A stretch of DNA of 64,000 nt, taken from a virus. The first letter of the stretch is position 1. Every line of letters starts with the position of its first letter. Where the stretch lies: the IMG/VR virus record IMGVR_UViG_3300032236_001478, positions 1-64,000 of that record; one strand, given 5' to 3'. This document shows, piece by piece, positions 1 through 64,000 of the stretch. The translations under genes were made by a program, and so were the position numbers. The notes beneath the pieces were generated by a model. That model was not told where the DNA came from, searched no databases, and saw only the letters and a list, made by a program, of their open reading frames with translations.

Positions 1-2
1 CA

Positions 3-1484
3 AACGCTATTAATTTAGGTGCAGGTAAAACATATACCTTTATGGCGAGATACCAAAACTGGGGTGGTGGTTGGGGTATGTATGTTGCATGGAAAAGACC
101 ATCACAAAATAGTTATACAACTCAAGCAGATGAGGTATATTCAACACCACCAGCATCACCAACTAAAAAGGGATTTGTTGATTTTAATACAAATACAAAT
201 TTAGACCCAACTAAGTTTTCAATAGGAACCACATTAAGTTCAACGGGTACGGTGGATATAACAACATTATTAGATAGTGTAAAAATATCTAATGGATATA
301 AAGCTGGAATTACCGCGGGACAAACTGAATGGAGTTATGTGAATATATCCAATGGAACAACAACTCTTTACATTGATTTAAGAGAGTTTGGAAATGTTAC
401 ACCATCAACTGTTAATAGTGTTTCAATTTTAGATGTTTATAATGGTCCTGTTACGTTTATTAATAGTGACATATATTGGGCCGAATATTCAGTTCCATCA
501 ACATTACCAAAAGTAACAGATGGTAGTTCAACATATAATTCAAATATAAGAAATGCTGGATATAGTAATTACGCATTTTCTTGTGGTGTCGGATTTACAG
601 CAACTCAAATTTATAAACCACAAACATTTACAGTCACAACTACAAATAATTTAACAACATTATATAATAGCATAGTAACCGTATCAGATGTGTATTTAGC
701 ATTTCAGGAATATTCAAATCAAGGTTTATTTGGTAATCAAACTGGAACATCTTTTACATATGGTATTCAATATCAAAATGCAGATATAAACAATGATGGT
801 ATATTCAATGAAGCAGATTGTTTCCTATTATTAGAAAATTTGACAGGTGCAAAACCATTGGTAGATACTTTTAATCTTAATAAAACATTAAGAATAATAC
901 CACAATCAAAATATGATAGTATTGGAAAATCTAATTGGAATACATTTACAAATCCATTAAGTGCTTCATATACATTTGATATAAACACAGGTAAATCAAC
1001 TGATACATTAAATTTAGCAGTAGCTTGGAAAGGTGATGTTAATTTATCTCATTCATCTACACCAACATCAAATAGTTACACAACAATGTCTATTAAATCG
1101 ATGGTGGTTAGTAATGAAATACAATCAACTATTATATCAGAATTGGTTGGTGATTCTGTTGTTGTTACGATTACATTGAATCCGTTATCACAACAATTGG
1201 TAGGAACTCAATTTATGATAAACTATGATAATACATTATTAAAGTTCTCAAGTGCAACATTTAATACTAAAGGTAATCCCACAAACTATGGAACCGATAA
1301 AGGATCTTATATAAACGTAGGATCAATTATTAGTGATGGTAGTACAACTTTAGATAATACCACATCATATAAAATAAGTTTCAAAACATTAACAAAACTA
1401 AATAACATATTTGGTTTGATATCGGTAGGCGGTACAGATGCTGTTAATCAAGGTGGAACACAACTTAAAATTAGATTAATATGA
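3..1484 (+). CDS. Virion adhesin/fibre-like protein with dockerin-like and cohesin-like modules, 5' end outside window
   Basis: The frame is open to the left edge of the window, so the ATG at 42 is probably internal and the true start lies upstream. The protein is rich in Thr, Ser and Asn and is predicted to be mostly beta-strand, as in phage fibres. Near 780-850 it carries a calcium-loop segment (ADINNDGIFNEAD) followed by a Leu-rich helix ending LTG, the form of a type I dockerin repeat; the preceding VSDVYLAF segment resembles the second half of a degenerate first repeat. From about 1126 to the end, a pattern with GDSVVVTITL, VGTQFMINYDNTLLKF and a final VGGTDAV strand resembles a cohesin fold. 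It overlaps the next gene by 4 bp. The virion role is inferred from composition and context. Confidence 0.65.
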   Translation, partial: NAINLGAGKTYTFMARYQNWGGGWGMYVAWKRPSQNSYTTQADEVYSTPPASPTKKGFVDFNTNTNLDPTKFSIGTTLSSTGTVDITTLLDSVKISNGYKAGITAGQTEWSYVNISNGTTTLYIDLREFGNVTPSTVNSVSILDVYNGPVTFINSDIYWAEYSVPSTLPKVTDGSSTYNSNIRNAGYSNYAFSCGVGFTATQIYKPQTFTVTTTNNLTTLYNSIVTVSDVYLAFQEYSNQGLFGNQTGTSFTYGIQYQNADINNDGIFNEADCFLLLENLTGAKPLVDTFNLNKTLRIIPQSKYDSIGKSNWNTFTNPLSASYTFDINTGKSTDTLNLAVAWKGDVNLSHSSTPTSNSYTTMSIKSMVVSNEIQSTIISELVGDSVVVTITLNPLSQQLVGTQFMINYDNTLLKFSSATFNTKGNPTNYGTDKGSYINVGSIISDGSTTLDNTTSYKISFKTLTKLNNIFGLISVGGTDAVNQGGTQLKIRLI

Positions 1485-1837
1485 TGAATAGTATCAAAGT
1501 TATAATATTGTGTTGTGTCATTTTTATAATATCATGCAGAAAAACGGTATCAACACCACCAATTCAATCGATAACTAGAGATTTTTTTGCAAACTCAATT
1601 AACACAGTTTCTAATGGTGATTCAATTAACTTCACCTTACAAACAGGGGGGGTTTATACGTTAACCATGATTGATACAATACAAAATCAAGTGGTAAGTA
1701 GAGAAAGATTTACTGGTAAAGTCGGAATGAATTCATTAAACATATACACAAAAACCTTAACTCAAACCTACTTAACCGTAGTATTAACAGACAATAATAA
1801 TAATCAAATAAACAAAACAAAAATAACAATTAAATAA
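1481..1837 (+). CDS. Small lipoprotein with T9SS-tail-like beta domain
   Basis: The N-terminus is a hydrophobic signal segment ending in the lipobox IISC, so the mature protein should start at a lipidated Cys. The body (about 95 aa) is a small beta-sandwich candidate with the pattern of Bacteroidota C-terminal sorting/adhesion domains: TLTMIDTIQNQVV, then SLNIYTKTL, then LTVVLTDNNNNQI and a basic last strand. The start is ATG 1481 or 1484 (ATGATGA). It overlaps both neighbours, so it is translationally coupled between the adhesin gene and a second lipoprotein gene. It could be a lipid-anchored host-surface factor such as a receptor blocker; that is inference. Confidence 0.7.
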   Translation: MMNSIKVIILCCVIFIISCRKTVSTPPIQSITRDFFANSINTVSNGDSINFTLQTGGVYTLTMIDTIQNQVVSRERFTGKVGMNSLNIYTKTLTQTYLTVVLTDNNNNQINKTKITIK

Positions 1838-2205
1838 TGAAAAAACTATCTCTCCTTATCGGTTTATTCGTTCTTGTTGGATGTAGTAAAAATGTACCTC
1901 TAGCAGTAACACAACCTCAAATTGATCCAAACTTAGCAATTGCAAGTACTGTTGGTGTAAAATTACAAACAGCATTTGTAACTTCCGAAGTTTCAATGAA
2001 CATTAAAAGTCAAACAGCACAGACAGTAACAGTTAAAATTTTAGACATTACCAATAGAGTAGTTTCTAAATCAGTAAGTGATGTGAAAGTTGGCGACAAT
2101 GTGTTATCACTATACACATCTGCATTTCCATCTTCAGCATATAGAATAGCTGTTTATGACGCAAACGGTAATCTAATTGCAATTACTGATTTTAATAAAA
2201 TCTAA
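1837..2205 (+). CDS. Second small lipoprotein with T9SS-tail-like domain
   Basis: A signal peptide with lipobox LVGC is followed by a spacer of about 30 aa and a domain (VTVKILDITNRVVSK, then VLSLYTSAF, YRIAVYDANGNLI) that fits the strand and turn pattern of type A T9SS C-terminal domains better than its upstream neighbour does. Unlike true T9SS cargo it is a short lipoprotein with no passenger domain. The start codon shares one base with the preceding stop (TAATG). The pair looks like an ancient tandem duplication. The function is unknown; surface masking or superinfection exclusion is possible. Confidence 0.7.
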   Translation: MKKLSLLIGLFVLVGCSKNVPLAVTQPQIDPNLAIASTVGVKLQTAFVTSEVSMNIKSQTAQTVTVKILDITNRVVSKSVSDVKVGDNVLSLYTSAFPSSAYRIAVYDANGNLIAITDFNKI

Positions 2206-2230
2206 CATAATTATATAAAAAGAGAATTAT

Positions 2231-2596
2231 ATGGCAAAAGCTAAAAAAGAACAAACACCAGACGAAGCAATGGCTAAAAATGAGAAGCATAATGACGGAA
2301 CCATGAGTGGTCTTAAAAAGACTATTATTGGTACAGTTGGTACTTTAGTAACAGCTGGGGGTGCATTTTTAATGACTTATTTACAAAAGCCAAAAGAAGG
2401 TGAAAACAAACAAGCTACTCCTCAATCAATAAACATTAACCTTCCAGCTCAACAACAAGCTGCTGCAGGTAAAACTGTTATTATTAAGGAAAAGGGTGCC
2501 GCAGGATCTAATGTTCCAGCAGCAAAACCAGCTGAAACACCAAAACCTAAAAAGAAAGAAGGTGATGAGTTTAAGGAAAAACCAGCTCAATGGTAG
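2231..2596 (+). CDS. Small single-span membrane protein with Ala/Pro/Lys-rich tail
   Basis: This 121-aa protein has a charged N-terminus (about 30 aa), one transmembrane segment near residues 30-50 (TIIGTVGTLVTAGGAFLMTYL) and a Pro/Ala/Lys-rich tail with PKPKKKEG close to the end. That layout fits a spanin-like or holin-associated protein spanning the periplasm, but no family is recognised. The start at 2231 follows an A-rich leader without a Shine-Dalgarno sequence, typical of this genome. It is followed by a tiny overlapping membrane-peptide gene. Confidence 0.6.
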   Translation: MAKAKKEQTPDEAMAKNEKHNDGTMSGLKKTIIGTVGTLVTAGGAFLMTYLQKPKEGENKQATPQSININLPAQQQAAAGKTVIIKEKGAAGSNVPAAKPAETPKPKKKEGDEFKEKPAQW

Positions 2597-2691
2597 TCTA
2601 TTACCAAATAGGAACAATAATTATAATGATAGGAATCGTGTCTCTCCTGACAATATTATCATTTAAAATTAAAAAGAAAGACAATGGCTGA
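2590..2691 (+). CDS. 33-residue membrane peptide, overlapping both neighbours
   Basis: ATG 2590 lies inside the last codons of the preceding gene, and the TGA at 2689-2691 lies inside the first codons of the next one, so the three frames are interlocked. The peptide (MVVYYQIGTIIIMIGIV... ending KIKKKDNG) is one hydrophobic helix with a Lys-rich C-terminus, the form of a small inner-membrane peptide with a cytoplasmic tail. The tight coupling and clean topology argue that it is real. A later in-frame ATG at 2626 is an alternative start. Confidence 0.5.
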   Translation: MVVYYQIGTIIIMIGIVSLLTILSFKIKKKDNG

Positions 2692-3262
2692 CGAACAAAA
2701 TCACGGATTTAGGGATTTATTAAATAAAATGATGGCAAGAAGATGGTATATCTCTGCCATGGTATTGGGTGGATTTATGTTAATCATAATAGGAATTTTT
2801 GTTGCTATTATGGATAAAAACCCAATGTCAACAGAATGGAAAGAACTTTTATTATTGTTATTGGGTGCGTTCATCGGTAGTTATGGTAAAATCATTGACT
2901 ACTGGTTTAGCGACATGGATAAAGATAAAATGTTAGTTCAGAAAATGGATGAAGAAGACGGTACCACATTATCTAACACAAATGATATGAAGGAATCCAA
3001 TCATAATTACGCACCATTAATTCCTGATGCATTTGCTAATGCTGCTGTTAAAGCACAAGAAATGCAGGTTGTTGAAAATAAACAGGAATTTGAATTAGCG
3101 AAAAAGGAACAAGAACACAAACACGAAATGGAACTTCTTAATTTTCATCACGAGCATCGTCAATGCGAGCATGATTGGGTTGATGATGGACAGGGTGGTT
3201 TAGAATGTTCTAAGTGTGGTAAAATAAAAGACCCTGATCACCATGATGTGACTGAGGGGTAA
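2684..3262 (+). CDS. Two-span membrane protein with C-terminal zinc-finger-like tail
   Basis: This 192-aa protein has transmembrane segments at about residues 24-44 and 58-75 (WKELLLLLLGAFIGSYGK), then a coiled-coil-like region rich in Glu, Lys and Gln, and a His/Cys-rich end: HHEHRQCEHDW followed about 15 aa later by CSKCGK. The Cys/His spacing suggests one bound zinc. The two-helix hairpin with a long charged tail is consistent with a holin or holin regulator; no named family is recognised. It lies among other small membrane genes and the operon runs in one direction. Confidence 0.55.
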   Translation: MADEQNHGFRDLLNKMMARRWYISAMVLGGFMLIIIGIFVAIMDKNPMSTEWKELLLLLLGAFIGSYGKIIDYWFSDMDKDKMLVQKMDEEDGTTLSNTNDMKESNHNYAPLIPDAFANAAVKAQEMQVVENKQEFELAKKEQEHKHEMELLNFHHEHRQCEHDWVDDGQGGLECSKCGKIKDPDHHDVTEG

Positions 3263-3291
3263 TAAATAAACAATGACAAAAATTAAAAACT

Positions 3292-3546
3292 ATGACATTT
3301 AAACAATGGTTAATTGAACTTTTCAAGGATGAAAGAGGTGCGATCTCTGTTAAACCAGTGGTAGCATTTATCGGAGCAATGTTCTTATGTATCACAATGA
3401 TAGCTAACAGCTATTCAGCAAAAGACATTGCACCATCGGACAAATTGGTCGATGCGGTAATGATTATCACAGCAATAGGTATGGGGGCCGACACTGTTGA
3501 TAAGTTCAGTAAAAAAGATACACCTAAGGAAGAATCTGAAGGTTAA
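3292..3546 (+). CDS. Holin-like protein
   Basis: This 84-aa protein has an amphipathic N-terminus (MTFKQWLIELFKDERG), two hydrophobic segments at about residues 22-42 and 52-68, and an acidic/Lys-rich C-terminal tail. The size and two-span topology are typical of class II holins, and the gene sits last before a strong terminator in a cluster of membrane proteins. No endolysin is visible in the window, so the lysis role is inferred. Confidence 0.5.
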   Translation: MTFKQWLIELFKDERGAISVKPVVAFIGAMFLCITMIANSYSAKDIAPSDKLVDAVMIITAIGMGADTVDKFSKKDTPKEESEG

Positions 3547-3550
3547 ATTA

Positions 3551-3574
3551 AGGGAGTTAAAAACTCCCTTTTTT
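3551..3574 (+). terminator. Rho-independent terminator
   Basis: An 8-9 bp stem (AAGGGAGTT / AACTCCCTT) with a short A-rich loop runs into a T tract, directly after the holin-like gene. Confidence 0.9.
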
Positions 3575-3578
3575 GTTG

Positions 3579-3586
3579 TATTTATT
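3579..3586 (+). promoter_or_regulatory. Late-type box TATTTATT
   Basis: TATTTATT lies 13 nt before ATG 3600 and directly after a terminator, as expected for a new transcription start. Confidence 0.5.
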
Positions 3587-3599
3587 GAAAAGGTATTTT

Positions 3600-3815
3600 A
3601 TGAAAAAAATAATCGACATCCTATTTAATGTATTTGTTAGATTAGTATTTGCTTGGGTTGTATTGGCATTTTGTTTCCAAGTTTACATGGTTTATGTTCA
3701 TTTTACAGATGAAGAAAAAGAGCAAAGAATGGCTAACGAATTTGCATGGAAATTTGATGGTAGATTTAGTAATCAACCTGGTAATATATGGTACAAAGAA
3801 CCTAAAACAAAGTAG
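3600..3815 (+). CDS. Small single-span membrane protein
   Basis: ATG 3600 is preferred over an upstream TTG (3573), because the TTG overlaps the terminator and promoter box. The product is about 71 aa with one long transmembrane segment (about residues 5-30, aromatic-rich) followed by a charged domain with DEEKEQRMANEFAWKF and ending WYKEPKTK. No family is recognised. It is followed 2 nt later by the FeoA-like gene, so the two are probably co-transcribed. Confidence 0.6.
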   Translation: MKKIIDILFNVFVRLVFAWVVLAFCFQVYMVYVHFTDEEKEQRMANEFAWKFDGRFSNQPGNIWYKEPKTK

Positions 3816-3817
3816 AA

Positions 3818-4054
3818 ATGAGTGTATTTGATGTTTTAGATGTACCTCAACCTGAAAACTGTGAAAGATGTACACCTTGTTTAAGGTTACGAATGATGGA
3901 AATGGGGTTTATTACAGGTCAAAAAATTGAAATAAAAAATAAACGTATGGGTTTATGGTTGGTAAATTTATTATCTGATAATGATGATGTTATGTCAACC
4001 GTAGCACTTAGACAAGAAGAATTAGATAGAATTTGTTTAAAAGAAATAAAATAG
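3818..4054 (+). CDS. FeoA-like SH3-fold protein with N-terminal Cys cluster
   Basis: This 78-aa protein matches the core pattern of FeoA domains: MMEMGFITGQKIEIKNK, a strand, and a final VALRQEELDRI that corresponds to the FeoA 'alr..ea..i' end. FeoA is a small cytoplasmic SH3-like protein that assists FeoB in ferrous iron uptake; no FeoB is visible here. An N-terminal C-x2-C-x2-C cluster (Cys15, 18, 21) could bind metal. A stand-alone FeoA domain in a phage envelope cassette is unusual; it may act as a protein-protein or metal-sensing adaptor. Confidence 0.65.
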   Translation: MSVFDVLDVPQPENCERCTPCLRLRMMEMGFITGQKIEIKNKRMGLWLVNLLSDNDDVMSTVALRQEELDRICLKEIK

Positions 4055-4059
4055 AATAT

Positions 4060-4779
4060 ATGAAAAAATTGTTAATTTTTTTAATGGCATGTTTGGTTAG
4101 CTTTACAGTAAGTAGTCAAACAATAGGAAAAACTAAAACGGAAGAATTTAAAGCTGACTTTGAGAAAAAGAAAGATATTTCAGCTTTTATGAATTATTCA
4201 GGACCTCAAATTCCGATCCAAATCCTTAAATGTGGTATCAATGACGAAACTTACGAAATGTACCCAGAATTAAAGGAAAAACGTGTAGGATTGGGTGTTG
4301 CTAACATTACATTAGAATATCTCGATAATCTTGGACGTTTTATGTTCACAGAAGATAAGACAGAAATAAAGAATAGGATGATTACCCAATATAAAGCATC
4401 TCAGGCTGGTATTTCTGAAGATAAATTAGATGGTCGCGGTAAAATTCGTTTAGCACATTATTTTGTGGAAATTGAGGTATATGATTATTCAGTATCGGAA
4501 GACGAAACCATCAATCTAAAAGATGGTATTAAGGACAATATGGTTACACGTATAGGTTTACAAGTTAGATTTACTGATGCGGAAACTGGTACAATTATTG
4601 GTGCATCTGGTTTAGGCGAAGCTAAGACAAACCGTGAATTAACATTATTGTCAGATGCAACTGTTGACCCTATTAAATTTAACCAATCAACAATTTCAAT
4701 TGCAACTAAAAAAGCCTTAGATATAGCATGTGCGAATATTCTTGATAAGATGATCAAGAAGGGTGTATTTAAGAACTAA
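4060..4779 (+). CDS. CsgG-like exported protein
   Basis: ATG 4060 begins a clear signal peptide (MKKLLIFLMACLVSFTVSSQ), probably cut after the SSQ region by signal peptidase I; there is no lipobox, unlike true CsgG. The mature 220 aa follow the CsgG-family pattern: a first strand region, RVGLGVANITLEYLDNLGRF, a segment ending in a putative outer-surface strand, then DAETGTIIGASGLGEA and a final helix (ALDIACANILDKM). CsgG forms the outer-membrane curli secretion pore. In a phage this could be a periplasmic or outer-membrane assembly factor. It ends 2 nt before a beta-barrel gene and is probably coupled to it. Confidence 0.65.
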   Translation: MKKLLIFLMACLVSFTVSSQTIGKTKTEEFKADFEKKKDISAFMNYSGPQIPIQILKCGINDETYEMYPELKEKRVGLGVANITLEYLDNLGRFMFTEDKTEIKNRMITQYKASQAGISEDKLDGRGKIRLAHYFVEIEVYDYSVSEDETINLKDGIKDNMVTRIGLQVRFTDAETGTIIGASGLGEAKTNRELTLLSDATVDPIKFNQSTISIATKKALDIACANILDKMIKKGVFKN

Positions 4780-4781
4780 TA

Positions 4782-6410
4782 ATGAAAAAAATAATATTAT
4801 CTCTCCTAATATTATGTTTCGTTGGTTTTAAATCATACGGACAAGTTTACACTCAAACATTTGTTGATAAATGTACTGGGGAAATAAAAATTGCAACAAC
4901 TACATATGTTAATGGTAGTGCTGTTGTATCTTTTTACAATCAAATAAAAACATTTACTCAAGTTCAAGCAACAAATGGCACATTACAAGCTTGGTTGCAA
5001 CAAACATATAACGATTATAATTCATCAGCTTGTCCTGTAAGTCAAACAGTTCAACAAACAGTACAAAATACAGTTTCACAAGCAGCTGCGGCAGCGGCTT
5101 CATCTGCAGCTTCTAATGCCGCATCTAGCGCTGCATCAAGTGCGGCAAGTTCGGCGGCATCAAGTGCTGCTTCTTCATCAGCTAGTTCAGCGGCGAGTAG
5201 TTCAGCGTCATCAGCAGCATCATCTTCGGCAAGTTCTGCTGCAAGTGGTTCAGCAAGTGGAGCGGCATCCTCATCAGCAAGCGGAGCAGCGTCATCATCG
5301 GCTGGTAGTACTTCAACTTCTAGCGCACCACCTGCAAGTAGTTCATCATCAAGTTCTGGTGGATCTACAACATCAGGTGGAAATACTGAAAGTAGTTCGT
5401 CATCATCAAGTGGATCATCTTCTAGTTCGACATCAAGTGGTGGTGAAAGTAGTTCATCATCATCAAGTGGATCATCTTCTAGTTCTAGTAGTTCATCGTC
5501 ATCAGATAGTAAACCAGCATCATCTAGTTCATCATCTGATAGTAAAAGTAGTTCATCAGAAAGTAAATCATCATCTTCAGAATCTAAATCAGAAAGTAAG
5601 AGTGAATCCAAATCTGAAAGTAAATCAGAGTCAAAATCTGATAGTAAAAAATCAGATGATAAAAAACAAGAAGAACAAAAAAAGAAAGAGGAACAACAAA
5701 AGAAAAAAGAAGAGCAACAAAAAAAGAAAGAAGAAAAGAAAAAACAAAACGCATTAAATCCAACTTTAATAGCATCAGATTTAACAACAACGGAGGGACA
5801 AAATAAACAATATAGTGCGATATTGGGATTGGGTTGGAGTAAATCTTCGTTAATGGGTGATGAATCGTATAGTGCAAATGCTATGATATGGTCAACATTA
5901 AATCAATTTGCGTTAAGTGGCGGTTATACTAAAATGAATATGGATAATGGTAAATTAAATTCAATCAGTTCATATGGTTTAACGACAGCATATTTAAGTG
6001 GTAACATAATGAATTTAGTTAGTTATACTTGGATTAAACCAAATCCAAAATATGGCACATATGGTTACAATGTTGGCGTAATTAACTTATTGCTAAGAAA
6101 CACAAATAAAACTGGATATGATCCTGGATATATTACATCAGCTGTTGTGTTTTGGACTAAACCATTTACATATAGTCCTAAGTTAACATATTCACCACAA
6201 ATTTTTGCGATGTCATCACCTATGTCATATAATTCATTAACGGGATCGACTTTAGTAAACAGACATTTTGGATTTTTAGTAGGAACTAGTGTTGATTATA
6301 AATTATCAAAAAGATTTGGTATGAGTTTCAACTATAAGTTGAATATGAGCACACAACCAGGTTCACACTTTACAAATAACTTTTTGATTGGGTCAAGAAT
6401 GGTATTGTAA
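4782..6410 (+). CDS. Secreted outer-membrane barrel-like protein with Ala/Ser/Lys-rich linker
   Basis: The N-terminal signal peptide (about residues 1-20, cut after SYGQ) leads into a small domain of about 70 aa. Then comes a very long low-complexity region: Ala/Ser repeats from about residue 99, Ser/Gly blocks, Ser-Glu-Ser-Lys repeats to about 286, and a Lys/Glu/Gln tract to about 323. The last 220 aa alternate hydrophobic and polar residues with many aromatic and Gly positions and end in a short hydrophobic strand (RMVL), as in outer-membrane beta-barrels. The linker could cross the periplasm or peptidoglycan. It sits next to the CsgG-like gene, so a joint export or envelope complex is possible. 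Specific function unknown. Confidence 0.6.
   Translation: MKKIILSLLILCFVGFKSYGQVYTQTFVDKCTGEIKIATTTYVNGSAVVSFYNQIKTFTQVQATNGTLQAWLQQTYNDYNSSACPVSQTVQQTVQNTVSQAAAAAASSAASNAASSAASSAASSAASSAASSSASSAASSSASSAASSSASSAASGSASGAASSSASGAASSSAGSTSTSSAPPASSSSSSSGGSTTSGGNTESSSSSSSGSSSSSTSSGGESSSSSSSGSSSSSSSSSSSDSKPASSSSSSDSKSSSSESKSSSSESKSESKSESKSESKSESKSDSKKSDDKKQEEQKKKEEQQKKKEEQQKKKEEKKKQNALNPTLIASDLTTTEGQNKQYSAILGLGWSKSSLMGDESYSANAMIWSTLNQFALSGGYTKMNMDNGKLNSISSYGLTTAYLSGNIMNLVSYTWIKPNPKYGTYGYNVGVINLLLRNTNKTGYDPGYITSAVVFWTKPFTYSPKLTYSPQIFAMSSPMSYNSLTGSTLVNRHFGFLVGTSVDYKLSKRFGMSFNYKLNMSTQPGSHFTNNFLIGSRMVL
5388..5485 (+). repeat. 41-nt direct repeat in the Ser-rich linker
   Basis: Positions 5388-5428 and 5445-5485 are the same 41 nt except for one base, in frame and 57 nt apart. 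The surrounding 5080-5640 consists of TCA/AGT/AGC/GCA codon repeats that could slip or recombine. Confidence 0.85.
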
Positions 6411-6441
6411 AAAAAATCCTCGAAGTAGAAACCCCGAGGAT
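6411..6441. terminator. Bidirectional terminator between convergent genes
   Basis: The stem ATCCTCG / CGAGGAT encloses a loop of about 12 nt. A run of seven A on the left makes it a strong T-tract terminator for minus-strand transcripts; the plus-strand side has a weaker T tract. Confidence 0.75.
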
Positions 6442-6495
6442 GTTTGACAAAAATTAAAAGTATCTCTCCTGATACTAATAAAATTTACAATTTAT

Positions 6496-6816
6496 TTATT
6501 TATTTGTAAACTCTTTATATAAAGAATTTATTTCGCCACAAATCTCAAATTCTTCAATTTCCTCAAAATGTGGCATCAAATCTCTTTTCAACACAATATG
6601 TTCATCTCTATTGAATACTAATTCAGTATCCCATACTTCTTCACGAATAGTAGCCGAAATAGCTAATATTAATGTTTTCTTTCTCTTGTCTCTAAATGTC
6701 TTGAATAGCTCAAAAATAGATTTGTAAATCTCGGTTTTGGTATCCAAATAAAAATCATCATAATTTTTGTATAACTTATTGAATGATATTGATTTGTGGG
6801 GTTTTTTTAGTGCCAT
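6496..6816 (-). CDS. Hypothetical protein
   Basis: This 106-aa charged protein has no signal peptide or transmembrane segment. Lys/Tyr-rich helices at the N-terminus (FNKLYKNYDDFYLDTKTEIYK) are followed by a hydrophobic strand (KTLILAISATI) and a Glu-rich C-terminal half. It is not recognised. It has its own late-type box upstream and is the last gene before the bidirectional terminator. Confidence 0.6.
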   Translation of the reverse strand: MALKKPHKSISFNKLYKNYDDFYLDTKTEIYKSIFELFKTFRDKRKKTLILAISATIREEVWDTELVFNRDEHIVLKRDLMPHFEEIEEFEICGEINSLYKEFTNK

Positions 6817-6850
6817 GGCGAGTTAGTTTTAGTGATATATCAAAATTAAG

Positions 6851-6858
6851 TATAAATA
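6851..6858 (-). promoter_or_regulatory. Late-type box TATTTATA (minus sense)
   Basis: TATTTATA reads toward the gene starting at 6816, 34 nt upstream of its ATG, in the short gap after the RNA-repair cassette. Confidence 0.5.
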
Positions 6859-6883
6859 CTGATTAAACCAAACGAAAAAATCC

Positions 6884-7348
6884 TTATTGTTCTTTTCTTT
6901 TCCACTTTGCTTCTCTTAATTCTGGGGATAGTTTAAACTGCTCGTCAATTGTATGTTCAATTTCAACATGCACGCATTTTTGTGGTAATTTGAAATTTTT
7001 ATAATAATTGTTAACGTATCCAATTATATTAGCTGACCCTATTGGATTTGCGGAGTGAACGTAAATTTGTGGTAAGGGTATACCTGTTGATATACTTTCA
7101 GAAACCAAGAATTTAGCTGCGTCGTATCCAGTTTTTTCTGTGATATTAGAATAATCAATCATATAATTTTCTTTAACATTATTATAATATTCTATCATTG
7201 CAGTTTCACCTAAATCGTGATCAAGTGATATCAACTCAAATTTTTCTAAACCATGTAATTTTATTTCATATACTAATTCATCATAGTTTCTAACTAATTT
7301 CCAATCTTTATGTGTTGGTATTCTAACATCGTCAAGATATAATCTCAT
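6884..7348 (-). CDS. Cyclic-phosphate-processing receiver-domain (cREC) protein
   Basis: The product begins MRLYLDDVRIP and contains ISLDHDLG at residues 40-47, the two acidic signatures of the cREC receiver-like family. That family was predicted, from its repeated association with RNA ligases and kinases, to process 2',3'-cyclic phosphate RNA ends. Asp6, Asp7, Asp43, His44 and Asp45 are the likely active-site residues. A later IYVHSAN strand fits the receiver fold. ATG 7348 is chosen because the LYLDD strand normally opens the family; ATG 7363, which overlaps the stop of the RNA ligase gene, is an alternative. It is directly downstream of the ligase gene and is probably translated by coupling. 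Confidence 0.7.
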   Translation of the reverse strand: MRLYLDDVRIPTHKDWKLVRNYDELVYEIKLHGLEKFELISLDHDLGETAMIEYYNNVKENYMIDYSNITEKTGYDAAKFLVSESISTGIPLPQIYVHSANPIGSANIIGYVNNYYKNFKLPQKCVHVEIEHTIDEQFKLSPELREAKWKRKEQ

Positions 7349-7352
7349 TTTT

Positions 7353-8390
7353 TCAATTTTCATCTTTCTTAAAAGGTTTAACATATTTTGGATATAATAA
7401 CTTCCAAATTATTTTATGTGTTGGTTTTCCATCATACATTGCAAATAATAATGCTGAGCATGGAAATTGTTTTGCTTTTTCAGCAAAATCTTTTTTATTA
7501 ATTGAGTATATTGAATTGAAGATATTATTATATTCTTCATCAATCTTATAAAATTGTGTTGTTAAACCGTTAGCAGTTTCTTTTACCCAATCATAAAACT
7601 CATCAGGTACATCTTTGATAAGATCGTCTAATGGCATTTCATCTTTAAGGTGTTCCCATATATCTCTTGATGAAATATTAGTTAACAATCTATGTAATCT
7701 TTTATATTCCTCACCTTTGATTTTCATACGAAAACCATTTCTAAAACGAATTACATAACCTTCTTTATTATTACCAATTTCTTCTTTCAACAAATCATAA
7801 CCTTCTCCCCAAGTTTTATATAACATCACTAAGGGGATTTCAGTTATTCTTGATTCATTATCTAAAACTTTATAAGATAACTCACCACCAGTTTTTGTGT
7901 TAATAATTCCTAATAAGACTAACATTTCATTATTACCATAGTCACATACGATTCTATTTTCAGGATAAATTATTTCAAATAGATATGTGTAATTTTCTAG
8001 TAACTGAGCAGTGTTATATTTTGTATCAAGAATATATTTTCCCATTTGGGCTTGTGGTGATGTAAAAGAACCACGAGTGGCCATAATCCATTCACCAGCA
8101 TAATAAAAAAGGATACCTAAAGATCCATCCATTTTTTCATACACTTCATAATCTTCATTAGGAATGTCTTCTGGTTTGTGTTCTTCGTAGTTAAAGAATT
8201 TCTTAAATGGTCGTGCAACAATATCGCCTTTAGAATTAGTAACTAATCCACGACACATCATTGTAATATCATCCCATAATCTTTCGTATTGAACTTTTGG
8301 TGAATAATTCCAAATAGTTAAATCCAAAGTTGGGTGTGTTTGTTTATGTAACAAACCATCTTGATAATATTTTTCTAATGTAGTTAACAC
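7353..8390 (-). CDS. T4 Rnl1-like RNA ligase
   Basis: ATP-dependent RNA ligases join 5'-phosphate and 3'-OH RNA ends. The nucleotidyltransferase motifs are all visible: motif I EKMDGS with catalytic Lys86, motif III around YLFEI (Glu139), motif IV KEGYVIRF (Glu210) and motif V MKIKGEEY (Lys223, Lys225). The upstream CRGLVTNSKGDIVARPFKKFFN segment is typical of Rnl1. At about 345 aa it is close to T4 Rnl1 (374 aa). The start is a GTG at 8390; the frame is closed a few codons further up. A 37-codon frame (ATG 8457 to a stop near 8344) overlaps the start and might be a leader peptide. The gene lies between the kinase and the cREC gene. Confidence 0.85.
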   Translation of the reverse strand: MLTTLEKYYQDGLLHKQTHPTLDLTIWNYSPKVQYERLWDDITMMCRGLVTNSKGDIVARPFKKFFNYEEHKPEDIPNEDYEVYEKMDGSLGILFYYAGEWIMATRGSFTSPQAQMGKYILDTKYNTAQLLENYTYLFEIIYPENRIVCDYGNNEMLVLLGIINTKTGGELSYKVLDNESRITEIPLVMLYKTWGEGYDLLKEEIGNNKEGYVIRFRNGFRMKIKGEEYKRLHRLLTNISSRDIWEHLKDEMPLDDLIKDVPDEFYDWVKETANGLTTQFYKIDEEYNNIFNSIYSINKKDFAEKAKQFPCSALLFAMYDGKPTHKIIWKLLYPKYVKPFKKDEN

Positions 8391-8457
8391 AATTTTTGAT
8401 TGGTGTTTTTTGTGGTGGATTTACCGATTTAATAAAAGATTCGATAAACTGACTCAT

Positions 8458-8883
8458 TTACAATTTGATTTCAAATCGATTCTTCATTTGAAGAAGTTTA
8501 TCTTCAGGTACACCGTGAATATTTTCACCTCCGTGCCTATTTTCTACAACAACAGTGTGTACACGATAGTTGTATCTTTCAGCCATATCATAATAAGCTT
8601 GCATTTCCCATTCCTGAGTAAATGTATTTGCAACAACAATTTTAGCTTTTCGTTGTCTCATTCTTTCTGAACATCTAAATTGACAATAATTATGAGCTTC
8701 TTTTAATCTGTTTGCATCAAAATTATATGTACCTTCTTTATCCACAAAAAAATCATCAGCAGATAAAATTTCAGGTTCGTCAGTTTCTCTAATTTGTAAT
8801 ATAACTTTTGCTAATGTTGATTTCCCAGAACCGGGTAAACCCCTTAATAATATTAATTCACCTTGCAATTCAACAGTATCCAT
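8458..8883 (-). CDS. P-loop polynucleotide-kinase-like enzyme, single domain
   Basis: Walker A GLPGSGKS is at residues 15-22 and the acidic DD pair at 43-44 (SADDFF). An Arg-rich helix (CSERMRQRKA), the VVANTFTQEWEM strand and NIHGVPEDKL complete the pattern of T4 Pnk-like and N4BP2-like kinases. It would phosphorylate 5'-OH RNA or DNA ends. At 141 aa it lacks the HAD phosphatase domain of T4 Pnkp, so 3'-end healing must come from elsewhere; the cREC protein two genes downstream is the obvious candidate. No promoter is seen in the short gap before it, so expression probably depends on read-through from upstream. Confidence 0.75.
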   Translation of the reverse strand: MDTVELQGELILLRGLPGSGKSTLAKVILQIRETDEPEILSADDFFVDKEGTYNFDANRLKEAHNYCQFRCSERMRQRKAKIVVANTFTQEWEMQAYYDMAERYNYRVHTVVVENRHGGENIHGVPEDKLLQMKNRFEIKL

Positions 8884-8901
8884 TGGAGAGATTTAAGGAT
8901 T

Positions 8902-8930
8902 AAAAAAAAAGGCTGGCATTGTTACCAGCC
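8902..8930 (-). terminator. Rho-independent terminator (minus strand)
   Basis: The stem GGCTGG / CCAGCC with a short loop is followed, in minus-strand sense, by nine T. It lies between the lipoprotein gene and the kinase gene. Confidence 0.85.
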
Positions 8931-8937
8931 CAGTTTC

Positions 8938-9132
8938 TTATTTAACAGCTTCTTCTGCTTTTGCACCACCTTTAGTTGAATCAACTGCAGTTGCTGTTGA
9001 ATCAGTAGCTTTAGCTGTAGTATCAGTTGATACAGCTGTTGAGTCTTTTGTTTCTTTTGCGGCAGACCCTGAACCACATGCAGTTAATGCTAATACAGCA
9101 GCAACGGCGAATAAAAAAGTGTATTTTTTCAT
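8938..9132 (-). CDS. Small Thr/Ser/Ala-rich lipoprotein
   Basis: A 64-aa protein with a signal peptide and lipobox LTAC at about residues 16-19. The rest is a Thr/Ser/Asp/Ala-rich tail with DSTAV-type repeats and no folded domain. Short lipoproteins of this kind are common in Bacteroidota genomes, so a host origin is plausible. It has its own host-type promoter and its own terminator, making it a monocistronic unit. Confidence 0.75.
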   Translation of the reverse strand: MKKYTFLFAVAAVLALTACGSGSAAKETKDSTAVSTDTTAKATDSTATAVDSTKGGAKAEEAVK

Positions 9133-9138
9133 ATAAAG

Positions 9139-9170
9139 TAAATATACGAAAAATTACTCTATTAACCAAA
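9139..9170 (-). promoter_or_regulatory. Bacteroidota-type promoter for the lipoprotein gene
   Basis: In minus sense TTTG (9167-9170) is 20 nt from TATATTTA (9139-9146), one mismatch from TAnnTTTG. The ATG at 9132 is only 6 nt further, so the leader is very short or absent. Confidence 0.7.
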
Positions 9171-9175
9171 TCCAA

Positions 9176-9204
9176 TAAAAAAACCCCAACGAGATGTCGG
9201 GGTT
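9176..9204 (-). terminator. Rho-independent terminator (minus strand)
   Basis: In minus sense AAACCCC and GGGGTTT pair around a loop of about 10-12 nt, followed by a seven-T run. It would end transcripts coming from the ClpC-like gene or from a start near 9280. Confidence 0.8.
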
Positions 9205-9276
9205 TAAGGTCTTTGGGTGGGTTCAACCCCACTTACTTTTAAAAACGAAAAGGTAATCGACAAAGAGAACCTACCA
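9176..9276 (-). ncRNA. Candidate small RNA between a late-type box and a terminator
   Basis: In minus sense a TATTTATA box (9281-9288) is followed by about 100 nt with no open frame and two hairpins: GTGGG / CCCAC with a 6-nt loop near 9220-9235, then the terminator at 9176-9204. The layout fits a roughly 100-nt RNA. It could equally be just the 3' trailer of the ClpC-like transcript. Confidence 0.25.
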
Positions 9277-9280
9277 AGAA

Positions 9281-9288
9281 TATAAATA
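9281..9288 (-). promoter_or_regulatory. Late-type box TATTTATA (minus sense), no coding gene directly downstream
   Basis: An exact TATTTATA in minus sense just past the end of the ClpC-like gene. The next minus-strand gene starts 149 nt away behind a terminator. Confidence 0.3.
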
Positions 9289-9316
9289 TATATAACTTAG
9301 TAGAAAAGTCAAGTAT

Positions 9317-11335
9317 TTATAAGATTTTTTTTGTCAAAACCAACTTATCGTCTTTATATTTCAATGTAACTGCTTTATTTTCAACAATGTTACCTTTAAG
9401 AATTTCTTCACTTAAGAAATCTTCACACAAATTTTGTATGATTCTTTTAATTGGTCTTGCACCATATTCCTCTTGTGAATTCAATTCTAAAACTCTTTGA
9501 TTAACAGATTCGTCAATTTTGATTTTGTAACCTTTTTCAACTAATCTATTGTTCAATTTGTTTAATTCAATTGAAATGATTTTATTTAATACATTAGTAT
9601 CTAATGCATTAAATAATACAACATCATCAATACGATTTAAGAATTCTGGATTGAATTGTTGCTTCAAGGCTTTTTGTATGATAGTCTTTTTAACTTCATA
9701 CTTTTGTTCTTCACTTGATGTTGTTTGGAATCCCATTCCTGTACCAAATTCAGAAACTTTTTTAGCACCAACATTTGATGTTAAGATAACAAGACAATTG
9801 GTAAAATTAATTTTCTTGCCAAATGAATCTGATAAATGACCTTCATCTAAAATTTGTAATAGAATATTGAAAACATCTTTATGTGCTTTTTCAATTTCAT
9901 CAAATAATATTACTGAGAAAGGATTGTTCTTAATTTTTTCAGTTAATTGACCACCTTCATCATAACCAACGTAACCTGGAGGTGAACCGATTAATTTAGA
10001 AACGCTATGCTTCTCCATAAATTCACTCATATCAACACGAATGATTTTTTCAGGGTCGCCAAATAATGTTTCAGCTAATGATTTAGCTAAGAATGTTTTA
10101 CCAACACCAGTTGACCCTAAGAAAATAAATGAACCAATTGGTTTATTTGCGTCTTTGATACCAACACGATTTCTTCTAATTGCTCTTGAGATAGATGAAA
10201 TAGCTTCGTCCTGACCAATTACTTTAGCAGATAAGACTTCTTCCATTTTCAATAATCTTTGCGACTCTTTCTCGTCCAATTTAGTAATTGGTACACCAGT
10301 AATCATTGAGATCATTTCATAAACATCATCTATTGTAACTGGAACTTTATTATTCTTTTGTGCTTCAGCCCAATTGATTTTTTCTTGTTCCAATTTGTCT
10401 TGCAACTTTCTTTCGTCATCCCTCAACTTAGCAGCTTGTTCGTAAATTTGTTGCTTAACAACTTCCAATTTTTTCTCCTTGATTTCTTCTATTTGCTTTT
10501 TCAATTTTTCAATTGCTTCAGGTACCACAACAGAAGTTTTCTTTTCAGAACCCAATTCATCTAATACATCGATAGCCTTATCAGGAAACTGTTTATCGGT
10601 GATATAACGATGAGCTAACTTAACAATTGTTTCAATAACACCATCATTATATTTTACTTTATGAAAATTCTCATAATTCTCTTGTAAATTTTTCAAGATA
10701 GTGATTGTTTCTTCTTGAGTTGGTTCGTTAAGAATAATTTTTTGGAATCTTCTTGATAACGCACCGTCTTTTTCAATTGATTTTTTATACTCATCAAATG
10801 TGGTTGCACCAATTACTTGAATTTCACCTCTTGCTAATGCAGGTTTCAATATGTTAGCAGCATCCATAGACCCACTAGCATTACCGGCACCGACCATTGT
10901 GTGTAACTCATCAATAAACACAACTACATTGGGTGCTTCTAATAATTCATTTAATATTGCTTTAATTCTTTCCTCGAATTGTCCGCGATATTTTGTTCCA
11001 GCAACAAGAGCAGTTAAATCTAAAGACATGATACGTTTGTCTAAAAGATTTGTTGGACAATTACCTTTTTGGATCATCATTGCTAATTTTTCAACTAACG
11101 CAGATTTACCAACTCCAGCATCGCCAACAATAACAGCATTGTTCTTTTTCTTACGAGATAAAATTTGTGCAATTCTTTTTACCTCAGCATCTCTACCAAC
11201 AATTGGATCAATCTTTCCGTCCTCAGCTAACTTAATTAAGTCGCGAGAAAAATTGTCTAAGATTGGTGTATTGGAACCCTTTTTTGTTTTTTTCGGATTA
11301 AGGGTTGGTCCGTCTTCAAAAAAATCTACTGACAT
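9317..11335 (-). CDS. ClpC-like double AAA+ unfoldase lacking the N-terminal repeat domain
   Basis: Two AAA+ modules are complete. D1 has Walker A GDAGVGKS (71-78) and Walker B VVVFIDE (about 137-142). A middle coiled coil (about 270-330) follows. D2 has Walker A GSTGVGKT (407-414), pore loop GYVGYDE (454-460), Walker B VILFDE (475-480) and sensor region PEFLNRIDD. The usual Clp N-domain of about 150 aa is missing, replaced by a short leader. A GMGF segment (533-536) sits where ClpC carries its ClpP-binding loop, so it may dock on host ClpP rather than act only as a disaggregase. An exact Bacteroidota promoter lies upstream. It is divergent from a small heat-shock gene. Confidence 0.9.
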   Translation of the reverse strand: MSVDFFEDGPTLNPKKTKKGSNTPILDNFSRDLIKLAEDGKIDPIVGRDAEVKRIAQILSRKKKNNAVIVGDAGVGKSALVEKLAMMIQKGNCPTNLLDKRIMSLDLTALVAGTKYRGQFEERIKAILNELLEAPNVVVFIDELHTMVGAGNASGSMDAANILKPALARGEIQVIGATTFDEYKKSIEKDGALSRRFQKIILNEPTQEETITILKNLQENYENFHKVKYNDGVIETIVKLAHRYITDKQFPDKAIDVLDELGSEKKTSVVVPEAIEKLKKQIEEIKEKKLEVVKQQIYEQAAKLRDDERKLQDKLEQEKINWAEAQKNNKVPVTIDDVYEMISMITGVPITKLDEKESQRLLKMEEVLSAKVIGQDEAISSISRAIRRNRVGIKDANKPIGSFIFLGSTGVGKTFLAKSLAETLFGDPEKIIRVDMSEFMEKHSVSKLIGSPPGYVGYDEGGQLTEKIKNNPFSVILFDEIEKAHKDVFNILLQILDEGHLSDSFGKKINFTNCLVILTSNVGAKKVSEFGTGMGFQTTSSEEQKYEVKKTIIQKALKQQFNPEFLNRIDDVVLFNALDTNVLNKIISIELNKLNNRLVEKGYKIKIDESVNQRVLELNSQEEYGARPIKRIIQNLCEDFLSEEILKGNIVENKAVTLKYKDDKLVLTKKIL

Positions 11336-11356
11336 AGGTTATAAGTTTGTTTGATA

Positions 11357-11388
11357 CAAATCTAACACATATCATTCTAATTTCCAAA
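11357..11388 (-). promoter_or_regulatory. Consensus Bacteroidota promoter for the ClpC-like gene
   Basis: In minus sense TTTG (11385-11388), 20 nt, TAGATTTG (11357-11364): both boxes match TTTG-N19/21-TAnnTTTG exactly. Confidence 0.8.
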
Positions 11389-11441
11389 AATTGACAAATT
11401 GTCTTGAAAATAATTTATAAAACGACATTTTGACAAATAAA

Positions 11442-11472
11442 TTTGGTTGGCAAAAAAATTGATATATTATTG
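11442..11472 (+). promoter_or_regulatory. Bacteroidota-type promoter for the Hsp20 gene
   Basis: TTTG (11442-11445), 19 nt, TATTATTG (11465-11472, one mismatch from TAnnTTTG). The Hsp20 ATG is 16 nt downstream. Confidence 0.65.
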
Positions 11473-11488
11473 GAAAATTTTATATACT

Positions 11489-11854
11489 ATGATAACATTA
11501 TTTAATAATCCATTTTTTCAAGCATTCGACAAAGCATTCGAATCTAAATTCTTATCAACACCTGAAACTAACATCTCGAAAACTGAAACTGAGTATGTGG
11601 TTTCAATGAGTGTTCCTGGTTTAACCAAGGATGACATTAAAATAAGCACTAAAGAAGGTGTGTTGAAAATCACATATGAAAAATCAGAAGGTGATGTTCA
11701 GCAATATTTTATTGGTAGCTTTATTAAGTCATATAATATTCCAGATGATGTAAAAGAAAAAGATATCGAGGGTAAAGTTGAAAACGGTGTATTAAGATTG
11801 GTATTACCGATAGACAAGAAAAAAGCCATTGAGCGTTTGATTTCACTAAACTAA
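11489..11854 (+). CDS. Small heat-shock protein (Hsp20/alpha-crystallin family)
   Basis: ATG 11489 (MITLFNNPFFQAFDK) is preferred over an in-frame TTG 42 nt upstream that lies inside the promoter. The protein is 121 aa with an alpha-crystallin domain of the IbpA/Hsp20 type: YVVSMSVPGLTKDDIKIS, then GVLKITYEK, then the loop and KVENGVLRLVLP. The C-terminal IxI anchor is not obvious. These proteins hold unfolding clients; with the divergent ClpC-like unfoldase it may form a phage protein-quality-control pair that supports virion assembly. Confidence 0.9.
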   Translation: MITLFNNPFFQAFDKAFESKFLSTPETNISKTETEYVVSMSVPGLTKDDIKISTKEGVLKITYEKSEGDVQQYFIGSFIKSYNIPDDVKEKDIEGKVENGVLRLVLPIDKKKAIERLISLN

Positions 11855-11860
11855 AAAAGA

Positions 11861-11880
11861 CCCCCTTATTGGGGGTTTTT
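11861..11880 (+). terminator. Rho-independent terminator
   Basis: CCCCC TTATT GGGGG TTTTT follows the Hsp20 gene. Confidence 0.9.
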
Positions 11881-11953
11881 AATTTTTTTTGCCTAAAATT
11901 TTTTTTTGTCATTTCTTTTATGTAAATTAGTAGTGTAACAAAAATTAAATTTT

Positions 11954-12202
11954 ATGAGTGTTAAAAAAGAAAAAATCACAGGTAAGATGATTGATGTACA
12001 AATCAAATCATCAAGTTTGAAATCAGCGTCTTATGACTGCTTAAACGAAAGTATGACTGTTACTTTCAATTCTGGTGCTGTTTACAAGTACAGCGAAGTA
12101 CCTTTAAGTATCTTCACTAAGTTCAGAATGGCTAAGTCTCAAGGACAGTATTTCAACAAACACGTCTCTCCTAACTTCATGTATCGCAAAGTTAGAAAGT
12201 AA
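11954..12202 (+). CDS. KTSC-domain protein, copy 1
   Basis: An 82-aa protein made almost entirely of a KTSC domain, named for its presence at lysyl-tRNA synthetase C-termini: SSSLKSASYDCLNESMTVTF, NSGAVYKYSEVP, then a helix and SQGQYFNKHVSPNF. The function of stand-alone KTSC proteins is unknown; nucleic-acid binding has been suggested. A possible -7 element TAAATTAG (11923-11930) lacks a good -33 box. It ends at its own terminator and is about 40-50% identical by eye to the next gene. Confidence 0.75.
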   Translation: MSVKKEKITGKMIDVQIKSSSLKSASYDCLNESMTVTFNSGAVYKYSEVPLSIFTKFRMAKSQGQYFNKHVSPNFMYRKVRK

Positions 12203-12212
12203 AAAAAATAAG

Positions 12213-12237
12213 CCCCGAGAATTCGGGGTTTTTTTTT
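12213..12237 (+). terminator. Rho-independent terminator
   Basis: CCCCGA GAAT TCGGGG followed by nine T, between the two KTSC genes. Confidence 0.9.
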
Positions 12238-12240
12238 GGA

Positions 12241-12248
12241 TATTTATT
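12241..12248 (+). promoter_or_regulatory. Late-type box TATTTATT
   Basis: It directly follows the terminator and lies 15 nt before ATG 12264. Confidence 0.5.
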
Positions 12249-12263
12249 GATATAATAAATTAT

Positions 12264-12509
12264 ATGTCAGTAATATCAGAAAAAATTGATGGTAAGAATA
12301 TCATCGTAGAAGTTAAGTCTTCTAACATTAAATCAGCACATTATAACACAGAAAGCGAAAATTTAACTGTAACATTTAATACAGGTGGTATTTATGAATA
12401 CGCTAAAGTTCCTTGGCAGAAGTTTACTAAGTTTAGAATGGCTGAATCGCATGGTAAATTTTTCAATGAACAAATAGCAAAAGCACACAAATACACAAAG
12501 GTAAAATGA
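12264..12509 (+). CDS. KTSC-domain protein, copy 2
   Basis: This 81-aa paralogue of the preceding gene has the same core: SSNIKSAHYNTESENLTVTF, NTGGIYEYAKVP and KFRMAESHGKFFNEQI. The different promoters suggest the two copies are expressed at different times. Its stop overlaps the start of the nucleotidyltransferase gene by 4 bp (ATGA), so the two are coupled and may work together. Confidence 0.75.
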   Translation: MSVISEKIDGKNIIVEVKSSNIKSAHYNTESENLTVTFNTGGIYEYAKVPWQKFTKFRMAESHGKFFNEQIAKAHKYTKVK

Positions 12510-13249
12510 GTTTATTCGAAGAATTGATTGAGGATAAAAAGGAGGATAAAAAGATTATTAAATCTTTTGAGACCAAAGAAACGTTATCACCGCAGATATT
12601 TGAGGCTAACGAAAAGATGCGTGAAGATGTTAAAAATAGGTTATTGGATATATCTGATGATTTTATTGAGTCTTTGGGGGTTGAATTTTTCATACATGAT
12701 ATAGTTTTAACAGGTTCATTAGCAAATTACAATTGGAGCAGTTATAGCGATGTTGATTTACATATTGTTATTGATTTTGAGGATTCAGAATACGATCCGG
12801 CATTGCTTAAAGAATATTTCGACGCAAAGAAAAACGTTTGGAACGAAAAACATAAGATTAAAATTAAAGGATATGATGTTGAGATTTATGTACAAGACGT
12901 AAAAGAACCACATATATCTTCTGGTGTTTATTCAGTTCTTAATGGAAAATGGGTTATCAAACCTAGTAAAAAGAAAGTAAAAATAGACGATACTAAAATA
13001 TTGCAAAAAGCAGAATCAATTGCAAATAAGGTTAATAGCTTAAGAATTGATACTGATAAAGCGATTCTAAATAAAATTGAAGACCTAAGAAAAAAGCTTA
13101 AGGAGTTTAGACAATCCGGTTTAGATACTGGTGGTGAATACTCTTATGAGAATTTAGTATTCAAATTATTAAGAAGAAATGGTACTATTAAGAAACTATT
13201 GGACTTAAAAACAAAGCTAATCGACAATAAATTGTCTGTAGCGCAATAA
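12506..13249 (+). CDS. Nucleotidyltransferase-fold protein
   Basis: This 247-aa protein has the Pol-beta-type motif LTGSLANYNWSSYSDVDLHI: Gly70-Ser71 and Asp82/Asp84, with a third acidic position likely in GYDVEIYVQD near residue 125. The catalytic set is therefore complete, unlike many inactive homologues. The C-terminal third is a Lys-rich helical region. The substrate cannot be told from sequence; nucleotidylation of RNA or protein is possible. It is coupled to a KTSC gene and lies at the head of the packaging gene block. It ends before a weak AATAA/TTATT hairpin with a T tract. Confidence 0.7.
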   Translation: MSLFEELIEDKKEDKKIIKSFETKETLSPQIFEANEKMREDVKNRLLDISDDFIESLGVEFFIHDIVLTGSLANYNWSSYSDVDLHIVIDFEDSEYDPALLKEYFDAKKNVWNEKHKIKIKGYDVEIYVQDVKEPHISSGVYSVLNGKWVIKPSKKKVKIDDTKILQKAESIANKVNSLRIDTDKAILNKIEDLRKKLKEFRQSGLDTGGEYSYENLVFKLLRRNGTIKKLLDLKTKLIDNKLSVAQ

Positions 13250-13278
13250 ACAGGCTTATTTTTTTTCCTATATCTATG

Positions 13279-13286
13279 TATTTATA
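13279..13286 (+). promoter_or_regulatory. Late-type box TATTTATA
   Basis: An exact TATTTATA 34 nt before ATG 13321, heading the block of head genes. Confidence 0.55.
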
Positions 13287-13320
13287 GGATAAGAATAATT
13301 ATACATAATAATTTTAAAAA

Positions 13321-14451
13321 ATGGCAGAGTACAAACCTCTAGGTAGTGAAAAGTTACAAGCGGATGACAAATTAAAAAGAATCCTTGAATTAGCTTACTA
13401 CGGTAACAATAAAAAATCCTCAACAAGCAAAGCTGAATTAGTAAAAGAATCTAAAAATGGCGGCGTATACGGTATCGTTAAAGAAAAAGACGGTTACTAC
13501 GTAAAAAGAGGTTTAAATGAATCATCTCTTGATTACATAGGCGGATTGTTTATGAAGAACAAAAACAAATTTTCTTCATATGCAGAAGCATTTAAAAGAC
13601 TTGAATTACTTAAAGGTCAAGAAGAACTAAACGAAGCAACAAAATATGTTTTGAAATTAAACAATGAGGTTGCTCCACCAGTTCAAGGTATGGAACCAGA
13701 AGCAGCGCCTGCTGCGGCTCCAGCACCAGCTCCTGCCCCAGCTCCTGCGGCATCAGACGAACCACCAGCACCACAAGCACCATCAGACGAGCCTCCAGCT
13801 CCAGGTGCAACTGAACCATCTCCAGAAACTGGTGATGATGACAATGCTGGTATGCGTTCTTCATATATGGAAGAAATCCAAAAATTTGCTGGTAAATTAG
13901 GTCAAGAATTAAGAGACCAACACGAAAGATTAGAAAGTGACGATATCAAATATGTTTTGAATATGATTATTTCAGCTGTTGATTTGGATAAATTATCAGA
14001 TGAAGATATCAAAGAAATTGGTAAAAAGTTTGAGAGAGAAGAAGAAGGTGCAACTGAACCAACTGGTGAAGAAGAACCAGCTCAAGAACCAGCTCCTGCT
14101 GAATTACCTGCTGCTGAAACAAGTCCAGAAACAGAATTAAGTGAAAATAATCCAATGGATAAATTAGATGAGTTTATCAATTCACCAAATTTAGGTGAGG
14201 TTGATTTATCTGATTACACTGTGGATAGTGATGCTGCTGGTGACGATGATTTAACTTATGGTAATCCTGGTCAAATAACAAAAAGCCAATTAGGTTGGGA
14301 TTCTGATGATGTGGATCACCAAGAGGTAGCACAAGATCAAATCACAAACGAGGAAGAAAATATTGACGAAACAAAGGAAATTGATTTAGAGGAAATTAAA
14401 AGACAAATAAATCAAGCAATAGGTCAAACATTAAGTAAACATTTTAGTTAA
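13321..14451 (+). CDS. Acidic Pro/Ala-rich head-associated protein
   Basis: This 376-aa protein has a basic N-terminal domain (about residues 1-110), a Pro/Ala linker (about 115-150), an acidic central helix region and a strongly acidic C-terminal half ending in a helix (EIKRQINQAIGQTLSKHF). Residues 103-105 (LNE before Ala) and a later LSE before Asn match the L-x-E sites cut by T4-type prohead proteases. That suggests a prohead-internal or core protein. No named family is recognised. It opens the run of genes leading to terminase. Confidence 0.6.
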   Translation: MAEYKPLGSEKLQADDKLKRILELAYYGNNKKSSTSKAELVKESKNGGVYGIVKEKDGYYVKRGLNESSLDYIGGLFMKNKNKFSSYAEAFKRLELLKGQEELNEATKYVLKLNNEVAPPVQGMEPEAAPAAAPAPAPAPAPAASDEPPAPQAPSDEPPAPGATEPSPETGDDDNAGMRSSYMEEIQKFAGKLGQELRDQHERLESDDIKYVLNMIISAVDLDKLSDEDIKEIGKKFEREEEGATEPTGEEEPAQEPAPAELPAAETSPETELSENNPMDKLDEFINSPNLGEVDLSDYTVDSDAAGDDDLTYGNPGQITKSQLGWDSDDVDHQEVAQDQITNEEENIDETKEIDLEEIKRQINQAIGQTLSKHFS

Positions 14452-14453
14452 TA

Positions 14454-14852
14454 ATGCATCTTATATATGTCAATGAAATCGGTCAAGATTACAAAGGACA
14501 AAAACAATACGAATTCATTTTCAGTGATCAATTTGACATTGATATGGGTGAGTGGTTTGTCATTCCTGCTGCATCTAGTAGCCAAAGTAAATCGCCTGAC
14601 ATCGAATATGTTGATGTAGTTGGGCTCCTTAAAGATTCAGATTTAGATTTAGAATTAGTTCAGAACTCCGATTATTTCGGAGTTATTGACGCTGTAGATG
14701 GCGTAATCTCATTAGCATGGGAAAAATTTGATTTTGATAAAGCTGAAAGGTTAACTTTCAAATTTGGCGAATCAATCGAATCTGTTACTAAAAAGTTAAA
14801 ACAACAAGGTTTAGTTTTAATAAAACAAGAAATCAAAACACAAAATATATGA
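14454..14852 (+). CDS. Uncharacterised protein typical of T4-like head modules
   Basis: This 132-aa soluble protein begins MHLIYVNEIGQDYKGQKQYEF with a mixed alpha/beta pattern and a SLAWEKFDFDK segment. I recognise the N-terminal pattern from marine T4-like phages, where it lies near the terminase gene, but no function is known to me. Its stop overlaps the next start by 4 bp. Confidence 0.65.
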   Translation: MHLIYVNEIGQDYKGQKQYEFIFSDQFDIDMGEWFVIPAASSSQSKSPDIEYVDVVGLLKDSDLDLELVQNSDYFGVIDAVDGVISLAWEKFDFDKAERLTFKFGESIESVTKKLKQQGLVLIKQEIKTQNI

Positions 14853-15859
14853 AAAGAAGTGAAATAATTGGTAAACTTATTAATGAAGGTTTATCTGAAA
14901 AGACATTATCTAAATTAACTGATAATCAAATTAACATATTAGCAACTAGAATGTTAAGTGAACAAGACGATAATAATGATGAAGGTAAGGGCACAACAAT
15001 AGTTAAATCAACATCACCAGATGCTGCTAAAATCGCTAAAGATCTAAATAATCAAGGTGTTAATGTAAGCATGACTGAAGACCTAAAAGGAAATCAAAAG
15101 AAATTAGATAAAAACCATAATGGTAAAATTGACGGACAAGACTTCAAGATATTGAAAGGTCAAAAAGATAAAACTAAGACTTGCGATGGATGTGGTAAAG
15201 AAATGAGTAAGTGTACTTGCGATGAAAAACATTTAGAAGAAACTAAACCATCAGCTGGTTTAACTAAGAAAGAAAAAAGTGATGTTGTTAAAAAAGCTAA
15301 ACACGGTGGTGATATAGGTAAAAAAGGTAAAGGATTTGAGAAATTAGCGGATAAAGCGGCTAAGGAATATGGTAGTAAAGAAAAAGGTCAAAAAGTAGCT
15401 GCGGCTGCAATGTGGAAAAATGTACAAAGAGAAGGCGCTGAGAAACAATCTTGGGTTAAAAATTTGGTAGAGAATGAATATTTTCATAATTTCACATCAA
15501 AAGGAGAAATTATGGAATTAATTAACGCAAAATTGAATGAAGATACAAAACAAGGTTTACCTGATTTTTTAACTTCTAAAGCTATTAAATCAGCTCAAAC
15601 AACTGATGAAGCTAGTGCACCAACAACTAAACCAAAACCAACTACAAAGCCAACAACAAAGCCAGGTAAGCCTAAGCATGACCCGTATAATCCAGGTCCT
15701 AAGCCAAATCCAGGCCCACAAGCTGAAGCTGCGCCAACAACAAAGCCAAAGCCAACTACAAAACCAACAACTAAACCAGGTAAACCTAAGCATGATCCAT
15801 ACAACCCTGGACCTAAGCCAAACCCTGGACCACAAGCTGAAGCAAAAAAAGCAGCATAA
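14849..15859 (+). CDS. Modular head-associated protein with EF-hand loop, Cys cluster and Pro-rich tandem repeat
   Basis: This 336-aa protein has an N-terminal helix (KRSEIIGKLINEG) resembling a capsid-targeting peptide with an L-x-x-E cut site. A canonical EF-hand loop (DKNHNGKIDGQD, about residues 87-98) follows, then a possible zinc site (CDGCGK ... CTCDEKH), and a basic domain ending YGSKEKGQKVAAAAMWKN that recurs in phage proteins. The C-terminal end is two 38-aa Thr/Pro/Lys repeats. The mosaic form suggests a structural or core protein assembled from small modules. Calcium binding is inferred from the loop only. Confidence 0.6.
   Translation: MKRSEIIGKLINEGLSEKTLSKLTDNQINILATRMLSEQDDNNDEGKGTTIVKSTSPDAAKIAKDLNNQGVNVSMTEDLKGNQKKLDKNHNGKIDGQDFKILKGQKDKTKTCDGCGKEMSKCTCDEKHLEETKPSAGLTKKEKSDVVKKAKHGGDIGKKGKGFEKLADKAAKEYGSKEKGQKVAAAAMWKNVQREGAEKQSWVKNLVENEYFHNFTSKGEIMELINAKLNEDTKQGLPDFLTSKAIKSAQTTDEASAPTTKPKPTTKPTTKPGKPKHDPYNPGPKPNPGPQAEAAPTTKPKPTTKPTTKPGKPKHDPYNPGPKPNPGPQAEAKKAA
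15617..15844 (+). repeat. Two tandem 114-nt coding repeats (38 aa each)
   Basis: Copies at 15617-15730 and 15731-15844 encode the same 38-residue Thr/Pro/Lys/Gly unit, ending GPQAEA, but differ at many third codon positions. The protein sequence has been kept while the DNA diverged. Confidence 0.95.
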
Positions 15860-15885
15860 ATATATTTTAATAATTTGTAAAAAAA

Positions 15886-17499
15886 ATGAGGATATCTAAA
15901 AAAGATTTGGTAACTTTGGTGAAACAAAACTTACAAGAGATGCCAATGGATTTCCCGCAAACAGTTTCGGTTAAAAAACCGAACCCAGATTTTGATCCAG
16001 ATCAAGAAGAAAGTCTAGATAATCCTAAGATGATTGACGCTGAGGTACCTTTCAACGAAAGACCACATCAAGATCTACAAAGAAAATTACAAAGACAAGA
16101 TACTCCACTTAAGAAAGTTCCAATGCCAGCTGATCAAGGAAACCAAAATTTCCAAGAAAAGTTAGCGTCTGAGACTTATAAAGAAGTAATAAGAAGAGTT
16201 AAACAAGCAACACATCAACAAGGAAATAATCTTCTTAGTATGATGATGTCAGCTGTTTATGAAATTGACAATATCGAATCTAATCACAGAGAAGAATTAG
16301 AGAGATTAGCGGTTACATCTGTTTTTGATATATTCAAGATTCCACATGACAGTTTTAATGTCTATGCTAAATTAATATCAGTAAATGATAGAAGTGGAAT
16401 CAACACACGTGATTTTTTACACGCACAAAATGATGATCAAAATCCAGAAGCACCAGATGTTGATAATGAGCCAATTAGTGCTCCTGAAATCAATTCACAA
16501 GATGAAGCTAGTGTTGAAGAAGATTATGTTGATAAATTAGAAAATTTTGATCTAGAAAGAGCAAAAAGAAGATTAATTAACGCGATGACACAAGGTGCTG
16601 CACATTCAGCTTATAATCTTTACAACTATTTCTCAACTCAGATTAAAGATATTGTTGGCCCATTACCAAATGGTGCTGATATTATGGATTTATATGCTGT
16701 AATGATGTCTGTTAATGATACGAATTATTGGCATATGTCAGATCAGCAAATTGTGAATTTACAATCATCAGTTGCTGGTAAAGCAGATGTTAAATTCCCT
16801 GAAGCGCCGAATGATGGTGAAGGTGGGGATGATGGTGAAGAAGGCGAAGAAGGTGGTGATGACGAACAACAAACTGATACTTTAGGTAATCCATATGATC
16901 CATCTAAACCACAAGTGTTTATTACAGGTATTAATTTCCCAGTATTATTCCACGAAGCAATTAAAGGTATACAAAAAGTAATTGCAGGTCATGGTGCTAC
17001 ATTCCCTGGTTATGATGCGTCAAATCCAAGACACGTTGATTTTATAGAGCAAGTTAAAAGATATGAAGATGTTTTAGAATATGAGATGTGGGATTTACGT
17101 TTAGGGCCAGCAATTTGGCAAAGATATAGACAAGCACATCCATCTGAAATTGTTGATCCGGATGAAAAAATTGAATTACAAGGATTCGTTCAGAGTTACA
17201 TTTACAAATTACCAGCTCGTAAATTCTTATCATTAATGAAAGAAATTATGGGTGGAACACAAAGAGCAAGAACAATTGTCGCTACTTTAGTATCAGCAAT
17301 TGAAAGAATGTTAGCAGATGAAGATTATCAAGAAGCATTATCAGCATACAATGATGAGGTTGATGATATTGATGATGACACATCTGACGATGATTTAATG
17401 AATTTATTGGGTAACATTCCAGGTATTAGATTATCTGATGATAATGACGAAGAAGATGAAGATGACGATGATGGTGGGGAATATGTTCCAAGAAGATAA
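15886..17499 (+). CDS. Large acidic head/packaging-linked protein
   Basis: This 537-aa protein opens with a helix MRISKKDLVTLVKQNLQEM like the terminal docking helices of other proteins here. Two helical regions follow (about 75-170 and 215-290), with Asp/Glu-rich linkers (one near 300-320 rich in Gly/Asp/Glu), a folded segment with VFITGINFPVLFHEAIKG, and a polyacidic tail. No family is recognised. Its position immediately before terminase and its acidic nature fit a prohead core or portal-vertex component. A strong terminator follows. Confidence 0.6.
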   Translation: MRISKKDLVTLVKQNLQEMPMDFPQTVSVKKPNPDFDPDQEESLDNPKMIDAEVPFNERPHQDLQRKLQRQDTPLKKVPMPADQGNQNFQEKLASETYKEVIRRVKQATHQQGNNLLSMMMSAVYEIDNIESNHREELERLAVTSVFDIFKIPHDSFNVYAKLISVNDRSGINTRDFLHAQNDDQNPEAPDVDNEPISAPEINSQDEASVEEDYVDKLENFDLERAKRRLINAMTQGAAHSAYNLYNYFSTQIKDIVGPLPNGADIMDLYAVMMSVNDTNYWHMSDQQIVNLQSSVAGKADVKFPEAPNDGEGGDDGEEGEEGGDDEQQTDTLGNPYDPSKPQVFITGINFPVLFHEAIKGIQKVIAGHGATFPGYDASNPRHVDFIEQVKRYEDVLEYEMWDLRLGPAIWQRYRQAHPSEIVDPDEKIELQGFVQSYIYKLPARKFLSLMKEIMGGTQRARTIVATLVSAIERMLADEDYQEALSAYNDEVDDIDDDTSDDDLMNLLGNIPGIRLSDDNDEEDEDDDDGGEYVPRR

Positions 17500-17506
17500 T
17501 AGAGAA

Positions 17507-17527
17507 AAGGGAGTTTAACTCCCTTTT
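17507..17527 (+). terminator. Rho-independent terminator
   Basis: AAGGGAGTT / AACTCCCTT stem followed by a T tract, almost the same as the terminator at 3551. Confidence 0.9.
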
Positions 17528-17531
17528 TTTG

Positions 17532-17539
17532 TATTTATA
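17532..17539 (+). promoter_or_regulatory. Late-type box TATTTATA before terminase
   Basis: An exact box only 5 nt before ATG 17545, directly after a terminator; the transcript would be leaderless or nearly so. Confidence 0.6.
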
Positions 17540-17544
17540 CATAT

Positions 17545-19320
17545 ATGAATACAAAAATAGAACAGTTAAAAGAATACGCAAGGATAATGAAAGATTGTCC
17601 TTATGCACTTAGAACTTACCTACAAACATATGACAACACACAAAAAAATTATGTTCCGTTAGTATTATTTCCTGACCAAGAAAGATTAATCTTGGATTAT
17701 GAAGAATACAATGAAAACATTACAAAAAAATATAGACAAGCCGGAGTATCAACAGTTACCGCTGCTTGGGTTTCTAGAAAATTACAATTAGCTAAACCTG
17801 AAAAACCAGAAAGGGTATTGTGTATTGCAAACAAACGTGATACTGCAATTGAATTAGCAAATAAAATCAGACATTTCTTAGAGCAATGGCCTGAATGGAT
17901 GAATGTTGGGTTTTCACCTGATAAAAACTCAGAAAGTAGATTTAGATTAAATAATGGTTGTGAAGTAAAAGCGGTTGCAACCTCAGGTGACGCCTTGCGT
18001 GGTTATACACCTACAATATTGATATTTGACGAGGCTGCGTATATTGAAGCTGGCGAAGACTTCTGGGCGGCTTCTATGGCCTCTCTTTCTACGGGTGGTA
18101 AGATTATATTGATTTCAACACCAAATGGTTACGATCCAATTTATTATGGTGTTTATGACCAAGCGGTTCGTAAAATGAATGACTTTCATATTACAGATTT
18201 AAGATGGTTTAAAGATCCACGTTATACTAAAGATTTGAGATGGGTTAAATGTAACGACATTTGTCATTATATGTTAAACAGAGAACAATACAATGATGAT
18301 GAAGTTGTTATGTATGATTTTGATATTGAAAAATACAGAGAGTACGAAGAACAGGGTTATAAACCATTTTCATCTTGGTTTGAGTCAATGTCTAAAAAAT
18401 TCAAGTTTGATAGACGTAAAATTGCACAGGAGTTGGAATGTGACTTTTTGGGTTCTGGTGATGGTGTTATTCCAGGGGATGTGCAACAAGATATAAGAAA
18501 AAATCAAATCAGAGAACCCAAAGAAAAGTATATGCAAGGTACGATGTGGCAATGGAAAGAGCCAGTAATCGGACATCGTTATATTATGGGTGTTGACGTT
18601 AGTAGAGGTGATAGTGAAGATTTTTCATCAATAAGTGTTATTGATTTTGATGAAAGAGAACAAGTATTAGAATATATCGGTAAGATACCACCAGATGATT
18701 TAGCGGCTATAGCATATAAATGGGGTGTATTATATGATGCATTTATTGTTATAGATATAACAGGTGGTATGGGTATTGCAACATCAAGAAAGTTACAAGA
18801 AATGAATTATAAAAACTTGTATATTGATGGTATTAATACACAGAATGTTTGGGAGTATGATAAAAAGAAATTAGAGAAAATACCAGGTATTAATTTCAAC
18901 AATAAAAGAACGCAAATAATTGCTGCATTTGAGGAACAAGTTAGAAAGGGTTTCCAAATACGTTCAAGTAGACTATTAAATGAATTGAATACATTCGTTT
19001 ATGTTAATGGTAGACCAGATCACATGAAAGGTGCGCATGACGATGCTATTATGAGTATGTCTATGGCATTGTTTGCTGGTGAAATATCATTTAGTCAGTT
19101 AACTAAGAACACAAATCAAAACAAAGCTATGATTGAGTCATGGGCTATGTCAGAAAGAACGTATGAACCTCAAAAGTCATTTTATTCTTATGGACCAGCA
19201 ATGGATATGATAGGATCAATGGCTATGGATAATCAACAAATTTACCATAGAGATAATCCAATGAATATGCCACAAAACGCTTATCAAGATTATAGATGGT
19301 TATTTGGGCCTCGTAAATAG
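17545..19320 (+). CDS. terL: Terminase large subunit (gp17-like)
   Basis: The packaging motor ATPase and nuclease, 591 aa, close to T4 gp17 (610 aa). Walker A-like RQAGVST is at 64-70, Walker B TILIFDEAA at about 157-165 and the coupling motif STPNG near 191-195. The RNase H-like nuclease has VDVSRGDSEDF (Asp351) and a late acidic motif in KGAHDDAIMSMSMALF near residue 500. It has its own late-type box and precedes portal, the usual T4 order. The product docks on the portal and fills proheads with DNA. Confidence 0.95.
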   Translation: MNTKIEQLKEYARIMKDCPYALRTYLQTYDNTQKNYVPLVLFPDQERLILDYEEYNENITKKYRQAGVSTVTAAWVSRKLQLAKPEKPERVLCIANKRDTAIELANKIRHFLEQWPEWMNVGFSPDKNSESRFRLNNGCEVKAVATSGDALRGYTPTILIFDEAAYIEAGEDFWAASMASLSTGGKIILISTPNGYDPIYYGVYDQAVRKMNDFHITDLRWFKDPRYTKDLRWVKCNDICHYMLNREQYNDDEVVMYDFDIEKYREYEEQGYKPFSSWFESMSKKFKFDRRKIAQELECDFLGSGDGVIPGDVQQDIRKNQIREPKEKYMQGTMWQWKEPVIGHRYIMGVDVSRGDSEDFSSISVIDFDEREQVLEYIGKIPPDDLAAIAYKWGVLYDAFIVIDITGGMGIATSRKLQEMNYKNLYIDGINTQNVWEYDKKKLEKIPGINFNNKRTQIIAAFEEQVRKGFQIRSSRLLNELNTFVYVNGRPDHMKGAHDDAIMSMSMALFAGEISFSQLTKNTNQNKAMIESWAMSERTYEPQKSFYSYGPAMDMIGSMAMDNQQIYHRDNPMNMPQNAYQDYRWLFGPRK

Positions 19321-19362
19321 TCTTCCTTTACACGAAATATTAGTTTATATTATAAAGAAAAG

Positions 19363-19370
19363 TATTTATA
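19363..19370 (+). promoter_or_regulatory. Late-type box TATTTATA before portal
   Basis: An exact box 6 nt before ATG 19377. Confidence 0.6.
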
Positions 19371-19376
19371 TAGAAT

Positions 19377-21224
19377 ATGGCACAAAATCCTACTGTCTTT
19401 CAGAAACTAACAAGAATGTTCGGTTTTCCGGGCCAAACCCCAAAACAGGATACACCTTCGTTTAATTTCAGTAAAGATGAAATATTAAAAACAGATAGTA
19501 GAGAAGATTATGAAAAAGCAATGTTGCAAGCTCAACAGAGTCAATACATTGCTGACAAATGGACAAAATTAGATCAATCTCTCTACAACCAATCGGTTTA
19601 TTACGAACCTAATAGACTTGCAGCATACTATGACTATGAATCAATGGAATTTACTCCAGAGGTTTCAGCAGCGTTAGATATCTATGCGGAAGAATCAACA
19701 ACAATGTCAGAGAAAGGTGAGATATTAACTATCTATTCTGATTCTGATAGAGTTAAAAGTATATTACATGATTTATTTCATACTAAAATGGATATCAATA
19801 CGAACTTACAAATGTGGGCTCGTGGTATGTCAAAGTATGGCGATAACTTTGTTTATCTTAAAATAGATCCAGAAAAAGGTATTGTTGGTGTTCAACAATT
19901 ACCGAATATTGAAATAGAAAGAATTGAAGGTGCAGCATCTAAGACACCAAATCAAAAAGATATTAAAGTACCAACAAGAGAATTAAGATTCCAATGGAAG
20001 AATAAAGATTTGGAATTTCAAGCTTGGGAAGTTGCTCACTTTAGATTATTAGGTGATGATAGAAAATTACCTTATGGTACTTCAATGTTAGATAAAATTA
20101 GACGTATTTGGAAACAATTATTATTGGCTGAAGATGCGATGTTAATTTATAGAACATCTAGAGCACCTGAAAGACGTGTATTTAAGGTTTTCGTTGGTAA
20201 TATGGATGATAAAGATATTGATCCATACGTACAACGTGTTGCTAATAAATTTAAGCGTCAACCAGTTTCTGATCCTCGTAACGGCCAAGTGGATATGAGA
20301 TATAACCAAATGGCAGTAGATCAGGATTTCTTTATTCCAGTTCGTGACCCAGGGCAACAATCTCCGATTGAAACATTACCTGGAGCACAGAATTTAGGTG
20401 AGATTGCCGACATTGAATATATCCAAAAGAAAATGTTAGCTGCTCTTCGTATTCCAAAAGCATTTTTAGGTTTCGAGGAAGTTGTTGGTGATGGTAAGAA
20501 TTTAGCATTAATGGATATACGTTTTGCTAGAACAATTAATAAAATCCAAAAATCTTTAATACAAGAATTAAATAAAGTTGCGTTAATACATCTATTCTTA
20601 TTAGGAATGGAAGATGATTACACAAACTTCCAATTATCTTTAACAAACCCATCTGCACAATCTGATTTATTAAGAATTGAGCAATGGAAAGAAAAGGTAA
20701 CGTTATATAAAGATGCAACATCAGATCAATCACAAGTTGGTATTTTACCAGTATCACATACATGGGCTAAAAAGAATATCTTAGGATTTAGTGATAGTGA
20801 AGTATTACTTGATTTACAACAACAACGTTTAGAAAGAGCTATTGGATTTGAGTTAACAAACACACAAAATATTATTAAGCGTTCTGGTGTATTTGATGAT
20901 GTTGATTCTAAATATGGTATACCTGAAGATGAAAGAGAAGCATTAGAAAAATCAGGACAATTAGGTGGAGAAGCTCCAGGTGGTGGTGAAGGCGGTGCTT
21001 TAGGCGGCGCAGAATTAGGTGGTGCTCCTGCTGGAGGCGCACCAGAAGGTGGTGGTGGCGAAGCACCATTAAGTGAAAATTTCTTCGTTAAATCAAAAAG
21101 ATCTAAAATATTATCAATGTTAGACGAAACATCTGCTGAAGATAACATATTATTCGATATGGAACGTGCACAACGTAATATTTATGAAATAGAAAATAAA
21201 ATAAAAGACATATTAAACGACTAA
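19377..21224 (+). CDS. gp20: Portal protein (gp20-like)
   Basis: This 615-aa protein has the T4-type portal signature YYDYESMEFTPEVSAALDIYAEE near residues 80-105 and the clip/stem region with RIWKQLLLAEDAMLIYRTSRAPERRVFKV. It forms the dodecameric ring through which terminase pumps DNA. A Gly/Ala/Glu-rich linker (about 525-560) and an LSENFF segment near the C-terminus are unlike T4 and may be trimmed by the prohead protease. It is followed 2 nt later by a coupled gene. Confidence 0.93.
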   Translation: MAQNPTVFQKLTRMFGFPGQTPKQDTPSFNFSKDEILKTDSREDYEKAMLQAQQSQYIADKWTKLDQSLYNQSVYYEPNRLAAYYDYESMEFTPEVSAALDIYAEESTTMSEKGEILTIYSDSDRVKSILHDLFHTKMDINTNLQMWARGMSKYGDNFVYLKIDPEKGIVGVQQLPNIEIERIEGAASKTPNQKDIKVPTRELRFQWKNKDLEFQAWEVAHFRLLGDDRKLPYGTSMLDKIRRIWKQLLLAEDAMLIYRTSRAPERRVFKVFVGNMDDKDIDPYVQRVANKFKRQPVSDPRNGQVDMRYNQMAVDQDFFIPVRDPGQQSPIETLPGAQNLGEIADIEYIQKKMLAALRIPKAFLGFEEVVGDGKNLALMDIRFARTINKIQKSLIQELNKVALIHLFLLGMEDDYTNFQLSLTNPSAQSDLLRIEQWKEKVTLYKDATSDQSQVGILPVSHTWAKKNILGFSDSEVLLDLQQQRLERAIGFELTNTQNIIKRSGVFDDVDSKYGIPEDEREALEKSGQLGGEAPGGGEGGALGGAELGGAPAGGAPEGGGGEAPLSENFFVKSKRSKILSMLDETSAEDNILFDMERAQRNIYEIENKIKDILND

Positions 21225-21226
21225 CA

Positions 21227-21964
21227 ATGAATAAATTTGGTGTAGTAAAATCTAAATTGTTAACCAAACTAACTGAATCTTACGCAAAACAAAACAAAGC
21301 AGAGATTAAAGATATATTAACAACAATAAAGGAAAATAAAGATTTTAAGGAAATGTATTTGTTTTACGAAGAAATCGAAAACAAATATATTGAAGATAAT
21401 GAAATTGCAAAATTATATGTTGAGGGATTAAGCACTTATTTTGGTCAATCAATTAGTAACTTAAATATGTTTTGTGAATCATTAGAAAGTAAATTAGTTG
21501 ATATAGAAATTACAACTAATGAAATATATGAATCATTAGATATATTATGTGAAAAAGATTCATTATCAAATATTGAAAAAAAGGTTATTGCAAAAAAGAA
21601 ATTAATCGAGCACTTAACAACTAAAAAAGAAATTAAAGAATCAAAAGAAACTACTTTAGTACCAAATGAAACCCTCCTTAATGCGATATTGGCTAACAAC
21701 TTTAATGTACTCTACAATCAAACATTATCTGAATCAGAAAAAGAAGAATTGAAAAATATATTATCAATTTCTCATGATGATTTAGTTACTAAAAGTAATG
21801 AATTAGCAGAATCGGTTATTAATCAAATATCATCACTTTTAAGTGAATCAAATGATACTGATTTATCTAAGAAATTAAATGCTGTGAAAAACGAGGTTAC
21901 TCAAATGAGTCCATCGCGATACAATTATTACAGATTAACAGAATTAAAGAACGGACTTAATTAA
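21227..21964 (+). CDS. Helical prohead-core candidate between portal and protease
   Basis: This 245-aa Lys/Glu/Asn-rich, largely helical and coiled-coil protein has no membrane segment. In T4 the small core proteins gp67 and gp68 lie between genes 20 and 21, and this gene is in the same place. An LTESYA site near residue 15 could be a protease cut. The C-terminal LKNGLN is encoded by one arm of a palindromic terminator shared with the convergent bS21 gene. Sequence alone does not identify it. Confidence 0.6.
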   Translation: MNKFGVVKSKLLTKLTESYAKQNKAEIKDILTTIKENKDFKEMYLFYEEIENKYIEDNEIAKLYVEGLSTYFGQSISNLNMFCESLESKLVDIEITTNEIYESLDILCEKDSLSNIEKKVIAKKKLIEHLTTKKEIKESKETTLVPNETLLNAILANNFNVLYNQTLSESEKEELKNILSISHDDLVTKSNELAESVINQISSLLSESNDTDLSKKLNAVKNEVTQMSPSRYNYYRLTELKNGLN

Positions 21965-21975
21965 GTCCGTTTTTT
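21950..21975. terminator. Perfect 22-bp palindromic terminator shared by convergent genes
   Basis: AACGGACTTAA / TTAAGTCCGTT (21950-21971) is an uninterrupted palindrome with five T following on the plus side. It covers the last codons and stop of both flanking genes, so both end in KNGLN. Confidence 0.85.
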
Positions 21976-22148
21976 ATTTGTTGTACGTAGATAGCTTTCA
22001 ATTTTTCTGTTCTTTTTATTACAGATGGTTTTGTGAAAGTTTGTCTATCTCTCAATTTTTGGATTTGCTTTGTTTTCTGAACTTTATTTTTATAAGTTCT
22101 TAAAGCACTTTCGATTGTTTTTTCTTTTGTTACGTCGATTATAATCAT
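21957..22148 (-). CDS. rpsU: Ribosomal protein bS21 homologue
   Basis: This 63-aa protein starting MIIIDVTKEKTIESALRTYK follows the bS21 pattern of a short beta strand and two basic helices: KVQKTKQIQKLRDRQTF, then KPSVIKRTEKLKAIYVQQI. It resembles the Bacteroidota form (RRQAF.KPS, KA.Y). In those hosts bS21, with bS6 and bS18, helps hide the anti-Shine-Dalgarno end of 16S rRNA; Tyr54 here lies where a conserved Tyr contacts it. ATG 22148 is preferred to an upstream in-frame ATG at 22166, which would overlap the -7 box. It is a lone minus-strand gene inside the plus-strand head module, with a host-type -7 element. Confidence 0.85.
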   Translation of the reverse strand: MIIIDVTKEKTIESALRTYKNKVQKTKQIQKLRDRQTFTKPSVIKRTEKLKAIYVQQIKNGLN

Positions 22149-22165
22149 ATGAAATAAGTATATCA

Positions 22166-22173
22166 CAAATATA
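22166..22173 (-). promoter_or_regulatory. Host-type -7 element TATATTTG before bS21
   Basis: An exact TAnnTTTG in minus sense, 17 nt upstream of ATG 22148. No clear TTTG lies at the right distance, so only the -7 half is firm. Confidence 0.5.
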
Positions 22174-22182
22174 TTAATTATT

Positions 22183-22214
22183 TTTGGAATTATAAGTTTT
22201 TTTTGTTATTTTTC
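22183..22214 (+). promoter_or_regulatory. Bacteroidota-type promoter, divergent from bS21
   Basis: TTTG (22183-22186), 20 nt, TATTTTTC (22207-22214, one mismatch). It drives the gene at 22252. Confidence 0.55.
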
Positions 22215-22251
22215 ATTATACACCATAAAAAATGTTAATGACAAATGAATA

Positions 22252-22677
22252 ATGAAAATTGGTAAGTATATCCCATTGGGATCGTACAACGAAGTAAAAA
22301 TCGGTTATGGCACCGTAGATCATAAGAACTTAAAGACCATTTATCTTAAATTAAATTCCTGGGTTCAACCAGATAATGAAACCGAAGATTTCGATTCTTT
22401 AATACAAAAAACAAGAAGGAAAATTAAAGAAATGGTGTATAATCTTAATTCACCATATTTCAAGAAACAATGTATTGTTGATTTAGATATTAGAACAAAA
22501 GGCATTAAGCTTGATAAACGTTCTTTTATGAATCTAGAAATAACATTATATGTTGAGAATTTCTTTGATATTAAAACATCTGATACAAAAAAATTAGTTA
22601 AAGATATCTTATTGCAAACAATAGACACAACTTTAATTGATAAAAAGCTATTCAATTTCCACAAAAACAAGAAATAA
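22252..22677 (+). CDS. Hypothetical head-module protein
   Basis: A 141-aa alpha/beta protein, not recognised. It begins MKIGKYIPLGSYNEVKIGYG and has two charged beta-rich halves separated by a helix (TRRKIKEMVYNL). There is no signal or transmembrane segment. It lies between bS21 and the protease and has a host-type rather than late-type promoter, which sets it apart from its head-gene neighbours. Confidence 0.6.
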   Translation: MKIGKYIPLGSYNEVKIGYGTVDHKNLKTIYLKLNSWVQPDNETEDFDSLIQKTRRKIKEMVYNLNSPYFKKQCIVDLDIRTKGIKLDKRSFMNLEITLYVENFFDIKTSDTKKLVKDILLQTIDTTLIDKKLFNFHKNKK

Positions 22678-22691
22678 TGCTGATATCATAG

Positions 22692-22699
22692 TATTTATA
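22692..22699 (+). promoter_or_regulatory. Late-type box TATTTATA before prohead protease
   Basis: An exact box 16 nt before ATG 22716. Confidence 0.6.
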
Positions 22700-22715
22700 G
22701 AGATAAATTCTATAA

Positions 22716-23405
22716 ATGAAGATATTAGGACCAAAAGAATCCGGACACGGAATTTTGATTGAATACGACGCAGGACACGTTTCACCTGACGAAAACAAAA
22801 AAATATTACAAGAAGCTATGGAATTAGATTTTTCTAAAGATCTAATTCTATATGCTGTTTTGCAAAAATACGACACTCCAAATAAGAACGGTAGAATCTA
22901 CCCAAAACCTATTCTTTACAGAGAAAACGAAAAATATCAATCACTAATCAAAAAAGGTAGTGCATTGAATGAATTAAACCACCCATCTTCCTCACTTATC
23001 GATTTAGACAGAGTTTCACACTCAATTCTTGAAACATGGTGGGATGGTAAAATGTTAATGGGAAAAATCAAATTATTTACATCTCCAGGTTGGAAGAAAA
23101 TGGGTATAGTATCCACTAAAGGGGATCAAGCAGCTATGTTATTAATGAACGGTGCAACATTAGGTATTTCATCTCGTGGTGTTGGTTCATTGAAACAAGT
23201 TAAAGGTGAGAACATAGTACAAGATGATTATGAACTTGTATGTTTTGATTTAGTGTCATCACCATCAACTCCAGGTGCTTATGTATTTAAAGATCCATCC
23301 GAAAGAGATCAATTCCAAGAAGAGGTTGCAGAACGTCAAGCGCCTCAAGTTGATGACCGAATGAAAAAATTAATGGGTCGTCTTGATAGTTTTTTAGGTA
23401 AATAA
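22716..23405 (+). CDS. gp21: Prohead maturation protease (gp21-like)
   Basis: This 229-aa serine protease of the T4 gp21/herpesvirus assemblin-like group cleaves scaffold and capsid at L-x-E sites during head maturation. His89 is in LNHPSSSLIDLDRVSH, the nucleophile is Ser152 or Ser153 in LGISSRGVG, and the downstream CFDLVSSPSTPGA segment is characteristic. Length and position between portal and scaffold match T4. Confidence 0.93.
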   Translation: MKILGPKESGHGILIEYDAGHVSPDENKKILQEAMELDFSKDLILYAVLQKYDTPNKNGRIYPKPILYRENEKYQSLIKKGSALNELNHPSSSLIDLDRVSHSILETWWDGKMLMGKIKLFTSPGWKKMGIVSTKGDQAAMLLMNGATLGISSRGVGSLKQVKGENIVQDDYELVCFDLVSSPSTPGAYVFKDPSERDQFQEEVAERQAPQVDDRMKKLMGRLDSFLGK

Positions 23406-23458
23406 GCAATTTTATGGCGATAGCAATATAGAAAAATAGATTTTTCTTTTTTCTAGAC

Positions 23459-23466
23459 TATTTATA
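23459..23466 (+). promoter_or_regulatory. Late-type box TATTTATA before scaffold
   Basis: An exact box 27 nt before ATG 23494. Confidence 0.6.
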
Positions 23467-23493
23467 AGGTAATAAACAATATTTTATTTCACA

Positions 23494-24819
23494 ATGAGCG
23501 AAAAAAACATTTTAGAACAAGCACTTCTTCAAATTAATACATTAGAAGAAGCTGTAAAGCAAAACGCAAAAGGTATACTGGCTTCAACTATGAAGGAAGA
23601 ACTTAAAGACTTGCTTAAAGAATCATTGGAAGAAGAGGAAGAGACTCATCCTATGGATGAAGCAACTCCTGAAGAAGAGGAAGAAAAAGATATGTCAGGT
23701 GACGACGACGCATCTTCTGAAGAAGAAGATACTGAGTTAGATACTGATGATGACACAGACCTCGATAACGCAGACGAACCAACTGGTGAGTTTGGATCAG
23801 AAGAAGATGCTGATAGCGACGTTGAAGACGGCGAATATCCTGCAGATTCTGAAATGGACACAGATGCTGATACTGATTCAGATATGGGTCTTGATGCAAA
23901 CGACGATGTTGATAGTGACGACGATGTAATGGATATGACAGGTGCTTCTGACGAAGAAGTTATTAGAGTATTCAAGAAAATGAAACCAGAAGATGGTATC
24001 GTTGTTAAAAAAGACGGTAATACAGTTGAGTTCCAAGATGGCGACAACGACTACGTTATCAAATTAGATGAAAATGAAGAATCACATGATGAGACTTTAT
24101 ATGAAATCGATTTAGACGAAGAGGAAGAAGAAGAAACTGAAGAAGAAGTTCATGAAGAAAAACACCCTGGTGTTAAAGGTCATGGTCCTAAAAAAGTAAG
24201 TTTCGAGCCAGCTAAGAAAGGTTTCGACGAGAAAAAATCTCACGTTAACCCTCTTAAAAACACTCACAAACCAAAGAAATTTGAGTTCTCTGAGGAAGAA
24301 GAAGGTACTGAAGAAAAAATCGAAGCAACTGAAGCTGCAAGAACAAAATCAAATCCACACGGTGATAAAAACGGTATGGATAGAGCAGGTATAAAATCTA
24401 AAAAGATGTATAAAGCCGGTTCATCAATCAACGAAGAAGTTGAAACTTTGAAAAAACAAAATGCTGAGTATAAAAAAGCTTTAGTATTGTTTAAGGATAA
24501 GTTAAACGAAGTTGCTGTGTTCAATGCAAACTTAGCTTACGCTACACGTCTATTTACTGAAAATTCAACAACAAAAACGGAGAAACTTAATATATTAAAG
24601 AGATTTGATACAGTTTCTTCTTTACAAGAATCAAAAAGCTTGTTTAATACAATACAATCTGAATTAAGCACAAAAACTACAACAGTTGCTGAATCAGTTG
24701 CAGAAAAAATCTCTAGCACACCATCAACATCATCTTCTACTGAGGTATTATCAGAAGCTAAGGCTTATGAAAATCCACAATTCAGCAGAATGAAAGATTT
24801 GATGAAAAAATTAAAATAA
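23494..24819 (+). CDS. gp22: Prohead scaffold/core protein (gp22-like)
   Basis: This 441-aa protein has a helical N-terminus (residues 1-50), a very long Asp/Glu-rich block (about 45-150), a second Glu-rich block near 205-225, a basic middle (GHGPKKVSFEPAKKG) and a C-terminal coiled coil that begins near EEVETLKKQ. T4 gp22 is also an acidic helical scaffold next to gp21 and gp23. The last residues, FSRMKDLMKKLK, resemble terminal helices in other proteins here and may bind capsid or portal. LSEAKAY near the C-terminus is a likely protease site. Confidence 0.85.
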   Translation: MSEKNILEQALLQINTLEEAVKQNAKGILASTMKEELKDLLKESLEEEEETHPMDEATPEEEEEKDMSGDDDASSEEEDTELDTDDDTDLDNADEPTGEFGSEEDADSDVEDGEYPADSEMDTDADTDSDMGLDANDDVDSDDDVMDMTGASDEEVIRVFKKMKPEDGIVVKKDGNTVEFQDGDNDYVIKLDENEESHDETLYEIDLDEEEEEETEEEVHEEKHPGVKGHGPKKVSFEPAKKGFDEKKSHVNPLKNTHKPKKFEFSEEEEGTEEKIEATEAARTKSNPHGDKNGMDRAGIKSKKMYKAGSSINEEVETLKKQNAEYKKALVLFKDKLNEVAVFNANLAYATRLFTENSTTKTEKLNILKRFDTVSSLQESKSLFNTIQSELSTKTTTVAESVAEKISSTPSTSSSTEVLSEAKAYENPQFSRMKDLMKKLK

Positions 24820-24846
24820 AAATTAAAAACAAAATACAATTCAAAA

Positions 24847-26592
24847 ATGGGAGCATTATTAGAATCAGGTATGGTTGGTAACATCGGTCTTAAGCACCTT
24901 AGAGTTATCAAAGAAGATACCATCAAAAAATGGGACGAATTAGGCTTTTTAGAAGGTTTAGACGGTCACCAAAAAGATAACATCGCGCAATTATATGAAA
25001 ACCAAGCGTCTTACTTAATCAACGAAGCAGCAGTAGCTGATGCGTCTGGTTCATTCGAGACTGTGGTATTCCCTATCATTCGTCGTGTGTTCTCTAAATT
25101 ATTAGCTAACGACATCGTGTCTGTACAAGCTATGAACTTACCAATTGGTAAATTATTCTACTTCATTCCTAAGATTCAGGAAAGAAACGCTGGGGCTCAC
25201 TACCATCCTTATGGTTACCCATCAAACTCTACTGATCCTAATGAAGGATACACTGGAGGTAACTTATATGACCGTTTCTATGAAACTGGTACTATGACAA
25301 CTGGTGCTGATGCTGACGTAAATTCAGGTTTATTTGACTACTCAAAAGGTCAATATTCTGCAGTTACTTTATCAGCAGTTTCAGCTGTTACTTTCTCAGC
25401 TGGTGTTGTTTCTGGTATTGCTGATTCAGCTTTAACTGGTACATCAACTAACGCATCATTAGTTTTCAAATTTACTGGTTTCACTAAAGATGGTGAAGGT
25501 AAATTAATCGGGCCTAATGGTAACGCAATGGATACTGAAGAATTCTTAGCTTCTGCAGTTGTAACTGTAGGTGGTACTGCTAGAAACTTCAATATCGTTA
25601 CACAAAAATATGGTAAAGGTATCGTAGAATACGGTCAAAAAGTATCTACAACTAACTACCCTCAAGGTAACTACTACCAAGATACAGTTGACCAAGAAGG
25701 TTCAATGTATATCCAAGTAGATTTACAAAACTATAGTGCAACTTCAGGTTTCTCTAACATTACTTTAGCTAACAGCAATGTTGCAGGTACTGTTTCTTTA
25801 ACTTACAGAGTGTATGACACTTTAGAATTTGAAGATCAAATTGGTGAGGTATCTTTTGATTTACAATCAGTAACAGTTTCTGTAACTGAAAGAAAATTAA
25901 GAGCTACATGGTCTCCAGAATTAGCTCAAGACGTTAGTGCATTCCACAACATCGATGCTGAAGCTGAATTAACAGCTTTATTATCTGAGCAAATCGCTGC
26001 AGAAGTTGACCGTGAAATTTTACGTGACTTACGTAAAGGTGCTGCATGGACAGCTAAATGGGATTACAATGGTTGGAAGTACGGTGGTGCTAGTGGTGCA
26101 ACTTTACAAGGTTACACTCAAAAAGACTGGAACCAAACTTTGGTTACTAAGATCAACCAAATCTCAGCTCAAATCCACAAAACTACGTTAAGAGGTGGTG
26201 CTAACTGGATCGTTGTTTCTTCAGAAGTTTCTGCAGTATTCGATGATTTAGAGTATTTCCACGTATCTAACGCAGAACCAGAGCAAGATCAATATAACAT
26301 GGGTATTGAAAAAATAGGTTCAGTAGCTGGTCGTTACCAAGTTTACCGTGATCCTTATTTCCCAGCTAACAAAATCTTGATAGGCCACAAAGGTAAATCA
26401 TTATTAGATGCTGGTTATATCTACGCACCATATGTGCCATTACAATTAACTCCAACAATGTACAATCCATTCTCAATGACTCCAATCAAAGGTATCATGA
26501 CTCGTTACGCGAAGAAAATGGTAAACAACCGTTACTTTGGTGTTATCACTGTAAGTGGTATCCAAGTGTTCGATATGAATACATTAAGATAA
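24847..26592 (+). CDS. gp23: Major capsid protein (gp23-like)
   Basis: This 581-aa HK97-fold capsid protein has a prodomain of about 60 residues ending LINE before AAV; T4 gp23 is cut at a similar LTE/AE site, so cleavage at Glu60-Ala61 is predicted. Downstream, IRRVFSKLLANDIVSVQAMNLPIG and the ending MTRYAKKMVNNRYFGVI are typical. Codons are the most conserved-looking in the window, with C-ending Asn, His and Tyr codons more frequent than in neighbours, suggesting high expression. It follows scaffold directly and ends at a strong terminator. Confidence 0.95.
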   Translation: MGALLESGMVGNIGLKHLRVIKEDTIKKWDELGFLEGLDGHQKDNIAQLYENQASYLINEAAVADASGSFETVVFPIIRRVFSKLLANDIVSVQAMNLPIGKLFYFIPKIQERNAGAHYHPYGYPSNSTDPNEGYTGGNLYDRFYETGTMTTGADADVNSGLFDYSKGQYSAVTLSAVSAVTFSAGVVSGIADSALTGTSTNASLVFKFTGFTKDGEGKLIGPNGNAMDTEEFLASAVVTVGGTARNFNIVTQKYGKGIVEYGQKVSTTNYPQGNYYQDTVDQEGSMYIQVDLQNYSATSGFSNITLANSNVAGTVSLTYRVYDTLEFEDQIGEVSFDLQSVTVSVTERKLRATWSPELAQDVSAFHNIDAEAELTALLSEQIAAEVDREILRDLRKGAAWTAKWDYNGWKYGGASGATLQGYTQKDWNQTLVTKINQISAQIHKTTLRGGANWIVVSSEVSAVFDDLEYFHVSNAEPEQDQYNMGIEKIGSVAGRYQVYRDPYFPANKILIGHKGKSLLDAGYIYAPYVPLQLTPTMYNPFSMTPIKGIMTRYAKKMVNNRYFGVITVSGIQVFDMNTLR

Positions 26593-26613
26593 TCTTAATC
26601 GGAATCATAAAAA

Positions 26614-26639
26614 AACCCTCGAGAAATCGGGGGTTTTTT
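26614..26639 (+). terminator. Rho-independent terminator after capsid
   Basis: ACCCTCGA GAAA TCGGGGGT stem-loop followed by six T. Confidence 0.9.
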
Positions 26640-26670
26640 ATTGTACAATATTTTTATTATATTATAAACT

Positions 26671-26967
26671 ATGGAATACGAAAAGCTTAGATTAGACGTT
26701 TTGCAGAAGCTTATTGACGAAAGAGGTATAACTTGTAAGAACAAGAAAGAAGAGATAATTAAGTACCTTAAAATGGACGATGAGGGTAAGTATATGTATG
26801 ATATTACTTACGAAAGAACTCAAGGAGGTTACTTTGTTGGTATTGACATAAAAGATCACCAACACTTAATACAAATGAGTAAATTTATTGAGAAAGGGGA
26901 GGCTAGGCGATTAAATCGTTATGAAAATAATCGTATAATGTATTTTTCTAGTGTAAAATTAATGTAA
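26671..26967 (+). CDS. SAP-domain-like small protein
   Basis: This 98-aa protein opens YEKLRLDVLQKLIDERGI, then KNKKEEIIKYL: the two-helix pattern of SAP (SAF-A/B, Acinus, PIAS) DNA-binding domains. The C-terminal half is a small beta-rich region (YERTQGGYFVGIDI). It probably binds DNA. It stands alone after the capsid terminator and ends flush against a convergent gene. Confidence 0.55.
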   Translation: MEYEKLRLDVLQKLIDERGITCKNKKEEIIKYLKMDDEGKYMYDITYERTQGGYFVGIDIKDHQHLIQMSKFIEKGEARRLNRYENNRIMYFSSVKLM

Positions 26968-27693
26968 TTACCAAGCTTTACAACTCCAATATCTTGCTTT
27001 CCAACGTGGTCCCGGATTTTCACAATGATGTCTTGCTCTAAACGATTTACGATGAGATGGTATGTTTTTTTTAATTCTCATGTTAGGATCACCAAAATTA
27101 ACCTTAACAACATTACCTTTATCATTTTTAACATAAACAGAACGTTTTTTAGGCCCATTAGGGGTTAAAAATGGTTTACCAAGTTGAACTTTACGTCCTT
27201 GGTATTCAGCTTCATTTAATATATCGTCAGCAATAAAATCTGTAGATTGAACTATACCAAATTCATCTTCTTCGATAATTGTACTTTCGTCAATTGGAAC
27301 ACAGTTAGGAACTTGTTTACCGTCTTTTTCTTTTGTTCCGTATGCTCTATAACCTTTCCAACAAGGATTTTTCATTTTCTTTTTACCTTCGTTCATACTG
27401 AATTGATTCATATCCGCAGATACTGGTTCTTCATCAGCTTGATGACCTTTGGTTTCATTCATAATAAAATCAAATACTTGATCCATTAATGATTTAGCTT
27501 CGGTCATATGATCGTCAGCCCAATCATGTCCTTGACTTAAAAGTTGGTCAATTGTTGATGGATCAATTTGTCTAAGCAATTTACATTGTCTTTCTATTTG
27601 ATCTAAATTCTGGAAGAACATATAGTTTTCTTCCATTTTTTCATTTTCAATTAATCTTTTAAGTTGTGATTCGGTTAAAATTATCTTTTGCAT
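26968..27693 (-). CDS. Head-internal protein candidate with docking helix and basic C-terminal domain
   Basis: This 241-aa protein begins with the helix IILTESQLKRLIE. It has a CWKGYRAYGTKEKDGKQVPNC segment (111-131) and a basic C-terminal domain from about 165 (GRKVQLGKPFLTPNG to the end, RWKARYWSCKAW) that I have seen repeatedly in phages of this group. ILNE at 158-161 before Ala is a likely prohead protease site that would release the basic domain, a plausible DNA-condensing internal head protein. It has its own late-type box. The function is inferred. Confidence 0.6.
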   Translation of the reverse strand: MQKIILTESQLKRLIENEKMEENYMFFQNLDQIERQCKLLRQIDPSTIDQLLSQGHDWADDHMTEAKSLMDQVFDFIMNETKGHQADEEPVSADMNQFSMNEGKKKMKNPCWKGYRAYGTKEKDGKQVPNCVPIDESTIIEEDEFGIVQSTDFIADDILNEAEYQGRKVQLGKPFLTPNGPKKRSVYVKNDKGNVVKVNFGDPNMRIKKNIPSHRKSFRARHHCENPGPRWKARYWSCKAW

Positions 27694-27697
27694 AATC

Positions 27698-27705
27698 TAT
27701 AAATA
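27698..27705 (-). promoter_or_regulatory. Late-type box TATTTATA (minus sense)
   Basis: An exact box only 4 nt upstream of ATG 27693. Confidence 0.55.
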
Positions 27706-29103
27706 TTACTTTTCAGATACAATTTCAAATTTGATTGTATCTTTATACATTATTTCTTCATTATTAACTATAGCTTTAAATTCTAGATAGTATTCTCTAG
27801 GTATTAAATAAGTTGTGTCTATCATGAATGAATTTTCATTAGATTTATCCATTAATGTCCATTCATGAATTGGTACTTGAATATGTCCACCTTCGTCAAC
27901 CCAAATTCTATAAAAAACATTGTCTAATAATACTGTTCTAGGGTTGTTAATATCTCTAAATGAAACAACTACTTTTCTTTTTTCACCACTTTGTAATTTT
28001 TCATTTAATCTTAAACCATAATACTGAACAGCATATCTAGTAAATTGAGTTTCATTACCACCAATCTTTATTTGATTTGTAATTGGGTATGGAACAAATT
28101 TTTGAGAAACATCTGCTAATGCAACTTGATTTATTTGTAAGTTTTTCCATTTATCATAATAAAATCTTTTACCGTCACAAGTTACGTTCTCAATACCAAA
28201 AGTCACTTTATATACACCACATCTAACATGTGTTACATCTAAATTACTTAATCCGCTAATTACGTTACCATTAGAATCTGTAATATCAACTACAGGCATT
28301 AAATCTAAGTTAATGCAATTTGTACCTTGAGAAACATATAAGTATAAATTTTGCTCTAGTTGTTCAACAAAATTATCTCTGTTATCCATGATTGTATCGT
28401 CAAAATAAGACTCTACATAAGGCTCAAAGAATGTTTGGGTATATTTGGTAAAGAATGCTACAGATTGGTCTACATCAGGAGATAATTGAGAATATACCAC
28501 AGCAAATGCTAGCCCTAATCCTTGGTCTGTCGCACCAGAAACTAATATGCTATTTACATAATCAGTTATATCAAAATCAATATTCTCAAATCCATTATCA
28601 AAATGGATTACACTTCCTGAAGTGCCGGCAACAATAGTAGGTGAATCATTGTAAACACCTACTGTGGACCATTGATCTAAAGTATTTCTGTAAAACCAGT
28701 TAGAAGGTCTTTCGTCATATGTTTTGTTACCAGAAACAAAGTCATAGCTTTCATTTTGATAATCAAAACCAATACCTTCATCCCAATATTCATCTTCTGG
28801 TATTTGGAAAAGAATTAAATCAAAAGAAGTTGCTCTGTCTCTACCAGTTGTTCTATTTTCACCCTTTAATCCCTCGTCACCAAAAATTGTATTTGTAAGG
28901 TGTAAAGTGTGTTTTGTATTAGAATCAACAATTACTTCGTTGTTGTCAACTCTTCTTTTTAATTCAGTAAAATCTACTTTAAATAAAAATTTTGAGAATC
29001 CTGAGCCATAAAATATCTCAGTTGTTGGATTTTTTGCAGTGTTAACCTGCATATCCTTAATAATTGTGTTGTTTTTCTCAAAATATGAACGGAAATACGA
29101 CAT
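27706..29103 (-). CDS. Virion structural protein (baseplate/tail region)
   Basis: This 465-aa, beta-rich, Asp/Asn/Tyr-rich protein has no signal peptide or transmembrane segment. Segments such as TKYTQTFFEPYVESYFDD and TRYAVQYYGLRLNEKLQSGEKRKVVVSFRD suggest a multi-domain structural protein. I cannot assign it to a named T4 gene. It follows a late-type box and lies directly downstream of the gp5-like gene on the same strand. Confidence 0.6.
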   Translation of the reverse strand: MSYFRSYFEKNNTIIKDMQVNTAKNPTTEIFYGSGFSKFLFKVDFTELKRRVDNNEVIVDSNTKHTLHLTNTIFGDEGLKGENRTTGRDRATSFDLILFQIPEDEYWDEGIGFDYQNESYDFVSGNKTYDERPSNWFYRNTLDQWSTVGVYNDSPTIVAGTSGSVIHFDNGFENIDFDITDYVNSILVSGATDQGLGLAFAVVYSQLSPDVDQSVAFFTKYTQTFFEPYVESYFDDTIMDNRDNFVEQLEQNLYLYVSQGTNCINLDLMPVVDITDSNGNVISGLSNLDVTHVRCGVYKVTFGIENVTCDGKRFYYDKWKNLQINQVALADVSQKFVPYPITNQIKIGGNETQFTRYAVQYYGLRLNEKLQSGEKRKVVVSFRDINNPRTVLLDNVFYRIWVDEGGHIQVPIHEWTLMDKSNENSFMIDTTYLIPREYYLEFKAIVNNEEIMYKDTIKFEIVSEK

Positions 29104-29113
29104 TTCTTTTTAT

Positions 29114-29121
29114 TATAAATA
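29114..29121 (-). promoter_or_regulatory. Late-type box TATTTATA (minus sense)
   Basis: An exact box 10 nt upstream of ATG 29103. Confidence 0.55.
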
Positions 29122-29126
29122 TCCAA

Positions 29127-30662
29127 TTAGTTGATTCTAATTGAATTGTTCAATAAGTCATTTTCCAGGGTATTGATTTGATTCTGTAATCTTATAAAAT
29201 TAGGATCTTCCTTAACAAGAGGATCAGTAAGATTATGCTGATGACTTTCGAATAAATCCATCATAGCTTTCAATACGTCCACTAATACTTCACCTCTAAC
29301 TAAAGCATAGGTATTTGGTTCAATATCTTGTATATAGTTTTCTTGGGTTGGTTCATAATTGTCAACTTTCTTGAAATCAATTATCTTCTCAAATTCATTG
29401 GTATCAGTTGAAACAAAATAAATCCTATCTGATTTTAATGCTGCAAAAGTTTGTTCTTGATTTACATCACTTTTAACAAGTGCTTTTTGTATTTCTTTTT
29501 TTGTTGTTATTGGTGGTTTAGCACTATAACTAGAATAAATTAAACCGCTTTTAACATAATTGAAAATTGAGACATTTTGGAATATTAAAACTCTATTATT
29601 AGTTTCAGTCGGGCCTAAATTTCTATTTTGACATTCATCGGTAGGTCTAAAATAAAATGGGTGCATATCAGTTTCCTTATATGTGTTAGCGACTCTATTT
29701 AAACCATATTTGTGTAGTAAATTAATAGTGTTTCTGATTGTCACATAACATTGTATGTTACCAGAAGCACCAGTAATTGTAAATGTTGGCGTAGTGGTAT
29801 CGTTATTATTCTTTAAGAAATAATTATTTGGATTTAATAGAATACATTTTTCGTTTATTGCTGAATCACCTAATTTAACATTTTCAATTCTGAAATCTGT
29901 TCCAGCATTTTCTGTATTGTACACGAAAAAGTTAATGTTCTGTGTATCACCAGTAAAATTATCAATTGAATATTCTATCATATATTTTACTTGACCAGTA
30001 GCCCCAGATGTGCTTTCAACAACAATATCTTGATATTCTAAAACATGTGGAAATTTCTTAAGGTGTAGTGTTGCAGTTCTATCGGCCATTATTGGCTTAG
30101 AAGCTAACGCTACTTTCTGTTCATCATTAGCAAAATCTTTACTAATTAATTTACCACCTCTTAAATTGATACCATTTTCAGTAAACACGACATCTGATCC
30201 AGATCTACCATAAATTGCATAATCGGTTGGTTTTGCTAATGAATTTTTAGTTCTATCATCATAATAGTAACCCTTTCTGGTTCCTTCATTGATAAACATT
30301 TTAGGTCCGAAATCATTAGACATCCCATAAGTTGTATGAGTAAGTTGGTTACCAAAAAATTGACCGTTTTTTGTGAAATCATGTGTAGTTGTAAATGGCC
30401 CAGGAATATAAAAAACGTTAACCCTGTCTTTATCAGTATCAAATTGTAATATCATTACAGATTGACCCGAATATGGGATTGGATTTATTTGATAAGGTAA
30501 AAGTGGACTAGCAACAAATTTATCATCTCTTGACCATTCAACATAGTTGTCTTTGGCTTTTTCAACCTCACCAGTTAATTCATTATATGTTGAATAACGA
30601 ATTCTACCAATTCCTAATGGGTCTATATTATCTCTTACAATACCAACGTCAATTATTTTCAT
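29127..30662 (-). CDS. Baseplate hub OB-fold protein (gp5-like N-terminus)
   Basis: This 511-aa protein has an N-terminal region, MKIIDVGIVRDNIDPLGIGR to about residue 90 (PYSGQSVMILQF, VNVFYIPGP), with the OB-fold pattern of T4 gp5 and other spike/hub proteins. No lysozyme motif is seen, so the enzymatic domain of T4 gp5 appears absent. The C-terminal part is helical and ends in a coiled coil. It overlaps the upstream coiled-coil gene by 4 bp. A role in the central baseplate is inferred. Confidence 0.55.
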   Translation of the reverse strand: MKIIDVGIVRDNIDPLGIGRIRYSTYNELTGEVEKAKDNYVEWSRDDKFVASPLLPYQINPIPYSGQSVMILQFDTDKDRVNVFYIPGPFTTTHDFTKNGQFFGNQLTHTTYGMSNDFGPKMFINEGTRKGYYYDDRTKNSLAKPTDYAIYGRSGSDVVFTENGINLRGGKLISKDFANDEQKVALASKPIMADRTATLHLKKFPHVLEYQDIVVESTSGATGQVKYMIEYSIDNFTGDTQNINFFVYNTENAGTDFRIENVKLGDSAINEKCILLNPNNYFLKNNNDTTTPTFTITGASGNIQCYVTIRNTINLLHKYGLNRVANTYKETDMHPFYFRPTDECQNRNLGPTETNNRVLIFQNVSIFNYVKSGLIYSSYSAKPPITTKKEIQKALVKSDVNQEQTFAALKSDRIYFVSTDTNEFEKIIDFKKVDNYEPTQENYIQDIEPNTYALVRGEVLVDVLKAMMDLFESHQHNLTDPLVKEDPNFIRLQNQINTLENDLLNNSIRIN

Positions 30663-30859
30663 TTGTTAATCCTTTTTTTAATCTCGTCGTTTACGTCATT
30701 ATACATTTTTTCAATAGTATCTAAATGTCTAGTAAGACTTATAATTAAATCTTTTGTTTTGTTAAATTCGGTTTCTAATTGTTGGGAAACAACATATAAA
30801 TCCTTATTGGATTTGTTTTCAAGGTTTTCCACTATTTCAACTAATTTTTCCTTTTCCAT
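30659..30859 (-). CDS. Small coiled-coil protein
   Basis: A 66-aa Glu/Lys-rich protein predicted to be one long coiled coil (KLVEIVENLENKSNKD to the end). It is coupled by overlap to the gp5-like gene and starts 2 nt after the preceding gene, so it is probably a baseplate assembly factor. No family is recognised. Confidence 0.65.
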   Translation of the reverse strand: MEKEKLVEIVENLENKSNKDLYVVSQQLETEFNKTKDLIISLTRHLDTIEKMYNDVNDEIKKRINK

Positions 30860-30860
30860 T

Positions 30861-32744
30861 TTACAATTTAATTCCTGCTGTTTTTATTATACCAGGTGGT
30901 AAAATTAATGGTCCGGATAAACCTGGGATTGGTATTATTGCAGCTTGGTTACCACTTAATATTTTACTATTTTGGCTGTTCTCATCATCATGACCTTTAA
31001 CTATAGAAGAAAATACGTGATTTAATTTATTAGTTGTACCATGAATTGGGGATGTATTAACACCCTTATTGTTAGCCATTTTAGTTATATTCATAATAGC
31101 TCTTGTTTGGCTATATCCGCTTCTATAATCAGCTAAGGATAATAAGAATCCAGGTATGTTCAAGCTAAAGCTAGCTGCCGATAATGCGGTTTGTATTGCG
31201 TTTGTGATCAATTTATAAAGTACTTGACAGTTATCTAAATTTTGATCTAATATTTTTTTCAATATAGCAATTAAAGAAGCCACAATAGCATAGTATCTTT
31301 TATACTTCTCTTTCAATATACTTAATGCTGTAATTTTAAGAAAATCTAAAAGATCTTTTTTGATTCTAATCCAAAATTCATGTATAAATTTCCAATATAA
31401 TTTTTTTACAATCTTAAAGAATAATTTATATAATTTTTTTACAATATCTTTAACTTTCTCAGCACCACCATTAATCAATTTATATATTAAAACAATTGGT
31501 AATAACATTTTTGGTGATAGCACGGCAGCGATCATTGCATATGGCATGTTTAAGTTGAAATTATTAAACACACTAGCATGAAAGTCTTCAGGTGTTAGTC
31601 CACTATCAGATGCATCATGTGCATCATTCGCCATGTTTTCTAAGAAATCATTTACCTTATCTGCTAAATCATTATTTGGTAAATAAACAAAATCCTCTAA
31701 GTGTTTTGTTGGAATAGGGTACTCAAAATTATTACAATCAGCAAATTTCATGACTCTTCTAAATCTTCTAGATTCATCATCTAAATCAATACCTTCAACG
31801 TCATCAAAATTGAAATAAAATTCAACGTCTTCATCATTTTCCTCAAATTGAGGTTCGTTCTGATTTAGACCTGTTTTTTTTGGTGTACCACAGTTTGCGA
31901 AAATCTTTGATAATACTCTGTTTAATTCATTTAAACTAATATTAAATCTTTGTGAGTTATCATCACCCATACTAAGTAACAATATAGCCATTCTCATAAC
32001 ATCTGGCTTTTTTGGTACGTGTATATTAGAAAAGAAATTTTTAAGAAAGCTCCCAACAGTCATATTATTTCCGGTTAAACCAGAAAACCCATAACTTTGT
32101 GAATCTTCTTTCCAATAAACAGTAAATAATTCCTGATTTGGTGCAATCATGAAATGGTATGGTTGATGATTTGTAAATAAATCATGTAATTTTCTATTAA
32201 TTTGTTGACCGACGTCTGTGATGTCTTCATATAAAACTTGACCCATTTTAGCTAATGGATCTATGGTTAGAACATTTAATAAATCAAAGTCACTTGGCAG
32301 TAACTCCATTGTATCAGATGGTATCGGCGTTTCAGAACCACAAATACCATCCCCAGCAAAAAAAACATCTTGAGAAGCTTCTAATACAATTTGTTGTACT
32401 GATTTCATTGTGATGTCAACAGACTCTTCAATAATTTGTTTAAGTCTATTTTTTACCGGTAATTTATATTTTGATGCTTGATATTTTTGAGATGTGCCTA
32501 GGAATGGCTCAACCATTTCACACACATCCTTAAACACATTTGATGCGTTTTCTTTTTTTCTTTTTAACTTAGATTTTAAGTCAGATAATTTTTTAGGATA
32601 TTGACCTTGTTGAGATGGTAAATCCTTGATCAAAGAATCTTTCAACGAATCATTATCTTGAAGATTCGGATCATCGTTTATACTGTGTATAACAGATATA
32701 GTTGAACGAATGTCTTGTTTTTGATCTTGTATATTATTAGCCAT
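30861..32744 (-). CDS. Large baseplate-linked protein with hydrophobic helical region
   Basis: This 627-aa protein has a charged N-terminal third, a mixed central region (NQELFTVYWKEDSQSYGFSG) and, from about residue 395, a long hydrophobic/basic helical stretch (MPYAMIAAVLSPKMLLPIVLIYKL, then KKLYKLFFKIVKKLYWKF). The end is Gly/Pro/Ile-rich. The helices could be a membrane-interacting segment used during DNA ejection. No named family is recognised. It is in an operon with the gp5-like gene and overlaps the upstream gene by one base. Confidence 0.6.
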   Translation of the reverse strand: MANNIQDQKQDIRSTISVIHSINDDPNLQDNDSLKDSLIKDLPSQQGQYPKKLSDLKSKLKRKKENASNVFKDVCEMVEPFLGTSQKYQASKYKLPVKNRLKQIIEESVDITMKSVQQIVLEASQDVFFAGDGICGSETPIPSDTMELLPSDFDLLNVLTIDPLAKMGQVLYEDITDVGQQINRKLHDLFTNHQPYHFMIAPNQELFTVYWKEDSQSYGFSGLTGNNMTVGSFLKNFFSNIHVPKKPDVMRMAILLLSMGDDNSQRFNISLNELNRVLSKIFANCGTPKKTGLNQNEPQFEENDEDVEFYFNFDDVEGIDLDDESRRFRRVMKFADCNNFEYPIPTKHLEDFVYLPNNDLADKVNDFLENMANDAHDASDSGLTPEDFHASVFNNFNLNMPYAMIAAVLSPKMLLPIVLIYKLINGGAEKVKDIVKKLYKLFFKIVKKLYWKFIHEFWIRIKKDLLDFLKITALSILKEKYKRYYAIVASLIAILKKILDQNLDNCQVLYKLITNAIQTALSAASFSLNIPGFLLSLADYRSGYSQTRAIMNITKMANNKGVNTSPIHGTTNKLNHVFSSIVKGHDDENSQNSKILSGNQAAIIPIPGLSGPLILPPGIIKTAGIKL

Positions 32745-33115
32745 TACAATTCGTAAGTACTTGATTTATTATCATCAATGTCACCCATCATTTTTTCAAG
32801 GATGGCTCTGTCTTCATCAGATAACTCTAATTTACCAGCTGGTCCACCTTTTGGTCCTGACATTTGTTTAAGTAAAACACTTTGTAATTTAACTAACGAG
32901 ATTTTCTTCTCGGTACAGTCGTTTAATATTTTTTGTTGTTCTTTGATTACAGGACCAATCGTACTCATATCTTCAGCGTCTTTCATGAAAGACATCATTT
33001 TACGAAGAATGGTAGATGCGGTATTTCTGTTTTCAACCACATCATTATAGATTTCCTGCATTAAAGCTAAAGCTGATTCAACATTTAAGCTTATATTACT
33101 TCTAGGTGTTCTCAT
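32744..33115 (-). CDS. Hypothetical helical protein in the baseplate operon
   Basis: A 123-aa mostly helical protein (SALALMQEIYNDVVENRNTA, then KEQQKILNDCTEKK) with a short Gly/Pro turn (SGPKGGPAGK) near the C-terminus. It is not recognised. It has a late-type box 4 nt upstream and is coupled to the large downstream gene. Confidence 0.6.
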   Translation of the reverse strand: MRTPRSNISLNVESALALMQEIYNDVVENRNTASTILRKMMSFMKDAEDMSTIGPVIKEQQKILNDCTEKKISLVKLQSVLLKQMSGPKGGPAGKLELSDEDRAILEKMMGDIDDNKSSTYEL

Positions 33116-33119
33116 ACTA

Positions 33120-33127
33120 AATAAATA
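33120..33127 (-). promoter_or_regulatory. Late-type box TATTTATT (minus sense)
   Basis: It lies 4 nt upstream of ATG 33115, between the sigma-factor gene and the baseplate operon. Confidence 0.5.
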
Positions 33128-33130
33128 GAT

Positions 33131-33829
33131 TTAATCTAAAAACCCAGCAATTATACCTTCGTATATCTTCTTAAATCTTTTTAGCGAAATTCTTATTTCT
33201 TTGGTTGATAAAGAAGTCATTTCTCTTAGTGATAGTAAAATAAGGTTCTTATTGAATTTATTACCCTCACCAACCTGAAAAATCTTATCGAAATTACTAA
33301 AGATCTCTAAAAGGGCGTAACCTAGTTTAGTCTCATTTTCGTTTAGATTTTCATTCTCAATGAAGTCTTCTAGAGATATCGTCAGTTTAATAATAACGTC
33401 TCGATAGTCGATAATATATTCATCTATAACATAAGACAAATCAGATCTTTCTTCAATATCAGATGAGATGTCATCATAAGAAACACTACGATTTTGTTCT
33501 TTAGTGTCTTTCTGTATGGCACCCATAAGGTAATTCTTACAAATTGTACCAAAATAAGAATATGCTTTGTGATTTGCAGTTGGGTCAAATTTGTTTATTT
33601 TTGTTATAAGAAATGACATGGTATCGGTATGAATTTCCTCAAATTCCATGTCTTTCCTATAAAGCTTGTAACGGCGGATAATACTTTCCACCATAATAAT
33701 CAGGGGTTCTCTTAAATATTCATTGAATATCTTGTTACGTTCATCATCGGATTCGGATTGGAGATATCGTACAACCGCTTGTTCTTGATCCTCCCCAAAA
33801 TATATTTTTTGGGTTCGTTTTCTTGGCAT
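33131..33829 (-). CDS. gp55: Late sigma factor (gp55-like)
   Basis: This 232-aa protein resembles the T4-like late sigma family. The central FEEIHTDTMSFLITKINKFDPTANHKAYSYFGTICKNYLMGAIQK corresponds to the region 2 signature that binds core RNA polymerase and the -10 box; the aromatic YSYFGT is characteristic. The C-terminal helices (LSLREMTSLSTKEIRISLKRFKKIY) resemble a DNA-binding end. It should direct host polymerase to the TATTTATA boxes. It is directly downstream of a glycosyltransferase gene (TAA-ATG). Confidence 0.8.
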   Translation of the reverse strand: MPRKRTQKIYFGEDQEQAVVRYLQSESDDERNKIFNEYLREPLIIMVESIIRRYKLYRKDMEFEEIHTDTMSFLITKINKFDPTANHKAYSYFGTICKNYLMGAIQKDTKEQNRSVSYDDISSDIEERSDLSYVIDEYIIDYRDVIIKLTISLEDFIENENLNENETKLGYALLEIFSNFDKIFQVGEGNKFNKNLILLSLREMTSLSTKEIRISLKRFKKIYEGIIAGFLD

Positions 33830-34615
33830 TTAGGCTTCTACATAATTAATATCTCGTTTATTCTTAAAGAAAAATTCTTTCTTTGCTGCATCCAACCAGA
33901 ACTTAACTTCATCTTCAGAAAGTTTGCTAGACTCTTCATTTTTATAATTCCAAAACAATGAATCCTCTCTTAAATTTGTATGCTCATAACCAACTTTAGG
34001 TACTGTCATCACAACAACCCCATTGTTTGTCATTCTTAATAAGAATTCATAGCCAAAAGTTAATTTGATATTATCCTTAAATCCGCCATTATCTAAAATA
34101 ACTTTTGTTTTATAAAGACCGCCACTAATTTGATAGTTTTGATAATCTAATAAAACTTCATTATCTAAAAATCCTTGTCTATCTGTAAATCCATATGCCC
34201 ATACAGATTCGTTCATTAAACTAATAAAACTACCTTCTGAATTAATGTCTCTAACAATAGGTAAGAAAATACTTACATCAGGATAGATTTTTACGTATTC
34301 ACTTATTGACTTAAACCAAACTGGTTTATATACGTCATCAATTTCTAAAATGCTAAACCATTCAGTATCACAATTTTGTGCTCCTCTATTGATTTGAGAA
34401 CAAAAATCAGTTTCGCCTGTGTGTACGTTATATGCAATTTCTAAATCACTACCTAAATCAATCTTATCAATTTCGGTTTTCACACTTGATGGACAAACTA
34501 TTAATAATTTCACATCACTAGCAAAATCTTTTACAGAGTCTACCGCTTTTATTAGTAATTTACTATAATCATCGTTCATTTTATGAACGGGTAAAATAAT
34601 TGTTATATTTTTCAT
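33830..34615 (-). CDS. Family 2-type glycosyltransferase (GT-A)
   Basis: This 261-aa protein starts ITIILPVHKMNDDYSKLLIKAVDSV, the usual GT2 opening. The sugar-nucleotide/metal site is probably the EIDD at residues 91-94, and the acceptor region includes QISGGLYKTKVILDNGGF. It transfers a sugar to an unknown acceptor (DNA base, capsid or fibre). It overlaps the upstream GT-B gene (TAATG), so the two probably act in sequence. Confidence 0.75.
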   Translation of the reverse strand: MKNITIILPVHKMNDDYSKLLIKAVDSVKDFASDVKLLIVCPSSVKTEIDKIDLGSDLEIAYNVHTGETDFCSQINRGAQNCDTEWFSILEIDDVYKPVWFKSISEYVKIYPDVSIFLPIVRDINSEGSFISLMNESVWAYGFTDRQGFLDNEVLLDYQNYQISGGLYKTKVILDNGGFKDNIKLTFGYEFLLRMTNNGVVVMTVPKVGYEHTNLREDSLFWNYKNEESSKLSEDEVKFWLDAAKKEFFFKNKRDINYVEA

Positions 34616-35679
34616 TATGCTGGGTCTTCTTGTTTTAATTTACTTAATGCAATTTCTAACGTTTCAGTTCTTTTAGTTTCTAAAGAATCAAAAATTGAGA
34701 TTATATTATTTTTTGTTGTTTCAGCATCATAAGGTAATAAAGTTTCTTTCATTTTTTCTTTAACTTCTTCACTTAATTCAATACCATCAATCCAAGCTAA
34801 AACAAATGTTCCGATTAAATCTGTTAACTTATTAATGTCTTCAGTCCAAATACCATTTTCGCCAATCCATTCTGGTTCAACATCCGGTACTTTACCAATA
34901 ACAGGTACGCCACATTTCATTGATTCTAATGGGAATGTTCCAAATGTAGATTCATTATCAACCCAAACTGATACCATACACTCTTTTAGATTTGTTGCGA
35001 AATCATCATATGTCATATTGATCATATCTCTAAAAGTGATCCATCTTAATTGTGGATATTTCAAGTAAAATTCAGAAATAACTCTTCTATGGATATTTCT
35101 ATCTCTACAATGAATTGCTACGTAAGGTTTTTTTGGTAAATCTAATGGACTAAAAATTTCATCAATGATTGGTGGAATTACAAACACTAAAGATTCTGGA
35201 AATACATCTAAGATATATTTTTTAGTTTCATTTGTTGTTGTGATTGCACGATCAAAACCAAAATCACTCCATCTGCTACCTACTGGTAAATTCTCAAATA
35301 TGTAATCCTTTTGTTGAACTAACATTACTTTGATACATTTAATGCTTGATAATTGTTGTAATGCATTAGAATAATATTCTGGAACTACAATAACATCATC
35401 AATATTAATACTAACTTTATCATCTTTAATTGTTACAATTGGAAGGTCTTTATACTTTTCACCTAACCATGTCTCAACTCCAGTGTAGTTTTTATCTTCT
35501 ACTAAAATTTTAGCATTAGTGCCGTTTTGTTTTAATGTTATCGCCATATCGTAAATGTGTTTTACGGAGGCTCTTGGACTTGTTTTCGTGTCGTATGTTA
35601 AAAAATATACAACATTCTCATTTGTTTTCAATCTGTCAATTGCAGATTGTAAGTTTTCTATGTTATTATTCATCGTCAT
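34615..35679 (-). CDS. GT-B fold glycosyltransferase
   Basis: This 354-aa protein has two Rossmann-like halves. The N-terminal half has FLTYDTKTSPRASVKHIYDM; the C-terminal donor-binding half has VSVWVDNESTFGTFPLESMKCGVPVIGK, the Glu-containing loop typical of GT4-like enzymes, followed by GENGIW. The start is ATG 35679 or 35673. The acceptor is unknown; a phage-specific modification is likely given the operon with a GT2 enzyme and the late sigma factor. Confidence 0.75.
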   Translation of the reverse strand: MTMNNNIENLQSAIDRLKTNENVVYFLTYDTKTSPRASVKHIYDMAITLKQNGTNAKILVEDKNYTGVETWLGEKYKDLPIVTIKDDKVSINIDDVIVVPEYYSNALQQLSSIKCIKVMLVQQKDYIFENLPVGSRWSDFGFDRAITTTNETKKYILDVFPESLVFVIPPIIDEIFSPLDLPKKPYVAIHCRDRNIHRRVISEFYLKYPQLRWITFRDMINMTYDDFATNLKECMVSVWVDNESTFGTFPLESMKCGVPVIGKVPDVEPEWIGENGIWTEDINKLTDLIGTFVLAWIDGIELSEEVKEKMKETLLPYDAETTKNNIISIFDSLETKRTETLEIALSKLKQEDPA

Positions 35680-35953
35680 CTTCTTCTATTAAAATATTAT
35701 GTTTTATTAATGTGTTGAATGCAATTTTAAATGCAATGCTTGTACCTTTTTGTGTGAATGCACTAATTTCTTCATCTATTTCTTCAGCTTCTGATAAAAC
35801 GGTACCTAAACACATTTTAACAACTTCATACTTAAAGATATTGACTTCTAAAGTGTCATTACCATCTTCATCTTTTATGGTGTCTCCTGTTTTGCATCGT
35901 TCAGTAATTGATTCGAGTTCGATGTAGTATTGTTTTCCGAATAATTCGAGCAT
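35666..35953 (-). CDS. Hypothetical acidic protein
   Basis: A 95-aa acidic protein (MLELFGKQYYIELESITER, ending IEEDDDE) with no recognisable domain. Its start lies 79 nt inside the 3' end of the upstream gene in another frame, and its stop overlaps the next gene, so it is tightly packed. It is probably a genuine small gene of this phage group. Confidence 0.55.
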   Translation of the reverse strand: MLELFGKQYYIELESITERCKTGDTIKDEDGNDTLEVNIFKYEVVKMCLGTVLSEAEEIDEEISAFTQKGTSIAFKIAFNTLIKHNILIEEDDDE

Positions 35954-36522
35954 AATTCTTTTATTTCTGTTAATTTAGTTATTTCTAAACTATTTGTAAA
36001 GTATTGATTATAAACAGTGTTGAATTTGTATACAATTTTATTTTCTGGACAAGATTTAACAACGTCATGATTATCTGTAATCCACATATCGCATTTAGTC
36101 CACAATTCATCAATGTCAGATGAATTTGCGAATTTTATATTGTTTCCTAAGAAACCATTTTTTGATAAGAAAAATAAAGTTGCTGGTTTAGCCTTACCTA
36201 ATTCATCTAAACCAATTAATGTAATATTGTGATCTTTATTATTGTAAATAATATTATTAAGATCACTGAATGTTGTTGAATAACTTAATCCAGCATGACC
36301 AAAGATTTCAATTGGGTATTCGATAAATAAAAAATACTCAAATTCTTCTCTAGACTGAAATTTATATGAGGCAAATAAATTATTATTTTCAATAGGTTCT
36401 GTAATACCGTACTCAAAAGAATCGTCTTCTAATTCAGAATCAAAAAAAGCATCTTTGTAATGATAATCTAATTTTTGTATTGTGTTTCTTATAACACCAT
36501 CTATACTAATGAATATTTCCAT
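35875..36522 (-). CDS. HAD-superfamily-like protein with altered motif I
   Basis: ATG 36522 (MEIFISIDGVIRNTI) is preferred to an upstream start at 36543. The layout resembles phage HAD phosphatases: motif I at the N-terminus, a GHAGLSYSTTFSDLNN helix, a NITLIGLDELGKAKPATLFFLSK segment with a possible motif III Lys, and CDMWITDNHDVV as motif IV. Motif I reads F-I-S-I-D-G, so the usual nucleophilic first Asp is Ser. It may be inactive as a phosphatase or may bind a nucleotide only. The family call is tentative. Confidence 0.45.
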   Translation of the reverse strand: MEIFISIDGVIRNTIQKLDYHYKDAFFDSELEDDSFEYGITEPIENNNLFASYKFQSREEFEYFLFIEYPIEIFGHAGLSYSTTFSDLNNIIYNNKDHNITLIGLDELGKAKPATLFFLSKNGFLGNNIKFANSSDIDELWTKCDMWITDNHDVVKSCPENKIVYKFNTVYNQYFTNSLEITKLTEIKELCSNYSENNTTSNSNQLLNDAKQETP

Positions 36523-36559
36523 AATAGAAATATACACTGACAAAGATCAGAAGTAAACA

Positions 36560-37273
36560 CTAATCGTATCTTTGTAAGATTTCTCCAATGATTGGATTTC
36601 TTACAATATCTTGATTACCAAACTCAAATACACCAATACCTTTAACGCCTTCTAATCTTTTCTTAGCATCGTATAAACCAGATTTAGTTTTGTCCTTAAA
36701 TTTATCAGATTGTTCTAAGTCTCCAGATAAGAAAAATTTAGAGTTAAATCCAATACGAGTTAACAATAATTTAATCTGAGCAGGCGTCGCATTTTGCGCT
36801 TCCTCGAAAACTAAAATGGTATTATCTACGTTCCAACCACGCATGTAAGCTAGTGCTGCAACTTCAATATAACCTTGGTCTTTCAATGTTTCACGAGCCT
36901 CTTTACCAATGATTTTATTTAATAGATAATATGATGGATAAATGTATGGATCTAATTTCTCTTCTAAACCACCAGGAAGTGATCCTAATTTCTCTTCTGC
37001 TTCAACAGCTGGTCTAACAATAATAATCTTTTCATACTTGTTAGAATCGTCGTATAATAGGTCTACAGCACGTTTCATCGCGATATATGACTTACCAACA
37101 CCTGCTGGTCCGAAACACAATGTGATTTGATTTTCCCCGAGTATTTTCCAATACTCCTCTTGGTTTTTAGTCAGGAACTTTTCTTTAGGACGTTTGATGA
37201 TTTGTCTGATCCTGTCTTTATGTGATGTTTTTTTCTCTTCTACTTGAACGGTTGCTTTTTGTTTACTTGGCAA
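36560..37273 (-). CDS. phoH: PhoH-family ATPase
   Basis: This 237-aa protein has Walker A GPAGVGKS at 55-62, Walker B NTILVFEEAQN at about 151-161 (Glu-Glu in place of the usual Asp-Glu), and the sensor region KFFLSGDLEQSD. PhoH proteins are common in phages and are linked to RNA metabolism in some hosts. The gene has a late-type box 32 nt upstream. Confidence 0.9.
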   Translation of the reverse strand: MPSKQKATVQVEEKKTSHKDRIRQIIKRPKEKFLTKNQEEYWKILGENQITLCFGPAGVGKSYIAMKRAVDLLYDDSNKYEKIIIVRPAVEAEEKLGSLPGGLEEKLDPYIYPSYYLLNKIIGKEARETLKDQGYIEVAALAYMRGWNVDNTILVFEEAQNATPAQIKLLLTRIGFNSKFFLSGDLEQSDKFKDKTKSGLYDAKKRLEGVKGIGVFEFGNQDIVRNPIIGEILQRYD

Positions 37274-37305
37274 AATTTTAGCTTTTAATGTGTCCGTTTA
37301 TTTTC

Positions 37306-37313
37306 TATAAATA
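37306..37313 (-). promoter_or_regulatory. Late-type box TATTTATA (minus sense) before phoH
   Basis: An exact box in the gap between dUTPase and PhoH genes, 32 nt upstream of ATG 37273. Confidence 0.5.
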
Positions 37314-37317
37314 TGTC

Positions 37318-37938
37318 CTATTTTCCAGTACTACCAAACCCACCCGAACCTCTTTCGGAATCCGACAATTCAGGTACTTGGGTCATATATATTTGAGGAT
37401 AAGGTAAGATCATAATTTGAGCACCTCTTTCACCAACATTATATGAAAGACTATCTAAACCTTGTGTCTTTTTAAAAGTGGCTTGGATTTCCCCTCTGTA
37501 ACCACTATCAATTACACCCACACAATTAGATAATATTAAATCTTGATTACGAACTGATGAACGTGGGAAAATTAATCCAACATAACCTTTAGGGATTTCC
37601 ATTGCAATACCAAAACCATATGTAATACTAAAACTAGTATTTTCTTTAATATCTGTAATTGTTAAATCCATACCAGCATCACCAACTTTAGAATAAGATG
37701 GTATAACTGCATTATCATCTAATTTTTTAACTTTAACAACAACACCAAGATCTGGTTGTGTGAAATTTGTTTGATTTTCAGTTGTTGCTTCTTTTACAAC
37801 ATCATCATTAATAGCGTTTAATACTTTATTAAGATCCTCCATAAAATTTTGATTGAAATCGTCAAAATTGTCTGCAGAAAAGTTTTTTTCTAAGTCTTCT
37901 AATTTTTTAATATATCCCTCTAATTCTTCTTTATTCAT
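37318..37938 (-). CDS. dut: dUTPase with helical N-terminal extension
   Basis: Trimeric dUTPase hydrolyses dUTP to dUMP. All five motifs are present: VGDAGMDLT (85-93), PRSSVR (125-130), GVIDSGYRGEI (141-151), the GERGAQIMIL region (169-178) and RGSGGFGS (196-204 region). About 60 residues at the N-terminus (KKLEDLEKNFSADNF) form a charged helical extension absent from ordinary dUTPases. It overlaps the next upstream gene by 8 nt. Confidence 0.95.
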   Translation of the reverse strand: MNKEELEGYIKKLEDLEKNFSADNFDDFNQNFMEDLNKVLNAINDDVVKEATTENQTNFTQPDLGVVVKVKKLDDNAVIPSYSKVGDAGMDLTITDIKENTSFSITYGFGIAMEIPKGYVGLIFPRSSVRNQDLILSNCVGVIDSGYRGEIQATFKKTQGLDSLSYNVGERGAQIMILPYPQIYMTQVPELSDSERGSGGFGSTGK

Positions 37939-38149
37939 GATTCTTTTTTTCTTCTATCCATTTATCAAAAGCCTTAAGTCGTTTTTTAAGGTCATCATCT
38001 TGTTGTCTTAAACAACATTCAACTAAAATATCTGTAATTCTTTGTAACTCTTCAATAGTAATTTTAACACCAACTGAATTAACATAATCAAGAGCCAATT
38101 TACTTTGTGACTGGCGCATAATTTGTATATCTTTACTATAAAAGTTCAT
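37931..38149 (-). CDS. Hypothetical helical protein
   Basis: A 72-aa mostly helical protein (ITIEELQRITDILVECCLRQ) with a basic/acidic C-terminus (DKWIEEKKNHE). It is not recognised. Its end overlaps the dUTPase start and the helical pattern resembles the dUTPase extension, so the two products may interact. Confidence 0.6.
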   Translation of the reverse strand: MNFYSKDIQIMRQSQSKLALDYVNSVGVKITIEELQRITDILVECCLRQQDDDLKKRLKAFDKWIEEKKNHE

Positions 38150-38167
38150 CAGTTGGTGTTAAATTAA

Positions 38168-38404
38168 TTATTTACTTTTGTAATATTCAGGTGTGTTTTT
38201 TTCATCGATAACGCACTCAATAGGCATTTTAACGACGCTTAAACTTTCACTACCTCTTATATCACCTGATCTGTAATTTGCTGCAACAATTGTCGCTTCT
38301 TCTACTGATTCTGCTTGTAATACGTATTTTACTTTTTTAATACGTGGGTTTCCTTCTCTGTCCATTTGTTCGGTTTCATAACCGATTGTAACTAAATAAT
38401 ACAT
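38168..38404 (-). CDS. DUF4494-like small protein
   Basis: A 78-aa beta-rich protein: YYLVTIGYETEQMDREGNPR, KKVKYVLQAESVEEATIVA, then a strand-rich end. The pattern (strand, charged turn, KVKYVL, then a 'veea' helix) resembles DUF4494, found mainly in Bacteroidota. The function is unknown. It is useful chiefly as a host-range hint. Confidence 0.5.
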   Translation of the reverse strand: MYYLVTIGYETEQMDREGNPRIKKVKYVLQAESVEEATIVAANYRSGDIRGSESLSVVKMPIECVIDEKNTPEYYKSK

Positions 38405-38410
38405 GTTGTT

Positions 38411-39640
38411 TTATTTTATTATTGATTTAAAAAATTCTATTCTGTCTTGACAAGTTTTCTTTAATGAATATTTGTCTTTAACTGTTTCATATAAACGTTC
38501 ACCTAGATCTTGAATCATATTAGGATTATCAATCAAACGTTTCATATGTTTTGCCCAGTCTTTATGATTCTTATTTTCACCAACTAATAATGCATTTCCT
38601 TTATTATTAAACTTACCTTCATCTACAGCTGAAATTAAATCTAATGTGTATGGTTGAACATTACTAGCAATGATTGCTTTTTTATGGAATCCAGCTTCAA
38701 TAACTTTCAATTGTGATTTATTTGCGTTGAATTCTGAATTAACAAGTGGTGCTAAAGATACATCAAATGTGTTATAATTTGTTGCATATGTGTTAATCTC
38801 TTTAGTCCATCTTCTTCTATATGTTTTATCAGAATCATCGTATGGTATTTCTAAAAATTGTGATAAATAACTTTTATAATTTTCATCAAGATATCTATAA
38901 TTGTCAGTGAAGATATTTTCATATCTATACCATACAGTTTCCATTGGTTTTATTGGTCTTTGTCTTTGTTGTTTTGTAATCGAATCAATTTCAGTAACAT
39001 TACCTCTAAGATCAAATCCACAAAGAACCATCTGTACATTATCCTTATTAGAATTTAATACACTAGCGATACCATTAGTCATTAATGTAATATCGTGTAA
39101 GTGGGATGAGCCACCTAACCAACCAAATCTAATTCTATTAGATTGTTCTGGGTTTCTTTGGAATTGAGGTTCGTCTTCGTTAACCGCATTTGGGAAAACT
39201 TCGACATTTTTCAATTTCAATTTATCAAATATTGTTTTTTGGAATATTGGTGTTGTTGTTGTAACATAATCAACAGTTTTCAACATGTCGATTTTCATTT
39301 CACCAATTTTAGACATCTTAACGGCTTGATACATTGGGTGTCTTTGATCAACAAACCAAAGATCATCAATATCCATAATTACTTTTTTACCAACAGATTG
39401 TAACCATTTTATACGTTTTATATTATCATCATGGTTGGTTTGATGAATAAATGTATGGAATACAACAATATCATAATCAGCAAAATATGCATCGTTATTA
39501 TCTGCATTGTAAGTTATATCTATATGAACATCATCTGTGAAATGTTCCCCTATGTAGGTATATGGATCAGATATCCTGAATTTACCTACCCCGTGCTTAT
39601 CCGATGGAATTGCTAAAATTTTAATTTTTGACATTAACAT
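38411..39640 (-). CDS. GT-B glycosyltransferase (GT4-like)
   Basis: This 409-aa protein begins IKILAIPSDKHGVGKFRISDP, a start seen in phage glycosyltransferases. It has HTFIHQTNHDDNIKRI, a YVTTTTPIF loop and VSLAPLVNSEFNANKSQLKVIEAGFHKKAIIASNVQP, where the Glu in the last region matches the GT4 donor-binding motif. It is the third glycosyltransferase in a 6 kb stretch. The start is ATG 39640 or 39634. Substrate unknown. Confidence 0.75.
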   Translation of the reverse strand: MLMSKIKILAIPSDKHGVGKFRISDPYTYIGEHFTDDVHIDITYNADNNDAYFADYDIVVFHTFIHQTNHDDNIKRIKWLQSVGKKVIMDIDDLWFVDQRHPMYQAVKMSKIGEMKIDMLKTVDYVTTTTPIFQKTIFDKLKLKNVEVFPNAVNEDEPQFQRNPEQSNRIRFGWLGGSSHLHDITLMTNGIASVLNSNKDNVQMVLCGFDLRGNVTEIDSITKQQRQRPIKPMETVWYRYENIFTDNYRYLDENYKSYLSQFLEIPYDDSDKTYRRRWTKEINTYATNYNTFDVSLAPLVNSEFNANKSQLKVIEAGFHKKAIIASNVQPYTLDLISAVDEGKFNNKGNALLVGENKNHKDWAKHMKRLIDNPNMIQDLGERLYETVKDKYSLKKTCQDRIEFFKSIIK

Positions 39641-39696
39641 TAATCATTTGTAATAATATACAAAAATTAATTCAGAAAACAAAATGGTTGAAAGAT

Positions 39697-40281
39697 CTAT
39701 TTTGCTTTGTTAACGCCTGTGATTTTTCCCTTGAATACAGAATCACCAACTTTCAATACTAAATTTTCGTTGATTGATTGTGTTTGTTGTGCAGTAAGAA
39801 TTTGATTTAACTTTTCATCTAAAACTTTACGAACAGTATTTTCAACTAAAGTTGCTAATGATGTCATGTCAATAGATGATGACGGATTATTATATCTTGG
39901 TTGTGCTGACTGTTTACTTGATTTTGATGAAACACCTTCCTGTTCCATTAATCTTTTAGCTCCTTGGATAAAGTCCATGTCTAAGCTATCATTTAATGAA
40001 ATTTGTGGAATTGGATTTTCTATCATTGCTTGTTTAATTGCTGCTGGTAATTTAGAATTGTTAATTTTATCTATGTTCATTTCAGCATTAACAGCTCTTC
40101 TAGATGGTGTTGGTGCTGCTGTTTGTTGATTCATTAAATCTTCAGGATTACTTCTTAAAACAGCTTCATTTACATGACCTCTTTCAAAATTACCTCCATC
40201 AACTTTATTCATAACTTTTTTTGCTTGAACTAGTTTACTCATTAAGTCATTAGCTGATATTGTTCCTTTTCCTTGTTCCAT
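39697..40281 (-). CDS. Uncharacterised structural/assembly protein
   Basis: This 194-aa protein has a polar N-terminal half with Asn/Pro/Ala (MNQQTAAPTPSRR), a helix near SIDMTSLATLVENTVRKVLDEKLNQIL, and a C-terminal small beta unit (VLKVGDSVFKGKITGV). It is not recognised. Co-orientation with several head/tail-linked genes downstream suggests a virion or assembly role. Confidence 0.55.
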   Translation of the reverse strand: MEQGKGTISANDLMSKLVQAKKVMNKVDGGNFERGHVNEAVLRSNPEDLMNQQTAAPTPSRRAVNAEMNIDKINNSKLPAAIKQAMIENPIPQISLNDSLDMDFIQGAKRLMEQEGVSSKSSKQSAQPRYNNPSSSIDMTSLATLVENTVRKVLDEKLNQILTAQQTQSINENLVLKVGDSVFKGKITGVNKAK

Positions 40282-40309
40282 TTCTATTTTTTTTATAAGA
40301 TACTATAAT

Positions 40310-41155
40310 TTATAAAAACATTAAACGTTTAATTCTATTAATGCTTTCATTTAATTGATTATTTTCTTCCTCTTCTGGATTTTCATCACCTGGAACTTCT
40401 GGTTCTGGTGTTGGTTTTGTGCCATTTAATCTTGGTGGTTCTTTAGACGGTTTAGTTTTAGGTTTTGGTTGTGGTAATTCAGTTGCAGCTGGTTCTGTTG
40501 TTGGTTCAGTTGGTGTTGGTTCCACTTGTGGGGTTGGTTGAGTTGGTTGTACCTCAGGTGCTGCTGCAGTTGGTTGAACTTGTGGTTCAACTGGTGTTGG
40601 TTCTGCTTGTGCTTGTGGTGTTGGTTCAGTAGGTGTAACTTCTGGTTCTGCAGTTGGAACAGTAGTTGGTTTTGGTGTTGGCTTTCTTTGTTTTCTTGGT
40701 TTTTTTGGTTCAGCACTGAAATCAGTTGAAGCATATATTTTAATTAACGGCCAATAAGCATTACCATCTTGTTTTTCATCTGGATTAAATCCAGGTTTTG
40801 GACCTTCATAATTGCTATCTAAATCAATTTTGATATTTGACATTCTAGATAATAAAAACGTTCTCCATTGATTTTGTTCCAGTCCTTTTTTAGAAACATT
40901 AGGTGAAGGTACCCAAGCTCTAATAGCCATTTTGTTTTTGTTAGTTAAACCTATCGCAACAGGTTCAACTTTTTTTCTATTACCTTTCAATACTTTTTCA
41001 GGACCTTGTGCTGGACCAGTATACATAAAAGTAATTGGACGTCTATTAACAATAGCATCAACAATAGCTTTCATTCCAGATGTCTTTAATAACATTTTGT
41101 TATATGTTTCACCTGTAAGAACTTCAACTAATAATATTTCAGATAATGATTTCAT
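40310..41155 (-). CDS. WYL-like domain protein with Pro/Thr-rich linker and terminal docking helix
   Basis: The N-terminal 150 aa resemble a WYL domain: VDAIVNRRPITFMYTG, RKKVEPVAIGLTNKNKMAIRAWV and WRTFLLSRMSNIKI correspond to its three characteristic blocks. A long Pro/Thr/Gln/Glu linker (about 155-255) follows. The last 14 residues, LNESINRIKRLMFL, form a short amphipathic helix like those on other proteins here. WYL domains usually sense ligands or nucleic acid in transcription regulators; here there is no DNA-binding helix-turn-helix, so a structural or anti-defence role is possible. Confidence 0.5.
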   Translation of the reverse strand: MKSLSEILLVEVLTGETYNKMLLKTSGMKAIVDAIVNRRPITFMYTGPAQGPEKVLKGNRKKVEPVAIGLTNKNKMAIRAWVPSPNVSKKGLEQNQWRTFLLSRMSNIKIDLDSNYEGPKPGFNPDEKQDGNAYWPLIKIYASTDFSAEPKKPRKQRKPTPKPTTVPTAEPEVTPTEPTPQAQAEPTPVEPQVQPTAAAPEVQPTQPTPQVEPTPTEPTTEPAATELPQPKPKTKPSKEPPRLNGTKPTPEPEVPGDENPEEEENNQLNESINRIKRLMFL

Positions 41156-41700
41156 TAAAAATCTGGGTATGTTTTATTTTCTCCCCATTTATTTGTTGCT
41201 AAAGATTTCATTCTATTTTGTATGTCAATAGATGTTCCAACCTCAAATGTGCTAGGATTTTGTCCTTCACCTACTGGTGATATTGCATCTGGATTTGTAA
41301 CACCATATTGATAATTTTCACCATATCTATTGAATGCCATAGTTTTATTTCTTGTTAATATATCATCTTTTGTACCAACGGTACCACTATCATTAACTTG
41401 ACCCATTCCGAAATTATCACCGTCAGACTTTGCGTCTTTAGAGTTAATTCCATAACCATTATTTTCAGAATATCTATTGAAACCTAAAGTTTCATTTCTT
41501 GTTAAAATATCTTTACTTGTCCCAACTTCACCATAAAAATTTTGTCCGTCACCTTTTGGTGAGATTGCGTCTGGATTGTTAATACCATAACCATTATTTT
41601 CAGAATATCTATTTATTGCTAATTCAGTATTTCTATATTGAACTGCAATTAATTCTAATGGTGATGTAGGTGTACTACCCATATTAGTTTGATCTGCCAT
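41155..41700 (-). CDS. Protein of about 46-residue tandem repeats
   Basis: This 181-aa protein consists of about three and a quarter repeats starting at residues 30, 75, 124 and 170, each beginning NRYSENNGYGI or NKWGENK and containing PDAISP, GxGQN and VGT-x-DI-x-R. There is no signal peptide. Repeats of this kind could make an extended fibrous or scaffold-like decoration. It shares one base with the WYL-like gene and lies 1 nt after the upstream stop, in a compact operon. Confidence 0.65.
   Translation of the reverse strand: MADQTNMGSTPTSPLELIAVQYRNTELAINRYSENNGYGINNPDAISPKGDGQNFYGEVGTSKDILTRNETLGFNRYSENNGYGINSKDAKSDGDNFGMGQVNDSGTVGTKDDILTRNKTMAFNRYGENYQYGVTNPDAISPVGEGQNPSTFEVGTSIDIQNRMKSLATNKWGENKTYPDF
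41158..41613 (-). repeat. Tandem 135-147-nt coding repeats
   Basis: Three complete units and one partial unit encode the NRYSENNGYGI-type repeat; unit lengths are 45, 49 and 46 codons. The copies differ both by synonymous and amino-acid changes. Confidence 0.85.
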
Positions 41701-41701
41701 A

Positions 41702-42199
41702 TTATAACATTAATTTTTTAATTCTATTTATTTCTTCCTCAAATAATTTACCCATACTTAAAGATGATACTGAAGACGCATGTGAATTACTCTTCATCAT
41801 ATTCAATGGTGGTAAAAAATCAGGTTTCTTAGTATGCTTTTTCAAGAAACTGTTTTTTCTTTCTCCAGTCATAGCAGTCATACTATCTGCATTTTTTCTA
41901 CCTTCTTTTCTATTAACAATTAAGTCTCTTTCACCTTGTAAAAATTGTTTCCCCCAGTTTTTCATTAAATCACCACCGTAAAGATCATATTTTTGTTTGT
42001 CTTTACCGGCATCCATATATGTTAAGTCATGTATGATCTTTTTTAACTGACCATAAGTGACTTTTTTATCATTTATTATATTTTTAGCTCTATCAATACC
42101 AGATACACTTACCCCATTAAGACCTTGGATTGTATGGTTGATCTTATCTAAGATATTTTGTGGAACATCAAAAATTCTACTTTTTAATTCTTTATTCAT
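41702..42199 (-). CDS. Hypothetical protein with terminal docking helix
   Basis: A 165-aa basic, helical protein (VPQNILDKINHTIQGLNGV, then KKVTYGQLKKIIHDL) ending LFEEEINRIKKLML, which nearly repeats the end of the WYL-like protein. It is not recognised. It overlaps the upstream gene by 8 nt. The shared terminal helix suggests that both proteins bind the same partner, perhaps in the prohead. Confidence 0.55.
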   Translation of the reverse strand: MNKELKSRIFDVPQNILDKINHTIQGLNGVSVSGIDRAKNIINDKKVTYGQLKKIIHDLTYMDAGKDKQKYDLYGGDLMKNWGKQFLQGERDLIVNRKEGRKNADSMTAMTGERKNSFLKKHTKKPDFLPPLNMMKSNSHASSVSSLSMGKLFEEEINRIKKLML

Positions 42200-42938
42200 C
42201 TTCGTTTTCTAGTTCGCTCTTAATATCGTCTAAGCTTAAACCATGATTTTTCATTGTGTTTTTCAATGAAAATAATTGTCTTTTTATTATTGGATGGATA
42301 ACTTTAGCTTCTTCAGTCTCTTTAGTTACAATATCGTTATCCTTTGCTTTTTTCTTTTTTAGAAGATTGTCGATGTATTCTTCCATGAAGTTTAATGGGT
42401 TTTCAACTAATCTTACCATATCATCTGGTAATTTCTCTTCATAACCTAATGCGCCCATTCTTTCCTTTGCTTCTTCATCAGATAACCCTAAATCTTTAGT
42501 GAAATGACGATATGCTTCATCATAATCAGCATCTTGCATAATTGTTTCATCAGCACCTAATGTTTTGCTCATGTCACTTTCAGCCCAATATCTTAAAGAT
42601 GTGTGAGTACCATGAACACCATGAGTTCCCATAGAACCAGCAGCGGTTTTAACAACCATATCTGTGGTCCAATCATCTGTAACACCTTTTGTGTTGAAAT
42701 CAGTTGGGAACGAACTTGTTGCTATATTACCGTTTTTGTCAACTATTTCATCAACCTCTTCTTCTTTTTCTACTTTGTCAGGTATTTTTTCGTAATCTGT
42801 CTTATCAGAAAACTCTTTAGCCCATTTAGCCCATTTCTTACCTTTTTTACCTCCCTTACCTGCTTGCGCGTAGAAATAGCGTTGTTGTGCTTTTGATGCG
42901 AATTTTTCCTCAATCACCTGTTTTATAAAATTATTCAT
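42192..42938 (-). CDS. Head/assembly protein candidate with basic SKAQQRYF domain
   Basis: This 248-aa protein starts NNFIKQVIEEKFASKAQQRYFYAQAG, followed by a Gly/Lys/Trp-rich segment (KGGKKGKKWAKWAKEFSDKT), a module I recognise in other phage proteins near capsid genes. The rest is acidic with helices, and one segment (THGVHGTHTSLRYWAESD) stands out for His and Gly. A role in head assembly is inferred. It begins the minus-strand operon, with a late-type box 15 nt upstream. Confidence 0.55.
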   Translation of the reverse strand: MNNFIKQVIEEKFASKAQQRYFYAQAGKGGKKGKKWAKWAKEFSDKTDYEKIPDKVEKEEEVDEIVDKNGNIATSSFPTDFNTKGVTDDWTTDMVVKTAAGSMGTHGVHGTHTSLRYWAESDMSKTLGADETIMQDADYDEAYRHFTKDLGLSDEEAKERMGALGYEEKLPDDMVRLVENPLNFMEEYIDNLLKKKKAKDNDIVTKETEEAKVIHPIIKRQLFSLKNTMKNHGLSLDDIKSELENEDE

Positions 42939-42953
42939 TCAAATAGACTTTTA

Positions 42954-42961
42954 TATAAATA
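42954..42961 (-). promoter_or_regulatory. Late-type box TATTTATA (minus sense)
   Basis: An exact box 15 nt upstream of ATG 42938; divergent from the plus-strand box at 42979. Confidence 0.55.
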
Positions 42962-42978
42962 TCAAATGATACGAAAGA

Positions 42979-42986
42979 TATTTATA
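42979..42986 (+). promoter_or_regulatory. Late-type box TATTTATA
   Basis: An exact box 5 nt before ATG 42992, forming a divergent pair with the minus-strand box 18 nt away. Confidence 0.6.
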
Positions 42987-42991
42987 GAAAC

Positions 42992-44137
42992 ATGAATACT
43001 CAAAATATTTTAGGATTTTATGGTTATAAATTGGATTTACAGCTAGATTCTTCGGAATTTTATGACTTTGAGTTGTCAAAAGACGACTATATTGATGGAA
43101 GTTTAACGAATATCCTAAGTTATGACCCCGTATTATCATCTGATTTCACAAATAATATAGATGTACCATACCAAGTTGGGATTGATCAGAATTCTGATAT
43201 TAAAAGAAGAAACGAATTAGGATGGACAGCAAATTTTGTTTTCAATAGAAACAATTTACCTTGGAGTTCGGGTTCGGTGTTTTATTATTGGGGTATAACT
43301 AATGAAACAACAGCATCAAATTACTTAGATAATAACTTATCATTCCAATTTACAGATGAGGGTGAAGTATCTTGGTATTCATATCATTATTCTGGATTAT
43401 GTGATTCAACTTCTGGTTATACAACAACATCTTATGTTGCTAGTGGTAAAACAGATACATTATGTTCTAATGGAACAAATGATGATTTTACCATTACTGT
43501 AACATTTGAGAGAAATTACACACTTACAGAATGTTCATTAGACAATGATGGTGGATGGAATGATATGATTCCTGGTCCGCATGCAGTTCCTTATAGTGAT
43601 TCTGTGTGGGACGGTCCAACAGCAAATACTGGTTCTTTCATTGGTCATGCGGATCAAATTGTAACTGGATATACAATGACAACAGGTTCATTGGATTGGT
43701 TAACAGGTGCAACACAATACACATATGTTGAGGTGTTAAATAAAAAATGGTGGAATTCAAGAAATATGCGTTTAGGTACATTGAAAATATACTTAAATGG
43801 TGTAAGAATATATAAATTATTAGATTGGGAAGAAATTATTCCATCTCAAAGAAGTTCAATAAACCCTATGATTCAATCTTGGGGTGGCGGTACTTCTGGT
43901 TCTCTTAATTTACATGTAGGGGATACACAATTTTTGTTGAAAAATATAAAATATTATGATGTTCCTTTGGATTTTGTACAAGTTAAAACATTATATAATC
44001 AAATAAAACCTTCGTTTAGTATAAGTGAATGTAATGAACCTTGTGTTGATAATGTATCAGCATTTTCGGTTGTTGGGTTATTAACTGAAATAAACGAATA
44101 TATCTACACTGAAGATGGCAATCTAATAATCTATTAA
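42992..44137 (+). CDS. Tail-fibre/adhesin protein, lectin-like
   Basis: This 381-aa beta-rich protein has many Trp, Tyr, Ser, Gly and Asn residues. Segments such as WTANFVFNRNNLPWSSGSVFYYWG and LGTLKIYLNGVRIYKLLDWEEI fit a jelly-roll, LamG/concanavalin-type fold that binds sugar. No catalytic motif is seen. It is the first of the plus-strand fibre genes and lacks a signal peptide, as expected of a virion protein. Confidence 0.6.
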   Translation: MNTQNILGFYGYKLDLQLDSSEFYDFELSKDDYIDGSLTNILSYDPVLSSDFTNNIDVPYQVGIDQNSDIKRRNELGWTANFVFNRNNLPWSSGSVFYYWGITNETTASNYLDNNLSFQFTDEGEVSWYSYHYSGLCDSTSGYTTTSYVASGKTDTLCSNGTNDDFTITVTFERNYTLTECSLDNDGGWNDMIPGPHAVPYSDSVWDGPTANTGSFIGHADQIVTGYTMTTGSLDWLTGATQYTYVEVLNKKWWNSRNMRLGTLKIYLNGVRIYKLLDWEEIIPSQRSSINPMIQSWGGGTSGSLNLHVGDTQFLLKNIKYYDVPLDFVQVKTLYNQIKPSFSISECNEPCVDNVSAFSVVGLLTEINEYIYTEDGNLIIY

Positions 44138-44139
44138 AC

Positions 44140-44147
44140 TATTTATA
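44140..44147 (+). promoter_or_regulatory. Late-type box TATTTATA
   Basis: An exact box 3 nt before ATG 44151, so the mRNA would start at or near the start codon. Confidence 0.55.
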
Positions 44148-44150
44148 TGA

Positions 44151-46025
44151 ATGGCAAATAAAAAAATAACCCAATTAGCTAGTGGTTCAGCAAATATACC
44201 TTTATCAGGTTCTACCGCAGTAGTTTATAATGGTACAACTTACCAACAAACAATCTCATCACTTAGACAAAATTTAGTAGATAGTGGTTCTCACCATTTT
44301 ACTGGAAGTCAATATATTAATGGTAATTTAATCGTAACTGGTTCAATTATCGCACAGGAATTTATTATTAGTTCATCAGTTTCACACATTACTGTTGAAA
44401 CAGTAAGTGGTTCGTCAAACTTTGGTGACACATTTGATGATAATCATAATTTTACTGGATCGGTGAATGTAACTGGTTCGTTAAACGTAAAAGGAAATAC
44501 TAGATTTTCAAGTCTACTTGTTGGGACAGCTTCTTTCCAAACAGATAATCCTGAAGTTTTAAGTGTTGCTAATAGTGGAAGTTTCAACGTAGCACATTTT
44601 GATGCAAACAATCAATATTATGCTCAGATAAACTTGAAAAACTGGAATTCTGGTAATAATTCAAGTGGTGATATAGTTGTTACCGCAGATAACGGTAATG
44701 AAGGTATACATTATGTTGACCTTGGTATTAACTCATCAACATATACGGGTGGTTTAGTTGGTGCCGAAAATGATGCTTACTTATTAAATGTTGGTAACGA
44801 TCTTTACATTGGAACTGTTGGTGGCGGTTTTCATCCGGGTGATGTTAGAATTTTTACACAAAATAGTTGGCAAGAGCCACAAATTTCAGTTAGTGGATCA
44901 GGACAAATAATGTTTAATACTGGATCTGTAGCAAACGGATTTGAGTATGAGTTTAGTGGTAGTGTTAAATTAGATAATCAATTGAAAGTTGATGGATCAG
45001 TTACAGCTTCTTATTTTGTTGGTGATGGTAGTCATTTAACTAATTTACCAGTACAAACGACTAATGTAAGTATGTTCTTATCATCTAGTGCGTTTAATAC
45101 ATTCTATACTTCATCTTATTTAGCATATAGTTCATCACTTAATAGTAGGTTATCAAGTTTAGAGTCATATAGTGATGATGATAGTTATTTTGCTACAACA
45201 GGATCAAACACATTTGTTGGAGATCAAACTGTTCATGGAATAATTTACAATAACAATATTCATAATATTGATACAGACTTAAACATTATAGCTGAAAATT
45301 TCAACAATATTGGTTTATGGGCTGAAGGTGGTACAATAAATGTCACAGGTTCATTATTAGTAAGTGGTTCACAAGTAATACAAAGTGTAAATCCTAATGC
45401 AAACTATGTTTCAAAATTTGCTGGTTATGTTGGGGGGGCTAAAATGGCAATTGGTGTTAGCTCTGACCCTAATTTTGGTGTAACTAATGACATATTAAAT
45501 GGAGATGAAAATGGTTACTCACCATACACAATTACTGCCGAATCTATCACAATAAACGCGCCATCAACATTTAATGCAAATATAGATACAAATGGTAATA
45601 GTATACGAACAAATGGTGGTGATATAAGAGGTAATAATTTTAGAGTTGATAATATTCTTACTTTAGGTGCAACAAGTGAAAGATTTACAGTTACAGATGG
45701 TGCTAGTGTTCCAAACGCTCAACCACCAGAATTTGATTATACATATTGTGCCATAGCATATGTTAGTAACTATATAAACGCTATTGATATTAAATTAATT
45801 AATGTTCCTGAAGACAGTAATAGAGCTTTAGGTTTTACGGTAATACTTGATGAAACAACAAATAAAGAAATTAACTCATTTGTTATCAATAATGAAGTAC
45901 AAAGTATATTATGGTTTGGTGGTAGTCAACCTGATACTATTCCGAATGTATTTAATATATTTTCATTTAGTATGTTAAGAATAAGTGGTACTTGGAAAGT
46001 ATTTGGTCAATTAACAACATTCTAA
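44151..46025 (+). CDS. Long tail-fibre protein A
   Basis: This 624-aa Ser/Gly/Asn/Thr-rich fibre protein begins MANKKITQLASGSANIPLSG, an N-terminal tag shared with the second fibre (46740). Repeats with VTGS, SGS and NVTGSLNVKGNT patterns run through the shaft; GSNTFVGDQT is near the middle. The C-terminal 100 aa look globular and could be the receptor-binding tip. It is co-transcribed with the next gene, starting 1 nt after its stop. Confidence 0.75.
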   Translation: MANKKITQLASGSANIPLSGSTAVVYNGTTYQQTISSLRQNLVDSGSHHFTGSQYINGNLIVTGSIIAQEFIISSSVSHITVETVSGSSNFGDTFDDNHNFTGSVNVTGSLNVKGNTRFSSLLVGTASFQTDNPEVLSVANSGSFNVAHFDANNQYYAQINLKNWNSGNNSSGDIVVTADNGNEGIHYVDLGINSSTYTGGLVGAENDAYLLNVGNDLYIGTVGGGFHPGDVRIFTQNSWQEPQISVSGSGQIMFNTGSVANGFEYEFSGSVKLDNQLKVDGSVTASYFVGDGSHLTNLPVQTTNVSMFLSSSAFNTFYTSSYLAYSSSLNSRLSSLESYSDDDSYFATTGSNTFVGDQTVHGIIYNNNIHNIDTDLNIIAENFNNIGLWAEGGTINVTGSLLVSGSQVIQSVNPNANYVSKFAGYVGGAKMAIGVSSDPNFGVTNDILNGDENGYSPYTITAESITINAPSTFNANIDTNGNSIRTNGGDIRGNNFRVDNILTLGATSERFTVTDGASVPNAQPPEFDYTYCAIAYVSNYINAIDIKLINVPEDSNRALGFTVILDETTNKEINSFVINNEVQSILWFGGSQPDTIPNVFNIFSFSMLRISGTWKVFGQLTTF

Positions 46026-46026
46026 T

Positions 46027-46707
46027 ATGCCAATAAAATCATTGTTTTCTAATAGATTTAAACCAGTAGGCGGTGGTATTGTGCCAGCGCCTGAAGAAGG
46101 TTTTTTATCTGCTGAAGATGGTACATCATTACAAAACGAAAATGAAGCGTATCTTGATATTGATGGCCAAATAACTGGACAGACAATAACACCTACACCA
46201 ACACCGACCCTAACATCAACACCAACAGCAACGACTACCCCTACTCCGACATCAACAAGCACACCTACGCCAACACCTACTTCAACAAGTGGTGGTGTTA
46301 GTTCGGGTAGCTATTATTTCTATTATTCAACTGAAGGAATATTAAACGTAGGTCCGCCATTAACAAATGGTAATGCAATATTTAGAAATTTAACAAATAA
46401 TACACAGGTATTTGACCCTAATTTTAGTAGTGGTACTGGTGAATTATATTTTTGTACAAAAGATAGTAACGGAACATCGTATAACACACAATTCAGTAAT
46501 CTACAAACAAGTGGTGGAACAATAACAATAAGACAAGGAAGTAATAGTGCAACTTTTACTGCCGCAACAGGTGGTCAATTTGCTTATAATCCTGGAGGAG
46601 GTGGTGGAAATGGTTTTTTACTAATACGTAGTGGTCAAATTATAACTCAAACACAAACCTGTTCTAAGTTTAATGCTACTGACCCAATTTCACTAACATT
46701 CAGTTAA
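46027..46707 (+). CDS. Virion protein with Pro/Thr-rich linker
   Basis: This 226-aa protein has a short N-terminal segment, then (46185-46287) a Thr/Pro/Ser linker of (P)TPTPTST-type repeats, then a beta-rich C-terminal domain with SYYFYYSTEGIL and a Gly-rich loop (NPGGGGGNGF). Such linkers join modules in cell-surface-binding proteins. It lies between two paralogous fibres, so it may be a fibre tip or hinge. Confidence 0.6.
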   Translation: MPIKSLFSNRFKPVGGGIVPAPEEGFLSAEDGTSLQNENEAYLDIDGQITGQTITPTPTPTLTSTPTATTTPTPTSTSTPTPTPTSTSGGVSSGSYYFYYSTEGILNVGPPLTNGNAIFRNLTNNTQVFDPNFSSGTGELYFCTKDSNGTSYNTQFSNLQTSGGTITIRQGSNSATFTAATGGQFAYNPGGGGGNGFLLIRSGQIITQTQTCSKFNATDPISLTFS

Positions 46708-46724
46708 AATAAAAGACAAAACAA

Positions 46725-46732
46725 TATTTATA
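46725..46732 (+). promoter_or_regulatory. Late-type box TATTTATA
   Basis: An exact box 7 nt before ATG 46740. Confidence 0.55.
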
Positions 46733-46739
46733 ATATAAG

Positions 46740-48584
46740 ATGGCAAAAAGTAAAATATCACAATTACCACAATATACAGGAGATACGACAGGTGTTTATC
46801 TTTTGATGGATAATGCAAATCAAACACAAACATTTAAAGTTCTTAAAGAAGATATTATAACAAATATAACTTTACCAACTGGGTTAGTATCAAGTAGTAA
46901 TCAAATTTCATATACTGGATTAACAAACATACCAAATGGTATAATATCAGGTAGTTCACAAGTATTAAATGGTAGTGGTATTATTTCTAGTTCAACACAA
47001 TTAACAGCGTCAATGGATGTTAGATATCTAAATGTAACTGGCGAAAATGTTGTTTCTTCTTCATCACAAATATCTTATACTGGAATTACTAACGTACCTT
47101 CAGGAATTGTTAGTGGATCTGCACAATCAACAACTTGGGGTTATTTAACAACATCGTCATTTAATACTGTTTCTGGTTCATTAGATAGCAGATTAGATGC
47201 CGTAGAGTTATTAAGTTCATCACTTACTGTTGCGGCTAATAGCACAACAAAAATATTAGATAGTGTTTCATATACTAACGCAAGTTCATGGACAGCAACC
47301 TATGCAGGTAATGGTGGGTCAGTTAAGGTTGAAGCTAATTTTACAGCATACGCAAGTTCAACAGGCGGTAAAACAATGACTTTATATCGAGATGGTGTTG
47401 CAGTTGATACTGGATATTTTTATTTTAATACTGCAAATGTTCATGCAACAATGCCAACATTATATTATATTGGAACAAATGAAATAGGTTCACACACTTA
47501 TAGCATTGGTGTTAATTCAGGTGTATTGATAGATCCTCAAGATTACGCATCAATTATTGTAACTGAAGTATTCAATGCTTTGATTACTGGAAGTTTAAAT
47601 TATGTACAAGTTTTAGGAGATAGAAGAGCAGGTATAACTTCATCGGGAACCGCAATTATTAGTGGTAGTATAACAACTAAAGGTAATCCAATACAAATAA
47701 TTGTCACAGGTGATGCGAATCCAATAGGTGCATCTGGTTGGGCAAGATTACAACTTTATAGAAATAGTACACCTATTGGAAATATAGTACAGGCAGAAAA
47801 TGGTTCGAATTTAAACATACCATACTGTTTAAATATTATAGATAATCCAGGTGCTGGGACTTATACTTATTACATGAAAACTGGTACTATGAGTGGTACT
47901 ATAGATTTTGGGGAAGCTAGTGGTCCAACTTTGACAATGATTGAATTAGGTTCTATTGCACAAATGGCTAGTCTTGGATATGCAATAACAGGATCAAATA
48001 CATTTAATGGAGATCAAACAATCACAGGACAAATAAATGTAGGTACAAGTAGTGGTAATGAAGGTGGACAGATAAACTTAGCGTTAGCTCAAACAAACCA
48101 AACGTTAACTGGAAGTGTCAATATTGATGTATATCAAAATAGACTTAGATTTTGGGAAGGTGGCGGAAATGCTAGAGGTGTAAGTATTGATTTAAGTAAA
48201 GCGCCTAATAGTGTTAATGCGGATTTATTATGGAAAATGAGTGGTATTGTAAATGCTGGAACATTTGTAACTTTGGATAATATAAAGGCGACAGTGACAA
48301 CAAGTGGTAATCGTGGTTTAAGTTTAGCAACTGTATCGGGAACGGTCACAGGATATGTTTCAGGTCAATATCAAGTAATGACAGGTGGAGGTGGTGCTGG
48401 TGCAAGCAGTACAAGTTTATCAACAAGCGCAACTACTTCATTGTTTAGTTGGAATTTTACTAGTGAAGGTGATACTGCTACGTACATTTTAAGAGATAAC
48501 ACAAATAATAGAGTTTATAGAATTATTATGATAATTGGTGGTGCATACAACAATAACTTTATTTCAATAGAAAGATTATACTAA
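46740..48584 (+). CDS. Long tail-fibre protein B, paralogue of the fibre at 44151
   Basis: This 614-aa protein begins MAKSKISQLPQYTG and carries the same GSNTFNGDQT motif as fibre A, plus an internal repeat (SSNQISYTGLTNIPNGI and SSSQISYTGITNVPSGI) near residues 50-120. The C-terminal part differs from fibre A, as expected for receptor-binding tips that diverge. Co-transcription with the small downstream gene is likely. Confidence 0.75.
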   Translation: MAKSKISQLPQYTGDTTGVYLLMDNANQTQTFKVLKEDIITNITLPTGLVSSSNQISYTGLTNIPNGIISGSSQVLNGSGIISSSTQLTASMDVRYLNVTGENVVSSSSQISYTGITNVPSGIVSGSAQSTTWGYLTTSSFNTVSGSLDSRLDAVELLSSSLTVAANSTTKILDSVSYTNASSWTATYAGNGGSVKVEANFTAYASSTGGKTMTLYRDGVAVDTGYFYFNTANVHATMPTLYYIGTNEIGSHTYSIGVNSGVLIDPQDYASIIVTEVFNALITGSLNYVQVLGDRRAGITSSGTAIISGSITTKGNPIQIIVTGDANPIGASGWARLQLYRNSTPIGNIVQAENGSNLNIPYCLNIIDNPGAGTYTYYMKTGTMSGTIDFGEASGPTLTMIELGSIAQMASLGYAITGSNTFNGDQTITGQINVGTSSGNEGGQINLALAQTNQTLTGSVNIDVYQNRLRFWEGGGNARGVSIDLSKAPNSVNADLLWKMSGIVNAGTFVTLDNIKATVTTSGNRGLSLATVSGTVTGYVSGQYQVMTGGGGAGASSTSLSTSATTSLFSWNFTSEGDTATYILRDNTNNRVYRIIMIIGGAYNNNFISIERLY

Positions 48585-48585
48585 T

Positions 48586-48954
48586 ATGGAGTTTTTTATA
48601 AGACAAGGTTCAAATGAACCAATTTTAAAATTAAAGCTTATCGATGATGGTAAGAATGATTTATCATCTTTTAATGATAGGTTAGAAAATAGTGTAATTA
48701 CCTTCGAAATGTCCGATATTGTTACAGAAGCACCACAAGTATTAAATGGTCAATGCCTTCTTACTAATAAAATACAATTATATAATCAAACAACACCAGA
48801 ATATTATATAACTTACAGATTTTCAAGCGATGATACATCTGTAAAAGGAAAATATGAAGGGATTATTACAATACAATTTTTAGATACAAACTCAAATCCA
48901 ACGACTAAATTGATTCTACCGATTAATGAAAAATTATACATTAATGTGGTGTAA
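48586..48954 (+). CDS. Fibre-associated beta-rich protein
   Basis: This 122-aa protein begins MEFFIRQGSNEPILKLKLIDD, an opening I associate with small baseplate-upper-type or fibre-linked proteins of large phages (receptor-binding N-domain pattern). It has alternating strands throughout and ends LPINEKLYINVV. It starts 1 nt after the fibre B stop and is probably a fibre assembly or attachment component. Confidence 0.55.
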   Translation: MEFFIRQGSNEPILKLKLIDDGKNDLSSFNDRLENSVITFEMSDIVTEAPQVLNGQCLLTNKIQLYNQTTPEYYITYRFSSDDTSVKGKYEGIITIQFLDTNSNPTTKLILPINEKLYINVV

Positions 48955-48986
48955 TTTGTTTTTTTAAGTTTTTTTTTATATATTAG
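48955..48986 (+). promoter_or_regulatory. Bacteroidota-type promoter for DNA polymerase
   Basis: TTTG (48955-48958), 20 nt, TATATTAG (48979-48986; differs from TAnnTTTG at one position). A 60-nt leader follows. This suggests early or middle expression by the host sigma factor. Confidence 0.6.
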
Positions 48987-49002
48987 TTACGTTAAAGGCA
49001 AA

Positions 49003-49018
49003 TTACAATTTATTGTAA
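49003..49018 (+). promoter_or_regulatory. Inverted repeat in the DNA polymerase leader
   Basis: TTACAAT TT ATTGTAA is a perfect 7-bp inverted repeat 29 nt before ATG 49048. It could be a protein-binding operator on DNA, or a small hairpin in the mRNA like the T4 gp43 autoregulatory operator, although the loop is too short for a stable RNA hairpin without opening pairs. Confidence 0.35.
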
Positions 49019-49047
49019 GCTAATGTGTCACCATATAAAATAAAAAA

Positions 49048-51954
49048 ATGAAAGAGGTCATCTCTCAAGAAGTCATTGAAGATTTCTTAAACGGCTCAGA
49101 TCCTGAGCAGTATATCGTCAATTTAGAGTACGATTACAGATCCAATACAATTTACAAAATTATTCAAGATCCTGAGAAAGGTAAAATTGTAACACAAGAT
49201 ACTTTTACACCATTCTTATGGGTTGGTGATTTAGTTGGTCTTAATTTCTATAACAATAGAAAGAGTGAACAAAAAAGAAAAATGACCGAGCATGGCATTT
49301 TAATTGAAAGACTTGAGACACATGGTAATGAAAGGCTTGAAGCTGGATTATGTTACATGGTAAAAAGTTTAAAGTCATATACAAACCTCATATCTTTTTT
49401 CAAAGAAGGTGGTTTAGATCCATGGGGAGAAAAACATAAAAAGTATTTTCAAATACTATCTCCGGTTGAACAATATCTTGTACAAAAAAAGAAAAGATTA
49501 TTTAAGGGAATTGAAGAATATGATGATGTTCACAGACTTGTATTCGATATTGAGACCACGGGTTTAGATCCATTGGTCGACAAAATAATTTTGATAGGTT
49601 TAAAAGATAATAAAGGTTTTTCTAAAACACTAGATGCGTTTGGTGACGAAGGTGAAAAACAATGTATTGAAGATTTCTTTTTATTAGTAAAAGAATTAAA
49701 ACCAACAATATTAGCAGGTTATAACTCAGCTGCGTTTGACTTTCCATTTATTATAAAAAGGGCTGAAATATTAGGTATTGATGTTTCTAGTTTAACAAAA
49801 GTATTAAATCCAAAAGAAGGTCTCAAGCAAAGAGAAGCAATGCTAAAATTAGCAAATGAAGTTGAACCTTATAATCAATTTATGATATGGGGGGTTAGTA
49901 TTATTGATATTGCTCATGCGGTTAGACGTGCACAGGCAATTAATTCTGAAATCAAATCATGGGGATTAAAATATATCACAAAATATCTAGAGAAAGAGAA
50001 ACCTAATCGTGTCTATGTTGATGGCGCATTTATTTCTAAAATTTATTTAGAGAATGAAAGTTATTATGCTAATCCAAAAACAGGAAATTATAAATTAATT
50101 GGAGAACCTGGAACTGAAGGTTTACTTGAAAAGTATCCAGGTAAGTTTGAAATATGGACAGGTAGAAAAATTGTGGAACAATATCTAGATGATGACTTAT
50201 ATGAAACTATGGTTGTAGATGATAGTTTCTCACAATCAACATTCTTATTATCAAAAGTAATTCCAACAACATATGAACGTGTAGCTACTATGGGTACTGC
50301 AACACTTTGGAAAATGGTTATGTCAGCTTGGAGTTATGAACATAATTTAGCAATACCGGCACGAGATGAAAAAAGAGCAATTACAGGTGGATTATCTAGA
50401 TTGTTAAACGTTGGTTATGCGAAAAATATTGTTAAGTTTGACTATGCTTCTCTATACCCATCTATTCAATTAGTATATGATGTATTTCCAGAATGCGATG
50501 TGATGGGGGTGCAAAAATCAATGTTAAAATACTTTCGAAATATTCGTATTAAATATAAAAGATTAACTGGTGAATATAAAACATCTAATCCTGCATTATC
50601 TGAAATGTATGATAGAAAACAGTTACCAATTAAGATTTTTATTAACGCATACTTTGGATCATTATCTGCACCACACGTATTTCCTTGGGGTGATATGAAT
50701 ATGGGTGAAACAATTACATGTGTTGGTAGACAATGTTTGAGAATGATGATTATGTTTTTCCAAAAGAAAGGATATAAACCTCTTGTGATGGATACGGATG
50801 GTGTTAACTTTGAAACTCCTGATGATATTGATTCACATGTTTATATTGGTAAAGGTTTAAATGAATTATCAATAGAAGGTAAAGAATACATAGGAATAGA
50901 AGCTGACACTGCTGAATTCAATGATTTATTTATGCGAAATGAAATGGGTTTGGATATTGATTATACCGCGCCTGCTTGTATTAACATATCTAGAAAAAAC
51001 TACATCATCAAATTGATGAAGAAAGGTAAAGAAAAGATTAAGTTAACGGGTAATACTATTAAATCAAAAAAATTACAACAATATGTTGTAGATTTCTTAG
51101 ATGATGGTTTAAAGTATTTGTTAAATGGTGACGGTCATACTTTTTTAGAATTGTATTATGAAACAATAGAAAAACTTTATAATAAAGAAATACCTTTAGC
51201 AAAGATTGCAAATAAATCTCGTGTTAAACAAAGTATTAATGATTATAAAAAACACACTAAGAAAGTAACAAAGTCTGGTTCACTTATGGCAAGACAAGCA
51301 CATATGGAACTTGTTTTACAAAATGATTATCCAGCAACGTTAGGTGAAACAATTTATTATGTAAACAATGGTGTGAAAAAATCTAGTGGCGATGTTCAAA
51401 AAATAACAAAACCAACTAAAAAACAACAAGAAGAATACACAACTAAACATGGTAAGTTAATGCCTAATGATTATATTGAGATTAACTGTTACATGATACC
51501 TGAAAAAGAAATTGTTAATAACCCAGAATTAAAAGGTGACTATAACGTAGCGAGATACATTAGTATTTTTAATAAAAGAATTGAACCACTTTTAGTTGTA
51601 TTCAAACCTGAAATAAGAGATGACATTTTAATTGAGGCACCAGAAGAAAGACAATATTTTACTAAAACACAATGTGATTTAGTTTCTGGATTTCCATTAA
51701 AAGAAGATGGGCAAGATAAAATAGAAGAGGTGATGACACTATCTGATAGTGAAGTAATCTTTTGGAATAGAGTTAACAGAGATCCATTCTTCATGTATGT
51801 TGATAACACAATTGAATTAGTTGATCAATATTGGGTTGAACATAATAGAAAAGTTGTTGCTTTTCAAGTTCAAAGTATCAAGAATAATGAAGATGAAGAA
51901 ATCATAGAAAATAATGCACATGATTTTGCTTATCATGCAACATCAGGCGATTAA
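49048..51954 (+). CDS. gp43: Family B replicative DNA polymerase (gp43-like)
   Basis: A 968-aa enzyme with 3'-5' exonuclease and polymerase domains. Exo I is FDIETTGLDP (Asp167, Glu169) and Exo II AGYNSAAFDFPF. Polymerase motif A is KFDYASLYPSI (Asp465, Tyr470), motif B lies around QLPIKIFINAYFGSLSA, and motif C is MDTDGVNF (Asp582, Asp584). KLTGNTIKSKKLQQYV is a likely thumb/KxY-type segment. It is slightly longer than T4 gp43 (898 aa). It lies inside the structural gene block, unlike T4, and converges with the neck gene, with a 4-nt overlap. Confidence 0.95.
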   Translation: MKEVISQEVIEDFLNGSDPEQYIVNLEYDYRSNTIYKIIQDPEKGKIVTQDTFTPFLWVGDLVGLNFYNNRKSEQKRKMTEHGILIERLETHGNERLEAGLCYMVKSLKSYTNLISFFKEGGLDPWGEKHKKYFQILSPVEQYLVQKKKRLFKGIEEYDDVHRLVFDIETTGLDPLVDKIILIGLKDNKGFSKTLDAFGDEGEKQCIEDFFLLVKELKPTILAGYNSAAFDFPFIIKRAEILGIDVSSLTKVLNPKEGLKQREAMLKLANEVEPYNQFMIWGVSIIDIAHAVRRAQAINSEIKSWGLKYITKYLEKEKPNRVYVDGAFISKIYLENESYYANPKTGNYKLIGEPGTEGLLEKYPGKFEIWTGRKIVEQYLDDDLYETMVVDDSFSQSTFLLSKVIPTTYERVATMGTATLWKMVMSAWSYEHNLAIPARDEKRAITGGLSRLLNVGYAKNIVKFDYASLYPSIQLVYDVFPECDVMGVQKSMLKYFRNIRIKYKRLTGEYKTSNPALSEMYDRKQLPIKIFINAYFGSLSAPHVFPWGDMNMGETITCVGRQCLRMMIMFFQKKGYKPLVMDTDGVNFETPDDIDSHVYIGKGLNELSIEGKEYIGIEADTAEFNDLFMRNEMGLDIDYTAPACINISRKNYIIKLMKKGKEKIKLTGNTIKSKKLQQYVVDFLDDGLKYLLNGDGHTFLELYYETIEKLYNKEIPLAKIANKSRVKQSINDYKKHTKKVTKSGSLMARQAHMELVLQNDYPATLGETIYYVNNGVKKSSGDVQKITKPTKKQQEEYTTKHGKLMPNDYIEINCYMIPEKEIVNNPELKGDYNVARYISIFNKRIEPLLVVFKPEIRDDILIEAPEERQYFTKTQCDLVSGFPLKEDGQDKIEEVMTLSDSEVIFWNRVNRDPFFMYVDNTIELVDQYWVEHNRKVVAFQVQSIKNNEDEEIIENNAHDFAYHATSGD

Positions 51955-53066
51955 ATCATAGTAAACGGAGTTGGCATCGCACGAAACTTAAGAGCTTTGT
52001 TTGTGTTTTCAGCTTCGTTTGCTTTTCTTTCTAACATTTTGTCTGGACGTAATCTTTCAAGACGAGCCATTAATTCTTCAATTAATTTTGATCTTTCATC
52101 CTTACCTTCAGTAAGTAATGATTGATAATCTAATTGAACTTCGCTGTCTGGAACTTTAAGTGCTCCTGAAAATTTACCATAAATTCTACCAAGCGATTCT
52201 TTAGCATATCCTGTCATATACTTTCTTACCCAGTTTTGTGCTGGTCTATTTAAGTCATCCCAGGTAAGTTGTTGTGTCATTACATCTGAAGGTAATTTAA
52301 CAATATCTTTGTTTTGTGATAAACAAGTGTCTCTATCTTGTGTGTCGTAGTACCAATACCAAACTTTAAAGTTGTTTTGTACAATGTTTAAGAAATCAAA
52401 TCGACCTCCAGGGGTATTGTATAAGTGAATATATTTTTTCCCATCAGGACCTGCAGTAATTCTATATGTACAATCGCCACCTATCAATCTATTTTTAATA
52501 TTTCTGTCTTGCATTCTAGCTAACAAATCATAAGCTGGAAGCATAAAATAAGAACCTTGAGCACCTACTTGAGCAAATCCACCCACGCCACCAAATCCAA
52601 CACCACCTAATCCGCCAAATCCACCCATGAATGGATCTACAATAGAATCTGTTAATGTAGCACGGCTAAACCATAAAAGTTCATTTATTTCTCTTCCTGC
52701 TGGAATTTCGTAAACTTGTTGACCCGATACTAAAGTAAAGAAGTCCTTTTTAAGAATATTATCTCCGTTTGCTTGTAAACCAACAATTTTAGAATATGCA
52801 TAACTAAATCTTGTTTCGTAGTTTAAATCATTTGTAATAAATGCTCTCGCTACGGACTGAGTGTCAACATTAATACCGATTAATTCACCCCATTGAGATT
52901 CAATTAACCAGTTATTTACATATTCTTCATAATCATTAAGAGATAATTCGATGAATGTATCTAATTGTTCTTCAGTTAATTCTATACCTCTAACCGGCAT
53001 CCCTAACAAATTAAGGATTTGTGAATATAGTTTTTCTTTTTCTGTTGCACTTATTGGAGTAGCCAT
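51951..53066 (-). CDS. Neck/head-completion structural protein candidate
   Basis: This 371-aa protein has an N-terminal helix pattern, YSQILNLLGMPVRGIELTEEQLDTFIELSLNDYEEY, similar to the start of phage neck proteins (gp13-like). A Gly/Phe-rich loop (MGGFGGLGGVGFGGVGGFAQ) divides it near residue 145-165. The C-terminal part is helical and basic. There is no enzyme motif. The neck assignment rests on the N-terminal pattern and on the surrounding tail genes, so it is tentative. Confidence 0.5.
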   Translation of the reverse strand: MATPISATEKEKLYSQILNLLGMPVRGIELTEEQLDTFIELSLNDYEEYVNNWLIESQWGELIGINVDTQSVARAFITNDLNYETRFSYAYSKIVGLQANGDNILKKDFFTLVSGQQVYEIPAGREINELLWFSRATLTDSIVDPFMGGFGGLGGVGFGGVGGFAQVGAQGSYFMLPAYDLLARMQDRNIKNRLIGGDCTYRITAGPDGKKYIHLYNTPGGRFDFLNIVQNNFKVWYWYYDTQDRDTCLSQNKDIVKLPSDVMTQQLTWDDLNRPAQNWVRKYMTGYAKESLGRIYGKFSGALKVPDSEVQLDYQSLLTEGKDERSKLIEELMARLERLRPDKMLERKANEAENTNKALKFRAMPTPFTMI

Positions 53067-53070
53067 AGAC

Positions 53071-53101
53071 TTTGTTTATAAGAATAAATATCATATATTT
53101 G
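53071..53101 (+). promoter_or_regulatory. Consensus Bacteroidota promoter
   Basis: TTTG (53071-53074), 19 nt, TATATTTG (53094-53101): both boxes are exact. ATG 53106 is 4 nt after the -7 box, so the mRNA is probably leaderless. Confidence 0.7.
53083..53090 (-). promoter_or_regulatory. Late-type box TATTTATT (minus sense)
   Basis: It lies 16 nt upstream of ATG 53066 and overlaps the spacer of the divergent host-type promoter. Confidence 0.45.
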
Positions 53102-53105
53102 GGTT

Positions 53106-53303
53106 ATGAACGAAACATTATTAACCATATTCCAAGTAGCTGGACAAAAAGATTATGAATTTTCATACAAAACAGGAACATTACCTGAAAATGTTTTTAC
53201 ATTAGATAAGGACAATAAAAAATTATTTGTTTTTATTGGTAATCCTGAAGCAGAAGATTTAGATACTATTCTGAAGGACTTGTTGGTAAATCTTCAGAAA
53301 TAA
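53106..53303 (+). CDS. Small early protein with host-consensus promoter
   Basis: A 65-aa soluble protein (MNETLLTIFQVAGQKDYEF to DLLVNLQK) with a mixed alpha/beta pattern, not recognised. It is the only gene here whose promoter matches the Bacteroidota consensus exactly with no leader, which suggests strong early expression. Its 3' end overlaps the convergent helicase gene by 38 nt. Small early phage genes of this kind often interfere with host or defence proteins; that is inference. Confidence 0.55.
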   Translation: MNETLLTIFQVAGQKDYEFSYKTGTLPENVFTLDKDNKKLFVFIGNPEAEDLDTILKDLLVNLQK

Positions 53304-55047
53304 CTGCACTGATTACATCTTTGGTAAACGATTCTGAATATTCTCCTTCACCCATTACCTGGTCAATTACATTCTTCTTCTTTTGAAGGATATTGTAAAT
53401 TTGCATTTCAATTGTATTCTCAAAAACAGGGTAATATACTAAGACACCTTTTGTTTGTCCGTAGCGATATGCTCTATCTTCGCCTTGTGAGTGATCCGCC
53501 GGCACAAAAGATAAGTCATTCATAATCACAACTTCCGCAGCAGTCAATGTAAGGCCCACACCTGCTGCTTTGATGTTACCAATGAATACTCTGATTTTGT
53601 CATCGTTTTGAAACCTATCAACCGATACCTGTCTTTTATCCTTAGACATACGACCATCAACAGTTACAGAGTTCTTTTTATATTTCTCATGTATCATATC
53701 TAAAGTTAAAGTAAAGTTGGTTAAAACGATTACTTTTTTACCTTGTTCAAGACATTTATCAATTAATTCACAAGTAAATGGTACCTTTTCATAAGATATC
53801 AATTGTCTTATTTTCATAAGTCTATTCAATGTAACCGAAATGCTTTCTTTCTTTTGATTTTCTTTGGTAATTCTCATGAACTCATCTAACTCATCGTCAT
53901 ATAGAGTGTTTTTAAGCTCCAAAAATACAGGGGCGATAATCTTCTCAGGGAGATCTAGGATATCTGTCTTTAATCGTCTTAAAATGATGTTCTTGGTCCT
54001 TTCTCGTAGCTCATCTAGATTGCTAGATCCGCTAGTGTTCCAAATCTTTTTATTTCCAACAGTAAATTGGAAGCCCTTACAATATCTACGAACATAGTTT
54101 TGCCAATTAAGGGTTAAAGGTGATCTAACAATCTTAAGTAAGTTAAAATAGTTTATAGGTCTTGAAGTCATTGGTGTACCCGTGAGCAACCATACTTTAG
54201 GTATTTTTTCTAAAATGTCATTCAATAACTTGGTTCGCTGCGCTGTGCTGTTAGATATATAATGCGCTTCGTCCACTATCGCTAATTCAAACTTTTCATT
54301 TGTAATTAATTTATATGCATCGCTATCCTCACTCTTTTCAGTTGTATGGAAGTTTTTAAGAATATCGTAGTTAATAATGTAGAAATCAAAAGTTGAACCC
54401 CATTTTCTACCCTCAACAATTAAAATACGTCTATTTGTGTAGTTTTTAATCTCTCTTTCCCAGTTAATCTTTAATGATGCTGGACATACAATCAATACTT
54501 TCTTAGCTTCACTTTCAATCGAAGCGAGAACCGCAGCGGTAGTTTTACCAAGACCCATGTCATCGGCTAAAATGAACCTATCATTAGCCAAAAGACGTTC
54601 AATAGCAATTTTTTGATGCTCCATTGGTGGTCTTACATCATATTTTGAATAATCAATAACTCTATTAAGTTTTTTTTCTTCAGCAAGTAATGCAAACTTA
54701 GGTATCCACATTGCAGATAACGCTTCGCTTTCAAAAAGTCTTCCCCATATATGAAATGCTTTGTCAGAATCACATAATAATTTCTCAACCCATACTTTTT
54801 CAGGGGCTTTAGACAATAGTTTATCTTCTTTTAACTTTTCAGCAAAGCTTGCGTCTAGGTTAACAAACTTCCTAGCTACTTTAGGAATGGTATTTTGATG
54901 TTTTAAAACATAATCTGCTTGTGTTCTAGTTAGCGCATAGTTTTTATTGTCAAAAAGTCTCCTTTTCCACTCCAATATTTGATTATTAGATCCAGAATAA
55001 GATGTTAATATCTCTCTAGCTTCAATTTCAGGTATTTTAGTGCTCAT
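53266..55047 (-). CDS. SNF2-type DNA helicase/translocase
   Basis: ATG 55047 (MSTKIPEIEAREIL) is preferred to an upstream start at 55119, which would overlap the divergent gene. The protein is 593 aa. Motif I is ILADDMGLGKTTAAV, motif II VDEAHYI, motif III LLTGTPMTS, and the C-terminal helicase half includes VIVLTNFTLTLDMIHEKY and motif VI RAYRYGQTKG. SNF2-type proteins translocate on duplex DNA; in a T4-like phage it may take the recombination/repair role of UvsW. A late-type box lies 10 nt before the start. Confidence 0.85.
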   Translation of the reverse strand: MSTKIPEIEAREILTSYSGSNNQILEWKRRLFDNKNYALTRTQADYVLKHQNTIPKVARKFVNLDASFAEKLKEDKLLSKAPEKVWVEKLLCDSDKAFHIWGRLFESEALSAMWIPKFALLAEEKKLNRVIDYSKYDVRPPMEHQKIAIERLLANDRFILADDMGLGKTTAAVLASIESEAKKVLIVCPASLKINWEREIKNYTNRRILIVEGRKWGSTFDFYIINYDILKNFHTTEKSEDSDAYKLITNEKFELAIVDEAHYISNSTAQRTKLLNDILEKIPKVWLLTGTPMTSRPINYFNLLKIVRSPLTLNWQNYVRRYCKGFQFTVGNKKIWNTSGSSNLDELRERTKNIILRRLKTDILDLPEKIIAPVFLELKNTLYDDELDEFMRITKENQKKESISVTLNRLMKIRQLISYEKVPFTCELIDKCLEQGKKVIVLTNFTLTLDMIHEKYKKNSVTVDGRMSKDKRQVSVDRFQNDDKIRVFIGNIKAAGVGLTLTAAEVVIMNDLSFVPADHSQGEDRAYRYGQTKGVLVYYPVFENTIEMQIYNILQKKKNVIDQVMGEGEYSESFTKDVISAVISEDLPTSPSE

Positions 55048-55057
55048 ATTAAAGAAA

Positions 55058-55065
55058 TATAAATA
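55058..55065 (-). promoter_or_regulatory. Late-type box TATTTATA (minus sense)
   Basis: An exact box 10 nt before ATG 55047, divergent from the plus-strand box at 55086. Confidence 0.5.
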
Positions 55066-55085
55066 ATAACAATCACTTTGTGTAC

Positions 55086-55093
55086 TATTTATT
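55086..55093 (+). promoter_or_regulatory. Late-type box TATTTATT
   Basis: It lies 3 nt before ATG 55097; divergent pair with the box at 55058. Confidence 0.5.
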
Positions 55094-55096
55094 GGT

Positions 55097-55609
55097 ATGA
55101 ATAACAAATTACCAATCACCCGTTTAGGTAAGTTTTTCTCTAACGAAGACTTTGATTTACAGATACAAATAGGTCAGGAATATTTGAGTGGTGACTTGAA
55201 TATGAAGCTTGTTTTATTCCGTGTGGATAGACAAAAGACAAGTAATGATGATGTATATGGTGAAGTTGGGGCTGATGAGATCAAGTATTTCCCTCCAGTT
55301 GAGTTTAATGCATTAGTTAGAATTGATGCACCAACTAATAAATCATATAAATCTGGTTTAATGAGATACAATGAACCAGGAAATATGACTATATCTGTTT
55401 ACTTAAAGCAATTAGAAGATTTGGGTGTTGAAATTAAGTACGGAGATTATATTGGTTATCCTGAAACTGAAGAGAGAATGAGATATTATACAGTTACAAA
55501 TGACGGTAAGGTTACTTCAGACAATAAACACAACTTATTTGGTTATAGACCATATTATAGAACAATAACTTGTACACCAGCACAAGAAAAAGAATTTAGA
55601 GGAGTATAA
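55097..55609 (+). CDS. Head-tail connector/neck protein candidate
   Basis: This 170-aa beta-rich protein begins MNNKLPITRLGKFFSNEDF and includes YGEVGADEIKYFPPVEFNALVRID and MRYNEPGNMTISVYLKQLEDLG. I recognise the pattern from large T4-like phages, where it precedes the gp15-like gene. No enzyme motif is seen. It may be a neck or tail-completion protein (gp14-like position). It is followed 1 nt later by the gp15-like gene. Confidence 0.55.
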   Translation: MNNKLPITRLGKFFSNEDFDLQIQIGQEYLSGDLNMKLVLFRVDRQKTSNDDVYGEVGADEIKYFPPVEFNALVRIDAPTNKSYKSGLMRYNEPGNMTISVYLKQLEDLGVEIKYGDYIGYPETEERMRYYTVTNDGKVTSDNKHNLFGYRPYYRTITCTPAQEKEFRGV

Positions 55610-55610
55610 C

Positions 55611-56843
55611 ATGCCATTACCAAGAAGAAAAACAGACATACAGATTTACAAGGGTAAAGAGTTGACAGATAGAAGACAGGAGATGTTGAACATGATTACC
55701 AAAGAAAACACCTATCTTCCTGAGCCAATTTTACATGATGACCTAGATAGAGGTATGTTAGATTTCATTAACAATAATTTCAAAATTGTTAGTGATGGTA
55801 AAACAATTCCAGTTATACAAAAGATTTTAACAATTCAAAGATGGGCGGAAGTTTTAAATAATTGGGAGTTTGCTGATGACGATAATAACATGAAAGTACC
55901 TTTTATAGGTATAATCAGAAGACCAGATGTTCAACCTGGCACAAATCCATCAATTACAAGAACAATACCACAAAGGTTGCCAGTACACTACGCGACCGTA
56001 GCGACTTGGAATGGAACACAAATGGGTGCTGACGTTTACAAAATACCTCAGCCCGTAGCGATTGATATTAGCTTTGATGTTACGATTGTGTGTAGTAAAA
56101 TTAGAGAACTTAATAAGTTGAACAAAACTGTAATGCAAATTTTTTCATCTAGACAAGCTTACACAACAGTAAAAGGTCACTATATTCCTATTGTTTTGGA
56201 AAAGGTTGAGGATAATTCACCTATTGATCAAATTGATGGTCGTAGATTTTATCTACAAAACTATTCGTTTACAATGTTAGGATTTTTAATCGATGAAGAA
56301 GAGTTTGAGGTAAAACCAGCCGTAAGTAGGTTCATGTTACTTACTGAATTTATAAAATCGAATAATTATGCTAAAAAGTTTATCAATAAATTAATTAACA
56401 TAGTTGTTGCAACATTTAGAGCAGATGGAATGCAAACCTCATTCAGTGTGGGTGAATCTATAGCAATCCTATTTAATGTGGAAATCAATGGTTTGATACA
56501 AGAAAGGGATGTTGACTATTATCATATTGTTGGAACATCTAAAATTACTTTTGATACGGCACCATACCAAGGAAGTGTAATTACAATCAAGTATTATGCA
56601 GGTAAAAGTAGCGTTCTTATTGACAACTATGGTAAACAATTACAAGTTGCGACTGAAAACTTCTATTATAGTGATAGTTTAATATTCCCAACTATAAATG
56701 GTATCAATAGTGTTGTAAGTGTAGACGTTAATGGTATTGCTCAAGAAGAAAATGTTGGATTTGAAATCCATACAGCAACTAGCATCAAATTATTAGCCAC
56801 ACCTTTGGTTGGGTGGAAAGTAGGTATCACTTACTTATATTAA
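55611..56843 (+). CDS. Tail terminator/sheath-stabiliser candidate (gp15-like)
   Basis: This 410-aa protein has a middle region, VAIDISFDVTIVCSKIRELNKLNKTVMQIFSSRQ, then YIPIVLEKVEDNSPIDQIDGRRFYLQNYSF and GFLIDEEEFEVKPAVSR, matching the pattern of gp15-type tail-completion proteins in jumbo phages. The C-terminal 130 aa contain two similar beta units (VEINGLIQERDVDYY and VDVNGIAQEENVGFE), absent from T4 gp15. Position just before the sheath gene supports the call. Confidence 0.6.
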   Translation: MPLPRRKTDIQIYKGKELTDRRQEMLNMITKENTYLPEPILHDDLDRGMLDFINNNFKIVSDGKTIPVIQKILTIQRWAEVLNNWEFADDDNNMKVPFIGIIRRPDVQPGTNPSITRTIPQRLPVHYATVATWNGTQMGADVYKIPQPVAIDISFDVTIVCSKIRELNKLNKTVMQIFSSRQAYTTVKGHYIPIVLEKVEDNSPIDQIDGRRFYLQNYSFTMLGFLIDEEEFEVKPAVSRFMLLTEFIKSNNYAKKFINKLINIVVATFRADGMQTSFSVGESIAILFNVEINGLIQERDVDYYHIVGTSKITFDTAPYQGSVITIKYYAGKSSVLIDNYGKQLQVATENFYYSDSLIFPTINGINSVVSVDVNGIAQEENVGFEIHTATSIKLLATPLVGWKVGITYLY

Positions 56844-56998
56844 GATTCACCGTAAATGTCTTTTTTCTTGGGTTTACAGGTCTCATCTATTAGTTTTTCA
56901 AGAACTCTGTAAATTTTAAGCCCTTGTTTAGCACAATAGTCTTTTAATAAGTCATGATGTTTCTCACTTATTTTAACATTTTTTGTTTTCATTTTCAT
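56840..56998 (-). CDS. Small ribbon-helix-helix-like protein
   Basis: A 52-aa basic protein (MKMKTKNVKISEKHHDLLKDYCAKQG..., then LKIYRVLEKLIDETCK). The pattern of a basic strand followed by two helices fits ribbon-helix-helix DNA-binding proteins of the Arc/CopG type. Starts are possible at 56998 or 56992. It is antisense in orientation between the gp15-like and sheath genes and converges with the former, overlapping by 4 nt. It may repress a phage promoter. It is shorter than 60 residues and easily missed. Confidence 0.6.
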   Translation of the reverse strand: MKMKTKNVKISEKHHDLLKDYCAKQGLKIYRVLEKLIDETCKPKKKDIYGES

Positions 56999-57080
56999 AT
57001 CTAAAGATAAATAAGGATAAAATAGGATAAAATACTATCTAAATAGTGAAAATCTTGGAAATCTTTGTTGAAATCAAAGA

Positions 57081-57088
57081 TATTTATA
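57081..57088 (+). promoter_or_regulatory. Late-type box TATTTATA before tail sheath
   Basis: An exact box 33 nt before ATG 57122. Confidence 0.6.
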
Positions 57089-57121
57089 AGTTAAATAATA
57101 AATTTTTAATTAAATCAATCA

Positions 57122-59974
57122 ATGGCAAATTCAAACAAAGTCTTCGTTTCTCCTGGTGTTTATACCTCAGAAACAGATTTAACTTTCGTGGCACAGAGTG
57201 TAGGTGTTACAACATTAGGTTTAGTTGGTGAGACTTTACAAGGTCCAGCATTTGAACCTGTGTTAATATCTGATTTTACTACCTTCAAAACATACTTTGG
57301 TGGTACTTCACCAATTGTTGACATAAACGGATACCCAAAATATGGTCTACCGTATGTCGCAAAAGCATATTTACAAGAATCTAACCAATTATTCGTAACT
57401 CGTATTTTGGGATTAACTGGCTACATGGCAGGTGTAACTTATGGTATTACTGCTTTAGGTGGTATGACTGTTGATTTAACATCATATGGTACTACAACTG
57501 GAACAGCAAATCCACATACTCATGCTGCAATGACTGGTGGTACTTTTTATCATGAATTAACTGGATATACATCTGTAAATGGTAATTCATTTGCAGCATA
57601 TATTGAAGCTCATTATAGTGGTATTACAAATGCAGACAATGGTAAATGGTTTACAATAGGTGCAATTCCTAGTGGACACACTCCAGGCGGTACTCAATTA
57701 GTTTCTCCATTAACTGGAAGATTAGTTGACAATACAACAAATGGTAAAGAGTGGTATAATATTTTAACAAATGGTGTTGATGAAGTTTACACATATGTGT
57801 TTGTTTATAATAGTGGTGACACATCATTCCACGTAACAAAATACACATTTGATGCTATGGTAAATCAAGATTACGATGGTAAAGTGGTGTGTTTATTGAG
57901 ATCAAGAGGTCAATATCATAGAGAAAACTTAGTTTATCAAGTTACAGGTAATGAGGCAGTTTCTATTACAACACCTAACAATATGACAATAAACCCAAAA
58001 GCAGAATTTACAATTTCTGTAACTCCTGATACTGGCGGAACAAAAACATATACTATTTCTTTGGATAATACTGATACAAAATATGTAACTAAAGTATTAG
58101 GTGTAGATCCATTTGATAAAGAAATGGGTGCATATCCATTATACACTTACGAGGCGTATCCAAATTTAATTTCCCAATTATATTCAAAAGGTTTAATTAG
58201 AGGTTTAAATACAAATATTGTTTCTCAAGATGAGGGAACTGATTTTGTTGGACAATATCAACATCCAGTATCTCCAATGGTAGTTTCTGAAGTAAGAGGT
58301 GGTGTAGTTACAGATTTATTTAGTTTCATTGCAGTTTCTGATGGTGATGCCGGTAACTATATCAACAAAATCAGTATTGAAAATATTAACTTAAACACAG
58401 GTGAATTTGATGTACTTATTCGTAGTTTTAATGATAGTGACGATAACGTAGTTGCTGTTGAAACATACAAAAGATGTACAATGGACCCAACTGCTCCTGG
58501 TTTCATCGGTAAAAAAATAGGTACTGCAGATGGTTTATATACATTGAATAGCAAATATGTAATGTTAGTTTTAGCTGATAATTTTGCTACAGACGCAATT
58601 CCTGCAGGATTTAAAGGATGTTATACTAAAGATAATATTGGTGGTCTTGTTTATAAAACTGAGTATCACCAATCTGGTGATGTGGTATCTTACTTATCTG
58701 ATGGTACACCAGTTATCACAAATGGTGATAAAGTTAAAAGAACAAGCTTAGGTTTAAGTTCATCATCTCAAAGTGGTGCAAGTTATGATAATGACATGTT
58801 CAAATACAAAGGTGCTTCTTCTTTAAGTGGTGTTACTACTTTCGGTTTCCACCTTTCATCTAATGCATCTGGAATTGTTGATAATTCTGACAACGTTTTA
58901 TTCAAAACAACTCCTTATGATTTAGAAGGTCAATCTGGAACATACAATCCATTAACAGCAACAACATATTGTAAATTTACAATGCCTATGTTTGGTGGTT
59001 TTGACGGTTGGGATATCTACAGACAAACAAGAACAAATACTGATCAATACATTTTTGGTAAACCTGATTATACATCTGGAAATACTTTAAATGGTGGTGT
59101 ATTCAGTACTACAATTCCTAACTCTGATTACTATTCTTTTTTACAAGGTATTCAAACATTTGCAAACCCAGAAGCAGTTAATATCAACGTATTTGCAACT
59201 CCAGGTATCGATTGGTCAAACAATTTATCTTTAGTTACACAAGCAATTGATATGATTGAAAACGATAGAGCAGATTCACTTTATATTATTGATTCACCTA
59301 ATGATACTGATGTTAATTCAATCACTTCTTCATTCTATGATCAAGGAATTGATAGTAACTATTCAGCAACATACTGGCCTTGGATACAAATTTTAGATGC
59401 GGATAACGCAACTCAATTGTTCATACCTCCAACAGGTGAAGTAGTTAAGAATATAGCATTAACAGATAACGTAGCTTATCCTTGGTTCGCAGTAGCGGGA
59501 TATACAAGAGGTTTAGTTAAATCTATTAAGGCAGCTAAAAAATTAACATTAGACGATAGAGATAATTTATATAAAAATAGAATTAACCCTATTGCTACTT
59601 TCTCTGATACCGGAACTATTATTTGGGGTAACAAAACTCTTCAAATTAGAGAATCTGCGTTGGATAGAATTAATGTTAGAAGATTGTTACTAAGAGCAAG
59701 AAAATTAATTTCTGCTGTTGCAGTTAGATTGTTATTTGAACAAAATGATGATACTGTAAGACAAGAATTCTTAAGATTAGTAAATCCAATCTTAGATGCT
59801 ATTAAAAAAGAAAGAGGTTTAACAGATTTCCGTGTAACGGTATCTAGTGATCCTTCGGATATAGATAATAATTTGATGGTTGGTAAAATATTCATAAAAC
59901 CAACTAGATCATTAGAATATATAGATCTGAATTTCGTAATAACTCCAACTGGAGCTTCATTCGAAAACGTATAA
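57122..59974 (+). CDS. gp18: Tail sheath protein (gp18-like)
   Basis: This 950-aa protein begins ANSNKVFVSPGVYTSETDLTFVAQSVGVTTLGLVGE, the standard sheath opening. The conserved C-terminal third has VNINVFATPGIDWSN, the PWFAVAGYTRGL segment and RINVRRLLLRARKLISAVAVRLLFEQNDD. It is well over the 659 aa of T4 gp18; the extra length is in the middle beta-rich insertions (about residues 120-560), probably surface-exposed domains. Contracts around the tube during infection. A strong terminator follows. Confidence 0.95.
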   Translation: MANSNKVFVSPGVYTSETDLTFVAQSVGVTTLGLVGETLQGPAFEPVLISDFTTFKTYFGGTSPIVDINGYPKYGLPYVAKAYLQESNQLFVTRILGLTGYMAGVTYGITALGGMTVDLTSYGTTTGTANPHTHAAMTGGTFYHELTGYTSVNGNSFAAYIEAHYSGITNADNGKWFTIGAIPSGHTPGGTQLVSPLTGRLVDNTTNGKEWYNILTNGVDEVYTYVFVYNSGDTSFHVTKYTFDAMVNQDYDGKVVCLLRSRGQYHRENLVYQVTGNEAVSITTPNNMTINPKAEFTISVTPDTGGTKTYTISLDNTDTKYVTKVLGVDPFDKEMGAYPLYTYEAYPNLISQLYSKGLIRGLNTNIVSQDEGTDFVGQYQHPVSPMVVSEVRGGVVTDLFSFIAVSDGDAGNYINKISIENINLNTGEFDVLIRSFNDSDDNVVAVETYKRCTMDPTAPGFIGKKIGTADGLYTLNSKYVMLVLADNFATDAIPAGFKGCYTKDNIGGLVYKTEYHQSGDVVSYLSDGTPVITNGDKVKRTSLGLSSSSQSGASYDNDMFKYKGASSLSGVTTFGFHLSSNASGIVDNSDNVLFKTTPYDLEGQSGTYNPLTATTYCKFTMPMFGGFDGWDIYRQTRTNTDQYIFGKPDYTSGNTLNGGVFSTTIPNSDYYSFLQGIQTFANPEAVNINVFATPGIDWSNNLSLVTQAIDMIENDRADSLYIIDSPNDTDVNSITSSFYDQGIDSNYSATYWPWIQILDADNATQLFIPPTGEVVKNIALTDNVAYPWFAVAGYTRGLVKSIKAAKKLTLDDRDNLYKNRINPIATFSDTGTIIWGNKTLQIRESALDRINVRRLLLRARKLISAVAVRLLFEQNDDTVRQEFLRLVNPILDAIKKERGLTDFRVTVSSDPSDIDNNLMVGKIFIKPTRSLEYIDLNFVITPTGASFENV

Positions 59975-59995
59975 AATATAATAAAAACAATTAAG

Positions 59996-60024
59996 TGGGG
60001 GATAGGCATAGTATCCCCCATTTT
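59996..60024 (+). terminator. Rho-independent terminator after sheath
   Basis: TGGGGGATA / TATCCCCCA stem with a 7-nt loop and a following T-rich tract. Confidence 0.9.
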
Positions 60025-60201
60025 AATTTTGCTGAGGTAAGGATATCGTAATTCCAATAATTTTTTTAGTATTTTTTATGATTATTTTATAAGAATTATT
60101 GGTTAAGAATAGAAAATAGTTTGAGGATATGCAAAAAGCTACGATTTTTTTTTGACAAAGTCAAATTTCAACCCCAAATTAAAATATTTTAAATAACGAT
60201 A

Positions 60202-60209
60202 TATTTATC
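60202..60209 (+). promoter_or_regulatory. Late-type box TATTTATC before tail tube
   Basis: It lies 36 nt before ATG 60246, after 170 nt of non-coding AT-rich sequence in which I see no gene. A TTTGAC tract near 60152 could be a second, host-type element. Confidence 0.45.
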
Positions 60210-60245
60210 TAAAAGCAAATAAACTAAAAACTAATATAGAAAAAA

Positions 60246-60734
60246 ATGGCTGATTTATTAATGAAAATGCCGGTTCCATACGAACCAAAACGTAAAAATA
60301 GGTTTATCTTAAGATTTGATTCATCTTTAGGTATAAATGAGTGGTATGTTCAATCAACTGCTCGTCCTAGTGCTAAAATTGGTGTTACTCCAATACCATT
60401 CTTAAACACATCAACTTACGTTGCTGGTAGATTTGAGTGGAACACTATTAAAGTTACATTTAGAGATCCAATCGGTCCTTCAGCTGCTCAAGCTTTAATG
60501 GAATGGTTCCGTTTACACGCTGAATCAGTTACAGGTAGAATGGGATATGCAGCAGGTTACAAAAAAGACGTTGAATTAGACATGTTAGATCCAACAGGTG
60601 TTGTGGTTGAAAAATGGATATTACAACAATGTTTCTTAGAAGATGTTAACTTTGGTGAATTATCATATGACCAGGATGGTTTAGCGACTGTAGATGCTAC
60701 TTTGAGAATGGATAGATGTATTTTAGTATACTAA
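60246..60734 (+). CDS. gp19: Tail tube protein (gp19-like)
   Basis: This 162-aa protein begins ADLLMKMPVPYEPKRKNRFILRFDSSLGINEWYVQST and has the IPFLNTSTYVAGRFEWNTIKVTFRD and QQCFLEDVNFGEL segments of T4-like tube proteins, close to the 163 aa of T4 gp19. It forms the rigid inner tube. Located directly after sheath as in T4, with its own promoter box and terminator for high expression. Confidence 0.95.
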   Translation: MADLLMKMPVPYEPKRKNRFILRFDSSLGINEWYVQSTARPSAKIGVTPIPFLNTSTYVAGRFEWNTIKVTFRDPIGPSAAQALMEWFRLHAESVTGRMGYAAGYKKDVELDMLDPTGVVVEKWILQQCFLEDVNFGELSYDQDGLATVDATLRMDRCILVY

Positions 60735-60756
60735 TACACTTAACATATTGATTTAC

Positions 60757-60808
60757 AATCCATTATAATTATTGTTCCATGTGGAACGTAGTTATAATGG
60801 ATTTTTTT
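60757..60808 (+). terminator. Double-hairpin terminator after tail tube
   Basis: A 12-bp outer stem (AATCCATTATAA / TTATAATGGATT) encloses a second hairpin (GTTCCA TG TGGAAC), followed by seven T. The inner hairpin is also a possible protein or RNase target. Confidence 0.85.
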
Positions 60809-60852
60809 ATTTAAAACTTTACTTTACAATAGTTATTGTTTAAACTAGATAC

Positions 60853-61605
60853 ATGGATAATAACTTAAAAATAGACCCTTCAATCGCCTATGATGTGGTA
60901 CAGTTACCTTCAGGCGGAATACATTACACAAATAATAGAAAATCATTAAGAGTAGCGTATTTAACTGCTTCTGATGAAAATATTCTTTCTTCACCCAACT
61001 TATTACAATCGGATAGTGTTGTTGATGAACTATTAAAAAGAAAAATTTTAGATAGAGATTTCGATATTAATGATCTTGTTAATGATGATAGACAAGCAAT
61101 ATTGATTTTTTTAAGAAATACTGCATTTGGTTCAGATTATAAAATTACTATGACTGATCCAAAAACGAAAGAACCATTTGAAGCAACAATTGATTTATCC
61201 GTTATGAAAACAAGGGATTTAACATTAATTCCAGATGCAAATGGTGAATATGAATTTTATATGGAAGTATCAAAAGTTCCTGTCACTTTTAAATTTTTAA
61301 ATAATAAACAAGAACAAGAATTAGAAAAAATACGAGCTTCCGCAACAGGAAATACCGTTGCACCAACAAATACAAAAAGACTGGAAATGATGATTAAAAG
61401 CGTAAACGGCGAAAGATCATTAATGCCAATTTATAATTTCATACAAAATATGCCAATTAAAGATTCGCAAGACTTTAAAAGATTTGCAACAAAAAATAAG
61501 CCAGGATTAGATTTATTATATGAAGTTATTACCCCATCAGGAGAAAAAGTCCCAGTTTTAGTGGACTTTGGGGTTGACTTTTTTCGTCCTTTCTACGGAA
61601 TATAA
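60853..61605 (+). CDS. Baseplate protein of the T4 gp26 family
   Basis: This 250-aa protein matches the T4 gp26 baseplate family: QLPSGGIHYTNNRKSLRV, YLTASDENILSSPNLLQSDSVVDELLKRKI, then DDRQAILIFLRNTAFGSDYK. In T4, gp26 is needed for central hub assembly. The C-terminal half carries helices and FGVDFFRPFYGI at the end. No promoter box is obvious in the preceding gap, but the tube gene and terminator are close. A 38-aa gene follows. Confidence 0.7.
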   Translation: MDNNLKIDPSIAYDVVQLPSGGIHYTNNRKSLRVAYLTASDENILSSPNLLQSDSVVDELLKRKILDRDFDINDLVNDDRQAILIFLRNTAFGSDYKITMTDPKTKEPFEATIDLSVMKTRDLTLIPDANGEYEFYMEVSKVPVTFKFLNNKQEQELEKIRASATGNTVAPTNTKRLEMMIKSVNGERSLMPIYNFIQNMPIKDSQDFKRFATKNKPGLDLLYEVITPSGEKVPVLVDFGVDFFRPFYGI

Positions 61606-61615
61606 GCAAAGTTTG

Positions 61616-61732
61616 ATGAAAGAACTTGTTTTTTTAATTAGACAAGGATTTAGTTATCAAGACTTCTTAATTATGCCAATACACGAAAGAAGATATCTTA
61701 TTGACTACATATTAGAACTTGAAAAAAGCTAA
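61616..61732 (+). CDS. 38-residue protein downstream of the gp26-like gene
   Basis: The peptide (MKELVFLIRQGFSYQDF, then PIHERRYLIDYILELEKS) is in the frame +1 to gp26, which is open across the gp26 stop from about 61562 and contains a T6 run. The GFSYQDF...PIHERRY pattern is like small baseplate chaperones that accompany gp26-type genes. It is probably an independent small gene started at ATG 61616; a frameshift product with the gp26-like protein is a less likely alternative. Confidence 0.55.
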   Translation: MKELVFLIRQGFSYQDFLIMPIHERRYLIDYILELEKS

Positions 61733-61739
61733 ATTTTTG

Positions 61740-61747
61740 TATTTATA
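61740..61747 (+). promoter_or_regulatory. Late-type box TATTTATA before tape measure
   Basis: An exact box 13 nt before ATG 61761. Confidence 0.55.
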
Positions 61748-61760
61748 ATAAAATAGCTAA

Positions 61761-63695
61761 ATGCAATTAATAGATTTACTTACGGCGGATGGTAAAATAG
61801 CAACTTCAAGCGGAGCTTTTAAAAAACTAAAAGAAATTTTTAGCGACGCTGATAGAGTTAGAGATAAAATTAACGAAGGTCTTAAGGATGCCGCTACACA
61901 AATTAGTGGTGGAAACCAAAAATCTACTGCATTTTCAGATTTTGCTCAAGGTTCTATGAAAGCTATTTTAAATAGTGCATATGATAGATTAGGTAATGAA
62001 GCATATAGAATGGGTAAAAACCAACTTGGTTCTATATTTGAAGATATGGCAAAAGAAATTGCCAGCTTAAATTATGATGGTGTAATAAGTAAATTTATTG
62101 GTGGTATTTTAGGTAAATCAGCAAAAGCCGCAGAAGACATTGCTAAAATTAGTGATAAAGCTATTGAAATTGCTAAAGCTAAAGGTGGAATAGTTGGTGA
62201 ATTAGGTAATTCAATGCAAGAGACAATTTTGCAAGCGTTACCTAAAGCAACAGAAATGGGTGTTACCGTTAATGAATTAATGGAATCCACTCAAAAAATG
62301 CTTGTTAATTCAGGAAGAATTGTTACATATTCAAAAGAAACTTTAACAGACGCTTTAACATCAGGAAAAGCATTTACTGAATATTCAGGTCAAATTTTAG
62401 AAAACGGAGAAAATTTTAGAAATGTTGGAATTGGTTTAGCCGGAGCAACTGAAAATATCAATAAAATTGGAGCAAAAAGTGTTGCAATAGGTCTTAATGC
62501 TAAAGAAGTTACTAAGACTGTAATGGCAAATTTAGATAAATTAAATGAATACGGTTTTAAAAATGGTGTTGAAGGTTTATCTAGAATGGTACAAGAAGCA
62601 CAGTCTTTAAACATGAAAATGGACAGCGTTTTTAAAATTGCAGAAAAAGGGTTTAGTCCAGAAAGTGCTATTGAATTAAGTGCAAAATTATCGGTTATAG
62701 GTGGAGCTGTTGGTGCTTTTAAAGATGTACCAAGATTAATGTATGACACAACAAATGATGCTGAAGATTTACAAAAGTCATTGTTAGAAGCCGCTTCAAG
62801 TTTAGCTACATATAATACCGAAACTAAACAATTTGAAGTGTCTGGGGCAAATATGAGAAGAGCGCATGAAATGGCTGCAGCTTTAGGTATGGATATGAAA
62901 GATTTGAATAGTTTAGCAAAAAAGGCGGCAGCAAAAATGGAAGCGATGGGGGAAATCGACATGATGGGCAATATGAGTGATGATCAAAAAGAATTTATTG
63001 CAAATATGGCTCAAGTAGGTAAGAACGGCGAAATGGTAATACATTTACCTAAAGATATTAAAGAAAAAATGGGCTTTAGTGATACTATTGTTAACTTAAA
63101 AGATTTAAGCGCAGATCAAGTAGATAACATTAAAAAATTACAAGAAGAAATGGCTGAAAAAGCCGAAAGTCCAGAAGAGATAGCTAAAGATCAACTTAAT
63201 GAAATGACAAGGTTATCAAATTTAACAAGCGCAATATATTATCAATTAGGTAATTTAATTCATCAAAGAGGAGCGGGCGCAAGAGAAAAAATAGGATTAA
63301 CTGCTAAAGGTTTGTCTGGGTCAAGCGACCTTCTTATGAGTACAATTTTTAGTAAAATTGAAGCAGGGGAAAGAGCCAGATTAGCTTCACAATTTGGAAC
63401 AGATATTATTAATTTAAAACCTAAAAACGAACCTAGTAAAGAACAATCTGATTTATTTGATAAAGTAAAAAATAACCTTAAAAAGGTTTTTGAAGATCAA
63501 AAAAAGAAAGAAGATAGAGAAGCTGGAAAAGATATCACAGGTAAATTGGACGTTAACTTAAAAATTACAAGCGATAATAATATGGACATTGCAGGTAGAA
63601 TGGATAAAGACCCTAAGTTTAGAGCTGATTTTGTTGATAGTATTACAGAAAGTGCTAGATCTTATTTTTCAAAGGGTGAAGTAATAGAAGGATAA
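61761..63695 (+). CDS. Tape-measure protein candidate (gp29-like)
   Basis: This 644-aa protein is largely helical with Ala, Gly, Lys and Glu, without signal peptide. Hydrophobic helices (YDGVISKFIGGILGKSAKAAEDI, then VIGGAVGAFKDV) and long coiled segments are typical of tail tape-measure proteins that fix tail length and later pass through the tube. T4 gp29 is 590 aa, similar in size. Position between gp26-like and the next structural gene is right. The C-terminal 60 aa form a compact acidic domain. Confidence 0.65.
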   Translation: MQLIDLLTADGKIATSSGAFKKLKEIFSDADRVRDKINEGLKDAATQISGGNQKSTAFSDFAQGSMKAILNSAYDRLGNEAYRMGKNQLGSIFEDMAKEIASLNYDGVISKFIGGILGKSAKAAEDIAKISDKAIEIAKAKGGIVGELGNSMQETILQALPKATEMGVTVNELMESTQKMLVNSGRIVTYSKETLTDALTSGKAFTEYSGQILENGENFRNVGIGLAGATENINKIGAKSVAIGLNAKEVTKTVMANLDKLNEYGFKNGVEGLSRMVQEAQSLNMKMDSVFKIAEKGFSPESAIELSAKLSVIGGAVGAFKDVPRLMYDTTNDAEDLQKSLLEAASSLATYNTETKQFEVSGANMRRAHEMAAALGMDMKDLNSLAKKAAAKMEAMGEIDMMGNMSDDQKEFIANMAQVGKNGEMVIHLPKDIKEKMGFSDTIVNLKDLSADQVDNIKKLQEEMAEKAESPEEIAKDQLNEMTRLSNLTSAIYYQLGNLIHQRGAGAREKIGLTAKGLSGSSDLLMSTIFSKIEAGERARLASQFGTDIINLKPKNEPSKEQSDLFDKVKNNLKKVFEDQKKKEDREAGKDITGKLDVNLKITSDNNMDIAGRMDKDPKFRADFVDSITESARSYFSKGEVIEG

Positions 63696-63710
63696 TTTTA
63701 TAAAAATATC

Positions 63711-63718
63711 TATTTATA
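63711..63718 (+). promoter_or_regulatory. Late-type box TATTTATA
   Basis: An exact box 14 nt before ATG 63733. Confidence 0.55.
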
Positions 63719-63732
63719 GTATAAACAATTAG

Positions 63733-64000
63733 ATGCCAACTCATTTAGATTTTGATGGAACAAACAGCTTTAGGAGCAAGTTAATTGCTAGGACATTACC
63801 TTCACCTAATGGCCCTCAAACATACACGTCCACAAATTATAACTTTGGCACACTTTCAGATTATTCAGATATTAAACAAGGACCTATTGATGCATTAGAA
63901 CCATCTAAAGTAAAACAATATGGTACTTTAAACACATATAAGCCGGATCAATATTTTATTAAGGATAGATTAGAAGAATTACCTAGAAGAGCTAACTTAA
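63733..64000 (+). CDS. Baseplate/tail structural protein, 3' end outside window
   Basis: The first 89 codons (MPTHLDFDGTNSFRSKLIART...) are visible. The opening (PTHLDFDGT, then LPSPNGPQTYTSTNYNFGTLSDYSDI) is like a small group of structural proteins in large phages, and position after tape measure supports a baseplate role. The frame runs past the right edge of the window. Confidence 0.5.
   Translation, partial: MPTHLDFDGTNSFRSKLIARTLPSPNGPQTYTSTNYNFGTLSDYSDIKQGPIDALEPSKVKQYGTLNTYKPDQYFIKDRLEELPRRANL

Follow-up and report, generated by a model that had tools for sequence, protein, structure and literature searches.

The adjacent genes at positions 4060–4779 and 4782–6410 of the window, by which we mean the whole stretch of DNA analyzed here (bases 1–64,000 of a virus record 81,623 bases long), encode two predicted secreted proteins, one with the CsgG fold and one that ends in an outer-membrane β-barrel. 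The phage envelope module to which they belong is real; it is found widely and is strongly conserved, and the folds of both proteins are assigned with confidence, whereas its function is predicted. Our leading explanation, which is tentative, is that the two products form the periplasmic and outer-membrane parts of a trans-envelope module by which the phage exports its proteins or displays them on the infected Bacteroidota cell. If this is true, lytic Bacteroidota phages bring with them an outer-membrane apparatus for export or display and alter the infected cell surface; if the module acts as a lysis step instead, it would help to explain how Bacteroidota phages with no recognizable spanins open the outer membrane. 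In either case, proteins now labeled hypothetical gain a fold and partners, and the existence of a cultured member, Flavobacterium phage immuto, makes the function testable. The record itself was typed as a T4-like myophage by its terminase, portal, head protease, major head protein, tail sheath, and tube genes.

Both genes lie on the plus strand and are separated by 2 bases, as had been noted in the original prediction. The first extends from an ATG at 4060 to a stop codon at 4777–4779 and encodes 239 amino acids, comprising a signal-peptide-like stretch (residues 1–19), a mature N-terminus near Q20, and a folded core from approximately residue 49 to residue 237. Signal peptides had been proposed for both products, and the N-termini agree with this: in each, a lysine and a hydrophobic signal-peptide-like stretch are followed by an invariant glutamine (Q20 in 68 of 68 aligned rows for the CsgG-like protein and Q21 in 40 of 40 for the barrel protein). 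An AlphaFold2 model of the CsgG-like protein, built on 68 relatives (mean pLDDT 74), matched CsgG in each of the first 25 rows of a Foldseek comparison with the PDB (best E-value 1.6e-7), followed by PelC, FlgT, GNA1162, and LptE. A second structural comparison aligned 173 residues with CsgG (Z 11.9, rmsd 3.9) and gave lower Z scores for Cj1090c (10.6), PelC (9.6), and LptE (9.2), and the top match in a library of predicted viral structures was a phage protein already named CsgG. The CsgG-like label originally given to this protein is thus borne out at the level of predicted fold. At the level of sequence, neither Pfam nor PHROG yielded a family of useful score for the protein, and the Pfam CsgG profile (PF03783) matched neither it nor anything else in its record, only two of the 68 relatives (best E-value 1.9e-4), and none of 24 records at an E-value of 0.1. 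A PDB sequence search with a profile of the family found no match, and profile comparison with CsgG of E. coli K-12 aligned 22 residues only.

The likeness to CsgG of the type VIII system takes in the fold, the order of elements, and secretion to the periplasm, but it does not extend to those features by which CsgG is held in the membrane. A lipobox is not conserved, a similar motif starting at positions 14–26 being found in three of 168 distinct CsgG-like proteins. The two regions equivalent to the membrane hairpins are 18 and 17 residues long with 7 and 5 charged residues, in comparison with 22 and 29 residues, of which 3 and 6 are charged, in E. coli K-12 CsgG, and this shortness and charge suggests that CsgG-type membrane hairpins are absent. 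Given the lack of a lipobox and the short, charged hairpin regions, the protein probably does not itself form an outer-membrane pore; we infer that it is a soluble periplasmic protein and that, if a channel exists, the partner barrel is the likelier candidate. The original view of a pore-forming CsgG-like protein in an export channel therefore keeps its fold and a plausible export role but probably loses the CsgG-like protein as the channel. Residues 21–45, in which K26, F34, and E35 are invariant across the 68 rows, are strongly conserved despite low model confidence, a pattern suggestive of docking.

The second gene begins with an ATG at 4782, its stop codon ends at 6410, and its 542-residue product is assembled from several parts, all encoded on the plus strand. 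The signal-peptide-like stretch (residues 1–20; 4782–4841) is followed by a small head (residues 21–86; 4842–5039) modeled as four strands and two helices, in which C31, G66, W71, and C84 are invariant, and by an Ala/Ser-rich stretch modeled as a helix with low to middling confidence (residues 88–142; 5043–5207). A disordered linker of approximately 150 residues (143–295; 5208–5666) is 59% serine and mostly below pLDDT 50, and a Lys/Glu-rich helix (residues 296–322; 5667–5747) precedes a 12-strand outer-membrane β-barrel (residues 328–541; 5763–6404). In the model, built on 58 rows, the barrel consists of 12 long strands with a ten-residue mean pLDDT of 81–94 from residue 331 onward, so that the C-terminal barrel originally predicted is modeled confidently. 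That the protein spans the cell wall, as was also proposed, is plausible from its length; the accompanying idea of a fusion device survives only within the lysis alternative considered below. Foldseek matched the barrel to NanC, KdgM, FapF, and OmpG, and the second structural comparison ranked NalP first (Z 24.1, 234 residues), ahead of KdgM (20.9) and FapF (20.4), with EspP also among the matches; since many barrels have this 12-strand shape, such matches fix the fold and not the function. Pfam scans of the heads gave scattered weak matches only and no named relative for the head fold, and a conserved lipobox is lacking in this protein as well. Two PHROG matches of the barrel protein were dropped as compositional, being located in the linker and the Lys/Glu helix, and six weak PDB sequence matches of its profile were likewise of low complexity.

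A search for the pair in other Bacteroidota phages had been proposed as a check, and the pair proved to be conserved. A gene encoding both head and barrel was found near the CsgG-like gene in 139 of 157 distinct loci, the window included (adjacent in 74, downstream in 60, and upstream in 5), and in 10 others the head was cut by the contig end. The partner was absent from eight loci, six with less than 3 kb of downstream sequence and two with more. These loci, each defined by a distinct CsgG-like protein, were gathered from four scans of viral sequences, a scan for the barrel, the immuto record, a single genome contig, and the window itself; they are not a random sample, since the viral scans contributed the best 80 of 193, 80 of at least 553, 80 of 113, and 80 of 246 coding stretches. 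Members of the family are frequent in IMG/VR, where a single scan gave at least 553 such stretches. In immuto the CsgG-like protein is 54% identical to that of the window over its full length, and the barrel partner, gp018, is encoded directly downstream. When 84,980 species genomes of bacteria and archaea were scanned, a single relative emerged from 39 candidate stretches; its contig (254 kb) also carries a phage terminase and is on that account counted as phage. A nearby bacterial origin was consequently rejected, and the pair seems to be a phage trait. Two clades were recognized, with 50–65% and 75–100% identity to the window's CsgG-like copy. The CsgG-like gene showed dN/dS of approximately 0.03–0.06 against four relatives, comparisons that each have a dS above 1.3 and are close to saturation, and this low ratio together with the recurrence of the pairing in two clades indicates more than a chance association.

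Between the clades, conservation falls from 58% for the CsgG-like protein (57 of 58 rows, one locus being without it) to 28.5% for the head and 16% for the barrel, an order that fits a head which meets a conserved partner. It bears also on the idea that the barrel protein alone carries its head outside the cell on a Ser-rich stalk, in the manner of an autotransporter, and that the CsgG-fold gene serves a separate role. Such display is favored by a layout in which an N-terminal passenger precedes a helix and a C-terminal 12-strand barrel, and by the top structural score of NalP; both NalP and EspP, as type Va autotransporters, share the C-terminal 12-strand barrel and a passenger-like N-terminal part, which in autotransporters comes to lie outside the cell. 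A variable surface part, however, would not be expected to be better conserved than its barrel; the passenger here is tiny and the stalk of low complexity, pairing with a CsgG-fold partner is near-constant, and none of 43 barrels matched a Pfam autotransporter family, all of which makes this explanation decidedly improbable. The weak conservation of the barrel relative to the CsgG-like protein would also be compatible with superinfection exclusion or envelope remodeling, in which the barrel occupies or alters the outer membrane, the CsgG-fold protein blocks the entry of rival phages, and the surface proteins mask receptors. Phages encode outer-membrane exclusion proteins, and every part of the module is secreted to the envelope. 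Protection against superinfection has also been proposed for pelagiphage curli (PMC9599517). The CsgG-like protein is nevertheless conserved to an extreme degree and the fixed partners are many, which exceeds what a one-protein exclusion factor would call for, and no named exclusion family was matched above noise; we regard this role as improbable.

Neighboring genes were counted in the 99 loci with at least 5.5 kb on each side (38 of clade A and 61 of clade B) after clustering by BLAST, in which families may have been merged; the labels TM108, Lec407, TMholin189, and the like were coined in this analysis. The most constant neighbor is TM108, a predicted inner-membrane protein present in 95 of 99 loci (35/38 in clade A and 60/61 in clade B), with tryptophan as the last residue in 131 of 131 distinct proteins. 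Several other companions divide by clade. A cohesin/T9SS-tail protein is found in all 61 clade B loci and none of the 38 of clade A, and a lectin-dockerin protein in 59/61 and 0/38, respectively; a Lec629-type lectin (33/38 in clade A, 2/61 in clade B) and small lipoproteins (35/38 and 0/61) show the reverse pattern. Domain assignments were checked on example proteins: cohesin and Por_Secre_tail domains were found in the product of 5316–7241 of locus L088 and in immuto gp015 (Por_Secre_tail E-values 1.9e-11 and 2.4e-8, respectively), and Lectin_C in immuto gp013. In L261, Lectin_C is accompanied by a weak dockerin match, and in L265, Ig_7 by a weak lectin match. Among clade B records of 158–434 kb, in 14 of 14 the sole T9SS tail of the whole record lies 0.3–1.7 kb upstream of the CsgG-like gene. 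None of 10 clade A records carries a T9SS tail, and a clear cohesin or T9SS tail was seen neither in those records nor among the neighbors in the window. T9SS tails on phage proteins have been reported previously from a cryoconite phage (PMC7468147). The neighboring lectins could bind glycans and the module shares its record with T4-like structural genes, as might be expected were the two proteins in or on the phage particle; the pair and its neighbors nonetheless have signal-peptide-like N-termini and a tailed virion offers no place for an outer-membrane barrel, so that a virion component is highly improbable.

A short CsgG-like paralog was identified by HMM in 93 of 157 loci, a safer count than that from clustering, where the corresponding cluster absorbed some proteins of 60–80 residues, so that the cluster-based figures for this paralog in the 99 loci were set aside; the paralog's profile also matches the window's CsgG-like protein (E-value 3.5e-10). 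No second CsgG-like copy was found in the window, and the record begins right where relatives have the short paralog. Here the upstream genes, all on the plus strand, start with a secreted protein whose 5′ end is cut by the record start (3–1484) and which carries a weak dockerin-like repeat (Dockerin_1 E-value 0.036, under the cut-off). Two small lipoprotein-like products of the lipo122 family follow, at 1481–1837 and 1837–2205, assigned from sequence and neighbor clustering, the second with a weak likeness to Por_Secre_tail (E-value 0.0096) and DUF3244 (0.0015), both under the cut-off. The TM108 member (2231–2596) has one hydrophobic stretch, a long Pro/Lys/Glu-rich tail, and the C-terminal tryptophan; beyond it lie a TMholin189 product with two hydrophobic stretches (2684–3262), holin-like in character with no named family behind that assignment, and a small TM85-family protein, also with two hydrophobic stretches (3292–3546). 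A search for the neighbor families in the remainder of the record gave no more matches.

This surrounding of three small membrane protein families raises the alternative that the module is a lysis device, in which a tethered barrel, the CsgG-fold protein, and Trp-ended TM108 breach the outer membrane as a stand-in for spanins beside a holin and endolysin. TMholin189 is present in 68 of 99 loci (33/38 in clade A and 35/61 in clade B) and a GH19 endolysin in 49 of 99 (6/38 and 43/61), the copy of L088 matching phrog_181 at an E-value of 3e-70. The layout of TM108, with one hydrophobic stretch and a long tail, is that of an inner-membrane spanin part, and with an outer-membrane partner across the periplasm the arrangement resembles the Rz/Rz1 spanins; the same role has been proposed for the CsgGF proteins of phage Melnitz (PMC9004378). 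Spanin outer-membrane partners, however, are small lipoproteins rather than β-barrels, and the present pair has no conserved lipobox. Matches of useful score to holin or spanin families were not found among the neighboring membrane proteins, and the endolysin is missing from the available flanks in half of the loci and lies approximately 8 kb from the pair in immuto. A folded 12-strand barrel accompanied by constant secreted lectins would likewise be unexpected of a spanin. A role in lysis, which the nearby membrane proteins and endolysin support well, is the main rival to export or display, though it seems to us on the whole somewhat unlikely.

Among known systems, CsgG with CsgF is encoded by pelagimyophages (PMC7029224), HTVC023P-type pelagiphages are described as adding curlin subunits to CsgG/CsgF (PMC9599517), and the methylophage Melnitz as carrying CsgG/CsgF without them (PMC9004378), its CsgG being reported to match E. 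coli CsgG, barrel included; the proposals of superinfection protection and lysis mentioned above were made for these last two, respectively. The original remark that such a pair is no standard function of phages accordingly needs softening. The present module shares with these phages, as they are described, a CsgG-fold export protein in a conserved multi-gene cluster; they differ in retaining CsgF and, in some cases, curlin fibers, in place of which a separate 12-strand barrel is found here, in a cluster that includes lectin, cohesin, and T9SS-tail proteins. In 24 records, which may be incomplete, CsgF was not found and curlin repeats gave no match above the cut-off and two weak partial matches. 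A plain curli system was rejected because CsgF, clear curlin repeats, and a lipobox are all absent. Phage-encoded CsgG is thus already known, and a CsgG fold with a separate barrel has no description in the literature searched: in the open-licence literature, no paper was found on the pair in Bacteroidota phages.

Two other bacterial systems provide further parallels. PelC is a ring-forming, CsgG-like periplasmic lipoprotein without a barrel of its own, and PelB is a separate outer-membrane barrel with TPR repeats. The present pair resembles them in combining a CsgG-like periplasmic protein with a separate outer-membrane barrel and differs in that neither lipobox nor TPR is seen. FapF of Pseudomonas, whose coiled coil, linker, and plug are reported to control an amyloid export channel, shares with the barrel protein the succession of N-terminal part, disordered linker, helix, and 12-strand barrel (PMC5557850). 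The differences appear to lie ahead of the barrel: FapF is described with a trimeric coiled coil and a 42-residue linker (PMC5557850), in contrast to a two-cysteine head and the Ser-rich stretch of some 150 residues, and the head is modeled as strands and short helices followed by the low-confidence Ala/Ser helix. No sequence match between FapF and the barrel protein was found. If our reading is right, the system would be a split CsgG-plus-barrel exporter with a plan closer to that of PelC/PelB or FapF.

Under the export or display explanation that we prefer, the CsgG-fold protein would have lost the lipid anchor and the membrane hairpins of CsgG and would act as a soluble, possibly ring-forming, periplasmic adaptor, and the barrel would provide the outer-membrane opening or anchor. 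The head and the Trp-ended tail of TM108 might both dock onto the CsgG-fold protein, and the putative cargo would be one or more neighboring surface proteins, with the lectin-dockerin proteins, which have no T9SS tail of their own, as the foremost candidates. Such a purpose is the likeliest because secreted lectin, cohesin, and dockerin proteins are near-constant company, and it is favored further by the inclusion of secretion components in the fold matches of both proteins, by the order of parts in FapF (PMC5557850), by the frequency of the pairing, by the position of clade B's sole T9SS tail just upstream of the CsgG-like gene, and by the precedent of CsgG export systems as described in pelagiphages. 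Against it, proteins with T9SS tails would use the host T9SS and so have no need of a phage channel, the porins NanC and KdgM score as well as FapF against the barrel, and the CsgG fold also occurs in proteins with no export role. The frequency of GH19 endolysin and holin-like genes near the loci, and the want of a clear cohesin or T9SS tail in the window and the 10 clade A records, also count against it. A more specific form of this explanation is a novel phage secretion machine in which a curli-type CsgG fold, without lipid anchor or membrane hairpins and split from its pore, works with a 12-strand barrel of FapF or autotransporter type whose tether is as long as the periplasm is wide; tied to the inner membrane by the Trp-ended protein, it would display a cohesin-dockerin-lectin complex on infected Bacteroidota cells, partly via the host T9SS. 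We consider this form rather unlikely in all its particulars.

The local layout of the window also bears on the export or display explanation. Sigma-70 promoter matches were at chance level (39 found, 36.9 expected), and a scan for terminator-like hairpins found four sites against 2.3 expected. One of these, on the plus strand at 3550–3570, may act as a divider between the upstream genes and the unit of the pair; its position sets the upstream membrane proteins apart from the pair and to that extent weighs against a joint export module. Between this hairpin and the pair, both on the plus strand, sit a small membrane protein (3573–3815; 72 residues if an internal start at 3597 is used), whose family occurs in 43 of 157 loci, and a FeoA-domain-like protein of 78 residues (3818–4054; PF04023, E-value 5.9e-5, 23.5 bits against a cut-off of 23). 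Downstream, a terminator-like hairpin of 11 pairs lies on the minus strand at 6416–6441, between the barrel gene and a convergent gene at 6496–6816.

The inner-membrane-like protein TM108, encoded on the plus strand of the window at 2231-2596, or a relative occurs in 135 of the 157 loci collected around CsgG-like proteins, and the final residue is Trp in every distinct copy (131/131). The tail bearing this C-terminal Trp is rich in Pro, Lys, and Glu and is likely a docking peptide. Directly 5' of the CsgG-like gene lies that of a FeoA-domain-like protein (window 3818-4054, plus strand) with a Cys-rich N-terminus.

A shortened CsgG-like paralogue of approximately 150 aa was found in 93/157 loci, among others at L088 12337-12780 and L087 15954-16409. 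In locus L088 it comes immediately after a gene (11513-12334) for another barrel protein, one that lacks the Ser linker, and the CsgG-like/barrel pairing may therefore be duplicated. An additional barrel-like secreted protein of approximately 297 aa (L098 3399-4298 and similar) is present in 26/157 loci; in many clade A loci it is encoded 4-6 kb upstream of the pair.

Phage proteins combining a cohesin domain with a type IX secretion system (T9SS) sorting tail are encoded at L088 5316-7241 and L087 12691-13419. Such a protein was found in all 14 clade B records (158-434 kb each), its T9SS tail being the sole one in each, and is adjoined by lectin-dockerin proteins; together they may form a phage-encoded surface complex built on the cohesin-dockerin principle. 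The contig carrying L088 (CAIWBA010000291.1), a terminase-bearing phage sequence of 254 kb, is placed within a Bacteroidetes metagenome bin in a bacterial genome collection.

Elsewhere in the window, a long minus-strand ORF (9317-11335) reads, by eye, like a putative ClpA/ClpC-type AAA+ protein and is accompanied by an Hsp20-like ORF (11447-11854), likewise recognized by eye.

Follow-up and report, generated by a model that had tools for sequence, protein, structure and literature searches.

The window analysed here, 64,000 nucleotides from a virus record of 81,623 bases (81.6 kb), carries on its minus strand three consecutive genes for a kinase (KIN), an RNA ligase (LIG) and a protein of the "cREC" family, together with a fourth gene termed S4 (Table 1). 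The arrangement of the first three on one strand, described in a sequence-only reading of this DNA, was confirmed, as was the completeness of the motifs in all three products. The record also contains T4-like structural genes, for example those for a prohead protease and a baseplate protein, and the hosts of the virus are Bacteroidota-type bacteria. The Pfam scan included about 33 of the record's proteins, and family searches covered the whole record.

Table 1. Genes of the cassette, with coordinates in the window.
Gene	Product	Length	Coordinates	Strand	Basis
KIN	Single-domain P-loop kinase (AAA_33), predicted RNA 5'-OH kinase	141 aa	8458-8883	-	PF13671, phrog_2071, phrog_505
LIG	Rnl1-like ATP-dependent RNA ligase, GTG start	345 aa	7353-8390	-	PF09511, phrog_562
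cREC	cREC protein as first called	154 aa	6884-7348	-	PF20274, phrog_1479
cREC	cREC protein with the likelier ATG start	159 aa	6884-7363	-	N-termini of relatives
S4	Uncharacterised fourth gene	106 aa	6496-6816	-	Constant neighbour of LIG

The kinase matches the AAA_33 family far above the curated cut-off (PF13671, E 5e-16, 59.7 bits), with further matches to phrog_2071 (1e-38) and to the polynucleotide kinases of phrog_505 (1e-8). Its motifs, GLPGSGKST at 15 and SADDFF at 41, lie in a sequence with 39 near-invariant positions among 42 relatives. Of the two parts of a T4-type Pnkp, the P-loop 5' kinase domain is present and the fused HAD 3'-phosphatase is absent: the protein ends at 141 aa, and HAD_PNKP was not found above the cut-off in 27 related records, so that its description as a single P-loop domain without a 3'-phosphatase is borne out. 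In the ligase, the nucleotidyltransferase motifs EKMDGS at 85, EGYVIRF at 210 and MKIKGEEY at 222, together with the RNA_lig_T4_1 profile (PF09511, E 2e-22, 80 bits versus a cut-off of 28), agree with the earlier assignment to the Rnl1 type, and the protein also matches phrog_562 (E 2e-73) and the structure of T4 RNA ligase 1 (2c5u, 2e-14). Because its score against TIGR02308 (E 1e-20, 74.2 bits) falls below the equivalog cut-off of 242 bits, the enzyme is best termed Rnl1-like, distant from T4 RnlA rather than its equivalog.

The cREC protein is recognised by the cREC_REC profile (PF20274, E 2e-20, 73.6 bits versus a cut-off of 27) and by phrog_1479 (7e-24). An in-frame ATG at 7363 (MKIEKMRLYLDD) is a likelier start than 7348, because the N-termini of relatives (MKIEK.., MKTEK..) match the longer form; a gene starting there overlaps the end of the LIG gene at 7353. 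With residues numbered from the 7348 start, the motifs are LDD at 5, DHDLG at 43 and HSANP at 98, and 16 positions are invariant in 53 sequences (D6, D7, R9, P11, W16, D43, H44, D45, E71, T73, G74, H98, S99, N101, G104 and N107). The invariant histidines H44 and H98 would suit hydrolysis, and inspection of the alignment by eye revealed no invariant C-terminal lysine of the receiver kind. The receiver fold that had been attributed to the protein is weakly supported: although AF2 models the protein with confidence (pLDDT 95.4), receivers match the model weakly (best 7qz2_B, prob 0.94, E 0.096, TM 0.43), no PDB entry matches it below 1e-3, and a phmmer search of the PDB with the sequence gave no match.

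A further component of the cassette is S4, which is a more constant neighbour of LIG than cREC is and which also lies 3' of LIG in clusters that have no cREC, as well as occurring outside the cassette. Its AF2 model is confident and has no significant PDB match, and its alignment revealed no conserved group of catalytic residues. S4 was also considered as a recognisable nuclease; this was rejected, as PDB and viral fold searches returned only insignificant matches (PD-(D/E)XK, Rai1-like).

Several features of the surroundings vary among relatives. A gene of about 80 aa separates kinase and ligase in many of them (for example L002:4713-4952, MSEFISSFIESVNPKPKMKFHTNL), and in the window no more than the first codons of it survive (8390-8457, minus strand; MSQFIESFIKSVNP), as if the rest had been deleted. 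The ligase gene itself looks like a target of mobile endonucleases: in L026 (2978-5357) and L037 it is in two pieces with endonuclease-like reading frames beside and between them, L020 and L021 were grouped with these as signs of such targeting, and in L013 (5219-5989) and L006 ligase and cREC are separated by a GIY-YIG-like gene. A known intron as the source of the interruption in L026 and L037 was rejected, no Rfam match being found. Other cargo between ligase and cREC includes 273-aa proteins with no Pfam match (L031:5178-5996, L132:7065-7883) and, in L041 (4848-5980), a 2OG-Fe(II) oxygenase-like protein with a 206-aa protein without identity. The plus-strand gene at 4782-6410 of the window encodes a protein with a long low-complexity stretch, Ala/Ser-rich and then Ser/Lys/Glu-rich, and in many relatives it likewise adjoins the cassette on the opposite strand, with a repeat of variable length. 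Also near the cassette, at 12506-13249 (plus strand), is a nucleotidyltransferase-like protein (PF01909, 8.7e-5; weakly MTPAP-like) that could be an RNA end-processing enzyme. At 40310-41155 (minus strand) lies a protein with a WYL domain (PF13280, 2e-4, just under the cut-off; PADLOC WYL, 6e-6), a domain proposed to be a cyclic nucleotide sensor.

How constant the arrangement is was assessed by scans of viral contigs, which yielded 71 cREC loci and from which the best 80 ligase loci and the best 80 kinase loci were taken; cREC and S4 were counted in the ligase-query loci only, clustered at 95% identity (n = 49). In these clusters S4 lies downstream of LIG in 48 and cREC in 39, with 10 lacking cREC; coarser clustering gives cREC in 32 of 42 (90%) and 11 of 14 (80%). 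The kinase is upstream of the ligase in all 57 testable clusters of the pooled set. The arrangement KIN-LIG-cREC-S4 is thus far beyond chance, and the survey of related phages showed that ligase and kinase do not occur without cREC as often as with it, in keeping with the association first proposed. On the ligase tree, at least 6-8 changes of cREC state are required. Another enzyme taking the place of cREC in the cassettes without it was rejected, S4 following LIG there, and whole-record searches of three such contigs (251, 118 and 83 kb) found no cREC. Missing from about one in five cassettes with no local replacement, cREC is therefore frequent but dispensable. In three other phages, a longer annotated Pnk (about 297-345 aa) stands near an Rnl1 relative, with no cREC in the retrieved neighbourhood.

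Another property of cREC is that, across phages and Chryseobacterium chromosomes, it recurs with four different families of RNA ligase; the ligase partner is exchangeable. In one phage locus (L255), a KIN relative and an MPE1-cREC pair, MPE1 being one of two calcineurin-like phosphoesterase (MPE) families considered below, accompany a ligase with PF09414 and OB domains (Rnl5/DRB0094-type, TIGR02306 E 4e-27); another locus (G006) has the order HAD_SAK (a HAD "Swiss army knife" phosphatase), MPE2-like Metallophos, kinase, PF09414 ligase. In chromosomes of the Chryseobacterium group, cREC (PF20274, 6e-23) occurs with an Rnl2-type ligase (PF09414 + PF18043) and often an RLIG1-like protein. A same-strand Rnl2- or RLIG1-type ligase is present in 58 of 70 loci, and both a ligase and an MPE2 homologue (PF00149 just above the cut-off, 28-33% identity to phage MPE2) in 50 of 70, though with one host group and cREC as the query these are not 70 independent events. 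Three of the chromosomal loci (L332, L356, L363) contain genes for RNase H-like, ATP-grasp, cREC, Rnl2 ligase, RLIG1-like ligase, MBL-fold, MPE and RNase T exonuclease proteins, and look like a chromosomal RNA-processing or repair cluster.

Loci from which the ligase is missing serve as natural experiments. Two (L019 and L310) have kinase, cREC and S4, and two more (L316/L317) have cREC and S4 only. The kinases of L019 and L310 have changed at 7 and 6 of the 39 near-invariant positions, versus at most 2 in every other kinase; as some changes are shared, the two may represent one event. The cREC proteins of the ligase-less loci keep 39-41 of 41 conserved positions, so that constraint on the kinase follows the ligase whereas constraint on cREC does not. 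Likewise, the cultured Flavobacterium phage immuto_3-5A, complete at 160 kb, has cREC near two phosphoesterases and four tRNA genes, and profile searches of it found no ligase or kinase, including no PF09414 ligase, and no HAD_SAK. The job of cREC is therefore separable from that of the Rnl1-like ligase, and the close tie between the two implied by the sequence-only reading did not hold.

The source of 3' dephosphorylation is best approached through the related records. At least one MPE match is present in 24 of 27 of these; a relative of the phosphatase in T4 Pnkp and a 2H phosphoesterase, each considered as a source encoded elsewhere, were both rejected, since neither scored above the cut-off in the 27. 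The MPE1 proteins (about 255 aa) overlap the start of cREC in many of the loci found with MPE1 as the query, and tRNA genes lie near MPE1-cREC loci, 15 of them in L252. In seven relatives, two of them without cREC, LIG is followed on its own strand, 19-24 kb further 3', by a profile-confirmed MPE1. The MPE2 proteins (217 aa) lie between kinase and ligase in L133 and L134 (KIN-x-MPE2-LIG-cREC) and directly after the kinase in L270, where the order is cREC..KIN-MPE2..MPE1..HAD_SAK. With MPEs adjoining cREC, within the cassette or 19-24 kb downstream, cREC need not replace a missing phosphatase. Opening of a cyclic phosphate leaves a monoester, and the proposal that cREC supplies the single missing 3' step is accordingly not supported. 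Searches of the 81.6-kb record found no MPE, HAD_PNKP, HAD_SAK or 2H protein; the record, a fragment, extends about 7 kb from the cassette and does not reach the place where MPE1 is expected. An MPE encoded by the window's own phage would thus lie past the end of the record.

Taken together, KIN-LIG-cREC-S4 is a real RNA-repair cassette of a known type in a variant arrangement. The repair context suggested at the outset gains from a kinase without a fused phosphatase and from the recurrence of cREC beside RNA ligases of four families, and the link of cREC to RNA repair is well supported. The chemical steps, as predicted from the families of the proteins, would amount to T4-style RNA repair by a phage in which treatment of the 3' end has become a separate step. 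KIN would phosphorylate the 5'-OH. Metal-independent ribonucleases leave a 2',3'-cyclic phosphate, which cREC would open; an MPE, phage-encoded elsewhere or supplied by the host, would remove the resulting phosphate, and the Rnl1-like ligase would join 5'-phosphate to 3'-OH. The cassette probably mends RNAs cut by the host, and we infer that the substrate is cut tRNA. The reading in which cREC acts first, by opening the 2',3'-cyclic phosphate of an RNA end, and an MPE then completes the 3' end has, in our judgement, slightly better than an even chance of being correct. Counting against it are the cassettes without cREC, the intact cREC of loci without ligase or kinase, the presence of cREC in immuto_3-5A, the lack of a candidate phosphatase in the 81.6-kb record and the lack of a tRNA gene in the window.

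The main rival is a role for cREC in counter-defence, in which its substrates would be small signalling molecules (cyclic nucleotides, ADP-ribose derivatives) and not RNA ends, and its presence here would reflect the clustering of anti-defence genes. Its conservation without the ligase, or without ligase and kinase, in L019, L310, L316/L317 and immuto_3-5A would fit such a role, as would the annotation of the gene under the cREC match as a Nudix hydrolase in several other phages, and the authors who named the domain themselves suggested that it might instead act on cADPr or 1''-2'' cyclic products (PMC7824862, PMC9503650). Set against this, cREC repeatedly adjoins MPEs, tRNA genes and four families of RNA ligase; moreover, an NAD route through a sirtuin was rejected, as a sirtuin was found in 1 and absent from 17 of the 18 related records tested. 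We regard this role as rather unlikely. Quite improbable is that cREC alone performs all 3' healing, as the sequence-only reading implied, with cyclic phosphodiesterase and phosphatase activities that would make the phosphatase domain of T4 Pnkp wholly unnecessary: the unfused kinase, the lack of HAD_PNKP and 2H proteins above the cut-off in relatives and the absence of the tested phosphatase families from the record would all agree with it, but that record is a fragment, and MPEs travel with cREC and occur in relatives both with and without it. Tail-fibre attachment is the other reported role of T4 Rnl1. Least probable of all is that ligase and kinase serve such a purpose rather than tRNA repair, with cREC an unrelated neighbour, for although phrog_562 is doubly annotated as "RNA ligase and tail fiber protein attachment catalyst" and a wider gene order (lipoprotein, ClpB-like protein) is also conserved, so that neighbours may simply be co-inherited, KIN also occurs with an unrelated RNA ligase and with the HAD_SAK RNA-repair phosphatase, and its residues change where the ligase is lost.

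Comparison with known systems places the favoured reading, cREC acting on RNA ends ahead of an MPE, in context. The T4 pair Pnkp and Rnl1 shares with the cassette its 5' kinase and Rnl1-type ligase families and the T4-like structural genes; the cassette differs in its 141-aa kinase without a HAD phosphatase and in the adjoining cREC and S4. The bacterial Pnkp1-Rnl-Hen1 system (PMC4411300) is similar in pairing a separate ligase with kinase and phosphatase activities on ribotoxin-cut RNA; there, kinase and phosphatase form one protein, a methyltransferase is present, and the portion of the account consulted does not mention cREC. The Chryseobacterium locus resembles the cassette in its cREC, RNA ligases and MPE2-related phosphoesterase, but its ligases are of Rnl2 and RLIG1 type and no kinase matching the KIN-family profile was found there. 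The domain was defined and named by Iyer et al. 2021, who reported it in operons with RNA ligases, both in phages and in cellular genomes, proposed cADPr or cyclic 2'-3' ends as its substrates and assigned subsequent dephosphorylation to HAD, calcineurin-like or HD enzymes (PMC7824862). A 2022 study, which called cREC experimentally uncharacterised, reported V5-like phages with a sirtuin, a T4-like ligase, cREC, a nucleotide kinase, MazG and sometimes a calcineurin-like phosphoesterase (PMC9503650). These neighbourhoods share with the cassette the T4-like ligase, the nucleotide kinase and, at times, the calcineurin-like phosphoesterase, whereas no sirtuin was found in the window's record. As the link of cREC to RNA repair is thus already published (PMC7824862, PMC9503650), the suggestion that it was not well described no longer stands. 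What is new is the S4 partner, the linkage to MPEs in this lineage of Bacteroidota phages, in which cREC switches many times between present and absent, the statistics of presence and absence and the comparison of loci that have lost the ligase.

A broader view, which we offer tentatively as possible but short of probable, is that cREC and an MPE2-type phosphoesterase form a self-contained module for healing 2',3'-cyclic-phosphate RNA 3' ends, used by phages and flavobacterial chromosomes with ligases of four families. On this view a receiver-like scaffold that carries two invariant histidines (H44 and H98) and nothing equivalent to the receiver lysine would have been turned to a new catalytic purpose in cREC. 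Natural material for testing the role of cREC exists in two cultured Flavobacterium phages of the same host strain, Flavobacterium sp. LMO8: immuto_3-5A, which has cREC, and immuto_2-6A, which has no cREC gene at the corresponding site. For what is a widespread family of phages and bacteria, the partner proteins of the linkage and the frequency with which cREC is absent are useful additions, and they sharpen the published prediction into a testable one, in which cREC would act before a calcineurin-like phosphatase, whichever ligase comes next.

Follow-up and report, generated by a model that had tools for sequence, protein, structure and literature searches.

A phage bS21 gene with a host-like promoter box and no Shine-Dalgarno sequence: possible escape from host autoregulation

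The Bacteroidota-type bS21 gene carried within the head module of a large tailed phage of Bacteroidota appears, from a comparison of leader sequences, to keep the promoter box of host rpsU genes without the Shine-Dalgarno (SD) brake that limits bS21 in many of the likely hosts, and it is this combination that is new here. The protein, its position and its Tyr54 were already known, as the arrangement was published by Chen et al. 2022 (PMC9723584). In Flavobacterium johnsoniae bS21 is autoregulated, in that the extended SD of the rpsU mRNA is read well only by ribosomes lacking bS21, and the authors of that work proposed that host autoregulation would counter a phage bS21 (McNutt et al. 2023, PMC9976891). 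Contrary to this proposal, our comparison suggests that the phage gene sits outside the host autoregulation loop. To the question of what phages gain from a bS21 of their own, the comparison of cis elements offers a concrete mechanism, namely escape from and use of the autoregulation loop, within reach of the F. johnsoniae strains and reporters already available. We found no literature on phage bS21 together with autoregulation beyond PMC9723584 and PMC9976891.

The window is the whole 64,000-nt stretch of DNA that we analysed; the virus record from which it comes has 81,623 bases (81.6 kb) and is a tailed-phage fragment, and the remaining 17.6 kb of this record were covered as well. The genes were called mechanically, as ATG open reading frames (ORFs) with overlaps removed. 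The record has one bS21 copy, and no tRNA genes were found in the window. The features around the gene are the following.

17532..17539, plus strand: putative late-type box TATTTATA before terL
17545-19320, plus strand: terL
19363..19370, plus strand: putative late-type box TATTTATA before the portal gene
19377-21224, plus strand: portal gene
21227..21964, plus strand: gp245, convergent neighbour without assigned function, overlapping the bS21 stop by 8 nt
21950..21971, both strands: terminator-like stem with T-run, common to the convergent 3' ends of gp245 and bS21
21957..22148, minus strand: phage bS21 (rpsU-like) gene, ATG start, 63 aa, Tyr54 conserved
22153..22160, minus strand: late-like box TACTTATT, 4 nt before the bS21 ATG, with two mismatches to TATTTATA (one in most relatives)
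22166..22173, minus strand: putative host-type -7 box TATATTTG, 17 nt before the bS21 ATG
22181..22187, minus strand: CCAAAAA element upstream of the -7 box, kept in most relatives
22252..22677, plus strand: gp141, divergent neighbour without assigned function
22692..22699, plus strand: putative late-type box TATTTATA before the prohead protease gene
22716-23405, plus strand: prohead protease gene
23459..23466, plus strand: putative late-type box TATTTATA before gp441
23494-24819, plus strand: gp441

An earlier sequence-only reading of this DNA had called a phage bS21 at 21957-22173. The identification is confirmed by three family matches: the ORF matches the Pfam family PF01165 (Ribosomal_S21) with an E-value of 3.6e-12 and 46.3 bits against a curated cut-off of 27, across most of the domain (profile positions 2-54 of 55), and the 63-aa protein is also assigned to TIGR00030 (NCBIfam) and PHROG 21469. 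The ORF within that span is real and covers 21957-22148, while the upper limit of 22173 takes in the -7 box at 22166-22173. When the protein was aligned with a Flavobacterium-type bS21, as that reading had proposed, no gap was needed against the F. johnsoniae protein (7JIL), and the Tyr contact residue is present, with Tyr54 falling on Tyr54.

The local gene order is terL, portal, gp245, reversed bS21, gp141, prohead protease, gp441 and major capsid protein, and bS21, which the sequence-only reading had described as alone on the minus strand in the late head module, is indeed the sole minus-strand gene between portal/gp245 and gp141/protease. A protein search of IMG/VR gave 199 relatives of the phage bS21, and we analysed the best 80 of these 199 matches. 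The reversed bS21 gene with the same neighbour order and orientation was seen in 80/80 of them, counting the neighbours present on each contig. Chen et al. (PMC9723584) described bS21 as reversed within the terL-portal-protease-MCP block in large phages of freshwater Bacteroidetes, and their phages share with ours the same reversed position between hypothetical genes, the Tyr54, the separate phage clade and the Bacteroidota-type hosts. The two studies differ in that the promoter boxes and the missing SD are not discussed in those portions of that paper that we consulted, and in that our phage is represented by the 81.6-kb fragment. The cultured relative Flavobacterium phage immuto (TerL 28% identical) has a similar head module and no reversed bS21. 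Neither gp245 nor gp141 matched a Pfam family. A fold search for the function of gp141 gave no PDB match with an E-value under 0.001, its best VIA Z of 7.7 being within the range common for unrelated folds, and in BFVD it returned one uncharacterised myovirus protein. The leader of gp141 has ACACCATAA at 22220-22228 on the plus strand, which is kept in 30 of 39 distinct relatives, and CACCATAA is kept in 34 of the 39; ACACCATAA occurs in the record once on the plus strand and twice on the minus strand.

The SD of the phage genes and that of the host rpsU genes differ. The sequence-only reading had supposed that this phage uses few SD sites, and we found that SD use is no more than chance, with SD matches of at least 4 nt before 7 of the 80 phage genes against 5.3 +/- 2.1 expected by shuffling. 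None of the 45 distinct phage bS21 leaders has an SD of at least 5 nt, and the extended SD before the start codon that marks an SD-autoregulated rpsU is absent from the phage gene. In contrast, the top-scoring rpsU genes of 30 Flavobacteriaceae genomes have TAnnTTTG in 30/30 and an SD of at least 5 nt in 29/30. The Flavobacteriaceae rpsU genes (PMC9976891) and the phage gene thus share the family, Tyr54 and the TAnnTTTG box upstream, whereas the phage leader is shorter, with the box about -25 relative to the ATG rather than at the 32-47 nt found in nearly all SD-bearing host rpsU genes, and has no SD. Many host rpsU genes across the wider class are SD-less, and since these include several Bacteroidia lineages, escape from autoregulation has meaning only where the host rpsU has an SD. 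Many Flavobacteriaceae also have a second bS21 gene, which is SD-less like the phage gene but has no TAnnTTTG in the leaders inspected and falls on a different tree branch.

Position 54, where a Bacteroidia-type protein that closes the anti-SD should have Tyr or another aromatic residue, is Tyr in 45/45 phage bS21 proteins, and SD-bearing host bS21 proteins have Tyr54 in all but one, the exception being truncated. K40, P41, S42, R46, A52 and Y54 are invariant between the aligned phage and host proteins. In the N-terminal helix, however, the host residues R/K14, R/K18, R/K21 and F23, nearly invariant in hosts, are consistently replaced in phages by S/T, T, N/Q/S and V, respectively; N-terminal divergence of phage bS21 was also noted by Chen et al. 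(PMC9723584). This pattern fits a protein that would still bind the ribosome and close the anti-SD, with a different face where the mRNA passes. In the tree 44 phage proteins form one clade (100/100) on a long branch (length 1.3), with Ferruginibacter-type proteins, whose genes have SDs, as the nearest hosts (99/89 for the set). The absence of the SD could also be ancestral, because the phage clade is on a long branch and at most 53% identical to the sampled host proteins. We rejected naming a host from bS21 in view of the best host identity of 53% and the long branch.

The host-type -7 box claimed in the sequence-only reading is well supported and sets the gene apart from the late genes around it. 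TAnnTTTG is present in 35/45 distinct bS21 leaders of the relatives and in 0/124 distinct leaders that precede terL, portal, protease and gp441, a contrast for which Fisher p-values overstate the number of events, the leaders of related phages being non-independent. Where a relative has the exact TATATTTG, its first base is always 24-27 nt ahead of the bS21 ATG, and 43/45 of the leaders are at most one mismatch from it. Only four called genes of the record have TAnnTTTG at most 60 nt from their start: bS21, an uncharacterised small gene, and the genes for a Clp-type ATPase (9317-11335) and an Hsp20 (11489-11854), whose boxes are host-type like that of bS21. A TTG element at -33 was looked for before the bS21 box and not found, CCAAAAA standing in its place. 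The composite of CCAAAA followed by TATATTTG was considered as a general early promoter and rejected, having one site in the record and few in ten related records. These data suggest that the bS21 box is a host-type promoter with no -33 element evident.

A different box precedes the structural genes. TATTTATA occurs 21 times in the record, both strands together, and lies within 60 nt upstream of 17 of the 80 called genes, where shuffling predicts 1.5. The 17 include terL, portal, protease, gp441 and tail sheath. In the relatives it is found in 118 of the 124 distinct terL/portal/protease/gp441 leaders, while only 8/45 bS21 leaders have it exactly. A related 129.7-kb record has it ahead of an endolysin gene, and the immuto phage has it ahead of terL, of the portal gene and of the gene that follows. 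On the strength of the genes that it precedes (terL, portal, protease, tail sheath, endolysin and those of immuto) we infer that TATTTATA is a late-type promoter box, for which no literature was found beyond PMC9723584 and PMC9976891. For terL and portal the gap between the end of TATTTATA and the ATG is just 3-6 nt in nearly all relatives, so that, if it is a promoter box, the late mRNAs of these two genes would be leaderless or nearly so.

The bS21 gene in the window has no exact TATTTATA upstream. Most relatives have instead a conserved TA[C/A/T]TTAT(A) 4-5 nt before the bS21 ATG, and 31/45 bS21 leaders are at most one mismatch from TATTTATA against 6 expected, at the very place which the exact box takes in terL and portal. 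The sequence-only reading had held that bS21 is probably made before the late genes. What stands of this is that, to judge by the host-type box, bS21 could be expressed without waiting for the late system; what speaks against it is the near-late box in most leaders, together with metatranscriptomes of relatives in which bS21 RNA was reported alongside that of structural genes (PMC9723584). Early plus late transcription fits better than transcription only before the late genes, because most bS21 leaders hold a near-TATTTATA box. Tandem control by a host-type and a weak late-type promoter would reconcile the early reading with the late RNA of Chen et al. The published view of phage bS21 as simply a late gene is qualified by these leader boxes.

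The mechanism that we somewhat favour is that the phage bS21 enters the host 30S subunit, keeps the anti-SD closed and escapes the SD brake, with transcription by the host polymerase independent of the late system. The host polymerase would transcribe bS21 without the late system, and the gene would probably be transcribed again late through the near-late box. The protein would then join 30S subunits, either replacing the host bS21 or adding to it, and hold the anti-SD in its pocket, which would leave the ribosomes fit for the SD-less mRNAs of the phage. As the mRNA of the phage bS21 has no SD, its translation would not be shut off as ribosomes fill with bS21, and it could be made even while the ribosomes are already full. 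Loss of bS21 or the Y54A change frees the anti-SD for the SD-bearing rpsU mRNA (PMC9976891); closure of the anti-SD by the phage protein should hold an SD-bearing host rpsU down. The outcome might be that host bS21 gives way to phage bS21 in one direction only. The fuller form of this idea, that a host-type promoter without an SD brake allows the phage to refill 30S subunits, close the anti-SD and turn off the SD-dependent host rpsU, thereby taking over the feedback loop, is one we put forward only tentatively and regard as rather unlikely; if true, it would mean that a ribosomal feedback loop had been seized to make the replacement of a ribosomal protein one-way. The altered N-terminal helix may also make ribosomes prefer phage mRNAs.

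Incorporation into ribosomes has a precedent in the bS21 of the Pelagibacter phage HTVC008M, a different phage with a different host, which E. coli ribosomes were reported to take up (Mizuno et al. 2019, through PMC9723584 and PMC9976891). We found no published report of 30S incorporation for the present protein or for any Bacteroidota phage bS21.

Several other explanations have to be weighed against escape from the brake. Chen et al. (PMC9723584), who found Tyr54 or another aromatic residue and predicted Bacteroidetes hosts, proposed that the host bS21 is replaced late in infection, in which case a late-made bS21 would make ribosomes prefer the phage structural mRNAs. The RNA found with structural genes and the near-late box that most leaders have 4-5 nt ahead of the ATG speak for such a late hijack. 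Still, population RNA cannot separate early from late, and the exact late box is found in few bS21 leaders and in nearly all those of the neighbouring genes, a host-type box being found instead; we hold this proposal to be plausible, while leaning against it. The phage might also merely top up an exchangeable bS21 as host expression fails, with mRNA choice unchanged and the SD escape serving supply only. The C-terminal, rRNA-binding part and Tyr54 are closely conserved, bS21 can dissociate from ribosomes, initiation on SD-less mRNA is weaker once the protein or its C terminus is lost (PMC9976891), and the phage mRNAs are SD-less, all of which suit plain supply; the changes in the N-terminal helix are not required for it, and we consider it doubtful as the whole explanation.

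The sequence-only reading had left two alternatives, that a phage bS21 either strengthens sequestration of the anti-SD or releases the anti-SD for some mRNAs. The first, in the sense that sequestration is strengthened or maintained, is favoured. Release, through which some SD-bearing mRNAs would be translated, could draw on the consistent N-terminal changes, but it is disfavoured, because every phage protein has Tyr54 and the phage SD frequency is at chance, and it would moreover favour the host rpsU; we judge it very improbable. We give scarcely any credence to a function outside the ribosome, or to bS21 being packaged in the virion for delivery at infection. The place of the gene among head genes is in keeping with these ideas, and packaging was raised in PMC9723584, yet the rRNA-binding residues of the host proteins are kept in the phage and no evidence of packaging was seen.

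Some further observations concern other genes. Using a host-type bS21 as query against viral contigs, we found one further lineage of viral bS21, represented by three contigs, in which the Tyr is kept, no SD is present and the gene lies close behind another ORF. The record has a possible RNA-repair cluster at 6884-8883 on the minus strand, made of a cyclic-phosphate processing receiver domain, a T4-type RNA ligase and an AAA_33 kinase-like protein, and at 12506-13249 it encodes a nucleotidyltransferase-domain protein with a weak Pfam match.
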